64,000 bases of DNA from NCBI GenBank assembly GCA_016183065.1, contig JACPFF010000011.1, forward strand, positions 1 through 64,000. The letters are read 5' to 3'. Below, piece by piece: positions 1 to 64,000 of this stretch. Origin of the DNA: Deltaproteobacteria bacterium (GTDB lineage: Bacteria; UBA10199; GCA-002796325; JACPFF01). Position 1 is the first letter of the stretch. The number at the start of each line of letters is the position of its first letter. A model generated the notes under the pieces. It made no database searches. It was not told where the DNA came from and worked only from the letters and a program-made list of their open reading frames with translations. A program made the translations under genes and the position numbers.

Positions 1-104
1 GAACGAGAAGTCTTTCTTTCTCTCTGTGGTGAGGAGAGGACGCATGCACGAATTCAGCATATGCTCATGACAGGAAAGCCGCTGCGCAATTAACCGGGGC
101 AGGC

Positions 105-286
105 TACTAAGGAGTACACCACCCACTATACAGATGACACAGGATCATGAGCCGAGACCAGGAAGGCGAGAGAAAAAATCCGAGGCGTATCCACTCGGAT
201 ACGTTGAGGATTTTTTCTTGAAGCCTGACGCAGTCGTAGGCCATGAGCCGAAGTCAGATGTGTAGTGGGTTGTGTACTCCTTAGTA
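105..286. repeat. 180-bp imperfect palindrome
   Basis: Two outer arms of about 33 bp (105-137 and 253-286) are inverted copies of each other; the outermost 15 bases, TACTAAGGAGTACAC, match exactly apart from the hairpin orientation. An inner stem is formed by AAAAAATCC plus CGTATCC (about 172-191) pairing with GGATACG plus GGATTTTTT (197-217). The sequence CATGAGCCGA also occurs twice as a direct repeat (146-155, 242-251). The structure resembles a MITE-like palindromic unit or a very long cruciform. It holds no coding sequence of its own, but its right arm overlaps the GTG that could start the next gene. Confidence 0.75.
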
Positions 287-298
287 TACAGGTGGGCA

Positions 299-946
299 AT
301 GGCAGAACATGGCATACTGGGACCATGGAAAACCCGTCTGAATCGGCAATTCACCGCGCATGATCAGCAGATCTATGCTTGGAAACTCGATTTTGCCAGG
401 GCGTACTTTGTGCCAGGGGCAAAAGTGCTCGACGTGGGATGTGGCGATGGCCGGATCGCCAAATTTCTCCAGGATACGCATGGATGCCATGTGACCGGTG
501 TCGATACGATCGACTATCACATGACCGATATTCCGTTTACCTGTTACGATGGCAAGACCTTGCCGTTTGCCGATCATCACTTCGACGTCGTGCTTTTGGT
601 GTGCGTCATTCATCATGCCGATGACCCTGCGGCACTGGTTCGTGAGGCGGCCCGCGTGGGAAAGTGCGTCGTGCTGGTCGAAGATTATTGTGCCACGTGG
701 TGGGGAAAGATTGGCCTTCATGTGAACGACTATTTTGTCAATATCCTGCAGAATACCTACAAAGTGTGGACCGGATACCGCCGCGGGAGTGTGTTTGACA
801 TGCAATGGCGGCTCAAATTCCAGACCGAAGGAGAGTTGCGCCGCATGTTTTCTGCCAATGCCCTACAGCTCGAGTTTTTCCGCCGCACCAACCGCTCATG
901 GAAAGGGATGTGCCACGGGAATTATGTGTTGGCGAAATCCGAATAA
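299..946 (+). CDS. Class I SAM-dependent methyltransferase
   Basis: A 215-aa protein with a Rossmann-type SAM-binding fold. Motif I, VLDVGCGDG, lies at residues 43-51, followed by an acidic post-I residue (GVDT) and the LPFADHHFDVVLLVCVIHH motif typical of Methyltransf_11/25 domains. The substrate cannot be told from sequence. I chose ATG 299 because AGGTGG lies just upstream. A GTG at 272 would add nine residues, but these are encoded by the arm of the upstream palindrome. The gene stands alone; the next gene is convergent. Cytoplasmic location is expected, as no signal peptide is visible. Confidence 0.85.
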   Translation: MAEHGILGPWKTRLNRQFTAHDQQIYAWKLDFARAYFVPGAKVLDVGCGDGRIAKFLQDTHGCHVTGVDTIDYHMTDIPFTCYDGKTLPFADHHFDVVLLVCVIHHADDPAALVREAARVGKCVVLVEDYCATWWGKIGLHVNDYFVNILQNTYKVWTGYRRGSVFDMQWRLKFQTEGELRRMFSANALQLEFFRRTNRSWKGMCHGNYVLAKSE

Positions 947-955
947 GACCGGATG

Positions 956-1363
956 TTATTCCATGAACTCGCACCCCTTTGGAGGAGTCGGGGAATTCAG
1001 GTCTTCGCAGCTCGCTGCGGCGATCGCGGCGACGCACATCTCGAGTACGCCCTTTTGCACCACTTTCGCCTTGTCAGGGAGCGCCTGTGCCAGATCTTTT
1101 GTCATGCCTGCTGCACAATCGGTCTCGCTGACGCCGGACTCGGGATTGCAGGCGACCATCCGGCTGCAGACGGCCTTGCTCAGGGCATCGGCGATCTGTT
1201 CTGGCGCCAATTCCGGTGTGGTCGATGGCTCGGCTGTCTCCGCAGTCGCGGCCTGCTCAGGAGGGACGGTCGTTTCCTCGCCCGCTTTTTTACAGGTCCC
1301 TTTGCAGGCGGCAATGCCTGCGATACTGGTAAAAATGATGGCAATACGGAAGTACTTCGGCAT
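956..1363 (-). CDS. Small Cys-rich lipoprotein, unknown function
   Basis: A 135-aa protein with a short signal peptide ending in a lipobox (IAAC, Cys20), so a lipidated envelope protein is predicted. A Thr/Glu/Pro/Ala-rich linker (residues about 28-55) follows. The C-terminal domain carries spaced cysteines (CSRMVAC, DCAAGM, EMC, SCED, GCEF) that could form disulfides. AAGGAG lies about 8 nt before the ATG. Comparable small Cys-rich lipoproteins are common in deltaproteobacterial genomes, but I recognise no named family. It ends 10 bp from the convergent methyltransferase gene. Confidence 0.75.
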   Translation of the reverse strand: MPKYFRIAIIFTSIAGIAACKGTCKKAGEETTVPPEQAATAETAEPSTTPELAPEQIADALSKAVCSRMVACNPESGVSETDCAAGMTKDLAQALPDKAKVVQKGVLEMCVAAIAAASCEDLNSPTPPKGCEFME

Positions 1364-1464
1364 AATGAGTGCTCCTTGTCGTGTGGTGTATGTCGACCCC
1401 GCAGACGACTGACTAACGCATCTTTATGCCCCGTGCAACTCTTTTTGCGGGGAGTTCTCCGTCA

Positions 1465-2811
1465 TCAGTATTGGGTGATGGCGGCGTATGGTTGCAACAG
1501 GTAGGGCGCCAATACGCCGCGTTCGAGCGATGCCGGACTAAAGACCGCAGGGGCTTCCCCAGAGTGTGCCAAGGCCGTGGCGATCGGATTGAGTACGTGT
1601 GCCTCGCCGAGCTTGCGCCGTTCCAGCCCGTCATGTGCAATGGCCACCAGTTCCCGTGCCAATTCACACAGAGGAACGCGGCCACGTCGCGCGGCCAGGC
1701 CCTCTTTGGCAACGGCTTCATGCAGTGCCATACGTGCGGCAAACGGCAGATTCCGCGTGAGGTCGCACGCCGCCTCCATCAGACTCGGTTCCGCAAAGAT
1801 GCCCAGAAAGAGCGCGGGGAAAGAGGCCACCCACTCGAAGCGATTCGCGTCAGCACACCGCAGTTCGATATATTGTTTGAGTCGTGCCTCGGGAAACGCT
1901 GTTCCCAGATGCAATTGCCAGTCTTCCAGTGTGGCGTAAAATCCCTGATACCCCTGGCGGAGAAAATCACGGAACGTCAGTCCCACGACGTTATGCCACG
2001 TCCCTTCGCGGATGATAAAGAGCATGGGGAGGTGTGCGGCATACTCGAAATAATCTTCAAAGCTGTAGGGGTCTTGGAAGGCCTCAGCGATGAGCCCGCA
2101 TCGTGCCGGATCGGTTTTCATCCAGGTGTCGAGTCGGGTACTGGCATACCCTGTGCGGACTCCCTCTTCCCAGGCCGAATTGGCGTAGATGGCAGAGACG
2201 ATGGATGTGATATGAAATGCGGTGCGAAACTTCTGCCGCCAATCCGATTCCGAATGGTAATCGATCGCACATTGCCAGGCACACGTGCCGCGCATCATGG
2301 CATGGGCGCGCGGTCCTTTTTCAGAGAGTCGTGGCGCCATGATCTGATACCGCGTTTTTGGCACCAGCGGAATATCCGAGAGTCGCGCCGTGGGATGCTG
2401 ACCCATGCTCAAAAAAAGGTAGGGTAATCCCGCCGCACTCTGTCGCAGTTCCTCAAAAAAACGAGCGAGTTCTGCCATGAGATCCATGAGGTTCGTCTGC
2501 GGGAGCGAGGCGTATTCGATTTGACCTCCTGGCTCGAGCGCGATCAGGGCACCGTTGCGTTCGAGGGCAATGATACGGTCTCCCTCCCGCCATGGATGCC
2601 ATCCTCCGGTTGTGGCCAGGATGCCGAGGAGTTGTTCAATGGCGGAATACTCTGCAGGCGCAAGCGTCTGGTCGTCTACGCAAAATGTTTCCGTTTCCAT
2701 ACCGACGCGAATCTGATCGCGCGGTTTCATCCCATCGTAGAAAAACTGGATCGCTGCTGGGCGTGTCAGTCGCGGCGCATCCGGCGCAGGTTCGAACAGA
2801 CGCTGTGACAT
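1465..2811 (-). CDS. gshA: Glutamate-cysteine ligase (GCS2/plant-type)
   Basis: A 448-aa enzyme that joins L-glutamate and cysteine using ATP, the first step of glutathione synthesis. The N-terminal GMETETF acidic motif, the PLVPKTRYQIM segment and the MMRGTCAWQ motif fit the GCS2 family found in plants and many proteobacteria, and the length is normal. An open frame extends far upstream, but the family start is MSQRLFEP (ATG at 2809-2811). It lies 40 bp downstream of tlyA on the same strand and is probably cotranscribed with it. Partner genes gshB (46018) and ggt (23857) are elsewhere in the window. Confidence 0.88.
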   Translation of the reverse strand: MSQRLFEPAPDAPRLTRPAAIQFFYDGMKPRDQIRVGMETETFCVDDQTLAPAEYSAIEQLLGILATTGGWHPWREGDRIIALERNGALIALEPGGQIEYASLPQTNLMDLMAELARFFEELRQSAAGLPYLFLSMGQHPTARLSDIPLVPKTRYQIMAPRLSEKGPRAHAMMRGTCAWQCAIDYHSESDWRQKFRTAFHITSIVSAIYANSAWEEGVRTGYASTRLDTWMKTDPARCGLIAEAFQDPYSFEDYFEYAAHLPMLFIIREGTWHNVVGLTFRDFLRQGYQGFYATLEDWQLHLGTAFPEARLKQYIELRCADANRFEWVASFPALFLGIFAEPSLMEAACDLTRNLPFAARMALHEAVAKEGLAARRGRVPLCELARELVAIAHDGLERRKLGEAHVLNPIATALAHSGEAPAVFSPASLERGVLAPYLLQPYAAITQY

Positions 2812-2851
2812 GATCGGCGTGTAGCCCGAATGCCCCGAGAACGCAAGAAAA

Positions 2852-3775
2852 TCAGGGGAGTGGGGCCCCACGACCCAGCGCGCACCGCGCGCGAGAGGGG
2901 GGGGACCCAACGGGCTTTGCCCGTTGGGGGGGCAGTGGCGACGACCGAGTTCGGGGACCCGCGAAGCGGGTGGACGAGGAAGTACCCGCAGGCGGAGCCG
3001 GAGGGTACGTGAGCCCCTGTAATAGTGGCGACGGTATGGTGAAATGGACGAGGTATTCCACATTGCCATCCGTACCCGTGATGGGTGATGTGATGGTGGC
3101 GCGATGTGTCCAGCCGAGCGCGGTTGCCGCCGAACAGACCTCGTGCACGGCGCGTTCCCTGGCCGCTGGATCACGGACAATGCCCCCTTTACCGACATGC
3201 CCTTTTCCAACCTCGAATTGCGGTTTGACAAGGGCGATCACCTCACTCTCGGCATTGAGCAGGGGAGGGAGGACGGGAAAAATCTTGGTGAGCGAGACAA
3301 ACGAGAGATCGAGTGTCACCACGTCGATCGGTTCGCCGAGGCGTTCCGGTGTGATGTGCCGCAGATTCGTCCGCTCCAGAACGACCACTCGCGGATCTTG
3401 CCGCAGCGCCCAGGCGAGTTGGCCATAGCCAACGTCGATCGCAAAGACCTTGCGCGCGCCGCGCTGGAGTAAGATCTCCGTAAATCCGCCGGTCGAGGCA
3501 CCGCTGTCGAGGCAGACCCGATCATGGACGGAGATCGCCCACTGGTCCATTGCATGGAGGAGTTTTATGGCACCGCGACTGACATAGGGGTGCGGTTTTT
3601 TCAGCACGGTGACGCATGCCTCTCTCGGCACACGATATCCTCCCTTCGTGACCGGTGTCGTGCCGACGCGGACATGGCCCGCTAAGATCAGTCCTCGGGC
3701 CTGTTCACGACTCGTGGCATATCCCGCATCGACCAAATACACGTCGAGGCGTTTCTGTTTGCTCTTCTCCTGCAT
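2852..3775 (-). CDS. tlyA: TlyA-family rRNA 2'-O-methyltransferase with inserted C-terminal tail
   Basis: The protein has an N-terminal S4 RNA-binding domain (KRLDVYLVDAGYATSREQA) and an FtsJ-like SAM fold with LDSGASTGGFTE, AIDVGYGQ and the catalytic-region LVKPQFE. TlyA proteins methylate ribose 2'-OH positions in rRNA and are often labelled hemolysin A. The start at 3775 has AAGAAGGAT upstream; further upstream ATGs are less likely. As read it is 307 aa, but 55 codons near the C-terminus come from a hairpin element (2859-3030). Without that 165-nt in-frame insertion the protein would be 252 aa and end FTIPSPLP at the same stop codon, which is the usual family length. Confidence 0.88.
   Translation of the reverse strand: MQEKSKQKRLDVYLVDAGYATSREQARGLILAGHVRVGTTPVTKGGYRVPREACVTVLKKPHPYVSRGAIKLLHAMDQWAISVHDRVCLDSGASTGGFTEILLQRGARKVFAIDVGYGQLAWALRQDPRVVVLERTNLRHITPERLGEPIDVVTLDLSFVSLTKIFPVLPPLLNAESEVIALVKPQFEVGKGHVGKGGIVRDPAARERAVHEVCSAATALGWTHRATITSPITGTDGNVEYLVHFTIPSPLLQGLTYPPAPPAGTSSSTRFAGPRTRSSPLPPQRAKPVGSPPSRARCALGRGAPLP
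2859..3030 (+). mobile_element. 3'-end hairpin element, copy A (inside tlyA)
   Basis: A G+C-rich insertion bounded by short direct repeats, AGTGGGG (2859-2865) and AGTGGCG (3024-3030). It starts with the palindrome GTGGGGCCCCAC. Several hairpins follow, including CCCAACGGGC-TTT-GCCCGTTGGG, ACCCGC-GAA-GCGGGT and GGC-GGA-GCC, with the core CGAGGAAGTACCCG before the last one. The end GTGAGCCCC is a rough inverted match to the start. It lies antisense to tlyA, four codons before the stop, and adds 165 nt (55 codons) without a frameshift. The opening block and end match the copy in ggt; the CGAGGAAGT core matches the tRNA-associated copies. Confidence 0.8.
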
Positions 3776-3823
3776 CGCGCATCCTTCTTGCATTGTGGGG
3801 GGCGTTTCACCTATGTGCATCCC

Positions 3824-4474
3824 ATGCGGCGGTGTCTTTGCACGATCATCTGTTCTCTCTTCCTCATCGGGGCTTTTGCTGCCCACGCCAGGGACGCGAC
3901 CATTCTCTCCACCATTCAGACCACGTACCAGCAGCTTACCGATCTTCAGGCGGAATTTACACAGGAAACTCTTGTGGAGGCCTTAGGACGGACGGTGAAG
4001 TCCGAGGGAACTCTGATGCTCAAAAAACCGGGAAAGCTGCGCATTGCCTATCGTGGGTCCATGGCGCGGGAGTATATCAGTGATGGAAAGACATTGTGGA
4101 TCTATACCCCTGGCGATACGCAGGCCATGGCCTATCGGGTTGGCGACGACGGGGCGATTTCACGCGAGGCCCTGGCCTTTCTGGGTGGGTTTGGCGAATT
4201 GCACCAGTGGTTTGTGGTTGGCACCGTCCGTCGTGTTGGTCAGGAATATCGCGTGGAGTTGCAACCAAAATCGCGCAGTGGATTTCATGCACTCGATTGC
4301 CGCTTTGGAAAAGACGGCCTCTTGCGATCCATGGTGGTGCGGAATGTGAGCGGGGGGACCGCAACCTATGCCTTCCAGCGGATTGCGCGCAACTCGGGAC
4401 TGGATGATGCCCATTTTCACTTTACGCCGCCCAAAGGGGTCCGCGTTGTTTCTCTGCCGGACCGTGGTAAGTGA
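3824..4474 (+). CDS. lolA: LolA-like outer-membrane lipoprotein carrier protein
   Basis: A 216-aa periplasmic protein with a signal peptide (MRRCLCTIICSLFLIGAFAAHA) followed by the typical LolA opening, about 45 residues of helix with LTDLQAEFTQE. A beta-rich half-barrel follows (GTLMLKKPGKLRIAY, DGKTLWIYTPGDTQ). LolA shuttles lipoproteins from the LolCDE transporter to the outer membrane. The start ATG 3824 gives a clean signal peptide; an in-frame GTG at 3815 and TTG at 3788 are weaker choices. It is divergent from tlyA, and its 3' end overlaps the convergent EEP gene by 58 bp. Confidence 0.88.
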   Translation: MRRCLCTIICSLFLIGAFAAHARDATILSTIQTTYQQLTDLQAEFTQETLVEALGRTVKSEGTLMLKKPGKLRIAYRGSMAREYISDGKTLWIYTPGDTQAMAYRVGDDGAISREALAFLGGFGELHQWFVVGTVRRVGQEYRVELQPKSRSGFHALDCRFGKDGLLRSMVVRNVSGGTATYAFQRIARNSGLDDAHFHFTPPKGVRVVSLPDRGK

Positions 4475-5418
4475 TACCGTCTCCAGATCGGCAGGTGATC
4501 GCTGCAGGCGAGCGTTGGCAGGGTACCACCCTCTTGGGAGACGAGTTGCGGGATGGCAAAGAGGTGATCGAGTGCCACGCGGGGTTCCCAGCTCGGATAG
4601 GTGGCTATCGGTAGTGCGGTGGCGGAACGCACACCTGCACTCAGCGCGAACGAGGCCAGCGCAGCGGTATTGAAATCGCCACCGACCCATACCAAACCGT
4701 TGGTGACGATGTCATCGTGGACGAGTGCCGCCAACTGCGCCAATTGCACAGTCCGTGTCGATGCGTCAAAGGCCTCCAGATGGACATTCCAGAGGGTCGC
4801 CTGCCGGGACCCGAGCGCAATGTCGACCCGTTGTGCCAGACGATCGAGATAAAACCAGTTATACCAGACCGGATTGGTGGCGGGCTTGGCAAATCGGTGT
4901 ACTCGTTGGGTGCGAATAGGATACCGCGAAAGGACCGCCTGCCCGGAAACGAGGCGGCCAAAATGACGCGATGGCGGCCAATAGGGCCACGGCACATAGC
5001 GTTTGTTCCAGGTGATGGCTGTGGCGAGGTACGGTAACCCGAGGGCCTTGGCAAGATAGGTGCTTTGATCGATGCCAAACGTCCGTGTAGCGTCGAGATC
5101 AACTTCCTGGAGGGCCACAATGTCTGGCCTGAGCAGCCGTAATTGCCGGATGGCCTGATCCAGATTTTCTCGCACCTCGGCCGCGGTCAGCACATCACCC
5201 CGATTGTTTTTTCTCCCCGAGGCATACCCGAGATTGTAGGTGACGATGGTGAGCGCGCTCGGTGGTTCAACGTGAGCGGTTGGTGTGTCAACAATCTGGA
5301 CAATGCGGTGTCGGGGCGCCGGTTGCGCCGGTCGAGCAGCATAGAAAAGCCCTGTGCCAAGGAGGAACAGGACGGTCCCGATGCCTATCGGGACGATGCG
5401 AAGCATCTTGCACAACAT
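4417..5418 (-). CDS. Endonuclease/exonuclease/phosphatase-family protein
   Basis: A 333-aa protein with an N-terminal hydrophobic segment (PIGIGTVLFLLGTGLFYAA), so it is membrane-anchored or secreted. An EEP fold follows, with the conserved stations TYNLGYA, LQEVD, NVHLEA, GGDFNT and the C-terminal SDHLPI. The QE, GDFN and SDH motifs hold the metal- and phosphate-binding residues of this superfamily. Substrates range from DNA to phosphoinositides and sphingomyelin, and the sequence does not decide among them. ATG at 5418 or 5406 could start translation; neither has a clear Shine-Dalgarno sequence. Its end overlaps lolA tail to tail. Confidence 0.85.
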   Translation of the reverse strand: MLCKMLRIVPIGIGTVLFLLGTGLFYAARPAQPAPRHRIVQIVDTPTAHVEPPSALTIVTYNLGYASGRKNNRGDVLTAAEVRENLDQAIRQLRLLRPDIVALQEVDLDATRTFGIDQSTYLAKALGLPYLATAITWNKRYVPWPYWPPSRHFGRLVSGQAVLSRYPIRTQRVHRFAKPATNPVWYNWFYLDRLAQRVDIALGSRQATLWNVHLEAFDASTRTVQLAQLAALVHDDIVTNGLVWVGGDFNTAALASFALSAGVRSATALPIATYPSWEPRVALDHLFAIPQLVSQEGGTLPTLACSDHLPIWRRYHLPRSGRETTRTPLGGVK

Positions 5419-5557
5419 ATCAATATTAAATGGTTATTGTGATTCTCTCCGCGCCTGTTAAAAAAGACACAACTTCTTCTGCCACTATGACGATAATTCC
5501 CCAATAGCGTCAATGCGTTTTCGATAACAGGCTTCATCAACAGCAGGAGGTAGGATC

Positions 5558-7696
5558 ATGCGGTATTCTTCTCTGAAGATGCGGCACGCTTTGCTGGTGC
5601 ACTGTGTTGCGATGCTCATGTTCTGTGGGTACGTGTCAGTTGTGCGGGCGGAGACCTATGTGGTCAATGAGATGGACGATCTCTCGGCTCCGTGTACGGC
5701 GGATAGCTGCTCCCTGCGTGCGGCGATTACGGCAGCGAATGCCAATCCAGGCGCTGATGTAATTCATTTCTTCATCATCCCTGGAATGCTGATGAACATT
5801 GAAGTCACATCGCCGTTGCCGGTGATTACCGATTCAGTGAGTATTGATGGATTTTCACTGCCCGAGTCACAGCCCAACACCGATCCGACCGGCAACAATG
5901 CGCTCATTCTTGTCACGATCGATGGAACGCTTGCCGGTCCGACCGATGCATTGGTGCTAAACGCAAATGCTTGTGACATTCGCGGGCTCCGCATCATTCA
6001 TTTTGACGGATCAGGGATCAAGATTCTTGGCAACCATAATGCCATCAGTGGTAACGTCCTCGGTGGCAGCAAAGGGAAAGGCCAATCCTTTGCCGGCATT
6101 TCTATTAGTGGTGGTCAGTCCAACGCGATTGGTGATGCATCGCTCGATGCACGTAATGTGATCTCTGACAATTCGTACGGTGTGTATATTGGAAACGCGG
6201 CAACGCTCAATACGGTTGCCGGAAACCTTATTGGAACCTCTGAAAATGGCAAAGAGGTGATCGGGACGGGCTTTGATGGCGTGACGATTTATCAAGCCAC
6301 CAACAATACGGTGGGCGGATCGACGAGCCTCTCGGCGAATGTGATTGTTGGTGCGCAATATCGCAACGTGTTGATTGTGGATACCGCTTCCACCCGGAAT
6401 AAAGTGATTGGTAATTATATTGGCACAGATATTTCCGGATCATTATCATTCCCCAGTACGATAACAGGTGTTTTTATCTCTGATGGGGCAAAAATTAATA
6501 CGATTGGCGGGTCTGGTGTTGGAAACATTATTCGCCATCATAAAACCGGTATTACTCTCCTCGATGGTGTTCGAAATCATATTTCATTGAATAGCATCTC
6601 GATGCATGAAGGGCTCGGCATTGATTTGGGAGGTGATGGTGTGACGCCGAACGATGCCGATGACAGTGATGGAGGTCCTAATCAGCAGCAGAACTTTCCC
6701 GAAATTACCGAAGCAAAAACTGTATCAGGTACGACAATCATTACTGGAGTGCTTTATGGATCTCCAGGAAAATACGATATTGAAGTCTACTCAAATGCGG
6801 TCTGCAATGCGTCATCACATGGGGAAGGGGAGATCTGGATCGGCACACAGGCCGGAGTAGAAATTGGTGCCGATGGCGAGACGATTTTCGAGATGACCAT
6901 TCCATCAGACGAGACCGGTTTTGTGACTGCAACCGCGACGGATGCGCTCCGGAATACCTCGGAATTTTCTGCATGTCGCAACATCAGTCATGCGGGAACC
7001 GTACAATTTGCGCAGGCGAGCTATGTGGTCAGCGAGAATGCTGGAGAAGTACTGATTGATATCGCGCGCCTCAATGGGAGCGATGGGGAAGCCGGAGCCA
7101 CGGTCATGACGGTGGCTGATGGTACTGCAGCGGATGGTGTTGATTTTGCGGGAGTGGTGACCATGGTGAGTTTTGCCGATGGCGATGCGACGATGCAGCC
7201 GGTGGCGATTCCGATCCTCGATAATGCCGAGCTGGATGGGGCCAGGACGTTTTCTGTGGCCTTGAGTGATGTCACTGGTGATGCAACATTGGAAGAGCCG
7301 ACCAGTGTGTTGGTGACCATTGTCGATGATGAACAGTGCGGCAATGGTGTTGTTGACGTCGACGAAGAATGTGATGATGGCAATGTCACTGCCGGTGATG
7401 GCTGTGATGCGCAATGTTTTGTCGAATCGGAAGAACCGACGGAGGATGTGGGTGGTGGTGCAGATATTTCAGAGGATAATGCGGAGAGTGGTGGCGCCAG
7501 TGCCGACGTCCCCGATGATTCTTCGACACCTGCTGAGGAAAATGCCAGCGACGATATCGCGGCTGACGATGCCAAGACTGAGGCAAGCGACGATGCCGAG
7601 ATTGAGGCAAGCGATGATCCGGGTGATGATGCCACAGACGCGGATGACGGCGCGCCTGCCTCGTCGGGTGGGGGTTGCACATTGCTGCTCCGCTGA
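5558..7696 (+). CDS. CSLREAI-type secreted beta-helix protein with Calx-beta and Cys-rich domains
   Basis: A 712-aa surface protein. A signal peptide ends near VVRA-ET; the CSLRAAI motif follows at about residues 51-57, which in this family marks the start of a parallel beta-helix. Residues about 60-380 are Asn/Gly-rich beta-helix repeats (IGNYIGTD, VIGNAAT-like coils). A Calx-beta domain occupies about residues 490-590 (SENAGEVLIDIARL to VTIVDDE). A DUF4215-like Cys-rich repeat (CGNGVVDVDEECDDGN) comes next, then a long Asp/Glu/Ala-rich linker, and the protein ends GGGCTLLLR. It probably acts in adhesion or as a surface structure. GGAGGT precedes the start. It is monocistronic, with a 139-bp upstream gap. 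Confidence 0.85.
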   Translation: MRYSSLKMRHALLVHCVAMLMFCGYVSVVRAETYVVNEMDDLSAPCTADSCSLRAAITAANANPGADVIHFFIIPGMLMNIEVTSPLPVITDSVSIDGFSLPESQPNTDPTGNNALILVTIDGTLAGPTDALVLNANACDIRGLRIIHFDGSGIKILGNHNAISGNVLGGSKGKGQSFAGISISGGQSNAIGDASLDARNVISDNSYGVYIGNAATLNTVAGNLIGTSENGKEVIGTGFDGVTIYQATNNTVGGSTSLSANVIVGAQYRNVLIVDTASTRNKVIGNYIGTDISGSLSFPSTITGVFISDGAKINTIGGSGVGNIIRHHKTGITLLDGVRNHISLNSISMHEGLGIDLGGDGVTPNDADDSDGGPNQQQNFPEITEAKTVSGTTIITGVLYGSPGKYDIEVYSNAVCNASSHGEGEIWIGTQAGVEIGADGETIFEMTIPSDETGFVTATATDALRNTSEFSACRNISHAGTVQFAQASYVVSENAGEVLIDIARLNGSDGEAGATVMTVADGTAADGVDFAGVVTMVSFADGDATMQPVAIPILDNAELDGARTFSVALSDVTGDATLEEPTSVLVTIVDDEQCGNGVVDVDEECDDGNVTAGDGCDAQCFVESEEPTEDVGGGADISEDNAESGGASADVPDDSSTPAEENASDDIAADDAKTEASDDAEIEASDDPGDDATDADDGAPASSGGGCTLLLR

Positions 7697-7779
7697 GCGT
7701 GTTGCAAAGATCCAGCTGTAACGCGATTGCCCGGAATTCCCCTTGATTGTGTCAAGATTCCTTGGCATGTCCCGCTGAT

Positions 7780-8676
7780 ATGTCTGCCGCTCCGACACAG
7801 GTTGAACGATTGGCCCCGGCGAAAGTGAATTTACTGCTTGCAGTGGTCGGCCGTTGCGCGAATGGCTATCATCTGCTGGAATCGGTGATGGCGCCACTCG
7901 GTTTCGGCGATACCGTGACCGTCATCGTCGGTGCAGAGGCGGAACGGCAAGACAACGATGCCGCCCATGTGGGAGATGGGATTTTTTTTACCTGTGATCA
8001 TGTCGCATTGAGCGCGGAAGGGAATAATCTCTCCGTTCATGCCGCAAGGGCGATGCGGCAATATGGTCCTTCAGATGTGCCGATTGCCATCCATGTAACG
8101 AAGCGGATTCCGATCGGGGGAGGCCTCGGAGGGGGGTCGAGTGATGCGGCCGCCGTCTTGCACGCCTTGAACCACCTGTGGGGGCTCACGTTGTCTCCGG
8201 CGCAACTGGGTGGGATCGGGGTACGGCTTGGGGCCGATGTCCCGTTTTTTTGCTGGGAGGGGGCAGCCTGGGTGACCGGGATTGGAGAAACGGTCGTCCC
8301 GTATGAGAAATTCCCCAACCTCCCGGTATTACTGGTCAATCCAAATATACATATCTCCACCGCCTCAATCTTCCACTCCCTCGATTTCCATTTGACGCAC
8401 GAAAAAGGCGATGCTAAAGTCCCGCCGCTTGTTGAACGATTTGAGGATGTTACCGCGATTCTTCACAATGACCTTGAGTCGGTGACGGTCCGGCGCGCTC
8501 CCGTGATTCAGGAGATCAAGACCCGCCTTGAAGGATTCGGGGCGGCGGCGCTGATGTCGGGGAGTGGTCCAACGGTGTTTGGCGTCTTTCGGACGACGCG
8601 CGAACGAGACATGGCGCACACCGCATTACAATCGGGCGAGTGGTGGTGTTGTGCCACAACGATGTGTGGGGTGTAG
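7780..8676 (+). CDS. ispE: 4-diphosphocytidyl-2-C-methyl-D-erythritol kinase
   Basis: A 298-aa GHMP kinase of the MEP isoprenoid pathway. It shows the family N-terminus LAPAKVNLLLAVVGR, the ATP-binding loop PIGGGLGGGSSDAAA and the C-terminal MSGSGPTVFG motif. It phosphorylates the 2-hydroxyl of CDP-ME. ATG 7780 is chosen over an in-frame TTG at 7747, since the family begins shortly before LAPAK; the ribosome-binding site is weak. The last ten bases overlap the 5' end of tRNA-Gln. The ispE-tRNA-Gln-prs-rplY-pth order is a familiar bacterial arrangement. Confidence 0.92.
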   Translation: MSAAPTQVERLAPAKVNLLLAVVGRCANGYHLLESVMAPLGFGDTVTVIVGAEAERQDNDAAHVGDGIFFTCDHVALSAEGNNLSVHAARAMRQYGPSDVPIAIHVTKRIPIGGGLGGGSSDAAAVLHALNHLWGLTLSPAQLGGIGVRLGADVPFFCWEGAAWVTGIGETVVPYEKFPNLPVLLVNPNIHISTASIFHSLDFHLTHEKGDAKVPPLVERFEDVTAILHNDLESVTVRRAPVIQEIKTRLEGFGAAALMSGSGPTVFGVFRTTRERDMAHTALQSGEWWCCATTMCGV

Positions 8677-8738
8677 CCAAATGGTAAGGCACCGGCCTTT
8701 GGAGCCGGCATTTCCAGGTTCGAGTCCTGGCGCCCCAG
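8667..8738 (+). tRNA. tRNA-Gln (anticodon TTG)
   Basis: A full cloverleaf can be drawn: acceptor TGGGGTG pairs with CGCCCCA, the anticodon arm is CCGGC-CTTTGGA-GCCGG, and the T arm is CCAGG-TTCGAGT-CCTGG. The anticodon TTG reads Gln codons CAA/CAG. The discriminator base is G, and CCA is not encoded in full. The first ten bases lie within the ispE reading frame, including its TAG stop, so tRNA processing must cut the ispE message. Confidence 0.95.
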
Positions 8739-8744
8739 CACCAT

Positions 8745-9692
8745 ATGTCACAGTGTACGCACATGAAGATTTTTTCCGGCAATGCCAATCTCCCCTTGGC
8801 CCGTGAAATTGTGGAAGCGCTCGGCACGAGTTTGGGCGAGTGCGTCGTCAAACAATTCAGCGATGGCGAGACGTGGGTGGAGATCCTCGAGAATGTCCGC
8901 GGCATGCATGTCTTTGTCGTACAGTCCACCGCGCGGCCGGCCAATCAGCATCTCATGGAACTCCTGATCCTCATCGACGCGCTCAAACGCGCGAGCGCGG
9001 AGCGGATCACCGCCGTAGTGCCCTATTACGGATACGCCCGGCAGGAGCGGAAAACCCAGCCACGGACGCCGATCAGCGCCAAATTGGTCGCCGATCTGTT
9101 AACCGCCGCCGGAGCCGATCGCGTGGTGTCGATGGATCTGCATGCCGGACAGATCCAGGGGTTTTTTAATATCCCCTTTGATCATTTGCTGGCGATGCCG
9201 ATCCTGCTGGACCATATCCGGCATTGGGTGCCGACCGATGGCGTGATTGTCGCACCGGACGCCGGCGGGGCAGAACGGGCTCGGGCGTTTGCCAAGCGGC
9301 TCTCCTGTCCCCTGGCCATGATCGACAAGCGGCGACCGAGTCCGAACGTGACGGAAGTGATGCATATCATCGGCGAGGTGGAGGGACGACGGGCCATTAT
9401 CATCGATGACATGATCGATACCGGAGGGACGCTCGTCAAATCGGTCGAGGCCCTGCAGGCCAATGGCGTGAGTGAGGTCTATGCCTGTTGCACACACGGC
9501 ATTTTTTCCGGGGAAGCCGTCCAGCGGATAGAGGCGTCGCCACTGCAGCGGGTCATTGTGACCAATACGATCAATCTCTCCGAAGAGGCGCGGTGCTGCG
9601 AAAAAATTTCCGCCTTATCCGTGGCCCCGCTCCTCGCCGAGGCCATTCGGCGCATCGAGAATTCGGATTCCATTTCCTCGTTATTTATCTGA
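8745..9692 (+). CDS. prs: Ribose-phosphate pyrophosphokinase (PRPP synthetase)
   Basis: A 315-aa enzyme that makes PRPP from ribose-5-phosphate and ATP for nucleotide, His and Trp synthesis. Motifs include [39 protein letters not shown], and the PRPP-binding loop [15 protein letters not shown] 8745 and ATG 8763 (MKIFSGNAN, the usual family start) are both possible; no clear Shine-Dalgarno distinguishes them. It starts six bases after tRNA-Gln, so it is likely on the same transcript, released by tRNA processing. Confidence 0.94.
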
Positions 9693-9714
9693 CGCAAGCA
9701 AGAAGGAGTGATGT

Positions 9715-10395
9715 ATGGAAAGAACAACGCTACAGGGGACAAGTCGTCAGGTGGGCAAAGGCCACGCGCGGCGTGCACGTGCTGCGGGTGCTGTCCCGGC
9801 GGTCTTGTATGGCAAAGGGCGTGCGCCGACCCCGTTGACGCTCGACCACAAGGCCGTGGCCCAGGCCCTGCGAACGTCGGCTGGATTGAATGTCTTGCTC
9901 GATCTCTCCATTGATGGTGGCACGGCCGTCGTCAGCCGGTTCAAGGAGATCCAGCGGGATCCCATTGCGCAGTCCTTCCGGCATCTCGATTTGCAGGCGA
10001 TTGATTTGCGGGAAAAGATTGATGTCGAGGTGCCGATCCACTTTATGGGGAAGGCCGAAGGGGTGAAGGAGGGGGGCGTGGTCGAGATGAGCCGCCGGAC
10101 CCTCGATCTCCGCTGTCTCCCGACCGCAATCCCGGAGGCGATCGAAGTCGATATTACCGCGCTGGCGATTGGCGATAGTATCCATGCCAACGACCTCCAG
10201 CTGCCGGCCGGGGTCGAATTCCCACATGCGGAAAACTTCAGTATTGTCCAGGTGGTGGCGCCACAAAAGGAAGAGGAAGTGGCTGTTGCTGCGCCAGAAG
10301 CCGTGGTCCCCCCGGGGGAGGTGCCTGCAGTGGCCGTGAAGGCCCCAGAGAAGACGGAAGCCGGTGCAACGACGGGTGCAAAGAAGGAATCGTGA
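9715..10395 (+). CDS. rplY: 50S ribosomal protein L25 (CTC form)
   Basis: A 226-aa protein that binds 5S rRNA. The N-terminal L25 domain (about residues 1-95: QVGKGHARRARAAGAVPAVLYGKG) is followed by the TL5/CTC beta domain (about 96-185) and an Ala/Pro/Glu-rich low-complexity tail ending TTGAKKES. AGAAGGAGTG lies 6-14 nt upstream of the ATG. The stop overlaps the GTG start of pth by four bases (GTGA), so the two are translationally coupled, an order shared with many bacteria. Confidence 0.93.
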   Translation: MERTTLQGTSRQVGKGHARRARAAGAVPAVLYGKGRAPTPLTLDHKAVAQALRTSAGLNVLLDLSIDGGTAVVSRFKEIQRDPIAQSFRHLDLQAIDLREKIDVEVPIHFMGKAEGVKEGGVVEMSRRTLDLRCLPTAIPEAIEVDITALAIGDSIHANDLQLPAGVEFPHAENFSIVQVVAPQKEEEVAVAAPEAVVPPGEVPAVAVKAPEKTEAGATTGAKKES

Positions 10396-10985
10396 AACTC
10401 TGTGTTGGCTTAGGGAACCCTGGCGAGGCATACGCCACGACGCGGCATAATATCGGATTTCTCATTCTGGATGCCTTTGCCAGGTGTTGTGCAGGAGAGT
10501 TGACGAAAAAGCGATTTTATGGGACGTGGGCCCAAGTTGAGGTTGCTGGGACGTGTTTGGGGCTCTTGAAGCCGCAGACGTTTATGAATATCAGTGGAAA
10601 ATCCGTTGCAGAATGTCTCGGATTCCTGCAGATCCCTCCGGCAGAGATGCTTGTGATCCACGACGAGCTCGATCTTGAGTTGGGTGAGATGAAATTGTCG
10701 TGGAACCGCGGCGCTGCTGGGCACCGTGGGGTGGAGTCGATTGCTGCTGCACTGGGAACGCGCGCATTTTGGCGCCTTCGGGTTGGTATTGGGCGACCGC
10801 CTGTGGGGAGCGATCCGACGGAGTACGTGTTGGCGCCTATTGCGCGGGGAGTGCAGGGAGGTGTGGATGCCGCGATTCATCAGGCATGTCAGGTGATTGA
10901 GCAGGTCTGTACCCTGGGACCAGTCAGGGCCCAAGAAATGTTGCATCGTGAGGGAGGAGGAGCGAATGAATCTTCGGGAATATGA
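10392..10985 (+). CDS. pth: Peptidyl-tRNA hydrolase
   Basis: A 197-aa enzyme that frees tRNAs from stalled peptidyl-tRNA. The N-terminal CVGLGNPGEAYATTRHNIGF contains the conserved Asn and the catalytic His. FMNISGKSV, VIHDELDLELG and the GAAGHRGVESI loop are also present. Translation starts at a GTG overlapping the rplY stop. The C-terminal tail extends over the rpsF ribosome-binding site and start by 20 bp. Confidence 0.94.
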   Translation: MKLCVGLGNPGEAYATTRHNIGFLILDAFARCCAGELTKKRFYGTWAQVEVAGTCLGLLKPQTFMNISGKSVAECLGFLQIPPAEMLVIHDELDLELGEMKLSWNRGAAGHRGVESIAAALGTRAFWRLRVGIGRPPVGSDPTEYVLAPIARGVQGGVDAAIHQACQVIEQVCTLGPVRAQEMLHREGGGANESSGI

Positions 10986-11376
10986 ATTGACCGTGATTGC
11001 GCGACCGGATCTTTCACCGGAGCAGGTCCGCGCCATCACCGAAAAAATCGTGGCCTTGGTGACCGCGGCGCATGGCACGATCCTTCACATGATTCCACTG
11101 GGCAAGCGGACGCTGGCCTATGAAATTGAAAAGGAGACGCGCGGACTCTATCTCTACTGGGACTTTGTGGCCGGGACGGCCATTGTGAAAGAATTGGAAC
11201 AGTATTGCCGCTTCTCCGAGGCGATCATCCGGTTTCTCACGGTCATGGTGTCAGCCACGCCCAATGTCGAGGCGCGAAAGGGTGAACATGAGGCCGATCT
11301 CAAGCGGCTCGAACAATATTTTGGCATCACATTGACCAAGCCGGCTGAACCGGTGGCGGTGGTACAAGGAGCGTGA
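10966..11376 (+). CDS. rpsF: 30S ribosomal protein S6
   Basis: A 136-aa S6 protein. MNLREYELTVIARPDLSPEQV is the standard opening, and GKRTLAYEIEKETRGLYLYWDFVA is the core RNA-binding and S18-contact strand region. GGAGGAGG precedes ATG 10966; the frame is open further upstream, but the family start and the ribosome-binding site fix this choice. It heads the rpsF-rpsR-rplI-dnaB group; no ssb lies between rpsF and rpsR. Confidence 0.94.
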   Translation: MNLREYELTVIARPDLSPEQVRAITEKIVALVTAAHGTILHMIPLGKRTLAYEIEKETRGLYLYWDFVAGTAIVKELEQYCRFSEAIIRFLTVMVSATPNVEARKGEHEADLKRLEQYFGITLTKPAEPVAVVQGA

Positions 11377-11379
11377 CCT

Positions 11380-11688
11380 ATGCAGATGGGCGGAAAAAAA
11401 CGGAAAAGCCGACGGCCAATCAAGAAAAAGCCATTGCGGGTGGATATGGCGGAGATCAACTACAAGAATCTCCGTTTCCTCCAGCAATTCGTCTCTGAGC
11501 GGGGGAAAATTGTGCCGCGGCGTGTTTCCAATGTGTCCGCAGAAAGTCAGCGGGCGCTTTCCTTGGCGATTCGCCAGGCGCGACAACTGGCATTTTTGCC
11601 GTTCGCCTCGAACCACAACATGGTCCATCGGGCACCAGGAGGGTCATATGCAGGTGATTCTGCGAGAGGACATTCCGCAACTCGGTGA
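11380..11688 (+). CDS. rpsR: 30S ribosomal protein S18 with C-terminal extension
   Basis: A 102-aa protein whose core ([50 protein letters not shown]) is a clear S18, the partner of S6 in the 30S platform. The Lys/Arg-rich N-terminus lacks the zinc-binding cysteines seen in some S18 paralogs. About 22 residues follow the usual LPF ending, and this tail overlaps the rplI ribosome-binding site and first codons by 41 bp. It lies three bases after rpsF. Confidence 0.92.
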
Positions 11689-12097
11689 CGCGGGCGCCAT
11701 TGTGCGGGTCCGGGACGGGTATGCACGGAATTTTCTCATTCCGAAAGGCTTTGCGGTCCGCGCTGATGGCTCGAATATGCGGATGCTGGACCATGAACAG
11801 CGCGTCGTCTCCGCGCGTCAGGTGCGTCTCAAGAGCGGTGCGGAGCAGGTTGGCGTACAGATTCGCGCGTTGACCCTCGTGTTTCAGCGCGAGGCCGGTG
11901 ACGAGGGGAAGTTATTCGGGTCGGTCACGAATAGCGATATTGCGGCGGCATTGGCGGAAAAGGGCGTGACGGTTGATCGGCGCCGCATCCGGCTCCCCGA
12001 GGCGATCAAACACGTCGGCGAATTTCTCGCGGAAATCAAACTCCATGCCGAAGTGCTGGTACCGGTCAAGATTCGTGTTGATGCTGTTATCCCATGA
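11648..12097 (+). CDS. rplI: 50S ribosomal protein L9
   Basis: A 149-aa L9. The N-terminal domain ([34 protein letters not shown]) contacts 23S rRNA. A charged connecting helix leads to the C-terminal domain with [22 protein letters not shown] lies about 5 nt upstream of ATG 11648, which rules out the longer open frame. It begins inside the rpsR tail, and its stop overlaps the dnaB start (ATGA). Confidence 0.94.
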
Positions 12098-13458
12098 CGT
12101 CTCCCGTGCTGGAAAAAATCCCGCCGCAAAATCTTGACGCCGAGCGCGCGTTGATTGGTGGGATGCTGATTGATCCCGAAGCGATTGCGAAAGTCCTTGA
12201 AGTCCTCTCGATCGAGGATTTTTATCACGAGGCCCACCGGCAGATTTTCCACGCCATTGTCGGACTGTTCGAGCAGAACGAACCGGTCGATCTGGTCACG
12301 ATGACCGGACGGTTGCGGACGCTGCAGAAGCTCGAAGGCGTGGGAGGGGCCGCCTATCTGGCCTCGTTGACCGATGCCGTGCCCACGACGGCCAATCTTG
12401 CGTATTATGCCACCACAGTCCATCAGCAGGCGGTTTTGCGTCGGCTCATTGCGGGTGCGACCGAGATCGTGCAGCTCGGGTATCGGGGAGGGGAGGCGAG
12501 CGTCGACGACATCGTGGACGAGGCCGAAAGGATCATCTTCGATATTGCGCAGCAGAAAATCCGGCAGTCGTTTTCCCGCATGCGCGATATCGTGAAGGCG
12601 AGTTTCAAGGCCATTGAGTTGCGATACGAACAGAAACGGTCGATTACAGGCGTGGCGAGCGGGTTTGCCGATCTCGACCGGCTGACCTCCGGATTGCAGC
12701 CCTCGGACCTGATTATCGTGGCCGGCCGGCCCAGTATGGGGAAGACGGCCTTTGCCTTGGGGATGGCCGCCAATGCCGCTATCGATGCCGGGATTCCTGT
12801 GGCCGTCTTCTCGCTGGAAATGAGCAAAGAGCAGTTGGTGCAGCGTCTCCTCTGTTCCATGGCAAAGGTCGATTCGAGCCGGTTGCGCGGGGGATATCTG
12901 GCGGATAGCGACTGGACCAAGTTGACGCGTGCCGCCGGCATTCTCTCTGATGCTCCGATTTATATTGATGACTCGCCCGCGATTTCTGTCCTGGAGATGC
13001 GTGCCAAGGCCCGCCGGTTGCAGCGGGAACGGGGGTTGGGGCTGGTCGTGGTCGATTACCTGCAACTGATGCGTGGCGGTGGACGGATGGAGAGTCGAGA
13101 ACGGGAGATCTCGGAGATTTCCCGTTCACTCAAGGCCCTGGCCAAGGAACTTCATCTCCCCGTCATGGCCCTCTCGCAGCTCAATCGCGCCGTGGAGAGT
13201 CGCAATGACAAACGTCCACTGCTGTCCGACCTTCGAGAATCAGGATCCATTGAACAGGATGCGGATGTGATCTGCTTTGTCTATCGCGAGGAGATGTACA
13301 ATGCCGAATCCCCCGAGAAGGGCGTGGCCGAGATTATTGTGGGCAAGCAGCGCAACGGCCCGACCGGTCTTGTCCGTTTGGCGTTCCTTCGGGATTATAC
13401 CCGTTTTGAAAATCTGGCCCGAGAAACCGCGCCGCCTGCAATGGCGGTGGATGCCTAA
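12094..13458 (+). CDS. dnaB: Replicative DNA helicase DnaB
   Basis: A 454-aa hexameric helicase. The N-terminal DnaG-interaction domain opens with PPQNLDAERALIGGMLIDPEA. The RecA-like domain has Walker A GRPSMGKTA (about residues 211-219), FSLEMSKEQL, Walker B LVVVDYLQLM, and the DLRESGSIEQDAD sensor and arginine-finger region. Full family length with no intein. It overlaps rplI by four bases and ends the ribosomal-protein/replication operon. Confidence 0.95.
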   Translation: MTSPVLEKIPPQNLDAERALIGGMLIDPEAIAKVLEVLSIEDFYHEAHRQIFHAIVGLFEQNEPVDLVTMTGRLRTLQKLEGVGGAAYLASLTDAVPTTANLAYYATTVHQQAVLRRLIAGATEIVQLGYRGGEASVDDIVDEAERIIFDIAQQKIRQSFSRMRDIVKASFKAIELRYEQKRSITGVASGFADLDRLTSGLQPSDLIIVAGRPSMGKTAFALGMAANAAIDAGIPVAVFSLEMSKEQLVQRLLCSMAKVDSSRLRGGYLADSDWTKLTRAAGILSDAPIYIDDSPAISVLEMRAKARRLQRERGLGLVVVDYLQLMRGGGRMESREREISEISRSLKALAKELHLPVMALSQLNRAVESRNDKRPLLSDLRESGSIEQDADVICFVYREEMYNAESPEKGVAEIIVGKQRNGPTGLVRLAFLRDYTRFENLARETAPPAMAVDA

Positions 13459-13494
13459 CAGACTGTCCGCTCAGAGTTTTTCAACCACCTAGGT

Positions 13495-14646
13495 TTAGAA
13501 ATAGAAATTAAAGGCGGCGGCATATTTATAATTCGCGCCGACCCGTTTGACCACGCCCTTTTCTTCTCCATAAAAGGCAAAGTCGAGGGTGGCCACAGGC
13601 CACTCCAGCGAAAAACCGCCAGTGGGATACCCCTGATTGGTTCCGCCACGGACCGAAAGCGTCGTTGCGGCAAAGGTGGGAAAGCGGAGCTCCGCCCCCG
13701 CATGGAGGCGGGTCCAGATGTCGCGCTTATCGGTCAGCTGACTTGCGCCGGCCTCGACGGAGAGTTCGTAGTCCCCGAGACGCGGATGGATGCCGATGGC
13801 GGCGTTGAGACTGTTGCGGGTCTTGTCAATGCCGCTATCCCCGGCAAAAAAGCGCGTATGCGCGACATCCTGGTACGTGACAGCGATCACGGGATTGACG
13901 CTCCACAAGATCGGAATGGCATAGCGGGCGCCAATATCGCCCCCAATGCCGAAGGCGCGCTTCCATTGATCGAAGCCGATAATCGAACCGAGCTCGCCCC
14001 CCAGGATGTCCCCGATTGTGACGATCTTGTCGAGTTGGAAACGGTAGATCCCCTTGACGAGGGCGCCAAGGACCAGGTCGTCATAGAAGAGACCGATCGA
14101 ACGTCCGATGGCCACGATCCCATCACTGTTCGTGTGCAACTCGAAATTTGGAAAGGCCCGGTTCCGCATGGAGACCGTGGTACGGCTGTCCGTCAACAGC
14201 GCCACGCCCCAATCCTTCCGTCCCATGGAAAAGAGAGTGAGTGCGTAATCGACCGACTGGAATTCGCCCACGTGCTTGTTAAAAAACGTCTTAAACACAT
14301 TGATGTCGCCGTCATCGGTGGCCGAATTTTTGAGATCATCGGAGAGATCAAAGAGATCCTTGACCATGGGAATCAACTTTTGACTGAACCCGACATCATT
14401 GCCAAAGGCGGAAAACCGCCACGACGGTTTCAGGTCATGCAGGGTCGCGGGATTATAAAACATGTCGGTGGTGCGGCGGCCGCGCATGGTGAGAAAGGCA
14501 TTCCCCATCCCAAGCGCGCGGACGCTCCGAGCCACACTGGGATATTGATCCCCGATATTTGTCTCGCGGGCGTGGATGATGCTGCTACTGAGGAAGAGAC
14601 ATCCGAAGACCATGGTGAGACCGAGATGTCGTATGCGTCGATTCAT
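13495..14646 (-). CDS. Predicted outer-membrane beta-barrel protein
   Basis: A 383-aa protein with a signal peptide (LTMVFGCLFLSSSIIHA). ARSVRALGMGNAFLTMRGRRTTDMFYNPATL is reminiscent of PorV/FadL-like or conjugal-transfer-type barrels. Many alternating amphipathic strands follow, and the last residue is Phe (FNFYF), as in BAM-dependent barrels. The start ATG 14646 has GAAAGGGA upstream; the frame is open seven codons further. It lies 21 bp downstream of the lipoprotein gene on the same strand, so the pair may function together at the outer membrane. The transported substrate is unknown. Confidence 0.72.
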   Translation of the reverse strand: MNRRIRHLGLTMVFGCLFLSSSIIHARETNIGDQYPSVARSVRALGMGNAFLTMRGRRTTDMFYNPATLHDLKPSWRFSAFGNDVGFSQKLIPMVKDLFDLSDDLKNSATDDGDINVFKTFFNKHVGEFQSVDYALTLFSMGRKDWGVALLTDSRTTVSMRNRAFPNFELHTNSDGIVAIGRSIGLFYDDLVLGALVKGIYRFQLDKIVTIGDILGGELGSIIGFDQWKRAFGIGGDIGARYAIPILWSVNPVIAVTYQDVAHTRFFAGDSGIDKTRNSLNAAIGIHPRLGDYELSVEAGASQLTDKRDIWTRLHAGAELRFPTFAATTLSVRGGTNQGYPTGGFSLEWPVATLDFAFYGEEKGVVKRVGANYKYAAAFNFYF

Positions 14647-14667
14647 AGGATCCCTTTCTCGCCTCAT

Positions 14668-15453
14668 TTATAGTGTTGTATCGACCGCGGTGCAGTTGTC
14701 AAAGTTGAAATCCGCGCAGCTGGTGACCGACGCGGACTGGAATGTCGAGACCGAACTGGGGCTGTCGCTCAGCTGACAGGTCGTGATGTCCTGGAGTTCG
14801 GCGAGCGAAAAACCGGTGTCGGTCGAACGGTCCTTCAAAACGCAGTAGTTTTTCCGCACCACCTCGACCAGCTGGTTATCGGTGCCGAGATTGCCGAGAA
14901 TGAGGTTGTTGTCCGCATCGAGGAAATCCGACTGGACATCGGCGCGATGCGTCGCGGTAATGTCGGTCGCGGTCACCGTGCTGGTGCTGATCGGTTTGGC
15001 GGTCATGGTGGGGAGGGCAAAGGCCTCGATTGCCTGGAGCATACCGAGTTGAAAACGGTAATTGGTGGCATCGGCAACGGTCCCGGTAAAATCGGTGAGG
15101 GTGGTGATGGCCAATCGGAGGTCCGGAAGGCCGGTCGCGCTGATCGTGGCCACCAAGGCACTGTGAATCTGCTTGAAGGCCTCACTCTCGTTGTCTGTAT
15201 CAGAGAGGGTCTCTGCCAGATCGAGGAGCTCGACGCCCGCGCGTCCCGAGTAGGCCGAGGAGAGTGCCATCATGAGTTGGAAATTGGTGGCATCGTCGGC
15301 GAGCGCGGCGGACGCGAGTGTGACCGCTTCCGCGTAATTGCCCGCATCCAGTGCGGAGAGCACATCGTCGAGTGCCTTGTCGCTGGCCGTACCGCACCCC
15401 GCCAACATGCAGAGCGCGCATGCAAAGATCCCCCTCCATCTCTTCCAGTTCAT
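14668..15453 (-). CDS. Lipoprotein with TPR-like N-terminal region
   Basis: A 261-aa protein with a lipobox, LAGC at residues 17-20. The next segment (LDDVLSALDAGNYAEAVTLASAALADDATNFQLMMALSSAY) reads like a pair of TPR helices. The remainder is Thr/Ala-rich with a Cys-containing C-terminus (CADFNFDNCTAV). It is the upstream partner of the predicted barrel protein at 13495 and could be an accessory lipoprotein for it. No specific family is recognised. Confidence 0.7.
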   Translation of the reverse strand: MNWKRWRGIFACALCMLAGCGTASDKALDDVLSALDAGNYAEAVTLASAALADDATNFQLMMALSSAYSGRAGVELLDLAETLSDTDNESEAFKQIHSALVATISATGLPDLRLAITTLTDFTGTVADATNYRFQLGMLQAIEAFALPTMTAKPISTSTVTATDITATHRADVQSDFLDADNNLILGNLGTDNQLVEVVRKNYCVLKDRSTDTGFSLAELQDITTCQLSDSPSSVSTFQSASVTSCADFNFDNCTAVDTTL

Positions 15454-15541
15454 GTGAATCCCCCAGTGCGATCAGTCCTGAAAAAAATGCCGAGGCGGAA
15501 TGTACAGGGGGCAATGGCAATAAGTCAAGGTATTATGGGCA

Positions 15542-16252
15542 CTAAAAGTGGACACCAGCCGCCAGTCGCGTCCCCCAATCGACCGCCCAGCCACCACGAT
15601 AGACTGTTGTCAGACTCCCACCAATGTTCTCGCGAATTGTGGAACGCCTGATCGGTCCCGCTGTCCCTTCGGCACTGATGTAGAGCGTGTCATGGTAGAA
15701 GAGCAAGCTTACACCACCGCCGGCATCCATGCCACCCCCCCATTGCTCGACACGCGTCTTGCTGCTTCCGCTTGCTGCCGGAAGGATGTTGAAGTGGAGA
15801 ACCCCGCCCATGGTGACATAGGGGAGGATCCGCACAGAGGAAAAGTGCGTGAGCGCGTTGGTCACAAAGTTCCACCGGGTCCCTACCCGGGCCATGACGA
15901 GGTGCTGCTGAATGTTTGCCGTGCCAGAGGTGCTGTAGTGGCCGCTCAATTCAAAGGCGAGGGGATCGGTCAGATTCCAGCCGAAGTTGAATCCGAAGAG
16001 CGGTTCAATATCCCGCGCGTTGTCGATGCCGTCCGCCGTGTTGGTATCGAAATCGGCGTTCCGTGCCCCGGTCACGAGTTGCAGATAGGGTCCTTCATGA
16101 AATCCCTCAGGGGGTCGGGCCCACGCCGTTGCCGTGATCGGGAGGAGGAGGAGTGCGACCGAGCATGCCACACCGATCGGTCGTTGCCTGAAGCGCCATA
16201 CGCGGGTGGAGTGGGTGGATTGCGCCTTTGCCGTTGCTCCCCAGCTTGCCAT
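15542..16252 (-). CDS. Outer-membrane beta-barrel protein (OmpA/OmpW-like porin fold)
   Basis: A 236-aa protein. A signal peptide core (VACSVALLLLPITATAWA) follows a long basic N-terminus, so the start may be internal. The mature part begins FHEGPYLQLVTGARNADFDTN and contains repeated amphipathic strands ending in Phe (LAAGVHF), typical of an eight-stranded barrel. FGFNFGWNLTDPLAFELSGHY and VRILPYVTMGGVLHF are characteristic strand-turn-strand stretches. It is divergent from rdgB. Function beyond membrane location cannot be assigned. Confidence 0.7.
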   Translation of the reverse strand: MASWGATAKAQSTHSTRVWRFRQRPIGVACSVALLLLPITATAWARPPEGFHEGPYLQLVTGARNADFDTNTADGIDNARDIEPLFGFNFGWNLTDPLAFELSGHYSTSGTANIQQHLVMARVGTRWNFVTNALTHFSSVRILPYVTMGGVLHFNILPAASGSSKTRVEQWGGGMDAGGGVSLLFYHDTLYISAEGTAGPIRRSTIRENIGGSLTTVYRGGWAVDWGTRLAAGVHF

Positions 16253-16414
16253 GGTGGGGAATTCTATGTTACCGCCGCGATGGATGTCAATGCGGAGACG
16301 TGTAGCGGACCGGATGTGTCTGATGTCGATCTCGACGGGAATGGCAGATTGTGTCGAAGGATCGGCGGCGGAGCGGCGTCGCAGCGATTTCGGGTCGCGC
16401 CGACCGGTTGCGCG
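16253..16414. other. Gap upstream of rdgB, no gene supported
   Basis: A 162-bp stretch between the divergent barrel gene and rdgB. Short open frames run through it on both strands, but none has a ribosome-binding site or recognisable protein features. One plus-strand frame stops in the ATGA at the rdgB start. It presumably holds both promoters; no clear -35/-10 pair is visible. Confidence 0.5.
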
Positions 16415-17014
16415 ATGAAACGGTCAATCATCTTTGCTTCGACGAATGCACACAAGTATCGAGAGCTGGAGTGGCTCTTAGGCGAGGGCCCGTGGCGACT
16501 TGTACCGCTCGATGCGGCGTTGGTGAAGATCATGCCGCCGGAAGAGGGGACGAGTTTTGCCGAAAATGCCTGTGGCAAAGCAGAGGCTGTTGCACAGCAC
16601 CTGGGCAGCTGGGCCCTTGCGGATGACAGTGGGCTGGTGGTCGATGCTTTACAGGGAGCGCCGGGGGTCGTTTCTGCCCGATATGCGGGACTTGCACAGG
16701 ATGCGACAGCCAATAATCTCCGGGTCTTGTGCGATTTGATCAATGTCGGTCCGGCCGAACGTGCGGCACGCTTTGTCTGTGTCTTGGCCCTTGCGCGTCC
16801 CGAGGCAATAACGCGGGTAATTGAAGGGCAATGCTGCGGGATGATCGCCATGATGCCGCGGGGCACTGGTGGATTTGGCTACGATCCCCTCTTGTATCTC
16901 CCTGAGCGGCAGTGTACCATGGCCGAATTGCCCCCGGCGGAAAAAAACCGTCTCAGTCATCGGGCCCGTGCCGCGGAAAAGATGCGCGAAATCTTGCTTG
17001 AAATCTGTGCATAA
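16415..17014 (+). CDS. rdgB: Non-canonical purine NTP pyrophosphatase (Ham1/RdgB)
   Basis: A 199-aa house-cleaning enzyme that hydrolyses dITP and XTP to monophosphates. SIIFASTNAHKYRELEWLL is the substrate-binding N-terminus (family consensus ATxNxxKxxE). TSFAENACGKAEAVA, LADDSGLVVDALQGAPGVVSARYAG, GFGYDPLLYLPE and LSHRARA complete the set. ATG 16415 gives normal length; the reading frame is open far upstream as an antisense shadow of the barrel gene. tRNA-Pro follows 24 bp downstream. Confidence 0.93.
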   Translation: MKRSIIFASTNAHKYRELEWLLGEGPWRLVPLDAALVKIMPPEEGTSFAENACGKAEAVAQHLGSWALADDSGLVVDALQGAPGVVSARYAGLAQDATANNLRVLCDLINVGPAERAARFVCVLALARPEAITRVIEGQCCGMIAMMPRGTGGFGYDPLLYLPERQCTMAELPPAEKNRLSHRARAAEKMREILLEICA

Positions 17015-17038
17015 GACGATAGTGAGTGCTGGCCACTT

Positions 17039-17113
17039 CGGGGTGTAGCTCAGCCTGGCTAGAGCGCTTGCTTTGGGAGCAAGAAGTCGGAGGTTCAAAT
17101 CCTCTCACCCCGA
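17039..17113 (+). tRNA. tRNA-Pro (anticodon TGG)
   Basis: Acceptor CGGGGTG pairs with CACCCCG. The D arm is GCTC-AGCCTGGCTA-GAGC, the anticodon arm CTTGC-TTTGGGA-GCAAG, and the T arm GGAGG-TTCAAAT-CCTCT with the usual wobble/mismatch. The discriminator is A. The last 15 bases plus two downstream (17099-17115) are repeated exactly at 17257-17273, on the far side of a hairpin element. Confidence 0.95.
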
Positions 17114-17273
17114 CATCGCTCGAGAGGGCCACCGGCCCTCTCGAGCGATGTCGCGTGTGGGCGGTCTGAACCGCCCGGTTTCGACCGAGGCCGGGGACCC
17201 ACGCGGCGCGTGGGTGGCCGAGGAAGTCCCCGCAGCGCGAGAGCGCGAAGGGGAACATCCTCTCACCCCGACA
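17114..17273 (+). mobile_element. 3'-end hairpin element, copy B (after tRNA-Pro)
   Basis: Directly after the tRNA comes a perfect 17-bp stem with loop ACC (17114-17150). A second G+C hairpin follows, then the core with hairpins CCCACGC-GGC-GCGTGGG and GCGC-GAGA-GCGC around CGAGGAAGTCCCCG. The unit ends with a 17-bp exact copy of the tRNA 3' end, ATCCTCTCACCCCGACA (17257-17273), 158 bp from the original. The core matches copies A, E and H, while stem sequences differ and stay complementary. Transcribed with the tRNA, it would be a folded 3' trailer. Confidence 0.8.
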
Positions 17274-17511
17274 CCCATTCAGACATCTTGGATATTCCGT
17301 GGCGTTTTGTTGCTCGTTCGCCCCGTATTCGGCCATTCAGAAATTGCACCCATTCGCCCGGCGAGTTGTCTCTGGGGTTGATCATGAGGGATTTTTGGAT
17401 CCACGACATCATCGGCATCGCCGGCAGACCAGAAACAATATGCTCGTGAACTTCCGGCTGGTCATCATGAGTAATATCTGGTATGGACAGCCTGTCTGGA
17501 GTGCTGTTCCT
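17274..17511. other. Gap between element B and the HEPN gene, no gene supported
   Basis: A 238-bp region of lower G+C with short open frames on both strands but no start with a ribosome-binding site and no recognisable protein. It may contain the promoter of the HEPN-MNT pair and remnants of earlier insertions at the tRNA-Pro locus. Confidence 0.4.
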
Positions 17512-17898
17512 ATGCGAACCGATGATCTCATTGCCTTTTGGAAGAAAAGTGCAGCGCGCGATAAAAGGACCTCGGACGATCTCCTTCAAACCAAAAACTA
17601 CGTCGGTTGCCTGTTCTTTTTGCATCTCTATCTGGAAAAGGTACTCAAAGGGCTGGTACAGACGGTGACGGGAAAAACACCGCCCTACTCACACGATCTT
17701 CTTGTGCTAGCGCGGCTCGGCGGCTTATCATTGGCTAAAGAGCAGGAGGAATGTTTGGCGACGATCAATACCTTCAATATTCGGGCGAGATACGCCGATT
17801 ACAAATTCGCTTTTTATAAAAAGGCAACGCGGGCATTTACAAAACGCTATTATCTCGTGGCGGAGGATCTCTACCAATGGTTTTTAAGCCATTACTGA
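17512..17898 (+). CDS. HEPN-domain protein (putative HepT-like toxin)
   Basis: A 128-aa all-helical HEPN protein: FWKKSAARDKRTSDDLLQTKNYVGCLFFLHLYLEKVLKGLV, then TPPYSHDLLVLARLGGL and ARYADYKFAFYKKA, the spacing of the PF05168 HEPN family. The classical RX4-6H RNase motif is not obvious, so the activity may differ from RNase HEPNs. It overlaps the nucleotidyltransferase gene by 22 bp, forming a typical HEPN-MNT module in which the nucleotidyltransferase neutralises its partner by AMPylation. ATG 17512 is chosen because the domain begins there; the frame is open upstream. Confidence 0.8.
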   Translation: MRTDDLIAFWKKSAARDKRTSDDLLQTKNYVGCLFFLHLYLEKVLKGLVQTVTGKTPPYSHDLLVLARLGGLSLAKEQEECLATINTFNIRARYADYKFAFYKKATRAFTKRYYLVAEDLYQWFLSHY

Positions 17899-18206
17899 CC
17901 AGAAATGAGATCCGGAAGGTTGCGGCTGAATTGCGTGCCGTGTTGAAAAAAGCGGGTATCCAAAGACCACGACTTATCCTCTTCGGGTCCTATGCTAAAG
18001 GCCGCCCTCGTCCTTGGAGCGATATTGATCTCTGTGTCGTCTCGAAGCAATTCGGGCGCGACGATTTTGCCGAGATGGCTCGATTGTCGATACTTGCCAA
18101 ACGTGTGAGTTATCTATTGGAAGTTCATCCCCTGCATCCGCAGGATCTCCAACGGGGATTACATCCTCTGGCTGACGAAATTAAACGGACCGGTGTAACC
18201 CTCTAG
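17877..18206 (+). CDS. MNT-type nucleotidyltransferase (putative MntA-like antitoxin)
   Basis: A 109-aa minimal nucleotidyltransferase. RLILFGSYAKGRPRPWSDIDLCVV carries the GS...DxD signature, with both Asp residues of the metal site (DID) present. An acidic/Glu-containing strand follows near residues 81-83 (LLEVH). In characterised HEPN-MNT systems this protein modifies tyrosine(s) of the HEPN partner. It begins inside the HEPN gene, so translation is coupled. The pair sits downstream of a tRNA gene carrying a hairpin element, a common setting for horizontally acquired genes. Confidence 0.85.
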   Translation: MVFKPLLTRNEIRKVAAELRAVLKKAGIQRPRLILFGSYAKGRPRPWSDIDLCVVSKQFGRDDFAEMARLSILAKRVSYLLEVHPLHPQDLQRGLHPLADEIKRTGVTL

Positions 18207-18371
18207 GTGTGTGTGGTGTACCGCATTCACTCGCGGACTTTCCACGGCCCTGCTTCCGGTCATTTGCGCGACCAAATCCTTCAGTTTCTGCCGCGCGAAA
18301 CGCGGCAATCAGTCGGAGTTTCGTTCGATAAATGTTCGAGATTTGTTCAGGCATTGCCGACCAAACGTCGC
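18207..18371. other. Gap between convergent MNT and DtxR/MntR genes
   Basis: A 165-bp convergent intergenic region. It contains a small inverted motif, CCGCGCGAAACGCGG (18290-18304), but no U-tract follows, so a terminator is not supported. No gene is visible. Confidence 0.45.
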
Positions 18372-19061
18372 TTATTTCCCAGTTGTTTGCAGGACAAATA
18401 TGCAGGCCGCCACGTCGCGGCTGATATGCCGTGTCTCTCTGCCGATCCGCACGGCGAGTGCGCCATTGAAGGGGGCAATCTCACGCAGCGTGATGCGGGC
18501 ACCGGGATGCAGTCGTGTCTCTTCCAAATATCGCAGCATGGTGGGATCTTGTGAGCGGAGCTGTACAATGCGTAGCGGGGTATTGCATGGCGCCTCTAAT
18601 AATGTGGCTGAGGTGCGATGCGGGAGGAGACCATCGCGTCGGGGAATCGGTTCGCCATGGGGATCGCGCCGGGGATTGGCGAGGTGCGAATCGATGAGCT
18701 GTTCGAGGTGCTCGGAAATGTAGTGTTCAAGGATTTCCGCCTCCTTGTGTGCCTCTCCCCATCCCATGCCCAGGGTGTCGACCAAAAACGTCTCCAGCAA
18801 TCGATGATGACGGATTACTTCCAGGGCAATCCCTTCTCCGCGGACCGTGAGTATGAGGCGGCCGTGTGGTGTGCGGCGCAGGAGCCGCAAATCTTCAAGC
18901 CGTTTGACCATGTTGGTCACTGACGGGGCGGTGACACGCAGAGCCTCTGCCACTTGCACCATGGCCACCCCCTGCCCGGTCGGGTCGGCGAGTTGATAGC
19001 AGCATTTCAGGTAGTCCTGAATCGCCGGGCTCACATCGTGCGTTGCGGGGAGTTTCTCCAT
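18372..19061 (-). CDS. mntR: DtxR/MntR-family metal-dependent transcriptional regulator
   Basis: A 229-aa regulator. Residues about 10-75 form the winged helix (QDYLKCCYQLA, VAMVQVAEALRVTAPSVTNMVKRLE). The dimerisation and metal-binding domain follows (HHRLLETFLVDTLGMGWGEAHKEAEILEHYISEHLEQLID) with the usual His/Glu/Cys-type ligands HR, E and EH. A C-terminal SH3/FeoA-like domain covers about residues 150-229. It is divergent from the metal ABC transporter and should repress it when Mn2+ or Fe2+ is bound. A perfect palindrome between the two genes is the probable operator. The metal specificity is inferred only. Confidence 0.88.
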   Translation of the reverse strand: MEKLPATHDVSPAIQDYLKCCYQLADPTGQGVAMVQVAEALRVTAPSVTNMVKRLEDLRLLRRTPHGRLILTVRGEGIALEVIRHHRLLETFLVDTLGMGWGEAHKEAEILEHYISEHLEQLIDSHLANPRRDPHGEPIPRRDGLLPHRTSATLLEAPCNTPLRIVQLRSQDPTMLRYLEETRLHPGARITLREIAPFNGALAVRIGRETRHISRDVAACIFVLQTTGK

Positions 19062-19073
19062 TTTTCCTCTTGT

Positions 19074-19093
19074 AAATTAGTCTAGACTAATTT
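19074..19093. promoter_or_regulatory. Operator-like perfect 20-bp palindrome
   Basis: AAATTAGTCTAGACTAATTT is a perfect palindrome lying 12 bp before the mntR start and 46 bp before the transporter start. TTAG-TCTAGA-CTAA resembles the dyads bound by DtxR/MntR regulators. Its place in the short divergent region suggests it overlaps both promoters and mediates autoregulation as well as control of the transporter. Confidence 0.75.
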
Positions 19094-19139
19094 AGTATTG
19101 AAGTTAAAGCTAAATCTTTCGAGCGATTCGGAGTGTATC

Positions 19140-20135
19140 ATGAATCTGCGATGGTGTGCGATGCAAAAATGGACAGTGTTCTTCGTAGCACTGATTTCCC
19201 TTGGTCTTGGTTGCGGAAACCGGTCCGGATCGACCGGCGATGGAACGGGGAGAGAGAGTCTGCAAAAAACCGCATCACGCAATCTCGCCCAGACACCGCT
19301 CAATATTATGGCCACGACCGGCATGGTTGCCGATGCTGTCGCACATGTCGGTGGCACTATGGTGACGGTGACCCCGTTGATGGGCCCCGGCGTGGATCCG
19401 CATCTCTACAAGGCGAGCGCCGGTGATATTGCGCGCCTCAACGGGGCGGAACTCATCTTTTATAACGGGCTCAACCTCGAAGGAAAACTGAGTGACTTGT
19501 TCGTGAAATTGTCACGGCAGCGGCCCGTGGTTGCCGTGACGGAAGGGGTTGCACGCGATGCGTTGCGCGAGCCGCCGGAATTTGCCGGCCATTATGACCC
19601 GCATCTCTGGTTTGATGTGGCCCTCTGGTCGCAGACCCTGCCGACCATTGCCGAGGCATTAAGCCAGGCCGCACCCGCGCACGCCAAGACGTTTGCGCAG
19701 CAGGCCGCGACTTACGCGAAAGAACTCCGGCAGCTCGACACGTGGTGTCGCGCCACGTTGGGGGAAATCCCTGCGGAGCGGCGGGTTCTGGTGACCGCGC
19801 ACGATGCCTTTGGGTATTTTGGTCGTGCCTATGATGTCGAAGTGATCGGCCTGCAAGGGATCAGCACGGTCTCAGAGTTTGGATTGAACGATCTCTCGCG
19901 GATCGTCGCGTTGTTGGTGGAACGACAGATTCCCGCGGTCTTTGTGGAATCGAGCATTCCGAGACGGTCGATCGAAGCCGTGGTGGTTGGCGCACGTGCC
20001 GCGAGGCATGTCGTCCGCATTGGCGGAGAACTCTATTCGGATGCCATGGGCGCGCCGAACACCTCCGCTGGCACCTATGTCGGGATGGTGCGATCCAACG
20101 TGGAGACGATTGTCGCGGCATTACGCCGTGAGTAG
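19140..20135 (+). CDS. Metal (Mn/Zn) ABC transporter substrate-binding lipoprotein
   Basis: A 331-aa TroA/ZnuA-type cluster 9 binding protein with lipobox [25 protein letters not shown] opens the fold. Metal-ligand regions are [12 protein letters not shown] (His), [10 protein letters not shown] (His), [13 protein letters not shown] (His) and the C-terminal YSDAM (Asp). No His-rich loop is seen, which fits Mn or Fe/Mn better than Zn, though this is weak evidence. Start ATG 19140 gives a full lipoprotein signal; ATG 19161 is also possible. It heads a four-gene operon with ATPase and two permeases. Confidence 0.88.
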
Positions 20136-20139
20136 GCCC

Positions 20140-20889
20140 ATGACAGCGCATGCCATTGCCATTCAGGATCTGACGATCGCGTACCAGCGCAAACCGGTGC
20201 TCTGGGACGTCACTCTCGAAATCCCCGCGGGATCGTTGGCCTGTATCATCGGTCCCAACGGTGCGGGGAAATCGACCCTGATCAAGGGGGTGATGGGTCT
20301 GCTCCCCATGGCTTCAGGTGTGGTGACGATTTTCGGGCACCCCTTGCAGGATGTGCGCCAACGCGTGGGCTACGTCCCCCAGCGGGGCTCCGTGGATTGG
20401 GACTTTCCCACCACCGTGCTCGATGTCGTCCTGATGGGTCGCTACGGACACCTCCCCCTGTTTGCGCGTCCCCGCCGGCATGATCGGGATCTCGCCCGTG
20501 CCGCGCTGGAACAAGTGGGGATGGAAACTTTTGCGGATCGCCAGATCAGCCAGTTGTCGGGTGGACAGCAACAGCGCGTCTTTCTGGCACGAGCCCTGGT
20601 GCAGGATGCGGATCTCTACCTCATGGACGAACCCTTTGCCGGGGTCGATGCTGCGACAGAGCAGGCGATTGTGGTATTGCTCCAAACCTTGCAGCAGCGC
20701 GGCAAGACCATGATCGTGGTGCACCATGACCTGCAGACCGTCTCCGAGTATTTTGATTGGGCGGTGTTGCTCAATCTCCGTTTGGTCGCCTCCGGACCGG
20801 TCGATACGGCCTTTACAGAGGAACATCTGCGCGTGACCTACGGGGGACGTCTCAATCTGTTGACCGCCATTGGTGAAGAGATATCGTGA
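20140..20889 (+). CDS. Metal ABC transporter ATP-binding protein
   Basis: A 249-aa ATPase with Walker [12 protein letters not shown]-loop [10 protein letters not shown], signature [15 protein letters not shown], Walker B LYLMDEP and H-loop VVHHD. The Q-loop region [17 protein letters not shown] is typical of Mn/Zn (SitB/MntB/TroB) ATPases. It starts five bases after the binding-protein gene, and its stop overlaps the permease start. Confidence 0.93.
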
Positions 20890-22175
20890 TGAGCGGACTC
20901 TCTGCGAATGTCCTCTACGTGCTGGTCGGCACGGTCCTCTTTGGCATCAGTGCCGGTCTGCTGGGGACGTTCGTGGTCTTGCGGCGCCAGGCCTTGATCG
21001 GCGATGCCTTGGCGCATGCCGCGCTCCCCGGCATCTGTCTGGCCTTCCTCCTCTCGGGGGGAATGAAGCACCCCGTCTTCTTCATTTGCGGTGCCGTTGT
21101 CACCGGATTGCTCGGCAGCCTGGCGATGCGCGCTATCGTCCGCCAGAGTCGGATCAAGGAGGATACGGCGTTGGGACTCGTCCTCTCGGTCTTCTTTGGT
21201 GTGGGGATTCTCCTGCTGACGTATATTCAGCATCAACCCTTCGGGAACCAGAGCGGGATCGACCGATTTCTCTTTGGCCAGGCCGCTGCCATTGTGGGTC
21301 GCGATTTATGGCTCTTTGGCGGGATTGCCGGCATGGTCATTTGTGCCGTGATGGTGATGTATAAAGAATTGAAGGTGCTCGTGTTTGATCCGGATTTTGC
21401 GCGCAGTATCGGATTGCCACTGTCACGCATTGATATGATCGTGCTGGTGCTTACGGTCCTGGTGGTCACGGCAGGATTGCAATCGGTGGGGGTCGTGCTG
21501 ATGGCGGCCATGTTGGTGACGCCGGCCGTCGCGGCACGACAATGGACGGATCGTCTCGGCGCCATGTTGGGGTATTCTGCGGTGTTCGGGGCCCTGGCCA
21601 GCATGAGCGGGACCGGATTGAGTACGCTAGCGCCCCATATGCCGACCGGGCCGTGGATTGTGGTGTGTGCCACGGCCATTTTTGCTCTCTCGCTCGTGAT
21701 GGCGCCGCATCGGGGCATTGCCCCGCGGTGGTGGAGACATCGGCAGACCTCGCACCGGATCCATGAAGAAAATACGCTGCGGACGCTCTATCGACTGGTG
21801 GAAGATGGGCGGGGCGAAAATGTTTCGATCGCGATGATGCAGCAGTATCGCGCCATTTCTCTCCGGCAGGGGATCCAGATCCTCGCAAGGCTGGAACGTC
21901 GCGGATTCGTCATCCCCATCGGCGATCGGGCGGCCTGGCATTTAACGTCGGCGGGCCTGCGCGAAGCCGAACGGCTGGTGCGCCGGCATCGGCTCTGGGA
22001 GGTCTATCTCTCGCGCTATCTCCAGTTGGGGCCGGGTGCCGTGCACGCGGGTGCGGAGGATATTGAACATATCCTGACGCCGGAGCTCGAAGCGCGGCTC
22101 GAGGCCGTGTTGCAGCACCCCGCCGTCGATCCGCATGCGCGCAAGATTCCGTATGCCACGGGAGAAGAGCGATGA
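20886..22175 (+). CDS. Metal ABC transporter permease fused to a DtxR-like winged-helix domain
   Basis: A 429-aa protein. Residues about 1-285 are an ABC-3 permease with multiple membrane segments, the motif [18 protein letters not shown] and the coupling region [20 protein letters not shown]. Residues about 295-425 are soluble and resemble DtxR/Mnt[14 protein letters not shown], a helix-turn-helix, [30 protein letters not shown] and [20 protein letters not shown]. Such permease-repressor fusions occur in some TroC/MntC-type transporters. The domain may sense intracellular metal to gate transport. It overlaps the ATPase and next permease by four bases each. Confidence 0.88.
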
Positions 22176-23068
22176 CAGCCGCGCTGCTCATCATTGGCAC
22201 GGGAGGACTGGTCGCTGCCTCCTGCGGACTGCTCGGCTCGTTCCTCATCCTTCGGCGCATGTCGATGCTCGGGGATGCCATCAGTCATGCGGTCTTGCCG
22301 GGTATTGCCCTGGCGTTTTTGCTGACACAGAGCCGGCATCCGATTCCGATGCTCTTCGGAGCCAGTACCTTGGGACTCGTCACGGCATTTTGTACGGAAT
22401 TTCTCCATCGCACCGGTCGCCTCGCGTCGGATGCCGCCATTGGCGTCACCTTTACGTGGCTGTTCGCCGTCGGGGTCATTGTGATCTCGCTTTTCGCGGG
22501 GCAGATCGATCTGGACCAGGAATGTGTCCTGTACGGGGAAATCGCCTATGTGCCGTGGGACACGTGGATCGTCGGCGGACGATCACTCGGCCCGCGCGCG
22601 CTCTGGATCATGGGGGGGGTCTTTTGCTGCGACCTCGCGTTTGTGTTTCTCTGCTACAAAGAACTCAAGGTGACGACGTTCGATCCCGATCTGGCCCGGA
22701 CACTTGGCATTTCTACGCGCACCTTTCATTATCTCCTCATGGGCGCGGTCTCCATGACGACCGTGGCCGCCTTTGAACTCGTCGGGGCCATTTTGGTCGT
22801 TGCCATGTTGATTGCCCCCGGGGCCACGGCCTATCTCCTGACCGATCGTCTCGGTTGGCTCCTCCTCTGGTCCGTGGCGATCGGCATCCTCAGTGCGGCA
22901 GGGGGATACGGACTGGCCATGATGATCGACGCCTCCATTGCGGGGGCCATGGCCACCGTGGCCGGCGGGTTTTTTGTCCTGGCATTGTTGGGTGCACCGC
23001 ACCATGGAATCATCAGTCGGCATCTCGCGCGCCGCCGATCTTTTGGCAACGGACCCCCGGTTACCTAA
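22172..23068 (+). CDS. Metal ABC transporter permease (second subunit)
   Basis: A 298-aa ABC-3 family membrane protein (TroD/SitD type) with GDAISHAVLPGIALAFLL and the cytoplasmic coupling segment YKELKVTTFDPDLARTLGIS, paralogous to the fused permease upstream. It lacks the C-terminal regulatory domain. The two permeases probably form the heterodimeric channel. It overlaps the convergent PhnD-like gene by eight bases. Confidence 0.9.
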   Translation: MTAALLIIGTGGLVAASCGLLGSFLILRRMSMLGDAISHAVLPGIALAFLLTQSRHPIPMLFGASTLGLVTAFCTEFLHRTGRLASDAAIGVTFTWLFAVGVIVISLFAGQIDLDQECVLYGEIAYVPWDTWIVGGRSLGPRALWIMGGVFCCDLAFVFLCYKELKVTTFDPDLARTLGISTRTFHYLLMGAVSMTTVAAFELVGAILVVAMLIAPGATAYLLTDRLGWLLLWSVAIGILSAAGGYGLAMMIDASIAGAMATVAGGFFVLALLGAPHHGIISRHLARRRSFGNGPPVT

Positions 23069-23828
23069 ATCCCGCGAGTCGCAATTCTTCGAGCAGCCGC
23101 TTGCCATCGGGATCGCGATCCATGGTCAGGAAGGTGCGCGTCAGGGCCTCGGTGATTGGGGGTACTGTGGTGCCAAAGCGAACGACGCTTGGCGTGGGAA
23201 ATGTTGCCTGCGACATGGCGATCTGCAGTGGCTTGCCCCACCGTGCACCAAGCGCTCCGATGGTCTCTCCCAGCCGCTCATTGACCACCATCGCGAGACA
23301 GTGTTCCCCCGCGATGTCTTGCACGGTCTTGAGGGCATTGGTGGTCGTCACGATGTTCCCTGGTGTGGCATGGGGAAAGGCTTTTGCATGGAAGGCCGGC
23401 GTGAGCGGCTCCGTGACAAAGGTCTTCCGTGTTTCGGCCCCGGGGCCCTCGCACGGTCCGGTGATGCGGGCCCATCGTTCACGGGTCGTGCCATGTGGGA
23501 GCGGACGCGTTGCCAACAGATGCGTCATCTGCAAGGCCTGCTGAAACCGCCAATAGGCCACGGTGCTGACGATGCCAAAGGGCGGTCGCCTGCCGTGAAT
23601 ATAATTTTTTCCCGGATCCAATTCGGCAAAGTAGAGGACACGCCATTGCGTCTGCGGGATCTTCGCGGCCAGATACTCCCCGACAAGATCCATCAGGGGC
23701 TGTGCCTCTGCCGTACTTCCGGCCTCTCCGGGGTACCACAAGACAAAGTCGTAGACCGTCGTTTCCGCGCGCACGAGGGGAGGCAACGAGGAGCAGATGA
23801 AGATGATGAGACCCATCAGGATACGCAT
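23061..23828 (-). CDS. PhnD-like periplasmic binding protein
   Basis: A 255-aa secreted protein with signal peptide MRILMGLIIFICSSLPPLVRA. PLMDLVGEYLAAKIPQTQWRVLYF and PPFGIVSTVAYWRFQQAL, then AFPHATPGNIVTTTNALKTVQDIAGEHCLAMVVNE, fit the PF12974 phosphate/phosphonate-binding (PBP type 2) fold. AAGGGAGA precedes the start. No transporter genes adjoin it, so it may be an orphan solute sensor. It lies 28 bp downstream of the restored end of ggt and may be cotranscribed. Confidence 0.7.
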   Translation of the reverse strand: MRILMGLIIFICSSLPPLVRAETTVYDFVLWYPGEAGSTAEAQPLMDLVGEYLAAKIPQTQWRVLYFAELDPGKNYIHGRRPPFGIVSTVAYWRFQQALQMTHLLATRPLPHGTTRERWARITGPCEGPGAETRKTFVTEPLTPAFHAKAFPHATPGNIVTTTNALKTVQDIAGEHCLAMVVNERLGETIGALGARWGKPLQIAMSQATFPTPSVVRFGTTVPPITEALTRTFLTMDRDPDGKRLLEELRLAGFR

Positions 23829-23856
23829 ATCGATCTCCCTTCGGCATGGAGGAACA

Positions 23857-25609
23857 TTAGTGCGGATAGGAGACAGCCGCGCCATTGGCCCGGGGATCCG
23901 TGGCCCCTGTGCACTCCCCCTGGACGATGTCGCACGCAATCCCCTGCACCTTGGCATTCCATTGCGGCGGGTCGATTGCAAAATCCGCCAACACTAATTG
24001 CATCGCCCCCCACAATTGGAGGGGCTCACGTCGCCCCCTCCAGCGGCGAAGCCGCTGGAGCCTCCCCCTCAGCGCCGCTGTGCGGCTGGGTCGTGGGGCC
24101 CCACAATGGGTACTCCGGTTCCAGAAAGACGGTTTCCGGTTGCCACTGATGATGGAGTCGCGGGGCGCCAATGGCTGCGGACAAGGGTTGGCTGCGGGCA
24201 ATCACCCGTTCAATGGTCTGGACCACGCTGCTGATGATCATGGGTCCCCCGGCTGCGGCGAGGAGCAGGCGAATGGTGCCATCAGGGGATTTGAGAATGG
24301 TTGGGGCCATGCTTGAGAGCGGACGTTTCCCCGGCGCAATCTGGTTCGCGGTATTGCCGGTCAGTCCGTAGATATTCTCTCCCCCGGGTTGGGTGACAAA
24401 GTCATCCATTTCGTTGTTGAGCACAATGCCGGTCCGCGGAATGATCCGCTTTGCGCCAAACGTGGTATTGATGGAGGCCGTTGCCGCGACGCCGTTTCCC
24501 GCGCGATCGATTACGACAAAACCGGCCGTATCATGCCGGGCATCGCTCTCGTGGGCATCGCGGGTCGGTCCAGGACGTTCGCCCTGTCGCGCGCGCACCG
24601 CGAGTTGATCGAGATATGGTGCGGCAATCAGCTGCTCTGTGGGGACCAGACCGAATGCCGGATCACCCAAATACCGCGCGCGATCATGAAAGGCGAACCC
24701 GAGCGCTGACGCGAGTGCGGTGCTCGTTGCCGGTTCGCCAAGGCGTTCCAACATCCCGAGGACCTGGATGACATGGAGACCGCCGGAGCTCGACGGGGGA
24801 ATGCCGAGGACGGTGTATCCATGATAGTGTCCGGTCACCGGTGGCGTGACGACCGGTTGATAGCGGTGCAGATCCTCTTTGGTCAGAATGCCCCGGTTCT
24901 CCCGCATCAGGGTGTCGAGTTGTGAGGCCACAGGCCCGTGATAAAAATAGTGCAACCCGTCGCGGGCAACCCCCTCCAGGGTTGCCGCCAGATCCTTCTG
25001 GATCAGACGATCGCCGCCCTGTAACGGCCGTCCGTCGGGGTGAAAGTATGGCGTGCTTTCGGGGTCTGCGCGGAGCGTCTCCGCCACGCTCGCCAACTTT
25101 TGCGCGTAGGAGGGATCGATGACAAATCCCGAGCGGGCCAGCGCTGCCACGCGGTGTGCGATCGGTGCGAGTGGCATGGTCCCGAAACGCTCCAGCGCAC
25201 TGGCGTAGCCCGCAAGTGCCCCGGGGACTGCGACCGCCAGTACGCCCGTGCGCGATCGCTCGGGGTCGCTGGTCCCATTGGTCACAAAGAGCGATGCATG
25301 GGCAGCCAATGGCGCGGTCTCGCGACCATCAATGGCCACGGTGCGACCATCGGCCATGGCGATGACGAGATAGACCCCGCCGCCAAGACCCGAATTGTAT
25401 TGATCCACGACGCCGAGGGCGAGTCCGGTCGCCACGGCCGCATCAACGGCATTCCCTCCGGCTTGTAAGATGTCGATCCCGAGGCGACTGGCCAAGATAT
25501 GTGGCGCTACTACGATCCCCTGCGGTGCGTCCCGCTGCAGGGGGGGATGGCAACTCGCGAGAGCCACCACGAGGATCGTGAGCCAGATTCCCCTGTAAAA
25601 TTGTGCCAT
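23857..25609 (-). pseudogene. ggt: Gamma-glutamyltranspeptidase interrupted by a hairpin element
   Basis: Ggt cleaves glutathione and transfers the gamma-glutamyl group in the periplasm. The N-terminus has a lipobox (LASC). AGGNAVDAAVATGLALGVVDQYNSGLGGG, the autocatalytic Thr in HDTAGFVVID, NNEMDDF and GKRPLSSMAPTI are all present. The first frame stops at 24026 inside an inserted element (24008-24107). The true C-terminus (GAMQLVLADF to GATDPRANGAAVSYPH) continues in another frame to the TAA at 23857. Removing exactly 91 nt between the two ATTGTGGGG copies rejoins the frames into a 553-aa full-length enzyme. Truncated read-through lacks about 46 residues of the small subunit. Confidence 0.87.
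24008..24107 (-). mobile_element. 3'-end hairpin element, short copy C (inside ggt)
   Basis: On the ggt coding strand the unit begins after ATTGTGGGG with CCCCACGACCCAGC. A small hairpin follows, then CTCCAGCGGC-TTC-GCCGCTGGAG, a perfect 10-bp stem, then GACGTGAGCCCCTCCA, and finally a second ATTGTGGGG. The opening 20 bases and the GTGAGCCCC end match copy A. The central hairpin has the same form as in copy A but an entirely different stem sequence. It lacks the CGAGGAAGT core, so it is a deleted or short form. The net insertion is 91 nt and breaks the ggt frame. Confidence 0.8.
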
Positions 25610-25703
25610 TAGCGATTCCCCATGGGTGCGCTATATGAGAGAGGGAGTGGACCTGTCAATGTTCTGACTCACCGATTCGAAAAATGGAGAACGCCAAACT
25701 ATC

Positions 25704-25727
25704 GGGTTCAATTAACCCCCTTATAAT
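25704..25727 (+). promoter_or_regulatory. Possible promoter/operator upstream of the pilus ATPase gene
   Basis: A TATAAT box (25722-25727) lies 44 bp before the ATPase start in an AT-rich gap. The inverted repeat GGGTT-CAATT-AACCC (25704-25718) lies just before it, where a repressor would compete with RNA polymerase. No good -35 box is seen, which suggests either activator dependence or a chance match. Confidence 0.35.
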
Positions 25728-25771
25728 CCCAATGAAATAATAGTATTATATGGAAAGGGGTCTTCTTCGAC

Positions 25772-27469
25772 ATGGCAGACGCACCACGATCGTTGGTCGA
25801 ACAGTTGACGACACACATGGTCGAGATGGGCCTCTTGACGAAAGATCAACTGGCAGTGGCCGAGGTCACTGCGCGCACATTGGGCGGAGATCTCGGTCAT
25901 ATCCTCATCAAGAAGGGGTTTGTCTCGGAACATCAGGTACGGGATGTCGTCAAGGGACAATTGGCGCTCGAAGAGCTCTCGCTCGCGGAGTATCCGATCG
26001 ATCCGGCCGTGGTCAAGGCGGTCCCCTTTAGCGTGGCGCAGCGCTATCATTTCATGCCGCTCTTTCGGGTGGAAGAGGTCATGACGATTGCGATCAGCGA
26101 TCCGCTGGCGCTCTTTGCCATTGGGGAGTTACGCGGGATTTTAAATTGTGAAGTCCGTCCGGTCCTGGTGTCCGAGGAAGAGGTCCTCTCGGCGATTCAG
26201 CTCCACTATCAGAGCGGGGACCATCACCATATCCGTGAGGCGCAGATTCAGATCATGCACCAGGCGCCTGAGGAGGGGAGTGCCAAGAGTGAAGAACTCA
26301 AGAAGATGGCCTCGGGATCCCGGGTGGTCTCTGCCATCAACTCGATCATTGGCCGTGCATGCCGTGAGCGGGCGAGCGACATCCACATTGAACCGCAGGA
26401 AGAGGAGACCAAGGTGCGGTATCGTCTGGACGGGTTGCTGGAAGAACGGATGGTCTTTCCCAAGGGTCTCCATCTCTCCATCGTGAGTCGATTGAAGGTG
26501 ATGTCCGGGATGGATATCGCGGAGCGACGCGTCCCGCAGGATGGCCGCGTACGGCTCAAGGTGCGGGGGACGATGGTCGATCTGCGGCTCTCCACCTACC
26601 CGACGATGTTTGGCGAGAAGGTCGTGATGCGGCTCCTCATGAAGGAGGCGGCGCTGACCCTCGAGCAATTGGGATTGCAGGCCGAAGAGAAGCAGCGCTT
26701 CAGCGAATTGATCACACTCCCCTACGGGATTTTTCTCGTGACGGGCCCCACGGGATCGGGGAAAACGTCTACCCTCTATGCGGCGCTCTCCCGCGTCAAT
26801 TCGCAAGAGCGCAACATCGTCTCCATCGAGGATCCGGTCGAGAATGAGATCCCCGGCGTTAATCAGGCCCAGGTGAATGTGAAGGCCGGCATGACCTTTG
26901 CTGCGGCACTCCGGTCCATTTTGCGGCAGGATCCGGACGTGATCATGGTCGGCGAGATCCGCGATCGCGAGACTGCGGATATGGCCGTGCGGGCTGCACT
27001 GACCGGTCACTTGGTCTTTTCCACGCTCCATACCAACACGGCGGCCGGTGCCATTGAACGGCTGGCCGACATGGGGGTCGAGCCCTTTCTCGTGGGGTCG
27101 GCGTTGTTGGGGGTCATGGCGCAGCGGCTGGTGCGGCGCATCTGTTCCGATTGTCGGGAAGAGGTGACGCCAAACGAGATGCTGCGCGAGACGATGGCGC
27201 GGATCGGTTATGCAGGGCCGCTCTTCCGCGGCAAGGGTTGTGCTGCATGTCGCATGAGCGGCTATCGCGGGCGCATCGGACTCTTTGAATTGATGGTCGT
27301 CGATGACCAGATGCGCCGCATGGTGACCGAAGGAAAGACCGGGGATGCGGTGCGGCGCCATGTGCGCGAGCAGGGCGTGCGTGATATGCGCGGGGACGGT
27401 TGCGAAAAAATCCGGCAGGGGATCACGACGCTCGAAGAAGTGCTCCGTGTCACGCAGGATGGATCATAA
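25772..27469 (+). CDS. mshE: Type IV pilus/type II secretion assembly ATPase (MshE/PilB/GspE-like)
   Basis: A 565-aa hexameric ATPase powering pilin polymerisation. An N-terminal MshEN-like region (about residues 1-150) is followed by the GspE N-domain motif ASDIHIEPQEEETKVRYRLDG. Walker A is GPTGSGKTSTLYAAL (about residues 329-343), with the Asp box, Walker B-like LRQDPDVIMVGEIRD and the His box LVFSTLHTNTAAGAI. A zinc-binding tetra-Cys motif (CSDC and CAAC) follows, as in PilB/GspE. It starts the pilus locus; the pilC gene follows after four bases. N-terminal MshEN domains bind c-di-GMP in known cases. Confidence 0.92.
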   Translation: MADAPRSLVEQLTTHMVEMGLLTKDQLAVAEVTARTLGGDLGHILIKKGFVSEHQVRDVVKGQLALEELSLAEYPIDPAVVKAVPFSVAQRYHFMPLFRVEEVMTIAISDPLALFAIGELRGILNCEVRPVLVSEEEVLSAIQLHYQSGDHHHIREAQIQIMHQAPEEGSAKSEELKKMASGSRVVSAINSIIGRACRERASDIHIEPQEEETKVRYRLDGLLEERMVFPKGLHLSIVSRLKVMSGMDIAERRVPQDGRVRLKVRGTMVDLRLSTYPTMFGEKVVMRLLMKEAALTLEQLGLQAEEKQRFSELITLPYGIFLVTGPTGSGKTSTLYAALSRVNSQERNIVSIEDPVENEIPGVNQAQVNVKAGMTFAAALRSILRQDPDVIMVGEIRDRETADMAVRAALTGHLVFSTLHTNTAAGAIERLADMGVEPFLVGSALLGVMAQRLVRRICSDCREEVTPNEMLRETMARIGYAGPLFRGKGCAACRMSGYRGRIGLFELMVVDDQMRRMVTEGKTGDAVRRHVREQGVRDMRGDGCEKIRQGITTLEEVLRVTQDGS

Positions 27470-27472
27470 ATC

Positions 27473-28693
27473 ATGGCGAAATTTTCCTATCGAGCGCGCG
27501 ATCAGAATGGGGCCCTTGTGGTGGGAGAGGCCGAGGCCGTCAGCGTTGCGGCCATGCAGGAGGGCCTGTTCGAACAGGGACTGATCCCGATCGCCGTGAA
27601 AGAAGCCGGCGACGGTGTGGTCTCCGTCGACGTGGTGATGCGGTGGTTTTCGCGCGTCAAGATGGACGAACTCATGGTCTTTACGCGACAGTTTTACACG
27701 CTCTTCCGGACGGGCGTCAGTATCGACACCATCCTGAGCACACTGGCCAAGCAGGCGATGGGCAAGACGTTTCGCACCGCCATCGAACGTATTCGTGGTG
27801 ATGTCGGACGGGGTGCGAGTCTGGCGCAGGCGTTCCGGCAGCATCCGCGTGTCTTCGACGACCTCTATGTCTCGATGATTGCCGCCGGTGAGGAGGCGGG
27901 TATCCTCGAACAGACATTGCAGGAACTGGTGACGCTCATCGAAAAAGAGGAGGCGATCAAGAAAAATATCAAATCGGCCACACTCTATCCCAAAATTGTC
28001 GTGACCGTACTCGTCGGCGCAGTGGGTGTGTTGATGACCGTCGTCATTCCCAAATTCGAGCAGTTTTACGGCCACTATAAGGCCGATCTCCCCTTTGCCA
28101 CGCAGACCCTCATGGCGATCAGCCATTTCGCGAGTGATTTTTGGTGGCTGGTCATGCTCCTGTTCGTGGCTGTTTTTATTTTGTTCAAGCGCTACCAGGC
28201 CTCGCAGAGCGGGCGTTACCAGATCGACCAGCTCCGATTCCGCTTTCCCGTCTTTGGTGCCCTCAATGTGAAAATCGCCAACGCCCGGTTTGGACATATT
28301 CTCAGCGCCCTCTATCGGAGCGGTCTCCCCATGTCGCGCTCTCTCGATGTGGTGTCGCGGGTGATCGGCAATGAGGCCTTTGCCCTCGAGGTCCGGCAGA
28401 TTTCCGACGACATCCAGCGGGGGATGGGGCTTGCCGATGCCATGCAACAGCGGGAATATTTTCCTCCGGTGGTTGTGGAAACCACGGCCATTGGGGAGCA
28501 GGCCGGTTCTCTCGATGAAATGTTGACGGCGGTGGCCCATCATTTCGATCTGGAGGTGGGGCACACGATCAAAAATCTCACCACGCTCCTTGAGCCGCTC
28601 TTGTTGATCGGCATCTTTGGAATGGTCACCCTGATGGCCCTCGCCATCTTTTTGCCGATCTGGAATATGTCCTCGGTTGTGACTGGCGGATAA
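27473..28693 (+). CDS. mshG: Inner-membrane platform protein (MshG/PilC/GspF-like)
   Basis: A 406-aa type II secretion F-family protein. Two homologous cytoplasmic helical domains (each with an ELMVFTRQFYTLFRTGVSI or RFGHILSALYRSGLPMSRSLDVV-type motif) are separated by membrane segments near residues 170-190, 220-235 and 375-400. YVSMIAAGEEAGILEQTL and VVETTAIGEQAGSLDEML are the paired conserved loops. The protein links the ATPase to the growing pilus. It lies directly after the ATPase gene. Confidence 0.93.
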   Translation: MAKFSYRARDQNGALVVGEAEAVSVAAMQEGLFEQGLIPIAVKEAGDGVVSVDVVMRWFSRVKMDELMVFTRQFYTLFRTGVSIDTILSTLAKQAMGKTFRTAIERIRGDVGRGASLAQAFRQHPRVFDDLYVSMIAAGEEAGILEQTLQELVTLIEKEEAIKKNIKSATLYPKIVVTVLVGAVGVLMTVVIPKFEQFYGHYKADLPFATQTLMAISHFASDFWWLVMLLFVAVFILFKRYQASQSGRYQIDQLRFRFPVFGALNVKIANARFGHILSALYRSGLPMSRSLDVVSRVIGNEAFALEVRQISDDIQRGMGLADAMQQREYFPPVVVETTAIGEQAGSLDEMLTAVAHHFDLEVGHTIKNLTTLLEPLLLIGIFGMVTLMALAIFLPIWNMSSVVTGG

Positions 28694-28768
28694 CATCTTT
28701 TCCGCCATCTATGGAAATCCATTCAAGAATGTTGTAGGGTAATAAATAACCCATAAAAAATAAATTTT

Positions 28769-28774
28769 TATAAT
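28769..28774 (+). promoter_or_regulatory. Candidate -10 box upstream of the pilin gene
   Basis: TATAAT sits in an exceptionally AT-rich 155-bp gap before the pilin gene, leaving about 70 nt of leader. The expected -35 position (ATAACC) is poor. An independent pilin promoter is plausible, since pilin needs higher expression than the assembly genes. Confidence 0.35.
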
Positions 28775-28849
28775 GCATATAGTTATATCCATGGTATTAT
28801 TACCTCAGTTTTGTATCCGTCAACTCAGTCGAAAAACAAAGGAGGGGAT

Positions 28850-29263
28850 ATGAGGGATAGAAGGGGCTTTACGCTGATCGAGCTCGTGTTAGTCATCACG
28901 ATCCTCGGTATTTTGGCAGTCTCGGCACTCCCGAACTTCATCAACGTGGCGACGCAATCTGAGCAGGCGTCACGGGATGGTGTGGTCGGTGCGGTCCGTG
29001 CAGGGATTGCGTTGTCGCGGGCCAATGATCTCGTGACCAACGGCCCTCCGGGAATCTATCCGGCGACATTGGATGGTGTAGCCAACGCGACGACCTGCAG
29101 TGCGGCCGCTCCCTGCTTTGGTACGGTCGTGACAAACGGCATTGCCGATGGCAGCTGGTCGAAGACGAACGGCACGACCTATGTGTTCGATGATGGGTCC
29201 AATACGTTTACCTATACGTACAGTACGAACAACGGGACCTTCACGTCACCGACGGCGCCATAA
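28850..29263 (+). CDS. Type IV pilin (MSHA-like major pilin)
   Basis: A 137-aa prepilin. The leader MRDRRG is followed by the class III signal FTLIELVLVITILGILAVSALPNF; prepilin peptidase would cut after Gly6, and Glu5 of the mature protein is present. The C-terminal domain is Thr/Gly/Asn-rich with one Cys pair (TCSAAAPCFG). AAAGGAGGGG lies just upstream of ATG 28850. The pseudopilin/MshA-like length fits. It lies between the platform gene and a strong terminator, suggesting a separate abundant transcript. Confidence 0.92.
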   Translation: MRDRRGFTLIELVLVITILGILAVSALPNFINVATQSEQASRDGVVGAVRAGIALSRANDLVTNGPPGIYPATLDGVANATTCSAAAPCFGTVVTNGIADGSWSKTNGTTYVFDDGSNTFTYTYSTNNGTFTSPTAP

Positions 29264-29283
29264 TACACCATGCATGAGTCTGA

Positions 29284-29318
29284 ACGGGGTGGCGTTGGCA
29301 GCCACCCCGTTTTTTTTG
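29284..29318 (+). terminator. Rho-independent terminator after the pilin gene
   Basis: A perfect stem, ACGGGGTGGC-GTTGGCA-GCCACCCCGT (29284-29310), is followed by eight T residues. It is placed 20 bp after the pilin stop and would end the pilin transcript. Confidence 0.92.
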
Positions 29319-29382
29319 GGATTACCAGTGGAATTTTGCCAAGTTCGCTGCGTCTTTCTCTTGCTGTTTCGAACTGCTTGAT

Positions 29383-29490
29383 TATATAGTATTTCAACGT
29401 TTCATGAGTACACATGTGCTCATTCAACGTTAGAAATACTTATGGTACCGCAAGACGCATGTGCTCAGGAAAAGTTAACGCACCATAATT
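29383..29490 (+). repeat. 107-bp palindromic repeat, copy 1
   Basis: The first half is an imperfect hairpin: AGTATTTCAACGTTT and AATGAGTAC pair with their complements around a short loop. It is followed by CTTATGGTAC and CTCAGGAAAAGTTAACGCACCATAA. A second copy lies inverted at 38037-38143 with only scattered differences, many of them compensatory within the hairpin. There is no coding content; it is likely a MITE- or REP-like unit. It lies between the pilin terminator and the ExeA-like ATPase gene. Confidence 0.85.
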
Positions 29491-29538
29491 GCCTGAAACT
29501 CCGAAGACTCTAGGCCGTTGCGGTGGGAGGGGAGCGCT

Positions 29539-30423
29539 ATGTATCTGGCATATTTTGGGCTCGACGAGCCTCCATTTCGCATTACGCCCGACACCAAGTT
29601 TCTCTTCTTTACACATCAATACGAGGCGGCCGTCGATTCACTCCGGTACGCCATTCAGAAACAGATGGGTTTTGCCGTCATGACCGGCGAGGTGGGGACC
29701 GGAAAGACCACGCTGACCCGGTATCTCCTCTCGACCCTGGGTGACGAGATTGAGACCGCACTGTTGATCAATCCCCTCCTCTCTGTTCCGGAGTTATTGC
29801 AGACGATTAACCGGGATTTCGGGATTCCCGGGCGCGTTCTCTCTCCACAGCGACTGATCCAGTCGCTCAACAAATATCTGCTCGATCTCCATGCCAAGGG
29901 ACGCACGGCCTTGGTCGTGATCGATGAGGCACAGAATCTCTCTGTGGAGGCACTCGAAATGATCCGGATGCTTTCGAATCTGGAGACTGAGCAGCACAAA
30001 TTGCTGCAGATTGTCCTGGTCGGGCAACCGGAACTGGAGCGGAAGCTGGCGAGCCATGCCCTGCGCCAGTTTCGGCAGCGCATTGCGGTCCATGTGGTCC
30101 TCAAACCGCTCTCGCTCCTGGAGATTGTCCGTTATATCCACCATCGACTGGTCTTGGCGGGTGGCAAAGAGAAGGTCTATTTTGACCCAAAGAGTTACAG
30201 ACTCATTTACCGTCTGACGAGCGGCTATCCGCGGCTCATCAATCTGCTGTGCGATCGGACACTCATGGCCGCCTATGCCGCAGATAGCAAAATCGTGACC
30301 CCGCAGTTGTTGCGACGGGCACGGGCCGACCTCCGGATGGAGGCCGTGGTTCCGCCGGTGTGGCAGTTCTGGCGACGCTTTCCGTGGGGGGGCGCATTCA
30401 AGGAGCGATCGGTATGTCGTTGA
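29539..30423 (+). CDS. mshM: ExeA/MshM-like AAA ATPase
   Basis: A 294-aa protein starting MYLAYFGLDEPPFRITPDTKFLFFTHQYEAA, the classical GspA/ExeA/MshM opening. Walker A is GEVGTGKTT (about residues 47-55) and Walker B is LVVIDEAQNL. Sensor and lid regions follow (GQPELERKL, FRQRIAVHVVLKPLS). There is no C-terminal peptidoglycan-binding membrane segment, unlike full GspA. It probably helps place the secretin or assembly complex in the envelope. GGGAGGGGAG precedes the ATG. It overlaps the next gene by ten bases. Confidence 0.9.
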   Translation: MYLAYFGLDEPPFRITPDTKFLFFTHQYEAAVDSLRYAIQKQMGFAVMTGEVGTGKTTLTRYLLSTLGDEIETALLINPLLSVPELLQTINRDFGIPGRVLSPQRLIQSLNKYLLDLHAKGRTALVVIDEAQNLSVEALEMIRMLSNLETEQHKLLQIVLVGQPELERKLASHALRQFRQRIAVHVVLKPLSLLEIVRYIHHRLVLAGGKEKVYFDPKSYRLIYRLTSGYPRLINLLCDRTLMAAYAADSKIVTPQLLRRARADLRMEAVVPPVWQFWRRFPWGGAFKERSVCR

Positions 30424-31229
30424 TCCATAAGGCACTCAAAAAGGGGGAAATGCCGACACGCACTCCGGAGGTGTCGCCGTCGATGGAGATCCCGGAAGAG
30501 GCCCTGATCCCGGGGCATGGCGGGGGCTCGGGTCCGATGGTGCGACCGGTGACATGGATCCTGGGACTGCTGGTGGTGGTGCTCATCGGCTATGTGGCGT
30601 ATCAACGGTGGGGGGCTTCCTCGACGCAGTCGAAGGATTCCCCCGTGGCCGTCCCGATCATTCCCCCCGGTCTCTCGGGCCAGGCCGTGACAGAGCAGAC
30701 GGCGGAGACCGCGGCATCCACTGCGGCGGATGTGATCGACCCGGCGTATGCAGAATTACCACCGCGGTTGCTCCCGGGCGTCACCAAGGGGGAGGAGTTC
30801 TTTCGTGCCGGGGCCTACAGCGAGGCGTTGTCGCATTTCATGGGGGCTGCCAAGGAAGCCCCGTTGCAACCGGTCTTGTGGAACAACATCGGAGTGATCC
30901 ACCGGAAACTCGGGGATCTGGAACAGGCGGCTGCCGCCTATCAAAAGGCGCTCGAGATCGAGCCGGCCTATGCCGAGGCCCTGAACAATATGGGGATGAT
31001 CAAATTCACGCGGCAGGATCCGCTGGCAGCGGCCGTGCTGTTTCGTCAAGCCATTCAGGCGCGGCCGGACTATGCCGATGCCCATTTCAATCTCGCCGTC
31101 CTCATGGAAGCGGAAGGGAATTATCGCAGTGCCGTCGCGGAGTACAAGGCGTTTCTGACCCATGCCGCACAGGATGATCCGCAATTGCTGGAGGCGGTGC
31201 GCTATCGCATCGAGGAGATGTCGCCGTGA
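30414..31229 (+). CDS. TPR-containing membrane protein (MshN/GspB-like)
   Basis: A 271-aa protein. The N-terminus MSLIHKALKKGE matches the GspB/MshN-type opening. A membrane helix (WILGLLVVVLIGYVAYQRW) lies at about residues 47-65, then a Pro/Ala/Thr periplasmic linker, then three TPR motifs from about residue 125 (WNNIGVIHRKLGDLEQAAAAYQKALEIEP, YAEALNNMGMIKF, YADAHFNLAVLMEAEGNY). It sits between the ExeA-like ATPase and PilM-like genes and likely scaffolds pilus assembly in the periplasm. AAGGAG precedes the start. Confidence 0.85.
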   Translation: MSLIHKALKKGEMPTRTPEVSPSMEIPEEALIPGHGGGSGPMVRPVTWILGLLVVVLIGYVAYQRWGASSTQSKDSPVAVPIIPPGLSGQAVTEQTAETAASTAADVIDPAYAELPPRLLPGVTKGEEFFRAGAYSEALSHFMGAAKEAPLQPVLWNNIGVIHRKLGDLEQAAAAYQKALEIEPAYAEALNNMGMIKFTRQDPLAAAVLFRQAIQARPDYADAHFNLAVLMEAEGNYRSAVAEYKAFLTHAAQDDPQLLEAVRYRIEEMSP

Positions 31230-32275
31230 TCGATCTGCGCACGGTGTGGCAGCAGCTCCGGCCACGCCAGACGATCGGTTGCGACTGTGGGGCCGCTGCC
31301 GTGAAAATGGTCCATCTGGAACAGCGCGGCGAGCAGTCTTATCTGCTGCGCTCTGCGGCGCAGACGCTCGAGGGGCCGGAGGACGTGGCCGCGGAAGCGG
31401 CGTTGCGGGCGGTGGTGCACGAACTGGGTATCCGCCGCCCTCGTGTGGCGTTGAATGTGGGCGACCGTCATGTATTGATGGAACGGATGGAGTTCGCGAA
31501 AATGCCGGAGCGCGATCTGCAGTTGGCCATTCGGTGGCATTTTCGCAAGGAGATCGAGGGGGCCCTGGAACGACTCCGTGTCACGTATTCCACCGTGGCC
31601 GCAGTGGACGGTGGGAAACGGCGATTACTGATCGGCTATGGTGTCGATCGACGCTATCTCGAGCAACGGACGGCCTTGGCAAAACGGGTGGGCATACATC
31701 TGGCAACGCTCGAGCCGAATGCCACGGCGTTGTTGGCCGCGTTTGCCCATAGCCGCGGTTTTGTGCCGAATCAGACCACGGCGGTGATCGACGTGGGCGA
31801 TCAGTCGAGCATGTTTTTGATCTTTGCCAATGCCACGATTCGGTTCGTGCGCCGCATGCCCGACCTCTATCTCGATCAGTTGGCCACGCGACTGCAGCCA
31901 ACGCCGGACGATGCCATCCCTCAGCGCCGGAAAGCGCTCCACAACGTCTTGATGCATCGTGAAGGGATTGCCGAGGAGACGTGGCAGATGCTCCGCGATT
32001 TTTATAGCACGTGGCTGGTGGAGGTCCAACGATCGATCGATACCTATCTCGCCCTCGGGAGTGAACAACAGCCCCTGACGGTGGACAATCTGGTGCTGAC
32101 CGGTGGTGGGGCATTGCTGCCGGATATCGCCGAGATCGCGCACAAGAATCTGGGCATTCCGTGCGAGACCCTCGATCCATTTCTCCATATGATCACGCCG
32201 GATGGGGGGCGGGTTACCCTGCGGGATGGGCCGTTGTACGCGTGCGCCGTGGGGTTGGCATTGCCACAGGGGTAG
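31226..32275 (+). CDS. PilM/MshI-like actin-fold pilus assembly protein
   Basis: A 349-aa cytoplasmic protein with actin-like ATPase features: IGCDCGAAAVKMVHLE, AVIDVGDQSSMFLIF and the adenosine motif LVLTGGGALLPDIAEI. ALRAVVHELGIRRPRVALNVGDRHV and MEFAKMPERDLQLAIRWHFRKEI are typical of PilM. PilM binds the PilN N-terminus; here the PilN-like gene follows directly. A GTG start overlaps the preceding stop by four bases. Confidence 0.88.
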   Translation: MIDLRTVWQQLRPRQTIGCDCGAAAVKMVHLEQRGEQSYLLRSAAQTLEGPEDVAAEAALRAVVHELGIRRPRVALNVGDRHVLMERMEFAKMPERDLQLAIRWHFRKEIEGALERLRVTYSTVAAVDGGKRRLLIGYGVDRRYLEQRTALAKRVGIHLATLEPNATALLAAFAHSRGFVPNQTTAVIDVGDQSSMFLIFANATIRFVRRMPDLYLDQLATRLQPTPDDAIPQRRKALHNVLMHREGIAEETWQMLRDFYSTWLVEVQRSIDTYLALGSEQQPLTVDNLVLTGGGALLPDIAEIAHKNLGIPCETLDPFLHMITPDGGRVTLRDGPLYACAVGLALPQG

Positions 32276-32297
32276 GGAGCGGGAGGTGCGGGAAACG

Positions 32298-32852
32298 ATG
32301 GTGGAGCGGATCAACTTTCTGGTCAACGATCGCTGGATGTTGACCTATCGGAATATGGCGATTGCCCTGGGAGGATGGGTGGGCTGTTGTCTCCTCATCC
32401 AGTGCGTCCTCATGATCGATACCGCCTATGTGCGACATCGGGAGCAGTCGTTGCAGGAGCGTATTCGGCTCCTGACGGTCCGGCAGGAGGAGCAACTCCA
32501 GCTGCTGGCCGCATCGAGTTCGCGGGAACAGGCCGATACGGCCATGCAGAGTCTGGCCTCGATTTTTTCGCAGGCCCCCCGCTGGTCGCCGTTTGTGCGT
32601 GGGCTTGGTGAGGCCCGGCCGTCCGCGTTGGCATTGGTGCGTGTGGTGGGAAAGATTGACGAGCGGATGATGGCACAGCAGTTGATGCTGGAGGGCTACG
32701 CGATCGGCATTGAGGGGATCAACGAGTTTGTCGAGCGACTCAACGCGCTGGCGGTGTACCGTGATGCCCGATTGCTGGAATCCCGTCGCGATGCCGAGAG
32801 TGGACGACTCCGTTTTGTGATCGAACTGACCGGCGAGCGGGGGACGCCATAA
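32298..32852 (+). CDS. PilN-like pilus assembly protein
   Basis: A 184-aa bitopic inner-membrane protein. A short cytoplasmic N-terminus, MVERINFLVNDRW, is equivalent to the PilM-binding INLL motif of PilN. A membrane segment (MAIALGGWVGCCLLIQCVLMI) and a coiled coil (HREQSLQERIRLLTVRQEEQLQ) follow, then a ferredoxin-like periplasmic domain containing LMLEGYAIGIEGINEFVERLNAL. ATG 32298 is preferred over GTG 32286 because of family homology. The stop overlaps the PilO-like start. Confidence 0.85.
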   Translation: MVERINFLVNDRWMLTYRNMAIALGGWVGCCLLIQCVLMIDTAYVRHREQSLQERIRLLTVRQEEQLQLLAASSSREQADTAMQSLASIFSQAPRWSPFVRGLGEARPSALALVRVVGKIDERMMAQQLMLEGYAIGIEGINEFVERLNALAVYRDARLLESRRDAESGRLRFVIELTGERGTP

Positions 32853-33481
32853 TGGTGGCCGCGCAATCCAAATGGGAGTGGTCGCAGGAAGCGCCGGGAC
32901 GGGAGAAGGTCTGGTTCTTTCTTATGCTTGGGCTCATTGTCTATCTGTGTTATATCGGTGTGTGGGGGCCACAGCGTGCCAGGAGTCACATGGTTCGCGA
33001 GAAGATCGATACGGCAAAAGTGCAACTCGAGACGCTGGAGAAAATCTTGTCCGTGAAAATCGAGAAAAAAAACACGCCGCTCGCAAGCGCGCCCGTGGGG
33101 ATCCAGCCGGATGACCCGCGTTTTCAGCCCTATCTGTCCGGCGAGATGAAAGGGCGCCATGCGGTCTTGAAAGAGGTGAGCGAGGTCATGACCTCCCCCG
33201 CAGTGTTGCGCGAGATGGAGTTGCTGCAGATGCGGTTTGAGGAGGAACAGGACAAGGGGGACTATCTTGAAATTCCTTTCGAGCTGCGTCTGGAAGGGAG
33301 TTATCGTGCCATGACGCACTATTTTTTCGCAGTGGAATCGGCACCGATTTTGGCGATTATTCGCGGGATCGACCTCGTCTCTCCCAAGATCGAGGAGGGG
33401 CGGTTGCAGGCGACATTGTCTGGTGCGGCATTCGTGATCAAATCCGCGGCGGCGTTGCAGACGCCCACGGGGGGGAAATGA
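32852..33481 (+). CDS. PilO/MshJ-like pilus assembly protein
   Basis: A 209-aa bitopic protein: membrane segment at about residues 20-40 (VWFFLMLGLIVYLCYIGVW), coiled coil (VREKIDTAKVQLETLEKIL), then a periplasmic domain with YLEIPFELRLEGSYRAMTHYFFAVES and LATLSGAAFVI-like strands typical of PilO. It would pair with the PilN-like protein to align the platform and secretin. It overlaps its neighbours at both ends by one to four bases. Confidence 0.83.
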   Translation: MVAAQSKWEWSQEAPGREKVWFFLMLGLIVYLCYIGVWGPQRARSHMVREKIDTAKVQLETLEKILSVKIEKKNTPLASAPVGIQPDDPRFQPYLSGEMKGRHAVLKEVSEVMTSPAVLREMELLQMRFEEEQDKGDYLEIPFELRLEGSYRAMTHYFFAVESAPILAIIRGIDLVSPKIEEGRLQATLSGAAFVIKSAAALQTPTGGK

Positions 33482-33873
33482 ACCGCATCAGGAGGCGTGG
33501 ACATCTGCGTGCACGCATGGTGATGGGTGTGCTGATCGTCAGTGCGCTGTGGCATGGAGATGGCGCATGGGGACGCGCACTCTCGGAACGCAATGAGCCG
33601 TCGTTTCAGGCCGCCGGGAGCGAGACGGAGAGTGCCTCCGATAACCCGTTTCTGCTCCGTGAGACCGAGAAGGCCGCCGTGGACGTCAAGGCCCTGCGCC
33701 TGACCGGGATCGCAGTGAGCGATGACGCGTCGTATGCCCTGGTGAACGGCCGCATGGTCCATATCGGGGATCGCGTCGGCGGGTATCGTGTGCGCCAGAT
33801 TGGGCTCGATCATCTCCTCTTGCAACAACTCGATGAGCGCATCATCGTGAAACTGGGGGAGGGCGTGCAGTGA
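33478..33873 (+). CDS. PilP/MshK-like secretin-associated protein
   Basis: A 131-aa secreted protein with an N-terminal signal (ARMVMGVLIVSALWHGDGAWG), a linker, and a small beta domain: LRLTGIAVSDDASYALVNGRMVHIGDRVGGYRVRQIGLDHLLL. This HR/C-type domain is shared by PilP, GspC and MshK and contacts the secretin N0/N1 region. No lipobox is seen. It sits immediately before the secretin gene, with start and stop overlaps of four bases. Confidence 0.82.
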   Translation: MNRIRRRGHLRARMVMGVLIVSALWHGDGAWGRALSERNEPSFQAAGSETESASDNPFLLRETEKAAVDVKALRLTGIAVSDDASYALVNGRMVHIGDRVGGYRVRQIGLDHLLLQQLDERIIVKLGEGVQ

Positions 33874-35384
33874 GAGAGCGACAGATCGGTCACCGCAGTG
33901 CCATGCGCCGCATCGGCATCGTCTGCAGTCTTCTCTGGTTGACGATCGCGGGGGGGACAATCGCCACAGCGACGGACACGGGACGCATTGCGGGGACGCA
34001 GGCGCAGGATATTCTCCTGCAGGGGGCAGCAAAGCGGTTTCGCATCGAATTTCGCGAGGCGGGCGTCAAGGAGGCCTTCCGGTTCTTGGCCGAGATTGCC
34101 GGAACCAACCTCGTGATTCCCGAGAATGTGGAAGGGACGATCACGGTCGCGCTGGATGATATCACCGTGGTCGATGCCATCAATGCGCTCACCAAGGCCA
34201 ATGGGCTCGATTACGCGATTGAGCGCGGGATCTTGCGCGTCGGAAAGCGCGAGGACTTCACGGCCTCGGGCGAGGATCTCAAGACCCAAACCTTCCGGCT
34301 CAAATACGCGGTGGCCGCAGCCATGGCGAAGCAGGTGAAGGAACTGCTGACCACGCGCGGGTCGGTCCTGGCCGATGCGCGGACCAACTCGCTGGTCATT
34401 CGTGAAACCGTCGCGAATCTTGAGCAAATCGGGCGCTTTGTCGAAAATGTCGATATCCGAGATGCGCAGGTGCTCATCGAGGCCAAACTCATCGAGGCGA
34501 CCCGTGATTGGGCACGCGATGTGGGCATCCAGTGGGGTGCCAATATGAGCGGTAACAAGGCCAATGTGTTGGGTGTCGCGTCCGTGGGGACGGCAGATTC
34601 GGGGCGAGTCTTGCAGGTGGACCTCCCGGCAACGAATCCGACGAGCGGGCTCGGTCTCCTCGTGGGGACGCTCGGTGGTGGGACCAATATTGATCTGCAG
34701 ATCACGGCCGCGGAACAGCGGGGCGACCTGCATGTGATTTCGGAACCCTCGATTGTCACGTCCAACGGGGTGGCCGCCCATATCCGGAGCGGGGAGACCA
34801 TTTATGTAAAAACCGCCGGATCGGTGCAAATTGGCGGTTCCAGTGCCTCGGGAGGCGATAGTGGGCTGGAGCAGATTGAAACGGGTGTGGAGCTGAATGT
34901 CACGCCGCATATCTCCGTCGATGAGTACATCAAAATGGAGATTGAAACGATTACGTCCGCGCCCGATTTTACACGCACGGTCGATGGCATTCCGGCCATT
35001 CTCGACAATAAGGCCACGACGACCGTTCTGGTCCATGACAATGATATGACTGTCATCGGGGGATTGCTCCGGTTTCGCGGACAGGATACACGTCGCAAAG
35101 TGCCGTTTCTCGGCGATGTCCCCCTCTTGGGCTACCTGTTCCAGTCGCGATCGCGGTCCAAAACGAATAATGACATGATGATTTTCATCCGTCCGACCAT
35201 TGTCCGGGAGCGTGTCATGTCCCCCCTGCAAAATGAGCTCCCGCATCTTCACAACGTGAAGCAGGATATGAGTCTCGACGATGATGATCACCTGCCGACG
35301 CGGACGAAGTCCGATCAGCGGACGTCGCGGGAACGCCGTTTCCGTTCCCGCTATGAACAGTACCGCGAGCAACACGCCCGATAA
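33870..35384 (+). CDS. mshL: Outer-membrane secretin (MshL/PilQ-like)
   Basis: A 504-aa secretin that forms the outer-membrane pilus channel. A signal peptide is followed by N0 (FRIEFREAGVKEAFRFLAEIAGTNLVIPENVEGTITV) and N1 (FRLKYAVAAAMAKQVKELL, TNSLVIRETVANLEQIGRFVENVD). The conserved secretin core is EQRGDLHVISEPSIVTSNGVAAHI through GVELNVTPHIS and VIGGLLRF to KVPFLGDVPLLGYLFQ, and FIRPTIV ends the barrel. The tail is charged. A GTG start at 33870 overlaps the PilP-like stop; ATG 33903 is an alternative. Last gene of the pilus operon. Confidence 0.92.
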   Translation: MRERQIGHRSAMRRIGIVCSLLWLTIAGGTIATATDTGRIAGTQAQDILLQGAAKRFRIEFREAGVKEAFRFLAEIAGTNLVIPENVEGTITVALDDITVVDAINALTKANGLDYAIERGILRVGKREDFTASGEDLKTQTFRLKYAVAAAMAKQVKELLTTRGSVLADARTNSLVIRETVANLEQIGRFVENVDIRDAQVLIEAKLIEATRDWARDVGIQWGANMSGNKANVLGVASVGTADSGRVLQVDLPATNPTSGLGLLVGTLGGGTNIDLQITAAEQRGDLHVISEPSIVTSNGVAAHIRSGETIYVKTAGSVQIGGSSASGGDSGLEQIETGVELNVTPHISVDEYIKMEIETITSAPDFTRTVDGIPAILDNKATTTVLVHDNDMTVIGGLLRFRGQDTRRKVPFLGDVPLLGYLFQSRSRSKTNNDMMIFIRPTIVRERVMSPLQNELPHLHNVKQDMSLDDDDHLPTRTKSDQRTSRERRFRSRYEQYREQHAR

Positions 35385-35430
35385 ATTTTCATATTGTTTA
35401 TTGGAAAGTATCCATGATACGCGCACCGGG

Positions 35431-35754
35431 ATGATGACGGTTCGCGCACTCGTCCCGAATACGATTCCGGTACCGCCCGTTGCGCTCCGCACGCAGGCGC
35501 CACTGGCCCCTGCAACTGCTGTTGTGTCGCGAGACGACCAGTTCTCCAAGGGAAAGGTCGTCAAATTTTTTCCGAATCTCTCCTACGGTTTTGTGCGGGA
35601 TCATATCGGACGCGAGCTCTTTTTTCATCTCGATGAAGTCGATTTTCTGGGACCGAAGGGGCATCGCCGGCATGTGCAGGTGGGGCTGGATGTCGGGTTT
35701 GATTGTTGTCGCACCTCCCATGGGTTGCGTGTCAAACGGATGAAAATATACTAG
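35431..35754 (+). CDS. Cold-shock-domain protein
   Basis: A 107-aa protein with an N-terminal Pro/Ala/Val-rich stretch (about 35 residues) and a CSD-like OB fold: FSKGKVVKFFPNLSYGFVRDHIGRELFFHLDEVDF, with RNP1-like SYGFV and RNP2-like LFFHL motifs. CSD proteins bind single-stranded nucleic acid. The C-terminus VGLDVGFDCCRTSHGLRVKRMKIY matches the last strands (VxFxxxxxxxGxxAxxV). ATG 35431 is assumed; the open frame continues upstream into the secretin gap. Confidence 0.72.
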   Translation: MMTVRALVPNTIPVPPVALRTQAPLAPATAVVSRDDQFSKGKVVKFFPNLSYGFVRDHIGRELFFHLDEVDFLGPKGHRRHVQVGLDVGFDCCRTSHGLRVKRMKIY

Positions 35755-35849
35755 GAGCGCGTCATCGGTCCCTTGACGTGTGTCACCCCGTTGATCGTCG
35801 GGGTCCAGGCTTTGTGACGCACCATAACAGGTTGTTCAAGGAGCAGGGC

Positions 35850-36686
35850 ATGACACGGCATACCACCGCAGACCTTCCGCAATCAGGGAGCGGGCGCCAA
35901 TATCATATTGGCGTGGGGCCCGGCGAACTGGCCCCGACCATTCTACTCTGCGGGGATCCGCAGCGCGCCCACCGGATGGCCGGATATTTCACCGACTGCG
36001 CGTCACCGCGCACGAATCGCGAGTATGTGACCATCACCGGACGCTACCATGGACTCTCCTGTTCGGTCATGGCGACCGGCATGGGGCCGGACAATACCGA
36101 AATTGCGCTGGTTGAAATTGCGCAACTCGTGACGCGTCCGATCCTCATTCGTGTCGGAACGTCCGGCGGGTTGCTCGACACCATATCGATTGGCGATCTG
36201 GTCATTTCCACAGGCGCGGTGCGATACGAAAATACGAGTACGGCGTTTGTCCCCGAAGGATATCCGGCCGTGGCCCATCATGACGTGACATTGGCGTTGA
36301 TGGAAAGCGCAACGCGTCGCAAGGCGCGTTTTCATCTCGGATTGACGGCGACCGGCGCCGGATTCTACGGGGCGCAGGGACGGGATATTCCGCAGTTCCC
36401 CTCGCGCTATGCCACACGCCTCGATGAACTGGCGCGACTGGGGGTGTGCAATTTCGAGATGGAGGCCTCGTGCCTCTTCACACTGGCCACGTTGATGCAG
36501 GCCCGTGCCGGATGCGTCTGCGGTGTCATTGCACAGCGGAACGCCAATGCCTGGGTCGATGAGGCGACAAAGGCGCGGCTCGAACAGGAGACGATCGAAG
36601 TGGCATTGGAGGCCGTGGAGATTCTTGCGCGGATGGATGCACATCGCGCGGCGGCGCCGCACTGGCTCCCCTCGATGGGTTGCTAA
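35850..36686 (+). CDS. udp: Uridine phosphorylase
   Basis: A 278-aa nucleoside phosphorylase (PNP_UDP_1 fold). ILLCGDPQRAHRMA is the phosphate-binding N-terminus, VMATGMGPDNTEIALVE follows, RVGTSGGLLDTISIGDLVISTGAVRYE is the active-site loop, and NFEMEASCLFTLA is the ribose-binding Glu-Met-Glu motif. The sequence resembles uridine phosphorylases more than purine enzymes, though specificity is inferred. AAGGAG precedes ATG 35850. A stand-alone gene. Confidence 0.85.
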   Translation: MTRHTTADLPQSGSGRQYHIGVGPGELAPTILLCGDPQRAHRMAGYFTDCASPRTNREYVTITGRYHGLSCSVMATGMGPDNTEIALVEIAQLVTRPILIRVGTSGGLLDTISIGDLVISTGAVRYENTSTAFVPEGYPAVAHHDVTLALMESATRRKARFHLGLTATGAGFYGAQGRDIPQFPSRYATRLDELARLGVCNFEMEASCLFTLATLMQARAGCVCGVIAQRNANAWVDEATKARLEQETIEVALEAVEILARMDAHRAAAPHWLPSMGC

Positions 36687-36796
36687 CAGAGCGTGTTCAG
36701 CGAATAATGGTGAATGGGGAAGGGATCTATCTGCATCATGGAAGGCCGTCGGGCTGGATCGAGGTGATTTGCGGGCCGATGCCGTTGCCACAGGCC

Positions 36797-37987
36797 CTAG
36801 TTCCGCAATGCCGCCTGCACCAACGTGCGTGTGGCGCGGGCGGCGCGGGCGAAGGCCTCGGTGGTCACGGCAAAGAGCGTCGACTCACCTTGCATGAAAT
36901 GAAGATCGCGGCGGGTGCGGAGAAAGGTGTCCGGGGGATCGCGCCGATAATCGAACGGGTAGGCCGAGAGGAGTTGCGCATTGCTCATCCAATAGACAGA
37001 CGTCAGGAGATCCGGCGCGATGCGGTTCGAGGCATCGCGGATCGTTTTAGCATAGGCGCGGACCGGCGCCTCGGGCGTGTCCCAGGGAAAAACGTCCGTC
37101 GTCTCTCCCCGGAGGGCCACCAACCAGGCCTCCGCGCGCGTATCATCCGTGAGACCCTGCATGACCAGGGTACTGTGCGATGCCACGTACGACTCATACC
37201 ACTGATGGGAGTTCTGCATGAGTTGCGCGACACTTTTACGCAGCGAGACGTGCGGGGTCATCAACCACACACGCAGTGCCCGCCAGAAATAGTGACCATG
37301 CGAACTCATTTGTGTCGCGTGATACGGCTGTGCGAGATCTTGCAGATAGTGGACTGCGCATGCGAGGAAACGCCATTCCCAATAGGGGCTCTCCACGGCC
37401 CTGGCCAGCCGTGAAAGCGTAAAATAGCGTTGGGCCTGATCGCTGGCCATCCCGAGCTCACCGAACGGGTACCCCCATGTGCTCTCGAGCCGCGAGCAAC
37501 TGACCGGTGGTTTTTCCATATGCCGATAGGCCTGGGTCTCCGGTCCTCCCATGAAAAAGAGGTGGTCATAGAGGGGAACCGGTCTCCCGGCGGCATCCTG
37601 CTGGACGTTGCCATCCGCCGTGCGTGCATAGAGGGTGGCGTCCCGGCCATCATCAGGATCATTCACGTGAAAAATCAATATGTTACGAGCTGATGCACTC
37701 CCGGATTTTTGTTCGGTGCTATCCGGGAGATCGAGAGGGATCGCGGGATCCACACCAAAGTAGAGGGCAAATGCGAGGGGAGTTGGTGCGATGCCGAGTG
37801 GTGCGGCAGCCCGGTCAAGAAAATGTTGGAGTGGGACATAGGCGATCTGTTGATCAAGTAATCGGTCGGTTTGGCTTTCCAAGGAGAGGCTCGTTATCCG
37901 ACTATGATCGTCTGGGTGCCAGGCCTTGACCTCGAGAGAGATGACGAGAAGGATTGTGCAGAGTATCAGCGATCTGATTGATATCAT
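36797..37987 (-). CDS. Secreted zinc-dependent phospholipase C/S1-P1 nuclease-like enzyme
   Basis: A 396-aa secreted protein. After the signal peptide (SLILCTILLVISLEVKA) the mature chain would start WHPDDHSRIT; an N-terminal Trp whose amino group binds zinc is a hallmark of PLC/S1-P1 enzymes. The metal motif HYLQDLAQPYHATQMSSHGHYFW (H...D...H, then H) lies near residues 205-227. Phosphodiester hydrolysis of lipids or nucleic acids is expected. The start ATG 37987 excludes N-terminal codons coming from the upstream palindromic repeat. Convergent with udp. Confidence 0.75.
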   Translation of the reverse strand: MISIRSLILCTILLVISLEVKAWHPDDHSRITSLSLESQTDRLLDQQIAYVPLQHFLDRAAAPLGIAPTPLAFALYFGVDPAIPLDLPDSTEQKSGSASARNILIFHVNDPDDGRDATLYARTADGNVQQDAAGRPVPLYDHLFFMGGPETQAYRHMEKPPVSCSRLESTWGYPFGELGMASDQAQRYFTLSRLARAVESPYWEWRFLACAVHYLQDLAQPYHATQMSSHGHYFWRALRVWLMTPHVSLRKSVAQLMQNSHQWYESYVASHSTLVMQGLTDDTRAEAWLVALRGETTDVFPWDTPEAPVRAYAKTIRDASNRIAPDLLTSVYWMSNAQLLSAYPFDYRRDPPDTFLRTRRDLHFMQGESTLFAVTTEAFARAARATRTLVQAALRN

Positions 37988-38036
37988 AGACACCGTGCGC
38001 ACTTTCTTAATAGGTTGCGGCGATTTCTTCCATGGA

Positions 38037-38143
38037 TTATGGTGCGTTAACTTTTCCTGAGTGCATGCATCGTACAGTACCATAAGTATTTCTAACGTTT
38101 AATGAGCACGTTTGTACTCATTAAACGTTGAAATACTATACCA
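38037..38143 (-). repeat. 107-bp palindromic repeat, copy 2 (inverted)
   Basis: On the minus strand it reads AGTATTTCAACGTTTAATG, then a hairpin, then CTTATGGTACTG and CTCAGGAAAAGTTAACGCACC, matching copy 1 at 29383-29490. The hairpin arms pair about 24 bp with few mismatches. It lies between the divergent PLC-like and gdhA genes, so it may also carry or affect their promoters. Confidence 0.85.
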
Positions 38144-38181
38144 GACATGCAAACCGCGATCACCAATAGCAGGAGTGAGCC

Positions 38182-39525
38182 ATGAGGCAAGGAGCAATCG
38201 AGACGTCGTCCGACTCCACGACGACATACGATGTGAATCACGGCCTTCGTCCCGAGATGCCGGAAGGGTATGTGGAGTGGGATGCCCCAATGTACCGTGA
38301 GTATCAGCACTATTTTGATCGCCTTGCCCAGCGCATTCACCTCGATCCCGCAGTGGCCCTCCGGCTGCGGGTCCCAAAGCGCATTGTGATGGTATCGGTC
38401 CCGGCACGGATGGACGATGGCACATTGTCCCTCTTCCAGGGATATCGCGTGCAACACAATACCACGCTCGGTCCGTGCAAGGGGGGGATTCGCTATTCCG
38501 CGGACGTCAATCTTGGCGAGATTTGCCTCATGGCCATGTTGATGACACTTAAGTGCGCGCTCGTCGGTCTCCCGCTTGGCGGGGCCAAGGGCGGTGTCTT
38601 GTGCGATCCGCATCGTCTCAGCCGGGATGAACTCCAGAAGATCACGCGCCGATACACCACAGAAATTATCCGCGTCATCGGGCCGGATCACGATATTCCT
38701 GCGCCAGACATGGGGACCGACGCGGATGTCATGGGATGGATCATGGATACCTATTCGCTGGCCAAGGGCTACGCAGTTCCCTCCGTCGTGACGGGGAAAC
38801 CGATTGCCATCGGCGGGACCCATGGTCGCGAACAGGCCACAGGTGTCGGTGTCTGTTATGCGTTGCGCGCGGCCGCGCGGCATATCAGTTTCCCCTTTGG
38901 CGAGGGGGCGCGGGTGATTGTGCAGGGCTTCGGGAATGTCGGGTCGCACGCCGCGCGAAAGATCGCGAGTATGGGGAGCACCGTCATCGGGGTGAGTGAC
39001 ATGACCGGTGCCGTCTATCATCCGGCAGGGCTCGATCTGGAGGCCGTGCGGGAGTATCTTGCGCAGCACCGCTATCTGAAAGGCTTTCCTGGAGGCGAGG
39101 CGCTCACCAATGCGGAGCTCCTGGAGCAACCGTGCGACATCTTGATCCCCGCCGCCACATCCCACCAGATTACCGAACAGAATGCCGACAAGATTCAGGC
39201 CCGCGTGATTGCCGAGGGCGCAAATGCCGCGCTCTCCACCGGTGGTTCGGCGATGCTGGAGGAGCGCGGCGTGGTGATCATTCCCGATATTTTGGCCAAT
39301 GCCGGAGGGGTGGTGACCTCGTACTTTGAGTGGGTGCAGGGCCTTCAGAATTTTTTCTGGACGGAACGTCGGGTGAATAGTGAGTTGCAGCGGGTCATGG
39401 ATGATGCCTTTGAGCGGGTCTATCTCGTGAGCCAAAAAGAACGACTCGGTATGCGCGATGCGAGTCTTGCCGTGGCCTGTCGTCGGATCGAGGCGGCCTA
39501 TCAATCGCGGGGGTTGTTTCCATAA
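38182..39525 (+). CDS. gdhA: Glutamate dehydrogenase
   Basis: A 447-aa Glu/Leu/Phe/Val dehydrogenase that interconverts glutamate and 2-oxoglutarate with ammonia. GYRVQHNTTLGPCKGGIRY and LKCALVGLPLGGAKGGV contain the substrate-binding and catalytic lysines. Asp of the PAPDMGT motif is present, and VIVQGFGNVGSHAARKIA is the dinucleotide-binding loop. The last Gly of the fold is followed by SDMTGA, so an acidic residue at the end of the second beta strand suggests NAD preference. ATG 38182 follows AGCAGGAGTGAGCC. It links to glutathione synthesis through glutamate supply. Confidence 0.94.
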   Translation: MRQGAIETSSDSTTTYDVNHGLRPEMPEGYVEWDAPMYREYQHYFDRLAQRIHLDPAVALRLRVPKRIVMVSVPARMDDGTLSLFQGYRVQHNTTLGPCKGGIRYSADVNLGEICLMAMLMTLKCALVGLPLGGAKGGVLCDPHRLSRDELQKITRRYTTEIIRVIGPDHDIPAPDMGTDADVMGWIMDTYSLAKGYAVPSVVTGKPIAIGGTHGREQATGVGVCYALRAAARHISFPFGEGARVIVQGFGNVGSHAARKIASMGSTVIGVSDMTGAVYHPAGLDLEAVREYLAQHRYLKGFPGGEALTNAELLEQPCDILIPAATSHQITEQNADKIQARVIAEGANAALSTGGSAMLEERGVVIIPDILANAGGVVTSYFEWVQGLQNFFWTERRVNSELQRVMDDAFERVYLVSQKERLGMRDASLAVACRRIEAAYQSRGLFP

Positions 39526-39559
39526 GACGGCAAAGAGGGAGACACCCACGGAAGAGATA

Positions 39560-39587
39560 TTGACTTCGCGGAAAACTCGTGTATAAA
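39560..39587 (+). promoter_or_regulatory. Sigma-70-type promoter for the small secreted protein
   Basis: TTGACT (39560-39565) and TATAAA (39582-39587) are separated by 16 bp, about 53 bp before the ATG at 39641. AAAAATCCGATTTTT just after it is a small inverted repeat near the start of the transcript. Confidence 0.7.
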
Positions 39588-39640
39588 AAATCCGATTTTT
39601 GTGAACAATTCAGCTCATCTGCACCAAGGGGGGGAAGCAT

Positions 39641-40156
39641 ATGCGAAATAAGGGGTTGATCACGATCGCTGTCCTCGTTGCCTCGGCAGTGGCGACGCCG
39701 CTCTGGAATCATGTGGAGGCCGCGCCACAATCGTCTGCGGCCATGTCCGACATCCCGGGGACCTTGTTGGCCGCACGGAGACATCGGCGTATTGTGCGTC
39801 GTGCAAGACCGCAGACCACGCCGGCAGCGGTCGTTCCCCAGAAGCGACCGGTCAGATGGGTCTATATGGCCAAGCGGATGCGTGCGCCAAAGAGCCACAA
39901 GTGGCAGGGTCGGTGGAACATGCTCGGCAATGAAGGGTGGGAGTTGGTGGCGGTCTCCGAGAACATGTTCATTTTCAAGCGTCCCACGGGCTACATGGCC
40001 GATCCGGTGAGCAGCACGATGTCTGCCGCCGATTCGATGAACGCCGCGCCAATGAAATCTGTGACACCACGTGGTTCGACAAAGTATGCCCCGAAAAGCG
40101 GGAAGGTCTACGAGTCTTCGCCAGGGAGTTGGTCCGGTCCGAAATCTCGTTATTAA
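39641..40156 (+). CDS. Small secreted protein of unknown function
   Basis: A 171-aa protein with signal peptide MRNKGLITIAVLVASAVATPLWNHVEA. A basic stretch (RRHRRIVRRAR) follows. The central region, KWQGRWNMLGNEGWELVAVSENMFIFKRP, resembles DUF4177-like folds, which share a 'LNxxGxEGWELV...FKR' pattern. The C-terminus is Ser/Pro/Lys-rich. A ribosome-binding region AGGGGGGGAA precedes the ATG. It is monocistronic, with its own promoter and a terminator-like hairpin. Periplasmic location is inferred. Confidence 0.7.
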   Translation: MRNKGLITIAVLVASAVATPLWNHVEAAPQSSAAMSDIPGTLLAARRHRRIVRRARPQTTPAAVVPQKRPVRWVYMAKRMRAPKSHKWQGRWNMLGNEGWELVAVSENMFIFKRPTGYMADPVSSTMSAADSMNAAPMKSVTPRGSTKYAPKSGKVYESSPGSWSGPKSRY

Positions 40157-40179
40157 CACGGCGTCATCTTGGGTGTGCG

Positions 40180-40221
40180 AGAGGGCCTCGGCGGGATACC
40201 GCTGGGGCCCTCTTGTATCTT
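40180..40221 (+). terminator. Terminator-like hairpin
   Basis: AGAGGGCC (40180-40187) pairs with GGCCCTCT (40206-40213). The apical part contains a second small stem, and the hairpin is followed by the moderately T-rich TGTATCTT. It sits 24 bp after the preceding stop codon. Confidence 0.55.
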
Positions 40222-40250
40222 GAGCTGGCGGTTATGACGTGATAGGGGAG

Positions 40251-40375
40251 GGGACTGTTGAAAAACGCCCATCTACGTCGTTGGATGGAAAATTTAATTC
40301 AGTTACGTACTTTTCAGTACGCGCCTTCATTAAATTTTTCATCCGCCTAGTATCTGGACGTTTTTGAACAGTCCC
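40251..40375. repeat. 125-bp imperfect palindrome (MITE-like)
   Basis: The termini GGGACTGTTGAAAAACG and the inverted complement of CGTTTTTGAACAGTCCC match except at one base. Inner arms with AATTTAAT and ATTAAATT continue the pairing to a centre at GTACTTTTCAGTAC. There is no ORF. It lies between a terminator and the next gene. A half-match (TTTTTCAACG) recurs just downstream at about 40389. Confidence 0.75.
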
Positions 40376-40427
40376 AGATATTGCGGTTTTTCAACGGAGC
40401 CGGGAGACACGCAGTCAGGGAGACGGC

Positions 40428-41444
40428 ATGGACGAAAAAGGACTGACTGAGGACCTGCGACTCATGATCCGGACAGCACGGGATATGGTCGACCTGCTCG
40501 AAGAAGGGGTGCATGCCCCCGATCGCCACCGTGCCATTCATCAGTCCCTGCGCGAAACGCTGTCGGCGGCGGAATCGCTCCTCCTCTCGGTCGATATGGT
40601 GGCCACGGCCAGAGACAATCCCCGTGAAACCGTCGTCCCCTGTGATATGGTCCGATTGACGCAACACGTGCTCCGTGCCACCGAGGCACAATTGGCGCGC
40701 CGCGCATTGCGCGTTTCGCTCTCCATGGGACATTTGCTCCCAACCGTCTCCGGCATGCCGGAGCGGATCGTGGTGGTTCTTACCACCTTCCTCGATTATC
40801 TGTCACGATTGGCGCACTCTGGATCGACACTGAAGATTGCGTTGCGGGAAGTTGATCTCCATCATGGGGCTGGTGTCGAATGGCGCTGCATTGCGGAGAC
40901 GCATACATTTACAGAGCGGGACCGGTACCGTCTCTTTGAGGTGATAGGGAGCAATGCGCCGATCGCGCGACCGACCGATCTGCAGACGTCCACTGACGAT
41001 CTGGGGTGTCGTCTGCAGCGGTGTCGCACGATGGTGGATGCGCTCGGTGGCGAGCTCTGGGTCGAACGATTACGCGGCAGCGAGATTGCCCTGGTGATGA
41101 CGGTTCCCGTGGTCCAGGAGCTGCCGGATGGGCCGCGCGTCCCGCGATGCAAATTGGATGTGGCGATCGAAAATTACCAGCGTCTGCAGCAGTGTCTGGG
41201 GAGTCGCCGGTGTACAGAACTGCTGGAGACCGTGGAACACGTGACGCGCGAGACCGTGCGTTACGAGCGCGACACGGTCATGGGTTTTGAGCAGCGCGGC
41301 CTGGTGAGTGTCATGCTGGCCGCCGCGACCCCGGGAATGGAAACGGTGGTCGAACGTTTGCGCCGTGCCATGCATGCTGCGGGACTCCATCAGTGTGAGC
41401 GATATCCGGTGGAGTATGATTTTCATGTCACGCAGATGCGTTGA
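40428..41444 (+). CDS. Degenerate signalling protein: HATPase-like plus GGDEF-like regions
   Basis: A 338-aa soluble protein. Residues about 1-60 look like a dimerisation helix without the usual phospho-His motif. Residues about 85-230 resemble a histidine-kinase ATPase domain (PERIVVVLTTFLDYLSRLAHSGSTLKI as an N-box-like helix; LGCRLQRCRTMVDALGGELWVE as a G2-like loop), but the canonical N and G1 residues are missing. Residues about 240-335 read like a GGDEF domain without GGDEF (VAIENYQRLQQCLGSRRCTELLETV, then VVERLRRAM). It is probably catalytically dead and has a sensing or scaffolding role. It overlaps the space before the acyltransferase gene. Confidence 0.55.
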   Translation: MDEKGLTEDLRLMIRTARDMVDLLEEGVHAPDRHRAIHQSLRETLSAAESLLLSVDMVATARDNPRETVVPCDMVRLTQHVLRATEAQLARRALRVSLSMGHLLPTVSGMPERIVVVLTTFLDYLSRLAHSGSTLKIALREVDLHHGAGVEWRCIAETHTFTERDRYRLFEVIGSNAPIARPTDLQTSTDDLGCRLQRCRTMVDALGGELWVERLRGSEIALVMTVPVVQELPDGPRVPRCKLDVAIENYQRLQQCLGSRRCTELLETVEHVTRETVRYERDTVMGFEQRGLVSVMLAAATPGMETVVERLRRAMHAAGLHQCERYPVEYDFHVTQMR

Positions 41445-41464
41445 AGATTGGTGGACATGTTGTG

Positions 41465-43081
41465 ATGTGGTGGGGCCTCCTCGGCGGTTATGTCATTCCC
41501 GTCATTCGCTTCGGTCTGCGATGGTGTCACAGAACGCCTCGTCGCCCGACCGTCATGCTCCGGTGCATTGGATCCATTGAATGGGGACTCTCTTCTCTGC
41601 GCGATTCGCTCGGGCTTGTGGCATGGAGCGTCTGGGGTCTCTCGCTCGTCGTGGCCGTGATGAGCGGACGTCTCCCGACGGGCGCCGTCATCGCACCGTT
41701 GTGCGGGTGCCTGCTGGCGATTGGCATTTCGCTTGAGAGTCGGCGTCATGCGCGGAAGCTGCGAACCGCGGCGATCGAGTATGTACTGCAACATGCCATG
41801 GCGCATCCGCAGTCACTCCATGACCGGTACTTCGCGGGCTTTGCCCCATGGCCCGTGGCATGGACGGCGCCAGAGTGCACATTGACACTCCAGACCCTCG
41901 ATTTTCGTCGAGGCGGCAGGCCCCGTTTTCGGTGGTGGCCGGTCTGTCGGGCTGCGGCCTCGACGTTTTTCTATGCCTCATTGGTGCTCCACGCTGCACG
42001 GACAGCGGCATTGCGGCAGGCATTGCGGACCGTGGTCGATCGTCTCATGATCCTCTGGGGGGCCAGATTGGCCGATCTAGCACATCTGGCGATCCACGTG
42101 GAGGGGATCGAGCATCTCCACCACATCGACGGAATTGCACTCGTCTGCAGCAATCACGCCAGCACGCTCGACTTTGTCGTGACGCCGCTTGCATTGGCGT
42201 TTGCCCCGTTGACCGACCGGGAGCCGCTTCATATCCGCTATCTTGTCGCCAAAGACCATTTTCTCGAGAATTGGTGGTACTATCGCGCTCTGCGCATCGG
42301 CATGGCCGTGGAAGCGGCAGGGATGATCTTTACCGATCGCAAAGGCTCCCCGCCGCAGCGGTACGCGGCGCTCAAGCATGCGGCACAACAGATGGTGATG
42401 GCCGGCGTCGATGTGGCGATCTATCCACAAGGGACACGGGCGTCGGTACGACGGGATGCGCAGGGGAGACTTGTGGAACCGGGGTATTATGCCATTGGTT
42501 CTCGCGCGCGCTTGGCGCGCATTGGCGGACATTGCAAAAAAGGAGCGGCACGGTTGGCCCTCATGGCCGCCGCGGCATTGGCGCAGTCCGGTGAACAGCG
42601 CCACGTCACCGTGATCCCGTTGGCGGTCGAGGGAGCGGGGGGCATTTTCCCCAAAGGGGCGCTCCGGATCCGGAGCGAGTCGGTGGTCACGGTCCGCATC
42701 GGGATGCCGCGCGTTATCCTGCCGCCTCCTTTCGTGGTCGAAGACGATGTCGTATCGCTCCATCGGTGGATCGATCAGCGTCTCCGCGACCTGACGCGGA
42801 TCGATCAGCGACTGCGGGGGCAGTTCCGGTGCGATGTGGCTGCGCAGCATGATGAGACGACATGGCACGCTATCGAGGGGACGTTGCGGGCCTGGGAGGC
42901 TGACGACCCACTTCCCTATCTGTTGCTCGATCTCTTCTACCAACTGTCACCGCGGGCACAGCGCCATCGTCTTGGATCGCTGATTGCGACATTCCGGGAG
43001 ACAGGGACGCGGGAAGCGCTCCTCACCCAGTACGAGCAGCTGGTTGCGGCCTCCGCTGGATCGCGGAGGGCCCGTGTTTAA
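41465..43081 (+). CDS. PlsC-like acyltransferase with N-terminal membrane region
   Basis: A 538-aa protein. Two hydrophobic stretches occupy the first 100 residues. The acyltransferase domain (about residues 215-420) has motif I NHASTLD (catalytic His-X4-Asp), the middle motif FTDRKGS, motif [11 protein letters not shown] and the later [10 protein letters not shown]. It probably acylates lysophosphatidate or a related lipid at the inner membrane. The C-terminal 110 residues are helical and unknown. ATG 41465 is taken; a TTG at 41441 and a GTG at 41462 are alternatives. The 3' end overlaps uvrB by eight bases. Confidence 0.78.
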
Positions 43082-45068
43082 ACTCGTCACCACATTTGCC
43101 CCCTGCGGAGACCAGCCCGCGGCGATCGAGGCGCTTACACGGGGCATCCAGGCCGGACGGCGACATCAGGTCCTCCTTGGTGTCACGGGGAGTGGCAAGA
43201 CATTCACCGTGGCCTGTGTGATCGAACGGGTGCAAAAACCGACCCTCATTATCGCCCCGAACAAGACCCTGGCCGCGCAGCTCTTTAGTGAATTCCGGCA
43301 GCTCTTTCCCGACAACGCGGTCGAATATTTTGTCAGCTATTATGATTATTATCAACCGGAGGCCTATCTGCCGGCGCAGGATCTCTTCATCGAAAAGGAT
43401 TCGTCGGTGAATGAATCGATCGATCGCCTCCGTCACGCGGCAACGCACGCCCTGCTGACCCGGAACGACGTGATCATCGTGGCATCGGTCTCCTGTATTT
43501 ACGGATTGGGTTCTCCGGAGTCGTATCGGACTCTGCGGATGGAATTGGCCTGTGGCGATCTCCTGGCGCGGGCGGAGCTCCTCGCACGTTGTGTGACCAT
43601 GCAATATGAACGGAGTGACGTCGATTTTCACCGAGGGACATTTCGCGTACGAGGGGATGTGGTCGAGATCTTTCCCGCGTACCAGGAGACGCAGGCCATA
43701 CGGATTGAGGCATTCGGGGACGAGATCGACCGGATCCTGGAGGTCGATCCCCTGACCGGTGCCGTGCTCGGCGAACTCAAAAAAATCACCATCTATCCGA
43801 ACAGTCACTATGTCGCCCCGGAAACCCGCATGAAGTCCGCGATGGCTGTCATCCGGGAGGAGTTGGCATCACAGCTCGCCCGCTTTCGGCAGACGGGCAA
43901 AGTGGTGGAGGCCCATCGTCTCAAGGAGCGGACGGAGTTCGATTTGGAGATGATGGAAGAAATCGGGTTTTGCAAGGGGATCGAAAATTATTCCCGCTAT
44001 CTCGATGGCCGTCAGCCGGGCGCGCCACCCATGACGCTGCTCGATTATTTCCCCGGAGATTTTCTCTGTGTCATCGACGAGTCGCATATCACCATTCCAC
44101 AGATCGGCGGCATGTATCATGGGGACCGTTCGCGGAAGGAGACCTTGGTCGAGCATGGATTTCGTCTCCCCTCGGCACTTGATAATCGGCCGCTGGCCTT
44201 TGACGAATTTTCCACCAAGCTGCGTCACATGATTGCCGTTTCTGCGACGCCTGCGGAGTATGAATTGACGCAGGCCCACGGGGAGATTGTCGAACAGGTG
44301 GTGCGGCCGACCGGTCTGCTCGATCCTGTCGTCGAGGTGCGACCGGTGGCGGCACAGGTGCATGATTTGCAGCGGGAGATTGTGCAGCGCATCGCCCGGC
44401 AGGAACGGGTGCTGGTGACGACGCTTACCAAGCGTTTGGCAGAGGATTTGACGGCATTTTACCAAGGTGAGGGCCTGAAGGTGCGCTATCTCCATTCCGA
44501 TATCGAGACCATCGAGCGGGTGGCGATCCTGCATGATCTTCGCAAAGGCCTCTTTGATGTCGTGATCGGCATCAATCTCTTGCGCGAGGGACTCGACCTC
44601 CCGGAAGTGTCGCTCGTCGCCATCCTCGATGCCGATAAAGAGGGATTTCTCCGTTCAGCGCGTTCGCTCATCCAGACATTCGGCCGGGCGGCGCGCAATG
44701 TCCATGGCACGGCCATCTTGTATGCCGATACCATCACCGGATCGATGCAGACGGCGATCCGCGAGACCCAGCGGCGACGGGCCAAACAGGAGGCCTACAA
44801 TCAGGCCCATGGCATTACCCCAACGACCATTCACAAAGAGATCGATAACATTCTGCAGTCCATTTATGAGGCCGATTATCCTGCCATCCCCGCGGAAGAG
44901 GGAGAGACGACGGCGTGGAGCGCTGTCCCGATCGCGCGCATTCCCCGCCAGATTGAGCAACTCCGCAAGGCCATGCGCACGGCGGCCGGAGACCTCGATT
45001 TTGAAGAGGCCGCACGCCTGCGCGATGGCATTCACGCCCTGGAAGGGCGTTTGTTGCAGGAATCATGA
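43074..45068 (+). CDS. uvrB: Excinuclease ABC subunit B
   Basis: A 664-aa nucleotide-excision repair helicase-like protein. Walker A is [10 protein letters not shown]. The beta-hairpin [12 protein letters not shown] inserts between DNA strands. Also present are [51 protein letters not shown] and the C-terminal UVR motif [12 protein letters not shown] for UvrC binding. The start is GTG 43074 with GCGGAGGG upstream; the longer open frame lies inside the acyltransferase gene. Confidence 0.96.
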
Positions 45069-45101
45069 GCGGCGCCCGTCAGGGCCCTCAGGTCTCCGGC
45101 A

Positions 45102-45953
45102 CTACTCTTGAGGGGGAAAAAGGGGAGGGAAGTGCATGCGGATCTCACTGAGCTGTACCGCGAGGAATTGTTGCTGTTCCGCATTCAAGGGCATGCCAAA
45201 TGGGACATTTGACACAAGCCGGTACCCCAAGTAGCTTAAGGGATAGAGCGCACTGCGCATGCGTGGACGATAGACGGGTGCGACCATTTCTGGATCTGCC
45301 TGAACAATCTTCAAGAGGTCTGTCTTCAACAATGCCGATAGCGATGGGGTGGCCAGGGCTGCGAAGATCCAGCTCCAGGCCGATGCCTGCCAGGGTGAAT
45401 GCTCCAATATCCTTTGCAGGTATCGGGCATATCGTGTCGGGGTAATCAGTGCACGGTGTGTGGCCTCCTCTGCCAGCAACGGGATATTATCTCGCAGCGC
45501 TCTGGCTCCGTTGTGTGCACGGCAGTAGGCTCGCAAGATCGGCCTGGAGGCCAAGCCATAAAAAAGATGGAGGGCGAGGAGTCGTCGACGTCCAATCTCA
45601 CATTCGTCCATTGTCAATGGCCGTTTGCCATCCCACTCAGGGACGATCCATGTTGCAGGGAGATAGAGATTGTAGAAAGGCTCGATAGGGACACCGTTCG
45701 GGGGCCGTGTCACAAGCGTTGGCTGTTGCGGACTCCACAGTAGAGAGGCATTCGGAGTCACCAGAGGAGCCCCCGGCCATGTGATGGAAGGTGCCATGGT
45801 CGAAAAAGGGACGTCGTGCGATACAGGTTTTGGACGTAGAGAGGTTGCAAGACGCCTGGCCATCGCTCCATCCAGATGGATGCCAAAAAAACTCCCTGGT
45901 TTCAACGGTGTATATCCCATACGTCTCCACAGGTGTTGTTCAGTTTGCGCCAT
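45102..45953 (-). CDS. Hypothetical protein
   Basis: A 283-aa protein I do not recognise. There is no signal peptide or clear membrane helix. The N-terminal third is Pro-rich (PGSFFGIHLDGAMARRLATSLRPKP, PPNGVPIEPFYNLYLPATWIVP). The rest is predicted helical with many Leu/Ala/Arg (RRRLLALHLFYGLASRPILRAYCRAH) and ends MHFPPLFPPQE. The start is chosen at MAQTEQHLWRRMGY. It is divergent from gshB, with 64 bp between the starts. Confidence 0.6.
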   Translation of the reverse strand: MAQTEQHLWRRMGYTPLKPGSFFGIHLDGAMARRLATSLRPKPVSHDVPFSTMAPSITWPGAPLVTPNASLLWSPQQPTLVTRPPNGVPIEPFYNLYLPATWIVPEWDGKRPLTMDECEIGRRRLLALHLFYGLASRPILRAYCRAHNGARALRDNIPLLAEEATHRALITPTRYARYLQRILEHSPWQASAWSWIFAALATPSLSALLKTDLLKIVQADPEMVAPVYRPRMRSALYPLSYLGYRLVSNVPFGMPLNAEQQQFLAVQLSEIRMHFPPLFPPQE

Positions 45954-46017
45954 AGTCTGTATCGGTCCCCTTGGCAAAAAGTTGTTTTTCTTTTCTCCGC
46001 CATGGTATGGACGTGAC

Positions 46018-46980
46018 ATGCGACTGCTGATTGTTGCCGACCCCCTCGGAGGGCTTCGTCCGGAGAGCGATACGAGCCTGGCCCTGGCCACGGAAGGTAT
46101 TGCCCGGGGCCATGACCTCTGGTGGGCGGAGGATGGAGAGATTGCCCTCTCCGGGGTCTCCGTGATAGCCAACGCCGTACCGATCACCTCGATCGCGCCG
46201 TACGCCATACCGACAGTGGGGGGATGTCAGATGCTCCCCATCGAGCAATTTGACATCGTCCTCATTCGCAAAAATCCCCCATTCGATGAGGGGTATCTCC
46301 GCCTCTGTTGGCTCTTGGCACCCTATGAATCGCGTGTGGTGGTCAGTAATCGGGCCTCCGTCCTTTTGCGATATCACGAGAAGTTGCTCCCTCTCTGCGG
46401 CGTGCAGGCTGGTTTTTTCCAGGCGGACGAGATCGTCCCGACGATATTGACACGGGATCCCGCGTTCTTGCAGGCTTTCATGGCCGAGCATCGCGCCGAG
46501 GCGTGGGTCGTGAAACCGTGGACCGGTTTTGGCGGACGGGGCGTCGAGCGATATCCGTCGGCAGAGGCGGTCCTCGCGGCGGTGGCCGCGAGTCCGACAC
46601 CGATGCTCGTCTCGCCATTCTTGCCTGAGGTGATGACCACCGGCGATCGGCGCGTCTTTTATCTGCGCGGTCAGATGGTCGGTGATCTGGTCCGGATCCC
46701 CCCGCCGGGCGGCTTTATTGCCAATCTTGCCTTTGGGGGGCATGGCACATTGCATGGCATGAGTGATCGGACCCGCCATCTCTGTGCGCAACTGGGCAAT
46801 TTCTTGCGCTCGATCGATTGTGATTTTGCCGGGGCAGACCTGCTGGGAGACCGGCTCTCCGAGGTCAATATTACCTCGCCCACAGGGATTAATACCTTGG
46901 TGCGTCTTGGCGGGCCCTCGTTGGCGGGGCCGATCCTCGATGCCATAACGGGCCATGTGGTGAGAAAGGAGGGGGGATGA
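46018..46980 (+). CDS. gshB: Glutathione synthetase
   Basis: A 320-aa ATP-grasp enzyme adding glycine to gamma-glutamylcysteine. RLLIVADPLGGLRPESDTSLALATEGIARGHDL is the GshB N-terminal signature, and VLIRKNPPFDEGYLRLCWLL is a close match to the family's KQDPPF motif. VVKPWTGFGGRGV is the glycine-rich ATP loop, and DRRVFYLRGQMV and EVNITSPTG complete the ATP-grasp and metal sites. It is divergent from a hypothetical gene and overlaps the rhodanese-NifU gene by four bases. Confidence 0.9.
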   Translation: MRLLIVADPLGGLRPESDTSLALATEGIARGHDLWWAEDGEIALSGVSVIANAVPITSIAPYAIPTVGGCQMLPIEQFDIVLIRKNPPFDEGYLRLCWLLAPYESRVVVSNRASVLLRYHEKLLPLCGVQAGFFQADEIVPTILTRDPAFLQAFMAEHRAEAWVVKPWTGFGGRGVERYPSAEAVLAAVAASPTPMLVSPFLPEVMTTGDRRVFYLRGQMVGDLVRIPPPGGFIANLAFGGHGTLHGMSDRTRHLCAQLGNFLRSIDCDFAGADLLGDRLSEVNITSPTGINTLVRLGGPSLAGPILDAITGHVVRKEGG

Positions 46981-47735
46981 CCTTCTTTGTCTCGCGTCAA
47001 CGCGCGAATGCGACGATCAATGAGGAGACCGCCTTGGCTGCCCTCCGCGCACAACTGGAGACCGTACAGCAGCGACTCGATCGACTGGCAAGTCACGTGG
47101 CCGGGCTGTCGCAGGGCGTGCCAATTGGGGTGGAGGTGATCCTCGAGGGTAAGGGATGGACGGAAATCCCGGCTGATCGGATCGATGATGCGCGAGGCCG
47201 CCTTCCCGAACTCCTCATTCTCGATGTCCGGTCGGATGTCGCATGGGAGCATGGCCATCTCGAGGGCGCAAAACACGTGGCCGCGCAGGAGCTCTCCCGC
47301 CGGTTGCATGAGTTGCCGGACCGATTCCGGCCGCTCCTCGTGATCGGAGCGTCGGAGGACGAGGGGCGTTTGGCCTGCCGTTTCCTGATGCAGGAGGGCT
47401 ATCACTATCTCTTCTACGCCGATGGGGGGCTGGCGGCGTACCCAGGGACGCTCAAGACCTCGGACCATCCACCCCTGGATGTCACACAGGTCACCGGGAG
47501 CGATCCCGCCCTGATCGCACGGGTCGCGGCCCTGCTCGATCGCGATGTCCGACCGGCGCTTGTCCGCGATGGCGGGGATCTCGAGCTCCTCTCGGTCGAT
47601 GACGGCGTGGTGCAGCTCCGGATGGTGGGGGCCTGTCATGGGTGTGGGGCGCAAACAATGACCGTCCAGCAGGGGATCAGGACATATCTTTTGCACGCCT
47701 TCCCCGAGCTGAAAGCAGTTCAGGATCTCACATAG
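46977..47735 (+). CDS. Rhodanese-like/NifU-like fusion protein
   Basis: A 252-aa protein. Residues about 1-45 form a coiled coil (LAALRAQLETVQQRLDRLASHV). Residues about 75-160 are a rhodanese fold (ELLILDVRSDVAWEHGHLEGAKHVAAQEL), but the active-site loop reads LLVIGASEDEGRLA with no catalytic Cys. The C-terminal 75 residues are a NifU domain (RPALVRDGGDLELLSVDDGVVQLRMVGACHGCGAQTMTV) with the CxxC intact for Fe-S cluster binding. It overlaps gshB, hinting at a link between thiol chemistry and Fe-S delivery. Confidence 0.82.
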   Translation: MTFFVSRQRANATINEETALAALRAQLETVQQRLDRLASHVAGLSQGVPIGVEVILEGKGWTEIPADRIDDARGRLPELLILDVRSDVAWEHGHLEGAKHVAAQELSRRLHELPDRFRPLLVIGASEDEGRLACRFLMQEGYHYLFYADGGLAAYPGTLKTSDHPPLDVTQVTGSDPALIARVAALLDRDVRPALVRDGGDLELLSVDDGVVQLRMVGACHGCGAQTMTVQQGIRTYLLHAFPELKAVQDLT

Positions 47736-47737
47736 AT

Positions 47738-48610
47738 ATGCTACACTCCCGATCCGTGCGGGGGATGACGTTCTCCATTGTCGGTGTCTTGCTCATGTTC
47801 GTGAGCGGTTGCGCGACCAGCGGAAAAGTGGCGCGTGGTGGCTGGTATGTTGTCAAGCGTGGAGAGACGATCGGGGGAATCGCACAGCGGTATCATCTGA
47901 CGGTGCAGCAATTGGCCGAGTGGAATAATATCCAAAATCCCGACCTGATTATCCCGGGGCGTCGTTTGAGTCTTCCCCCGAGACAGACGAGTTTCTTGAG
48001 CCCGCAGCGTCCCAAGGCCAAGGACTGGGGCGGCCATGGCAACCAAATTTCGACCTTTCACGGGAAATTCGCCTGGCCGCTCCAGGGTCCGATCCATTCG
48101 CACTACGGCATTCGCGGGGGCCGTCGCCATGATGGGATCGATATCGGCGCAAAAAATGGGGCGCAGATTCGTGCGGCGGCGGCGGGGACGGTGGTCTTTG
48201 ACCGGACGCTCTCCGGCTATGGGAAGGTCATCATCGTGCGCCATCCCGGGGGGTACTACACGGCGTATGCCCATAATGCGCGGCACTTTGTGAAAAAAGG
48301 GGAGAAGGTCCGGCAGGGGGAACCGATTGCGGCCGTTGGGACGACCGGACGCTCGAGCGGACCGCATCTCCATTTCGAAATTCGGCGTGGACAGACGGCG
48401 CGAAACCCTTTATTTTTTCTCAATCCCCATGCTGCGGATGCGCAGCGTGGGCACGCTGTCGCGGCGCGACATGTCTCCCCCGGTCCCTCGAAAGTGGCTG
48501 GACGTGGGCCGCAGGAGAAGCGGGTGTCACAGAGTCAGTGGCGCAAATATGTGCCACCCGATAAAGAGACTGTGCGCGTGAATACACCGTTTCGGAAGAA
48601 ACGCCAGTAA
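47738..48610 (+). CDS. LysM-M23 peptidase lipoprotein (NlpD/EnvC-like)
   Basis: A 290-aa lipoprotein with lipobox VSGC (signal within the first 25 residues). A LysM domain follows (GWYVVKRGETIGGIAQRYHLTVQQLAEWNNI, about residues 35-80). The M23 domain from about residue 110 has HDGIDIG (metal His and Asp), HPGGYYTAYAH and GPHLHFEIR (His pair). The metal-site motif HxxxD and HLH are intact, so it may be an active endopeptidase rather than only an amidase activator. A basic Gln/Arg tail follows. It begins two bases after the NifU-fusion stop. Confidence 0.88.
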   Translation: MLHSRSVRGMTFSIVGVLLMFVSGCATSGKVARGGWYVVKRGETIGGIAQRYHLTVQQLAEWNNIQNPDLIIPGRRLSLPPRQTSFLSPQRPKAKDWGGHGNQISTFHGKFAWPLQGPIHSHYGIRGGRRHDGIDIGAKNGAQIRAAAAGTVVFDRTLSGYGKVIIVRHPGGYYTAYAHNARHFVKKGEKVRQGEPIAAVGTTGRSSGPHLHFEIRRGQTARNPLFFLNPHAADAQRGHAVAARHVSPGPSKVAGRGPQEKRVSQSQWRKYVPPDKETVRVNTPFRKKRQ

Positions 48611-48622
48611 AGGTCGTAATCG

Positions 48623-49174
48623 ATGAGCAGATATCACCATATCGGTGGCGTGCGTGAGACCGAGATCAAACAATATATTCGTGATGTGCCGGACTTTCCA
48701 CGTGCCGGCATCCTCTTTAAGGATATTGCCCCATTGTTGGGCAATGCCGCACTCCTCCGGGCGGCGATTCGCTCTCTCCTCGATCGGTATCAATCGATGT
48801 CCATTGAGACCGTGGTGGCGATTGAATCGCGCGGGTTTATCTTTGGGGCCCCGCTGGCCTATGAATTGGGTGTTCCGTTTCATATGGCGCGGAAAAAGGG
48901 GAAACTCCCCTATCGCACGATCGAGCAGTGTTACGCCTTGGAATATGGGAGTGCGACCATTGCACTCCATACCGATGCCATTCGGCGGGGTGAGCGCGTG
49001 CTCGTGATCGACGACCTCCTCGCCACGGGAGGGACTGCAGCGGCCACGTGCACCTTGGTGGAGCGGTTGGGGGGAACGGTCGTCGAATGCGCGTTTCTGA
49101 TTGAACTCGCATTTTTGGGCGGTCGTGACCGTGTCGGCGATTACAATGTATGTACGGTCGTACGGTATGAGTGA
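48623..49174 (+). CDS. apt: Adenine phosphoribosyltransferase
   Basis: A 183-aa purine salvage enzyme making AMP from adenine and PRPP. EIKQYIRDVPDFPRAGILFKDIAPLL is the family start. VVAIESRGFIFGAPLAYELG binds the purine, and VLVIDDLLATGGTAAAT is the PRPP loop. RKKGKLPYRTIEQCYALEYG is the flexible catalytic loop. Full length. It lies 12 bp after the M23 gene, upstream of tRNA-Arg. Confidence 0.93.
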   Translation: MSRYHHIGGVRETEIKQYIRDVPDFPRAGILFKDIAPLLGNAALLRAAIRSLLDRYQSMSIETVVAIESRGFIFGAPLAYELGVPFHMARKKGKLPYRTIEQCYALEYGSATIALHTDAIRRGERVLVIDDLLATGGTAAATCTLVERLGGTVVECAFLIELAFLGGRDRVGDYNVCTVVRYE

Positions 49175-49194
49175 GCAGTGTCGTCTGCGACATC

Positions 49195-49225
49195 GTCATT
49201 CCCGCGCCCGCGGGGATCTCCTGAC
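49195..49225. repeat. GTCATTCCCGCG-type short inverted repeat
   Basis: GTCATTCCCGCG-CC-CGCGGGGATCTCCTGAC is an imperfect short palindrome of the ATTCCCGCG...CGCGGG-A form seen scattered in many proteobacteria. It directly precedes the tRNA-Arg acceptor stem. A related fragment, CGCGAAAGCGGGGACC, occurs at about 63630. It might be a terminator for apt, but it lacks a T tract. Confidence 0.45.
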
Positions 49226-49227
49226 AT

Positions 49228-49299
49228 GCCCCTGTAGCTCAGTGGATAGAGCATTGGTTTCCTAAACCATGCGCGCAGGTTCGATTCCTGCCAGGGGCG
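49228..49299 (+). tRNA. tRNA-Arg (anticodon CCT)
   Basis: Acceptor GCCCCTG pairs with CAGGGGC. The D arm is GCTC-AGTGGATA-GAGC, the anticodon loop TTCCTAA gives CCT, and the T arm is GCAGG-TTCGATT-CCTGC. The first anticodon-stem pair is T-T, a mild oddity. Its last 15 bases, ATTCCTGCCAGGGGC (49284-49298), recur at 49438-49452 and 51924-51938, bounding two hairpin elements and a foreign island. Confidence 0.93.
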
Positions 49300-49452
49300 C
49301 CCAGAGGCCCGGGAGCCAACGGCTCCCGGGCCTCTGGGCGCCGGTGGCGGAAGGGAAGAGGCTCTTCGACGACCGAGGTCGGGGACCCGCCGAAGGCGGG
49401 TGACCGAGGAAGTACCCGGAGGCGGGAGCCGGAGGGTATTCCTGCCAGGGGC
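49300..49452 (+). mobile_element. 3'-end hairpin element, copy E (after tRNA-Arg)
   Basis: The unit starts with a perfect 20-bp stem (49299-49318 with 49322-49341, loop AAC) directly after the tRNA. It continues through a second hairpin, ACCCGCC-GAA-GGCGGGT, the core CGAGGAAGTACCCG, hairpin GGC-GGGA-GCC, and a 15-bp copy of the tRNA 3' end. It is almost identical to copy H (51783-51938; two or so substitutions in the core region) and has the same architecture as copy B, though its stem sequences differ completely. Confidence 0.82.
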
Positions 49453-50694
49453 ACCAGAAAGGAAAAGTCAAAGAGTTTTGGTTCGCCTCGCCTCGCTCGG
49501 CGACTAATTTGTATTCAATTTTGGGGGTAAAAACGAATTCACGATTTCGTAAAATATGGTTCGAGCCGATGTTTTTCAGAAATGTTGCCATTGCAGTCGG
49601 ATTGGGAGAGGAAAGCAGATTAGCGGCTTGATTTAAGGACTTTACGAACTCACGAGCCGGTTCGAGCCAAGACAATCCTTTTATCTCAAAATTGGTGATT
49701 TTTCCGTCTAGCGCAAGTTTTTGAGAAAGTAAACTTTGTTTTTTGGCGGCGTATTCTTCTGTGGATAAAGCGTTCGCTAAATAGACATCAAGTAGTTTTG
49801 CTAACTGCGCTTCCGCGCGCATTAATTGCTCTTTTAAAACAATAGCTTCACTTTGTGCGTCCTCTCTCGCTTTATTCTGTTTCCCGTCCAACGCCGCCAA
49901 GACTTTTTCGGTGTCTTGGCTCGACAGAGAAACTTTTTGAAGATAAGAAGCGATGTGCTCCATCAAGGCTTCTTCGCGGAGATAATGCTTTTCTTGGCAT
50001 GGCCCCTTCTTGCGAGTACAGCGATAATAGTTATGGCCTTACGAGGCGCATTTTAAGAGACCGAGAAAAGCAAAATTATTTTTTCTCACATGGTGGAATT
50101 TTCCACGCTTACTCATCACTTCTTGGCAAGAATCAAAAAGTTTCTTTGAGATTAACGGCTCGTGTTGTCCCTCATGAATTTCCCCACCATATTTCATTAG
50201 CCCCGTATAGAAAATATTTTGTAGAATGCTCTGCACATTGCTCAACGCTATTTCCTTACCGAGATTGCCACGCAAGTCGTGTTTCTTGCACCAATTTGCG
50301 AGAGAATGAAGCGTATATGCTCCGGTGGCATACATTTCAAACAATTTCTTTACTTTCGGTGCTTTCTCGCTATCAACATCAACCCCACGAGTTTTAGCGT
50401 TGTTTAGGTAGCCCACCGGAGCCAAGCCTGGCCATACGCCATTTCGTATTTTTTGCCGAAAACCTCGCTTCACATTCTCTCGCAAATTATCTACAAAATA
50501 TTTTGATTGACCAAAAGCGATATTGAGCATGAACAAGCCTTGTGGGGTTGCTTCAAACCAAAAGGTGGGAAATTTGAGGGATTTAATCAAGCCGCGATCT
50601 ACAAAATGAATAATCTTTCCCCCCATCAACAGAATTGCGAGCTAACCTGTCGGGGTGCCACGAAATGATCCCGTCTGCTTTTCCTCTCTCAATC
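49453..50694 (-). pseudogene. Broken large serine recombinase
   Basis: A decayed site-specific serine recombinase of the kind frequent in candidate-phyla (CPR) mobile elements. The readable parts, in order on the minus strand, are: the end of the resolvase domain (ERGKADGIISWHPDRLARNS), a frameshift in a run of six G (about 50622-50627), the recombinase domain (NLRENVKRGFRQKIRNG, APVGYLNN, SIL/FYTG), and an in-frame TAA at 50039-50041 with a small deletion in the zinc ribbon (LKCAS, stop, GHNYYRCTRKKGPC). A coiled-coil C-terminus (VLAALDGKQNKAREDAQ) then runs on toward the tRNA end. The catalytic N-terminus is missing, so it is inactive. Confidence 0.85.
49461..49592 (-). repeat. 132-bp inverted repeat, left arm (recombinase 3' coding end)
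   Basis: This encodes the recombinase C-terminal segment (TFLKNIGSNHILRNREFVF region). The same sequence with a few substitutions lies inverted at 50695-50826. Together the arms bracket the recombinase remnant. Confidence 0.8.
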
Positions 50695-50826
50695 AATGAC
50701 AACATTTCTGAAAAACATCGGCTCGAACCATATTTTACGAAATCGTGAATTTGTTTTTACCCCCAAAATTGAATACAAATTAGTCGCGGAGCGAGGCGAG
50801 GCGAACCAAGACTCTTTGACTTTTCC
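50695..50826 (+). repeat. 132-bp inverted repeat, right arm
   Basis: An inverted copy of 49461-49592. It replaces the position where the recombinase N-terminus should be, so the gene was truncated by a duplication-inversion or by recombination with a second element. A further 27-bp piece of the same sequence (AAAAACATCGGCTCGAACCA) recurs at about 50993-51012. Confidence 0.8.
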
Positions 50827-50834
50827 TATGTGGT

Positions 50835-50968
50835 GCAGTATTCTTGAGTTAGTCTGAACGCATTTCGCCGCTTGCGGCGGCGAGGAAGTCTCCCCGCCTG
50901 CGTGGCCGAAGCCACTTCGGCGAGGCGAAAGCCCGCGGAAATTCGGAAAGGCGGCGGAGCCGCACCGC
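50835..50968 (+). repeat. Hairpin element F (inverted pair with G)
   Basis: A 134-bp G+C-rich unit in an otherwise AT-rich island. TCGCCGC-TTGC-GGCGGCGA, the core CGAGGAAGTCTCCCCG, GTGGC-CGAA-GCCAC and GCGGC-GGA-GCCGC are successive stems. It shares CGAGGAAGT and the GGC-GGA-GCC hairpin with copies A, E and H. Copy G (51651-51784) is nearly identical in the opposite orientation; the pair brackets the lipoprotein-like gene. Confidence 0.78.
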
Positions 50969-51048
50969 TCGAAACCGCAAAAGAACCCGGAGAAAAACAT
51001 CGGCTCGAACCATATTTTGATTTTTGGGGAAGAAAATTTTTTAATCCT

Positions 51049-51600
51049 ATGAATAAGAAAAATATATTTTTTATTCTCTTCACAATTCTTGTTATTGGTG
51101 TATTTGGATGTTTCGCTTTTATTAAGAATCAAACGCCTACTCCACAGACACAGCAAGACGTCTTCTTTTCTCAAGAGGAGTGCGAACAAAAAACTGGAAA
51201 AACTTGTAGTCTCCAAATGTGTGATTATGTCCCGCCTGGAAAAACCTTTGAAGAAGTATGCGGAAAGGATTTCAAGAAAGGTTGGGTTCCACAAACCTCT
51301 GTTGTAACTAACCAGAACTCGACAAGCGAATCCGCTTGTCAAAGGCTTAATAACGAAATTGAGAATGACTTGACCAAAGCTAATTATTGTCAAAATGCCT
51401 CTGATTGTAGCGTCTTGGCTCTGGGAGGAAGCTATGTGGAATTTGGATGCTATCATTTTATTAATAAGGAAGTTGATAAAAATAAATTTTACGCAAAGAT
51501 GCAAATTTATACTCAACAATGTCGAGCGGCTATTGATAGGTGCGTCCCAGCTCCCAAGCCATCATGTGTTTCTAATAAATGCGCGTTCATAGATAATTAG
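51049..51600 (+). CDS. Foreign small Cys-rich membrane/lipoprotein-like protein
   Basis: A 183-aa protein encoded in strikingly AT-rich DNA. MNKKNIFFILFTILVIGVFGCFAFIKN is a signal anchor with a weak lipobox (VFGC). The rest is Cys-rich (EECEQKTGKTCSLQMCDYVPPGKTFEEVCGKDF, then CQNASDCSVLALG and CVPAPKPSCVSNKCAF). Base composition and style resemble CPR-bacterial proteins. No clear Shine-Dalgarno sequence; TTTTTTAATCC precedes the ATG. It is the only intact gene of the island, bracketed by inverted hairpin elements F and G. The function is unknown. Confidence 0.7.
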   Translation: MNKKNIFFILFTILVIGVFGCFAFIKNQTPTPQTQQDVFFSQEECEQKTGKTCSLQMCDYVPPGKTFEEVCGKDFKKGWVPQTSVVTNQNSTSESACQRLNNEIENDLTKANYCQNASDCSVLALGGSYVEFGCYHFINKEVDKNKFYAKMQIYTQQCRAAIDRCVPAPKPSCVSNKCAFIDN

Positions 51601-51650
51601 AGAACTCGTTTATTTATGAATTGCCGCCAAAAAAAAATTTGAAATTGTCA

Positions 51651-51784
51651 GCGGTGCGGCTCCGCCGCCTTTCCGAATTTTCGCGGGCTTTCGCCTCGCC
51701 GAAGTGGCTTCGGCCACGCAGGCGGGGAGACTTCCTCGCCGCCGCAAGCGGCGAAATGCGTTCGGACTGATTCAAGAATACTGC
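51651..51784 (-). repeat. Hairpin element G (inverted pair with F)
   Basis: An inverted copy of element F with only a few differences, including at the outer end (TTGAATCAGTCCGAACG against TTGAGTTAGTCTGAACG). Its outer end abuts element H at 51783. Confidence 0.78.
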
Positions 51785-51938
51785 GCCCAGAGGCCCGGGA
51801 GCCAACGGCTCCCGGGCCTCTGGGCGCCGGTGGCGGAAGGGAAGAGGCTCTTCGACGACCGAGGTCGGGGACCCGCCGAAGGCGGGTGACCGAGGAAGTC
51901 CCCGGAGGTGGGAGCCGGAGGGTATTCCTGCCAGGGGC
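51783..51938 (+). mobile_element. 3'-end hairpin element, copy H (right boundary of the island)
   Basis: A 156-bp near-exact direct repeat of 49297-49452, including the last 15 bases of tRNA-Arg (51924-51938). No tRNA body precedes it. With copy E it forms direct repeats 2,486 bp apart that flank the foreign island, as att sites or homologous-recombination substrates would. Confidence 0.83.
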
Positions 51939-51940
51939 GC

Positions 51941-51966
51941 AACGACTTTTCGCCAGAAAAGTCGTT
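51941..51966. terminator. Perfect hairpin after copy H
   Basis: AACGACTTTTC-GCCA-GAAAAGTCGTT is a perfect 11-bp stem. It lies between the island boundary and the stop of the minus-strand gene at 51981. A T-rich tract is inside the stem rather than after it, so terminator activity is possible but not certain. Confidence 0.5.
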
Positions 51967-51980
51967 CTCCACTCGCTCAC

Positions 51981-52628
51981 TTACCCCGCCCAGATGATCT
52001 GACAGCGGAAATCGCGCCAATGGGTCGATGAGTCTGGCCGTTCGCAATATATCGTGGCGCCGGTACAGTCGGTTTTGTCGCCACGGCTTCCATTGCCACC
52101 ACAAGACGTGGGGCCTTCATTGCGAAAGCCCCATTCCACAGTGTGGGCGCTCTTTTTCCCCGGATGGTGATTCCGATAGACGCTGTCGGGCCTTGCCTCA
52201 CGCCGGAGTGAGAGAAAGATGCGCGGATCGCCGGTGAGGATTTTTTCGATCTCGGGGTCGATCCGCAGTAACGTGCGGGTTTCTTTCTCGCGGACCAGCA
52301 ATCGTTCGACACACGCACGGTATTCCGGCTTGAGCACCGGTAATTGTGCGCTCGTTGGCGTGTACCATCCACCATCTCCGGCAAAGAGCGTCGTCAATTC
52401 TTCAGCACTGAACGTATAACCGGCAAGGGCATAGGGGACATTGCGCAAAATGCGCGCCTCCATGGGGGTATGGATGCCGAACTGTTTGACATCGCAGTTC
52501 GACTGCATGAGTTGTGTGAATTCGTGAAGGACCGTTTTTTTTGTCGCTGCGTGTGATAGGCCTGATGTGGCGCCTGATACTATCAGCATCGTCAAGAGGC
52601 TTTTCACGATGGTGCTCACTCTGTCCAT
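51981..52628 (-). CDS. Secreted protein with a YARHG-like domain
   Basis: A 215-aa protein with a signal peptide (VKSLLTMLIVSGATSGLSHA). Residues about 58-110, ILRNVPYALAGYTFSAEELTTLFAGDGGWYTPTS, fit the YARHG pattern (short aromatic helix, Gly-Tyr-x-Phe, EL, then WY). A C-terminal segment with paired cysteines (TSCGGNGSRGDKTDC and IYCERP, FRC) probably forms disulfides. The function of YARHG proteins is unknown; they are extracytoplasmic. It lies just outside the tRNA-Arg island. Confidence 0.68.
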   Translation of the reverse strand: MDRVSTIVKSLLTMLIVSGATSGLSHAATKKTVLHEFTQLMQSNCDVKQFGIHTPMEARILRNVPYALAGYTFSAEELTTLFAGDGGWYTPTSAQLPVLKPEYRACVERLLVREKETRTLLRIDPEIEKILTGDPRIFLSLRREARPDSVYRNHHPGKKSAHTVEWGFRNEGPTSCGGNGSRGDKTDCTGATIYCERPDSSTHWRDFRCQIIWAG

Positions 52629-52660
52629 GTATCATCCCTCAGTGTGCTGGCCGGGAATGG

Positions 52661-53833
52661 TCACAGTCCGATATGCTGCATGCCCTCTTGCCACGGTGCG
52701 ATCAGCACCTTGCCCACTTTTCGTTTGTGTTGATCCCGACTCAAACAGATGCCTTCACACGGGCCGAAATCGTTGGCAATTCTCTCCAACGATTTGACTT
52801 CCATGGGGTCGACATATTCTGCAGACTTGATTTCTATCAATACTGGTGGTTGTCCAGGACGCTCGACGATCAGATCGACCTCCGCATCTTCGTGGGTACG
52901 AAAATAGGAAAACCGATAATTATTGCCCCGATACGCACAGAGGCGGGCAATTTCCAGAATGATAAAATGCTCAAATGCATCCCCATACGCGTAGGTTTGG
53001 GGTAGAAGATTGACCGTCAGGGTGCCGTCGAGCGCGCGCTTGACGCCGGTATCACAGAAGTAGAATTTTGGGGCTGTTGTCTGGCGTTTTCGCACAGAAC
53101 GATGGTATGCAGGTAAGAGAAAACCGGCAAGGGTATCTTCAAGGATTTGATAATAGGATTGCACTGTTTTTGTGTCAGTGCCGATGTCTCTTCCAATTTT
53201 GGAAAAATTCAGGATTTTCCCGTTACCTTGTGCCGCAACCTCCAAAAAAAGTGCAAAAGGTTCGAGCTTGCGGATGATTTGTTCATTCCAGATTTCCTCC
53301 TTGAGATATGTGCGCGCATATGCCTCAAGGAATAATCGTTTGTCCACGGGCGTGTCGTATGAAAAAACTGCAGGGAGCGAGCCATATTGGAGAATGGCAG
53401 TGAGATCGAATGACGGACCAATCTCTCGATGTGTGAGTGGAAACAGGTAATAGACAAAGGCCCGTCCCGCTAATAAATTGGCCGCACCACGGCGCAATTT
53501 TCGGGCGCTCGACCCCAAAAGAATAAATTGCAGTGGATGGCCTTCCCTCTTGGATCCCTCGATTTGTTGATGCACGAGATCGAGTAATTTTGGCAGTTTT
53601 TGGACTTCGTCTATCACCACACGGCGCAGTCCCGGGCCTGCACCATGCATTCGCTCAATAAGATACTGTGGTGACTTGAGGAGCCTGGCCTCTTCCTCTG
53701 GATTTAAGAGATCAAAAAAAAGCGTTTTCTGAGTCACATAATGCTCGATAACATAGGTTGATTTGCCTGTTCCGCGGGCTCCAAAGAGAATAAAACTATT
53801 TATTTTCGATGGGTTGAGTGTCCTTTCAAACAT
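52661..53833 (-). CDS. AAA_14/DUF4143 ATPase (1 of 3)
   Basis: A 390-aa protein with Walker A FGARGTGKST (about residues 17-26), Walker B RRVVIDEVQKLP, the sensor LLGSSARKLRRGAANLLAGRA, then the DUF4143 winged and nuclease-like C-terminal region (KFYFCDTGVKRAL, HEDAEVDLIVERPGQPPVLIEIKSA). The E-VDLIV...EIK motif is a PD-(D/E)XK-like nuclease site. These proteins are common in mobile and prophage-like regions, with unknown substrates. TTGACA about 38 bp upstream suggests a nearly leaderless promoter. It resembles the protein at 61169 closely (same GSSARKL-RGAANLLAGRAFVY segment). Confidence 0.85.
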   Translation of the reverse strand: MFERTLNPSKINSFILFGARGTGKSTYVIEHYVTQKTLFFDLLNPEEEARLLKSPQYLIERMHGAGPGLRRVVIDEVQKLPKLLDLVHQQIEGSKREGHPLQFILLGSSARKLRRGAANLLAGRAFVYYLFPLTHREIGPSFDLTAILQYGSLPAVFSYDTPVDKRLFLEAYARTYLKEEIWNEQIIRKLEPFALFLEVAAQGNGKILNFSKIGRDIGTDTKTVQSYYQILEDTLAGFLLPAYHRSVRKRQTTAPKFYFCDTGVKRALDGTLTVNLLPQTYAYGDAFEHFIILEIARLCAYRGNNYRFSYFRTHEDAEVDLIVERPGQPPVLIEIKSAEYVDPMEVKSLERIANDFGPCEGICLSRDQHKRKVGKVLIAPWQEGMQHIGL

Positions 53834-53942
53834 GATCCAGTATGTTGGCAAAATTATGGAGTAATGTCAACATCCGGTTTTTTTCATGCTGTTCACTCCC
53901 ATCGCTCTTCCCTCGAGGCGACCCGAGATCACGATTCGCTGC

Positions 53943-56690
53943 TCATTGCAACTGGATGACCGCATTCTCCGTCCAGTCGGCGACATAGAGTTGCTTTTGG
54001 AGCGGATCGAACGTGATGGCCCATGGCCGATTGAGCCGAGCATGCGAGGTGTCGCCGAGGCGAACCCCTTTTTCCCCGTCAGCCCCGACCAGGAGCTGCA
54101 TGGAACCGGTCTGTGGGTCGATCGAGAAGATGGCCGGGAAGCCGAGCAGCGTCCCGACATAGAGGCGCTCGCCATCCGTGGTAATGGAGCGCGGACCGGT
54201 CGGGAAGTTCTTGACGATTGTGCTGACCGTCATGGTCTTCAGGTCGAGTGCGCGGAGTCGTTTCCCCCAGATCTCGGTGATGTAGAGCGTGTCGCCCTGC
54301 ACGAGGAGTCCGCCTGGTGCGTCAAAGCGGGCGGCACTACAGGCGCCATCGGCCTTCCCTTCTTCCCCGGGTGCACCGCAGATCGTCTCGACCATGTGGG
54401 TGACCTTGTCGATCCGGCGGATGACATGGTTGTACCAGTCCGCCGCATAGATAGCCTGGGCATCGACTGCGATACCGAGGTAGCCTTCAAAAAGGGCCTC
54501 GTTCCCTGGACCGTCCTGATATCCGTGATCAAACGGCTGGCCGGCAACAAGTGCCGTTGATCCATCGGCATGGATCTGCACCACATGGGCTTTTCGTACT
54601 GCATACACGGTCGAGCCATCGACGGCGAGTTCATCAAAGCCCTGGTGAATGAGTGTCGTTACCTCTTTGGTGACCGGATTGATTTTGCGCAGCGCATTCA
54701 TCTGTGCCACAAGGAGATCCTTCCCCATCATGGCGATCCCCGACGGTTTCCAGAATGTGGCGGTGGCACCGATCCCGTCATGATCCCCTTCATGGAGCGG
54801 GAGGCCTGCCACGAGATGACACTTTTCCTCGAAGACATTGCAGGCCCGGATGCTGAAGTTATAGGTGTCGGCCACATACATGGTCCCGTCCACATAGGCG
54901 ATCCCCTCCGGGTAATGGAACCGCGCGGTCTGCAGATCGTCCACGGTGTTGGCAACCCCTTTGTCAAACGGTTCGCCCAAGAAGACCTTGACCGATTCAT
55001 CGAGCATGGAGATACCGCTGATATGGCTGCTGGCGCTGTTGCTGACAAAGACGATGGGATACGCGCAACTCAAGCCGGTCGGCTCAAAGAGCCGTTGTTC
55101 CATGGGGAGATCCTCGGCGTCTTTGGTCATGGCGAGCGTGTCGACACCATGCGGGAGATCGAGTGAGATGACGCGCACGGCGTCATTGCCGGAATCGGCA
55201 ACGATCAGCCGGCCGCCGCAGATGGTCAGTGCCTCCGGCTGCTCGAAGAGCGCCTCGGTGCCGAAGGGGTCGTCCTGATACCCGCTCTGCTCCTCGGTGC
55301 CGGCGATCAGTGTGACGGTACCTCCACTCACCTTGTAGATCGTATGCTGGTTGTAACACGCGGCAAAGAGGTCATCGCCGGATTTGGCAATCCCGGAGAT
55401 CCAGCACCCTGTGTGGATGAAGATCGTGTCGATCAATGTGTCGGTCGACACATCGAAGACCGCAATGCTATTGCCGCTATAGTGTCCCGCGTAGAGGATA
55501 TTCCCGTCAATGAGCATCCCCCATCCGTTGACGGCCGAGACATTCTGTACGGACGCCGACGGCGTACCGCTGCCGGAGGTATTCGGCAGCGCCGCAAGAT
55601 TCGGCCCACTGCTGACGAGGGCCTGTCCCTGAAGATTCACTTTTCGCAGTGTGTAGTTGTAGAGATCGCCGATGTAGAGATGGGTCCCATTGACGGCCAC
55701 TGCGCGCGGCTGATTGAATCGTGCCTCAATCGCCGGCCCCTCCTGACGCCCATCGCCACCGAGCTGTCCCGCGAGATGAATGGCGCGGTCAAATATGCCA
55801 TCGCAGGCATCGCCGACACTGTCCTGGTTGTTGTCCTCCTGTTTGGCGTTTGGAACGTAGGGACAGTTGTCTTTCGCATTGACCACACGATCGCCATCCC
55901 AATCCGGATCGCAGATGTCGCCGATCTTGTCGCCATCGAGGTCTTTCTGATCGGCGTTGGCTGTGAACGGACAATTGTCGTTCGCATCGGCAAGGCCGTC
56001 TTTGTCTCCGTCTGGCGGGGGAGCGGGCGGCAGTGCCTCGACGGGCGTGCTCCCTTCAGGCACGGCGCTCGTTTCCGTCTCGGTTGAGGATGGCGTCGCC
56101 GTTGCTTCTGCGGCGTCTGGTGTAGAGGCCGTCGTCTCTTCCGTGGCGTTTGGTGTGGAAGTCGTTGCCTCCCCCGTGGCTGCGGTCTCTGTGATTGGCG
56201 TACTCGATGCGGTGACCTCCTCTGTGGCCGTGGTGGTCTCCGGATCGGTCTGTTCCGCTGCTGTCGTCGTCCCGGTCGTGTTTTCCTCTGCCGTTGCGGA
56301 TGATGTGGCGGTGTCGTTCATTGGTCCGGAGGCTGCGAACGAATCCGTGACAGGGAGGGGCGCGGCATCCGTTGCTTCACCCGTATCCGTTGCTTCATCC
56401 GTGTCATCCGCACCGGCTGCATCGGCAGGGGGCGGAGTCGTCATCTCTTCGTCGCTTGTCGCCGATGCCGTCATGTCGTTTGCGGTCTCTGGCGCTGGCG
56501 CGTCCTCCTCAGCGGGTTCGGCAGTGTCTGCGGTTATTTCCGCAGCAGAGGCCGTGGCATTCTCTTTCGATGCGCCTGCTCCATTACCGGCATTGGAACT
56601 CCCCCCAGAACACCCGATCCAGAGGATCATGGTACTGAGGAGGAGGAGCTGGTTGGTTGTGTTGCTGATGATGTTGCGTGATCGGTCCAT
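53943..56690 (-). CDS. Large lipoprotein: thrombospondin type 3 repeats plus NHL beta-propeller
   Basis: A 915-aa lipoprotein. Lipobox is WIGC. Residues about 30-215 form a Thr/Ala/Glu-rich low-complexity stalk. Calcium-binding thrombospondin-3-like repeats follow (DGDKDGLADANDNCPF, DLDGDKIGDICDPDWDGDRVVNAKDNCPY). The last 600 residues contain about ten NHL-type blades, several with the pattern FxxPxGIAxxxGxxxVADxxNxxIR. It is probably a surface adhesin or binding platform. GGAGGATCTC precedes ATG 56690. The stalk's repetitive DNA produces many spurious antisense frames. Confidence 0.87.
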   Translation of the reverse strand: MDRSRNIISNTTNQLLLLSTMILWIGCSGGSSNAGNGAGASKENATASAAEITADTAEPAEEDAPAPETANDMTASATSDEEMTTPPPADAAGADDTDEATDTGEATDAAPLPVTDSFAASGPMNDTATSSATAEENTTGTTTAAEQTDPETTTATEEVTASSTPITETAATGEATTSTPNATEETTASTPDAAEATATPSSTETETSAVPEGSTPVEALPPAPPPDGDKDGLADANDNCPFTANADQKDLDGDKIGDICDPDWDGDRVVNAKDNCPYVPNAKQEDNNQDSVGDACDGIFDRAIHLAGQLGGDGRQEGPAIEARFNQPRAVAVNGTHLYIGDLYNYTLRKVNLQGQALVSSGPNLAALPNTSGSGTPSASVQNVSAVNGWGMLIDGNILYAGHYSGNSIAVFDVSTDTLIDTIFIHTGCWISGIAKSGDDLFAACYNQHTIYKVSGGTVTLIAGTEEQSGYQDDPFGTEALFEQPEALTICGGRLIVADSGNDAVRVISLDLPHGVDTLAMTKDAEDLPMEQRLFEPTGLSCAYPIVFVSNSASSHISGISMLDESVKVFLGEPFDKGVANTVDDLQTARFHYPEGIAYVDGTMYVADTYNFSIRACNVFEEKCHLVAGLPLHEGDHDGIGATATFWKPSGIAMMGKDLLVAQMNALRKINPVTKEVTTLIHQGFDELAVDGSTVYAVRKAHVVQIHADGSTALVAGQPFDHGYQDGPGNEALFEGYLGIAVDAQAIYAADWYNHVIRRIDKVTHMVETICGAPGEEGKADGACSAARFDAPGGLLVQGDTLYITEIWGKRLRALDLKTMTVSTIVKNFPTGPRSITTDGERLYVGTLLGFPAIFSIDPQTGSMQLLVGADGEKGVRLGDTSHARLNRPWAITFDPLQKQLYVADWTENAVIQLQ

Positions 56691-56873
56691 GAGATCCTCC
56701 CCTGTGTGAACGCCCGATGCCTCAAGGATACTGCAAGGGACATGCCACAAAATTTTTATGTAAAATCAACATATTGTATAGTGCTTTCCGGGTCAAATTC
56801 TACTGCATCTTCTCAATCTGACAGACGCTTTTTCTCATCTTGCGACATGGCGCAACGATGCTATGTCCCCCAC

Positions 56874-57218
56874 ATGGTCAAACGGTTTACCAAACGGAAT
56901 GAAGGATTTTGTTGCCTCCACTGCGGGGGAGAGGTCCCTGCGGGGAGTCATGGGACGATTCGGAATCACTGTCCCTCCTGTCTCTACTCCCAACATACCG
57001 ACATCGATCCTGGTGATCGTGCGGCGACGTGTCGCGGATTGATGACGCCGGTCCATGCGTACTATTTGTCCGGCACGATTACGCTCGTACATCGCTGTGC
57101 GCGATGCGGATTCGAGCGGGAGAACAAGATCGCGCAGGCCCCTGGTGTGGCCCCGGATGATCTGCCACGGGTCTATGCGTTGATGCGCGAGAGTGCCCAT
57201 ACCGCGCCGGTGCGGTAA
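56874..57218 (+). CDS. RNHCP-domain protein
   Basis: A 114-aa zinc-ribbon-like protein. FCCLHCGGEVPAGSHGTIRNHCPSCLYSQHTDIDPGDRAATCRGLM carries the RNHCP motif. HRCARCGFERENKIA supplies a final CxxC, so paired cysteines could hold zinc. The molecular role of the family is not known. ATG 56874 (MVKRFTKRNEGF) fits the domain start; ATG 56847 would add nine residues. It is convergent with the large unknown gene at 57222, with three bases between stop codons. Confidence 0.8.
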   Translation: MVKRFTKRNEGFCCLHCGGEVPAGSHGTIRNHCPSCLYSQHTDIDPGDRAATCRGLMTPVHAYYLSGTITLVHRCARCGFERENKIAQAPGVAPDDLPRVYALMRESAHTAPVR

Positions 57219-57221
57219 ATG

Positions 57222-60200
57222 TCACAACACGCGGGAAGAAAAGAGGCGTTGCTCAGCGGCCCGAAGTTTGGCGTCCTCTGCGGCATCGAGATTGCGCATG
57301 GCATCGTTCATCCACGTGGCAAAGAGTGTCCAATCGCGGATATCGCCCTCTGGAGTGAAGACGTTCCTGGCATCGAGCGAGGTGTTTCCCCATCGTTCAT
57401 CGGGAAAATGGGTCGTGACGATCTCCACTTGGTCCTGCATGATCGGTCGCAGTCTCTCTCCGGCCTCGGTCCGTAAATAGGTCTCGACATGGGCCTGCCG
57501 CTCGGCGGTGGTCTGATCCGTTCGGCCCGCCGCTTTCCAGACCGGGGCAAGGGCCGCGGTGAGGAGGACCGTATTGCCGATATACCGGAGGTGCTGCAGT
57601 GTCGGATGGTGTGCGCGGGTAAAGTCGCGCAGCCGCGCACGGCTGTCGCCCAGCATCCGCTCCACCTCAGTGGGGTCCCACGGGCTCACGCCCGTGGCAC
57701 CCTGCGCGTAGGGTTCCAGATGATGTGCCAGAGTGGCCAGCCGCTGCCGGATGGCCCGCTGCAGTGGCCCCGCTGCTCGCGCCTTCTGCCTCGAGTCTCC
57801 CCTCGGCATCAACGGTAAAGACCTTGAGGCGATCCTTCTCCGGCATCTCGGTCTCGAGGTGTGCCAGCCGGGCAATACACGTTTTCATGGCGATCCCCTC
57901 GGGTGTGGTCAGTTGGGCCGCGATATATCCCTGGATCGCGGTGTCGTCAGTCGCATTGCCGGCAATCGCCGACGTATACCATTCGGCAAAGGCCGTCTCG
58001 ATCCGCCGGGCATATTCCTGCTGCAAAAATTGTGGGGCATCGAGCGTAAACCACCGTATCAGCGTGGACCAATCATCGACACGGGCATGGGCGTCGTAGA
58101 GCGTGGCCGCATGATATCCGTCACCAAAGTCGATCACCCCGCGGGCGTCGATTGCGATCTGCTCCCGCATCAGTGTGCGTGCGGTGGTCCCTTCCGTCGA
58201 GTGGAGCCGGGCCTCAAGCGTCTGAGTTGGGTCAACGCCTGCGAGCTGTGCATCGACGTACCACGTGGCAAGGATTCTCCCCAATGCGGCACTATTCTGG
58301 TGATAGCTCTGCTCCAGCCAGGTGGCGACCGAGGCCGGTGTCCCCGGTGTCGTGTCGCCGGCACGCGTCTGCATGAATTCCGCCTCGGCATCGGCGGTAA
58401 AACGGGCGTCCACCGCGGCAGCGACCAATTGCGCCAGGGCGGTGGCATTCTTGGGGAGCCCCGTCGTGGCATCGAGCAGGGCAAACGTTCCCGTGCGATC
58501 ACGGCCGTTCGGAGGATCCAATTGCGCGGCAAGCGCCTCTGGCACGGCACGACGATCATCGATGGCATAGTGGAAGAACTGAGTGATGGTGGGGTCGAGC
58601 TCGTGACGTACGAGCATCTGGAAAGTTTCCGTCGCAGCCCTCTCCCGGAGGACCGGCGCATACGCGATTGGTGCCGAGGCGGCCGTCTGGGCATACAGAT
58701 CGCGCGCCAGTTCGTCTCGTGCGCGATCCGTCCAGAATGCCACAGACTCGCGCAGTGCGTCCATGGCCTGCAGATCTATCTCAGCGGGCCCCTGCATGAG
58801 GCGTGCGGCCTGTCGCGTATTCTCATCATCCCGTCCCCAGATCAGATGTGGATTCATCACCGTCAGTTCGGTTCGGGCGCGCGCACGGACTGCGGCATCT
58901 GGGGAGAGACTGACGGTGTTGAGCCGGTCGCTGGCAAAACGACGGAACGCGCGCTTATGTGCGTCATTCTCTCCGAGCCCGATCGTGCGGGAGAGGTCCC
59001 CCAGCGCTCGGTAGTACGCGGCGTCCGCGACGATCGCCTCGCCATCCGCGCGTCCCGCCTCCCGGGCAAGCGTATGAAAGTAGTCGCGCCGACGTGAGGC
59101 CATCTCGTGATAGTGCATGATTTCCGGGTTGGCCGTGGTTCTGGTCTGCTCAGCATGCGCCTCCTCCTGCTGCGCCATGCGGCCGGCGTCCGCATATTCG
59201 ATCTCGCTCCGCAGCCAGGCCTCGGCAAAGGCCGCCCGGCGGTCCGCCAGGATGGCCTCGCGGCCGCCGAGCCACGCAAGGAGCCGTTCTTCAGCCCCTT
59301 CCGCAATCACACGCATCCCGTGCTCCAGTGTGGGACTCCCAAAGGGGAGCTCACGGAAATCCTCATCAAAGAGATCGGCAATGGCCGCCGCCGCCGGATG
59401 GATGCGGAACGTTTCGAGCGAGCGGATCAGATTGTAGAGATTCTGCTCCGCTCGATCGACCGACCGGTCGTACGCCTGGAGCCTGGCGGGGAGCTCGACC
59501 CGTTCGAGAGAGCCGTCGCGGATCCGTGCAGCCCAACTCTTCTCCGTCCCATCCCCATCTTCACCATCGATCAGCACGGCCTGCAGTCCCCCCTGCAGTT
59601 GTTGCAGAAAACCCTTCACGTTGTTCGCGGCCTGATACCAGACGTGCGTGGCCATGGCCGCGCGGGTCTCTTGTTCCATTTTCCACCCCAGCCAGAGACC
59701 GATCTGATCGCCTGCATCGACCAACGGTGTCATGAATGTCCCACCGGCATAGGTGTCGTCGATAAAGGTCTTGCCAATGCCGGCCCACCGAAAGGTACCG
59801 AGAACCGTCCGTGCGCTCCCCGAGAATTTGGCGGCCGGGCCGAGCATCTGGTCGGTCGCCGTGTGGGCAAAAGTGCTATACGAGGTTGCGGCATTGCCAT
59901 AGACGAGCCAACTCCTCGTCATGGAAAGGATATCGGCGCCGAATCCGGCCCCGGAAATGGCCCCTGCTGCGCGACCGAGCACGGCGACGAGACCTCGACT
60001 TGCCATGAATCGGGTCATCGCGCCTTTGGTCCCGAGGTCGGCAATCTGCTCGGTAAAGAATCCGAGCAGGCCGACCGTACTCTCCACCCAGGTGTTGGTA
60101 TCGACCACGGTGACGCCATCGACGACGCGCGTGTTTTTTCCGGGGATCAGGGCCGTCCAGAGGCGCGACCAGAGGAGATCACGCCCCATCTTCGGTTGAA

Positions 60201-61008
60201 ACGGCGTCCCCACAATGGTGCCGATGACTCCGGCGGTGCCATGCCCGAACTTCGCAAGGATCCCCTTCCCGGCGGGGGTCAGATTCCGTCGGCCAACCTG
60301 CCAGAGCGAGGATCCCAGGCCATGCTGCCGGGTGAGGATGAGGTTCCCACCGAGATGGGTTATGACTCGGCCATTGGCCCGTCGCCAGACCATCCGTCCG
60401 GCATCGGCCAGATTATTCGTGACCGGCGCGACCACATGGGTCGAGCCGACAATAAAGGCAAAACGTGCGGCCGGATCCTTGATGTCGAGCAGATCGGCGA
60501 TCTTTTCAAAACCGATCAGGGCTCCGATACTCGCGGCAAGGCGTGGGCCATGCTCGGCAGCATAGTTTCTCACCGTATCCGCCAGGAGGGCACGGACCTC
60601 GGGGTGATCGAGGAGGAGCGCGCGAATGCGCGTTTCCAAGATATCGGGCGGAATCCGCTCCGCATACCGTTCGTAAATCGTGAGAGGGTCATATCTGCCG
60701 CCAGGGCCGGTCAGTGGGAGGATTTCGGCGATGCGGTCATGGGGCAATCGGGCCGTGTCGGCCGCGCTCCGCAACTCTCTATCGAGCGCTGTGAGGGCGC
60801 GTTCAATCGCTTCCGGGCTCGGTTCGGGAGTCGCCTCAGGCGCAGCTCCGGCTGGCCCCTCCTGATAGCCGTCGACCGGGGCCTCTATCGGATCCGGGAA
60901 GTGATCGGTATTTGCCCCCCGTGGTGCTGGCGCAAAATCCGGGACGACATTACGCCCGAACACGGTCTGGGCGGCCTTCTGCGCAAGTTCCAGCAACAAC
61001 GGTGGCAT
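57222..61008 (-). pseudogene. Very large unknown protein with a single-base frameshift
   Basis: The first frame (61008 to 57667) encodes 1,113 aa. A second frame ending at 57222 continues the same protein, switching at a run of four G (about 57798-57801). Dropping one base gives 1,261 aa. The N-terminus is Pro/Glu-rich; residues about 150-420 contain several hydrophobic, Gly-rich segments (SIGALIGFEKIADLL, GTAGVIGTIVGTPFQP, GAISGAGFGADIL). The remainder is mostly charged helix. GGAGGGG precedes the ATG. I recognise no family. The frameshift may be biological or an assembly error. Confidence 0.6.
57673..57702. repeat. Hairpin resembling the 3'-end elements
   Basis: GGGT-C-CCACGGGC-TCAC-GCCCGTGG-C-ACCC forms a 12-bp stem with one mismatch, and AGTGGGGTCCCACG resembles the opening of copies A and C. 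It lies within the reading frame of the large unknown protein (residues GATGVSPWDPTE). It could be a minimal relict of the same family or a chance coding hairpin. Confidence 0.4.
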
Positions 61009-61131
61009 GACGACACCCCTCCATAACTATGATCGGAGGGTGAGACCCCGGAAGTTGCGTCTGACAGACCGGGGAAGAGCGACCTATCCACTGGTATTTT
61101 TTGAGCTATTTATTGTCATCATCTGTTGACT

Positions 61132-61161
61132 TTGACTATGACCCAAGAATGATGGTAAAAT
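61132..61161 (+). promoter_or_regulatory. Leaderless-type promoter for the second DUF4143 ATPase
   Basis: TTGACT (61132-61137) and TAAAAT (61156-61161) are 18 bp apart. The ATG at 61169 follows only seven bases after the -10 box, so the transcript would begin at or next to the start codon. Confidence 0.65.
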
Positions 61162-61168
61162 TTGGCCC

Positions 61169-62332
61169 ATGATCCATAGGTCGATTAACCTATCGCAATC
61201 ACAGTCATTTTTCATTTTTGGACCCCGAGGAACAGGGAAGTCAACCCTGTTGGAACACCGTTTCGCCGTTGGGGACACGGTCGTTTTCGATTTACTCAAC
61301 GTCGAACTGGCAGATGAACTGATCAGTTATCCCAATAATCTGTTGAAACGGCTGGCACCCTATGCCGGCAAGCGACCATGGGTCATCATTGATGAAGTGC
61401 AGAAAGCGCCACAGCTTTTGGATCTTGTGCATAAGCTCATCAGGGAAAAGGCATTCAAATTTGCACTCACGGGTTCCAGTGCGAGAAAATTAAAACGGGG
61501 AGCCGCGAACCTGCTGGCCGGGAGGGCTTTTGTCTACCATTTATTCCCGCTGACAGTGACCGAACTCCAGGAGAAATTTGTCCTCGATGCAGCGCTCAAG
61601 TTTGGGACCCTTCCGGAGATTTTCCACTTTGCACACGACACCGATAAAGCCAATTTCTTGAAAGCGTATGCAGAGACGTATCTCAAGGAAGAAATCATCA
61701 CAGAACAAATTGTCCGCAATCTGCCGCCATTTCGGCGATTCCTCGACGTTGCCGCGCAAATGAACACTGGGGTGATCAGCTATTCGAATATTGCAAAAGA
61801 TATTCATTCCGACCCGAAAACGGTGAGTGGATATTATGATATATTGGAGGACACCCTCCTTGGCATCAGGTTGCCCGCGTATCATCCATCAATCCGTAAA
61901 CAACAGAAGCAGGCCTCGAAGTTTTACCTCTTTGATACAGGTGTTGCCCGCGCATTGGCCGGACAGGTTGATTATGATCTGATCCCAAAGAGTTTTGAAT
62001 ATGGGCAATTATTTGAGGCATTTGTGATCAATGAACTGCATCGTCGTTTGTCCTATCAAAATAAACAATTCAGACTCTCCTACTTGCGCGTCCACGAAGA
62101 TCTCGAGATTGATGTCATCATAGAGCGCGGGACATTCGCCCCGATACTGGTGGAAATCAAATCAGCCAGCAAGGTGGATGAACGGCATGCCAAGGGCCTG
62201 ATGACGTTGGGCGGTGATTTTCACTCATCAAGGCAATACCTGATCTCAAACGACCCCGACGTCAAACGCTTCTCCCAGGTCCTGGCCTCTCCCTGGAGGG
62301 AGGGACTGGAGCAGATCGTGGCGGAGGAATGA
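61169..62332 (+). CDS. AAA_14/DUF4143 ATPase (2 of 3)
   Basis: A 387-aa protein with Walker A FGPRGTGKSTLL, Walker B WVIIDEVQKAP, TGSSARKLKRGAANLLAGRAFVYHLFPL, and the C-terminal nuclease-like HEDLEIDVIIERGTFAPILVEIKSA. It is closely related to the protein at 52661, sharing long identical stretches, so the two derive from a duplication or related imports. It is followed 55 bp later by a third, more distant member. No partner genes reveal a function. Confidence 0.87.
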   Translation: MIHRSINLSQSQSFFIFGPRGTGKSTLLEHRFAVGDTVVFDLLNVELADELISYPNNLLKRLAPYAGKRPWVIIDEVQKAPQLLDLVHKLIREKAFKFALTGSSARKLKRGAANLLAGRAFVYHLFPLTVTELQEKFVLDAALKFGTLPEIFHFAHDTDKANFLKAYAETYLKEEIITEQIVRNLPPFRRFLDVAAQMNTGVISYSNIAKDIHSDPKTVSGYYDILEDTLLGIRLPAYHPSIRKQQKQASKFYLFDTGVARALAGQVDYDLIPKSFEYGQLFEAFVINELHRRLSYQNKQFRLSYLRVHEDLEIDVIIERGTFAPILVEIKSASKVDERHAKGLMTLGGDFHSSRQYLISNDPDVKRFSQVLASPWREGLEQIVAEE

Positions 62333-62387
62333 GGGAAGAAAAGTACTTGTCATATTGACAAATATTGTGCAATATTACATCAGCTTT

Positions 62388-63581
62388 ATGCATCATCGCA
62401 AACGCCACATTCTCAAAATTCTCTCCAGACGAGCCAAAATCTTTCCGGTGGTTGGCGTTGTGGGACCGCGTCAAGTCGGCAAAACCACCTTTTTGATGCA
62501 GGAATGGAAGACGAGGATCCAGGCCCAATATATTACCCTGGATAAATCGGACACGGTCAAGCGTGCCAAACGAGAGCCGGAAAATTTTTTGCTCTCCGCA
62601 TCGGATGATCTGGGCAAAAAACTGATCGTTGATGAAGCGCAAAAGGTCCCGCAACTGTTCGATTCGATCAAGTCCATTATTGACGAACGGCGACGCGTCG
62701 GTCAATTCACCCTCTCCGGTTCTGTCGAATTCTCCGATAAATCCGGCGTCCGTGAATCGCTGGCCGGTCGCATGGGTCTGTGCCGTCTCTATCCCATGAC
62801 GCTGAGCGAGTTGGCGCAGAAGCCGTTGCAAACTCCATGGGTGAAAGGGTGGAAGGGGTATCGATCGCACGTGACGGCCCGAGATATTGACCACTGGCTG
62901 AAGCGGGGCGGCATCCCGATATTTTGCTCTTTGCATAATGAAACAGAAATGCAGCTTTCCGTGCAAGGCTGGCTGGAAGCGCTGTGCTATCGTGATTTAC
63001 AGCAGCTCAAAGGGGCGCGTTTGGACGGCGATGTTGCCATGGCGATCCTGAGCGCTATTGCACGTAATCCGACGCTCAATATCAGCACCGTTGCTCGAGA
63101 TGCGGGGGTGAGCAGAAATGCGGTTCAGAAGCATGTGGCCGCCCTTGAAGCCCTTTTTCTTCTCTACCCCTTGCCATCCTTTAACAATCGGCGAGCGGCG
63201 CCCGACTATGTTTTTTTTGACGCGGCCCTTCTCCGGTATTTTTTGGGCAATCGAGATGACGCGTTTGTGCGTCATCAGACGCTCAGGACGCTCGTGGTGA
63301 ACGAGATTTTGGCTCAACATGAATATAACGGGGAGAGTCGTCCGGGGGTGTTTGTCTACCGTTCACGCGGAGGAGCTGAAATCGATCTTGTCATACAGGA
63401 TCAGAAGAAAACATTGGGGATCCAACTCAGTATCACCAGTGACATTGCTCCGTATGCCCTCCGGGGCCTCAAAAGCTTTCTTGGAAAGCAAAGACCAGCC
63501 CAAGGGATAGTGTTGGCGCCGGTGACCGAAGCATTCACAGCAGACGGAGTCCCTATTATCCCCTGGACACATATCGGATGA
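62388..63581 (+). CDS. AAA_14/DUF4143 ATPase (3 of 3)
   Basis: A 397-aa protein with Walker A VGPRQVGKTTFL, Walker B KLIVDEAQKVP, sensor LSGSVEFSDKSGVRESLAGRMGLCRLYPM, a winged helix (NPTLNISTVARDAGVSRNAVQKHVAALEALFLLYPLPSF), and the nuclease-like motif SRGGAEIDLVIQDQKKTLGIQL. It is diverged from the other two copies. ATG 62388 is chosen; a TTG at 62355 is possible. The upstream gap has TTGTC-ATATT-GACAA (62349-62363), an operator-like inverted repeat. Confidence 0.85.
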   Translation: MHHRKRHILKILSRRAKIFPVVGVVGPRQVGKTTFLMQEWKTRIQAQYITLDKSDTVKRAKREPENFLLSASDDLGKKLIVDEAQKVPQLFDSIKSIIDERRRVGQFTLSGSVEFSDKSGVRESLAGRMGLCRLYPMTLSELAQKPLQTPWVKGWKGYRSHVTARDIDHWLKRGGIPIFCSLHNETEMQLSVQGWLEALCYRDLQQLKGARLDGDVAMAILSAIARNPTLNISTVARDAGVSRNAVQKHVAALEALFLLYPLPSFNNRRAAPDYVFFDAALLRYFLGNRDDAFVRHQTLRTLVVNEILAQHEYNGESRPGVFVYRSRGGAEIDLVIQDQKKTLGIQLSITSDIAPYALRGLKSFLGKQRPAQGIVLAPVTEAFTADGVPIIPWTHIG

Positions 63582-63736
63582 ACTCTGCACGCTCCCGTCT
63601 TTCCCGGACATAAGAGGCGTCAGTCTCGCGAAAGCGGGGACCTCCACGCAACTTGGGGGTTGGGGGGACCGATACCAGTGACGAGGGGTGAAAACCCCCT
63701 TCTCTGTGCTATACTGAAGTCTCTGATGGGGTGAGC
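63582..63736. other. Gap before the last ORF
   Basis: A 155-bp gap with a CGCGAAAGCGGGGACC fragment of a dispersed short repeat (about 63630-63645) and a small GGGGTGAAAACCCC hairpin (63695-63708). A possible -10 box, TATACT (63711-63716), lies 20 bp before the ATG at 63737. No gene is visible. Confidence 0.45.
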
Positions 63737-64000
63737 CATGGTCTTGGGTATTGGCGGGATCGACAATCCGTATGGGGGCTGGGGCTTTGGCGACTACGCC
63801 GCCTTTGCCACGGCCGCGTCGCCGACCTTCAGCTGGTTTTCTCCCTGGACCAGCGCCATTGCCGATCTTCCCAACTCGTGGGCCACGGACCTCTACACCT
63901 CCGGGAGTGTGGCGGGCTCGTTCATTGGCGCCGTCACCGGCTTTGGATTTTCCCCCGCCGGATGGCTGGCCGCGGCGGTTATCCCGTGGATCCCCTTTGT
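63737..64000 (+). CDS. Partial ORF, unknown protein, probable frameshift
   Basis: This ORF runs off the window. From ATG 63737 the reading MVLGIGGIDNPYGGWG looks protein-like but then becomes Arg/His-rich. The frame starting with ATG 63771 reads FGDYAAFATAASPTFSWFSPWTS and continues as a plausible aromatic, Gly/Ala-rich protein to the edge (VAGSFIGAVTGFGF). One G fewer in the five-G run at 63780-63784 would join the two into a single frame. No family is recognised; the hydrophobic segments suggest membrane association. Confidence 0.5.

Follow-up and report, generated by a model that had tools for sequence, protein, structure and literature searches.

The roughly 160 bp that follow the tRNA-Pro gene in the window, the 64,000-nucleotide stretch of DNA analysed here, are best explained as an rtT-type tRNA-trailer RNA unit whose core, element E, is a non-autonomous mobile structured repeat, a reading that we consider probable on balance. 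The unit is a real element, probably acting at the RNA level, and not a random scar, because it recurs at many tRNA genes and is built like rtT repeats. What is new is the E core within an rtT-type, tRNA-linked unit, found at many isotypes and in a phylum unrelated to E. coli.

The tRNA-Pro unit and the fold of its core

The preliminary description had claimed that an intact tRNA-Pro is kept beside the element and that the end of the tRNA recurs downstream, and both points hold (Table 1). The 17-mer ATCCTCTCACCCCGACA returns without a mismatch at a spacing of 158 bp, where the chance recurrence of a given 17-mer within 160 bp is about 1e-8 in order of magnitude. The copy begins in the T-loop and thus comprises the 3' strand of the T-stem and the 3' strand of the acceptor stem, so that an exact 17-bp direct repeat of the tRNA 3' end flanks the element at both borders. 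Between the two copies lie a perfect palindrome, an inverted and diverged copy of the T-arm and acceptor strand, and, as the third part, a GC-rich structured stretch. The palindrome carries no T-run and is therefore not a canonical intrinsic terminator. The stretch between the 17-mers folds far better than its shuffled versions (z -7.6), as does the tRNA together with the unit (z -9.7). Searches of Rfam at gathering and relaxed thresholds returned the tRNA only, besides chance miRNA- and CRISPR-like matches. As had been noted before, the unit contains no integrase; the neighbouring genes are of the Ham1 family, HEPN and nucleotidyltransferase types. The latter two form a HEPN and nucleotidyltransferase (MNT) pair with a toxin-antitoxin-like layout at 17515-18206, on the same strand and directly 3' of the unit.

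Table 1. Coordinates of tRNA-linked units and of one dispersed copy of E in the window
Feature	Position	Strand	Evidence
Dispersed, non-tRNA copy of E, context ...GTGGCGA-E-CGTGAGCCCC...	2942..3007	+	84.9 bits (model R1)
Intact tRNA-Pro (anticodon TGG)	17039..17114	+	ARAGORN; Rfam RF00005, 67.5 bits
17-mer ATCCTCTCACCCCGACA, copy 1 (tRNA T-loop to 3' end)	17099..17115	+	Sequence repeat
Perfect palindrome, 20-bp arms, 3-nt loop; left arm starts within tRNA 3' end	17111..17153	+	
Inverted, diverged copy of tRNA T-arm and acceptor 3' strand, TGTCGCGTGTGGGCGGTCTGAACC	17149..17172	+	Inverted repeat I1, 76% complementary
GGTTT, counterpart of the T-stem/T-loop GGTTC that precedes E in other units	17177..17181	+	Sequence
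Core element E of the tRNA-Pro unit	17182..17254	+	Model R1, 68.6 bits; covariation
Copy 2 of the tRNA-Pro 3' end from the T-loop, ATCCTCTCACCCCGACA	17257..17273	+	Exact repeat
tRNA-Arg (CCT), second tRNA in the window with such a unit	49227..49303	+	tRNA call
tRNA-Arg unit: E (49370-49438), then 3'-end copy TTCCTGCCAGGGGC	49370..49452	+	91.1 bits; 14-nt cognate copy
tRNA-Arg unit, second copy (E 51856-51924), past the ~2.3-kb insert	51786..51940	+	86.4 bits

When the 166 bp after tRNA-Pro were compared with their own genome (1.97 Mb in 30 contigs, 89% complete), 45 matches were found, nearly all covering the same ~70 bp, which we call E. A covariance model of this core, R1, finds 102 copies in the genome. 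The element, ~73 nt long in the tRNA-Pro unit, comprises CGACCGA, an outer helix GGCC/GGCC, GGGG, an inner hairpin, GAGGAAGT, a CCCC/GGGG hairpin with a GNA/GNA internal loop, and a final A. Among 69 distinct sequences, 96.8% of the cells at paired positions are standard pairs and two-sided changes occur in 18 of the 19 pairs of the fold. The covariation score reaches 0.632 and falls to 0.06-0.09 once the partners are slid, on an alignment that was fitted to R1 and so favours the structure somewhat. The variety of individual pairs is visible in the raw sequences, for example as CCCC/GGGG, ACCC/GGGT and CCTT/AAGG. Conserved yet unpaired are CGACCGA, GAGGAAGT and the symmetric GNA/GNA internal loop, and the GAGGAA of E is likewise unpaired and conserved. 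Together, the sequence comparisons strongly support the fold of E.

Distribution of E at tRNA genes and elsewhere

The preliminary description had proposed looking for the same 3'-end duplication and hairpin unit at the other tRNA genes of the genome, and partial tRNA duplicates with an insert of the E family indeed occur at nine of its 39 tRNA genes. In the three trailer units, on the 3' side of Pro, Arg-CCT and Ser-GGA, the tRNA 3' end from the T-loop follows E at 0-2 nt. Four units, at Arg-TCG, Arg-CCG, Glu-CTC and Glu-TTC, lie upstream and are built around the D-loop: a 5' tRNA fragment up to the D-loop is followed by E, 6-7 nt more of the D-arm, a spacer of ~30-40 nt and the intact tRNA, with copy-to-tRNA distances of 129 (Arg-CCG), 129 (Arg-TCG), 131 (Glu-CTC) and 129 (Glu-TTC). 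At tRNA-Cys, E breaks the anticodon loop (CTGC-E-AAAACCG), and at tRNA-Leu an inverted generic copy sits inside the partial duplicate; there (C21:53888, L156) the duplicate comprises 32 nt of the 5' part, its anticodon arm cut by the inverted generic repeat. The other tRNA-Pro gene of the genome (C28:682) carries no unit. At 49300-51940 of the window, two tRNA-Arg(CCT) units flank an AT-richer insert of ~2.3 kb, which has inverted repeats inside it and a broken serine-recombinase gene (Pfam Recombinase, ORF 50039-50629).

Across the phylum set of 46 genomes, the phylum here being equal to the class, the R1 search finds E in 18; one relative carries the label 'Deltaproteobacteria' (L090). An exact-pattern search over 84,980 species, made to look for E beyond the phylum, gave a single true match, in a relative (82.7 bits), and all others scored 20.5 bits or less; two matches on viral contigs scored 12 bits or less. 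Of 56 copies inspected in relatives, 26 have a tRNA on the same strand no more than 200 bp away, with the copy just 3' of the tRNA in 24 cases and just 5' of it in two, a count that includes one case (L174) whose tRNA is truncated by the edge of the contig and was identified by eye. All copies at tRNA genes are in the sense orientation, and the isotypes include Glu, Gln, Arg, Ala, Ser, Leu, Pro, His and Asp. A typical trailer unit comprises the tRNA, a terminator-like hairpin, GGATGAGAACC, a hairpin, TGGTTC, E, and GAATCC with the acceptor 3' strand of the same tRNA, so that E usually interrupts the T-loop of a cognate copy of the 3' end. The longest match of this copy to its own tRNA has a median of 17 nt, versus 5 nt for the non-cognate tRNAs of the set, and in units with a cognate copy E mostly begins 54-89 nt from the tRNA end. 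In four of the 23 trailer cases measured (L161, L162, L164 and L222) the cognate copy is absent. One locus (L213) has an almost full-length tRNA copy upstream, its T-loop interrupted by E between GGTTC and GAATCC.

The orthologous tRNA-Pro(TGG) genes show that units come and go: three relatives (G001-G003) have neither the 3'-end copy nor the hairpins, and a fourth (G004) has the copy with a decayed core. A 3'-end copy without hairpins, which the preliminary description had named as the case that would speak against it, was thus not seen in these relatives. Vertical inheritance of E by tRNA isotype was considered and rejected (identity 0.713 vs 0.712); judged from sequence, the isotype-independent similarity argues for spread over long residence at each tRNA.

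Several variants accompany these units. Four loci (L162, L216, L226 and L235) have a complementary 5' leader and 3' trailer that would lengthen the acceptor stem by at least 10 pairs, in place of the trailer palindrome. Three trailer units (L173, L180 and L233) have no intact tRNA in front and are preceded by a short tRNA 3' end; two of them apparently follow the end of an ORF, an arrangement suggestive of an integrated element having come between the unit and its tRNA. A subfamily of E in one genome (G014; L169, L184, L215, L219 and L232) shares ...GATAACnnTAGTGTnGnCGA just 5' of E and TAACTnTA after it, a shared string that could possibly represent a promoter or leader context.

Away from tRNA genes, most copies in the genome of the window lie in the context given for the dispersed copy in Table 1; they are intergenic and often form tandem arrays. 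With respect to the adjacent ORFs they show no preference for either strand (22:21 upstream, 21:24 downstream), and E away from tRNA loci is therefore not restricted to strands that are transcribed. In two relatives (G010 and G016; L182, L225, L227, L228, L229, L231 and L236), copies of E occupy precisely the gap that separates a TGA from the following ATG, with the final A of E serving as the A of the ATG; by eye, the downstream proteins resemble MqnD, NadE and TrpS. In three ORFs, 72-nt copies lie in frame and free of stops (L217 415-486, L220 413-484 and L185 1501-1572), lengthening the products by about 24 residues. From these exact fills and in-frame insertions it follows that E moves or is copied.

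Comparison with rtT and other repeats

Descriptions of the E. coli tyrT repeats go back decades, and we know of no agreed function for these repeats; their known relatives are found in gammaproteobacteria. The corresponding RNA, rtT or RtT, is Rfam family RF00391 (rttR/tpr, from the E. coli tyrT-tyrV operon; Bosl and Kersten 1991, as cited in PMC11623569 and PMC4986893). In Pasteurellaceae, RtT adjoins tRNA-Asn and tRNA-Lys genes, is described as freed during tRNA processing and has been given a possible role in amino-acid limitation (PMC4986893). RtT expression is reported in Thioalkalivibrio (PMC8092127), and rtT-like sequences are listed among the dispersed repeats of Enterobacteria (PMC2965389), so that both families are tRNA-linked as well as dispersed.

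The likeness lies in the order of the parts: an intact tRNA, a spacer, an inverted T-arm copy ending in GGATGAGAA(C/G)C, a small hairpin, GGTTC, a structured insert, and AATCC with the acceptor 3' strand. In the E. coli tyrT-tyrV repeats, tRNA-Tyr and a spacer are followed by GGGGAAGGATGAGAAGC or GGGGAAGGGTGAGAACC, a small loop, GGTTCGA, the structured insert and AATCCTTCCCCCACCACCA, which gives the motif string GGGTGAGAACC/GGATGAGAAGC...GGTTCGA...AATCC+CCACCA; the annotated RttR RNA terminates exactly at the second CCACCA. A junction of the form GGATGAGAACC-hairpin-GGTTC-insert-AATCC is thus common to both groups. Its part before the insert, (G)GATGAGAACC-hairpin-GGTTC, is shared by E. coli and most of the relatives' trailer units, and the tRNA-Pro unit has it in a diverged form, GTCTGAACC ... 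GGTTT. Like RtT, the units are linked to a tRNA gene and close with the 3' part of that tRNA, repeated from the T-loop onwards. The junction also marks tRNA trailers with other inserts in phylum genomes without recognised E (L257, L258 and L260), one insert ending in GCGAATAATCC, much like E. coli. By type, the insert at L257 is E. coli-like, that at L258 is E minus helix A, that at L260 is an E variant with an extended outer helix, and that at L252 is degenerate.

Several features differ. The RF00391 model gave no match in the window at gathering thresholds, none on 16950-17500 at E<=10, and none at E<=1 for eight loci of relatives, whereas E. coli copies score 112-137 bits (control 137.5); conversely, R1 does not match the E. 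coli tyrT repeats. The units therefore fall outside RtT as that model defines it and resemble it in design. E and the insert in E. coli are dissimilar, and homology of the inserts is unproven. The palindrome is rooted in the tRNA 3' end, units occur at many isotypes, and some of them lie upstream, where E interrupts a D-loop or an anticodon loop. The tRNA-Pro copy, moreover, lacks CCA.

E also recalls other repeat classes. With REP/BIME sequences and RAYT-linked REPINs it shares a short palindromic form, a mostly intergenic location, ~100 copies per genome and frequent clustering; it differs in having no tie to RAYT, in its three-helix RNA-like fold with two-sided changes across the phylum, and in its tRNA-linked form. 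Rickettsia palindromic elements (RPE) are palindromic repeats inserted in frame within ORFs. The in-frame copies of E resemble them, as compared by description only, but the main habitat of E in relatives is the tRNA trailer and the lineage is unrelated. The islands of tyrosine integrases likewise carry a direct repeat of the tRNA 3' part from the T-loop, whereas the tRNA-Pro unit has no integrase, spans ~160 bp, encloses a conserved RNA fold and has counterparts with upstream 5'-part duplicates.

Origin and possible function of the unit

Were E simply a selfish, REP- or RPE-like palindromic mobile element, the tRNA units would be harmless insertions into duplicated tRNA pieces and the RNA fold would reflect hairpin recognition by a transposase. 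The 102 copies in one genome, the exact TGA-to-ATG fills, the 24-codon in-frame insertions, the presence and absence at orthologous tRNA-Pro genes and the isotype-independent similarity are all in keeping with this, but no mobiliser was found. A RAYT/Y1 transposase was considered for this role and rejected, being neither linked to nor correlated with E: Y1 transposases (Y1_Tnp, PF01797) occur in 38 of the 46 phylum genomes, with no match in the E-bearing G016, G036, G040 and G042, three of which are incomplete (82-83%), and a RAYT-like gene in the genome of the window (C2:1756, L057) has no E motif strings across the 3.3 kb around it. Hairpin loops as a general target fared no better, as 11 of 63 sites had stems of at least 6 against ~12% expected, which is not above the control. 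The junction shared with E. coli, the uniformly sense orientation at tRNAs and the junction units without recognised E would also be left unexplained, and we regard this account as unlikely, though worth keeping in mind. A scar of an integrative element is hardly credible by comparison. It would require an integrase-type insertion at the T-loop that brought its own tRNA 3' end and later shrank to 160 bp; the direct repeat from the T-loop to the 3' end does resemble a tRNA att core, the two tRNA-Arg units enclose an insert with a serine recombinase, and displaced units without an intact tRNA exist. The same core and junction nevertheless recur at many tRNAs and genomes at similar distances, the D-loop and anticodon-loop units upstream are impossible from a 3'-end att, and the unit holds no integrase remnant. 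Because the unit recurs, this scenario is already largely refuted; of the integrating-element reading in the preliminary description, the insertion-like geometry stands, and the lone 160-bp element gives way to a family of tRNA-linked units across the phylum.

A further alternative, bistable control of tRNA maturation, strikes us as very unlikely. Here the inverted copy would pair either with the real T-arm and acceptor strand, spoiling the tRNA while the second 3' end captures the 5' strand of the acceptor, or with the decoy, leaving the tRNA free and allowing a three-way junction with E to form; E would sense a ligand or protein and decide. Consistent with it, the minimum-energy fold of the tRNA with its unit uses the acceptor strand of the second copy, the first being taken up by the inverted copy, in 18 of 19 exact-copy units, by 0.1-11.8 kcal/mol (6.7 kcal/mol for tRNA-Pro). 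These nearest-neighbour calculations leave out of account the tertiary structure of the tRNA, its modification and any folding during transcription. Also consistent is that the GAGGAA and GNA/GNA loop of E are conserved and unpaired. Such competition, however, arises from any direct-inverted-direct arrangement, and the D-loop units do not have this geometry. Cognate covariation of the inverted T-arm was also tried and set aside: beyond the universal GGAT/ATCC, cognate pairing is not significant within the phylum, that is, with E. coli left out (p=0.29). We give the competition low weight because the calculation ignores tertiary structure and folding order and because complementarity is not kept beyond GGAT.

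Under the preferred reading, an rtT-type trailer unit with a mobile structured core, the unit would be transcribed as a tRNA trailer and would fold into a closed three-way junction of decoy T-stem, small hairpin and E. By analogy with what is reported for rtT, tRNA-processing enzymes may cut it out as a small RNA. E itself would spread as a non-autonomous mobile repeat, presumably best tolerated where a partial tRNA duplicate leaves the real tRNA intact. A more far-reaching proposal, which we offer as a speculation with a small chance of being right, is a widespread tRNA-trailer RNA module made of a junction and exchangeable inserts, with E. coli rtT as its sole described family, in which the decoy 3' end would control or compete with tRNA 3' maturation, E would sense or bind a protein, and the core would be mobile between tRNA genes.

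With the same architecture and an independently conserved, covarying insert at many isotypes in an unrelated phylum, the question of rtT becomes a comparative one. The comparison separates the fixed parts, namely the junction, the cognate 3' end and the sense orientation, from the variable part, the insert. As a structured repeat that is both resident at tRNA genes and dispersed in the genome, E offers a natural test of whether such repeats start as by-products of tRNA.
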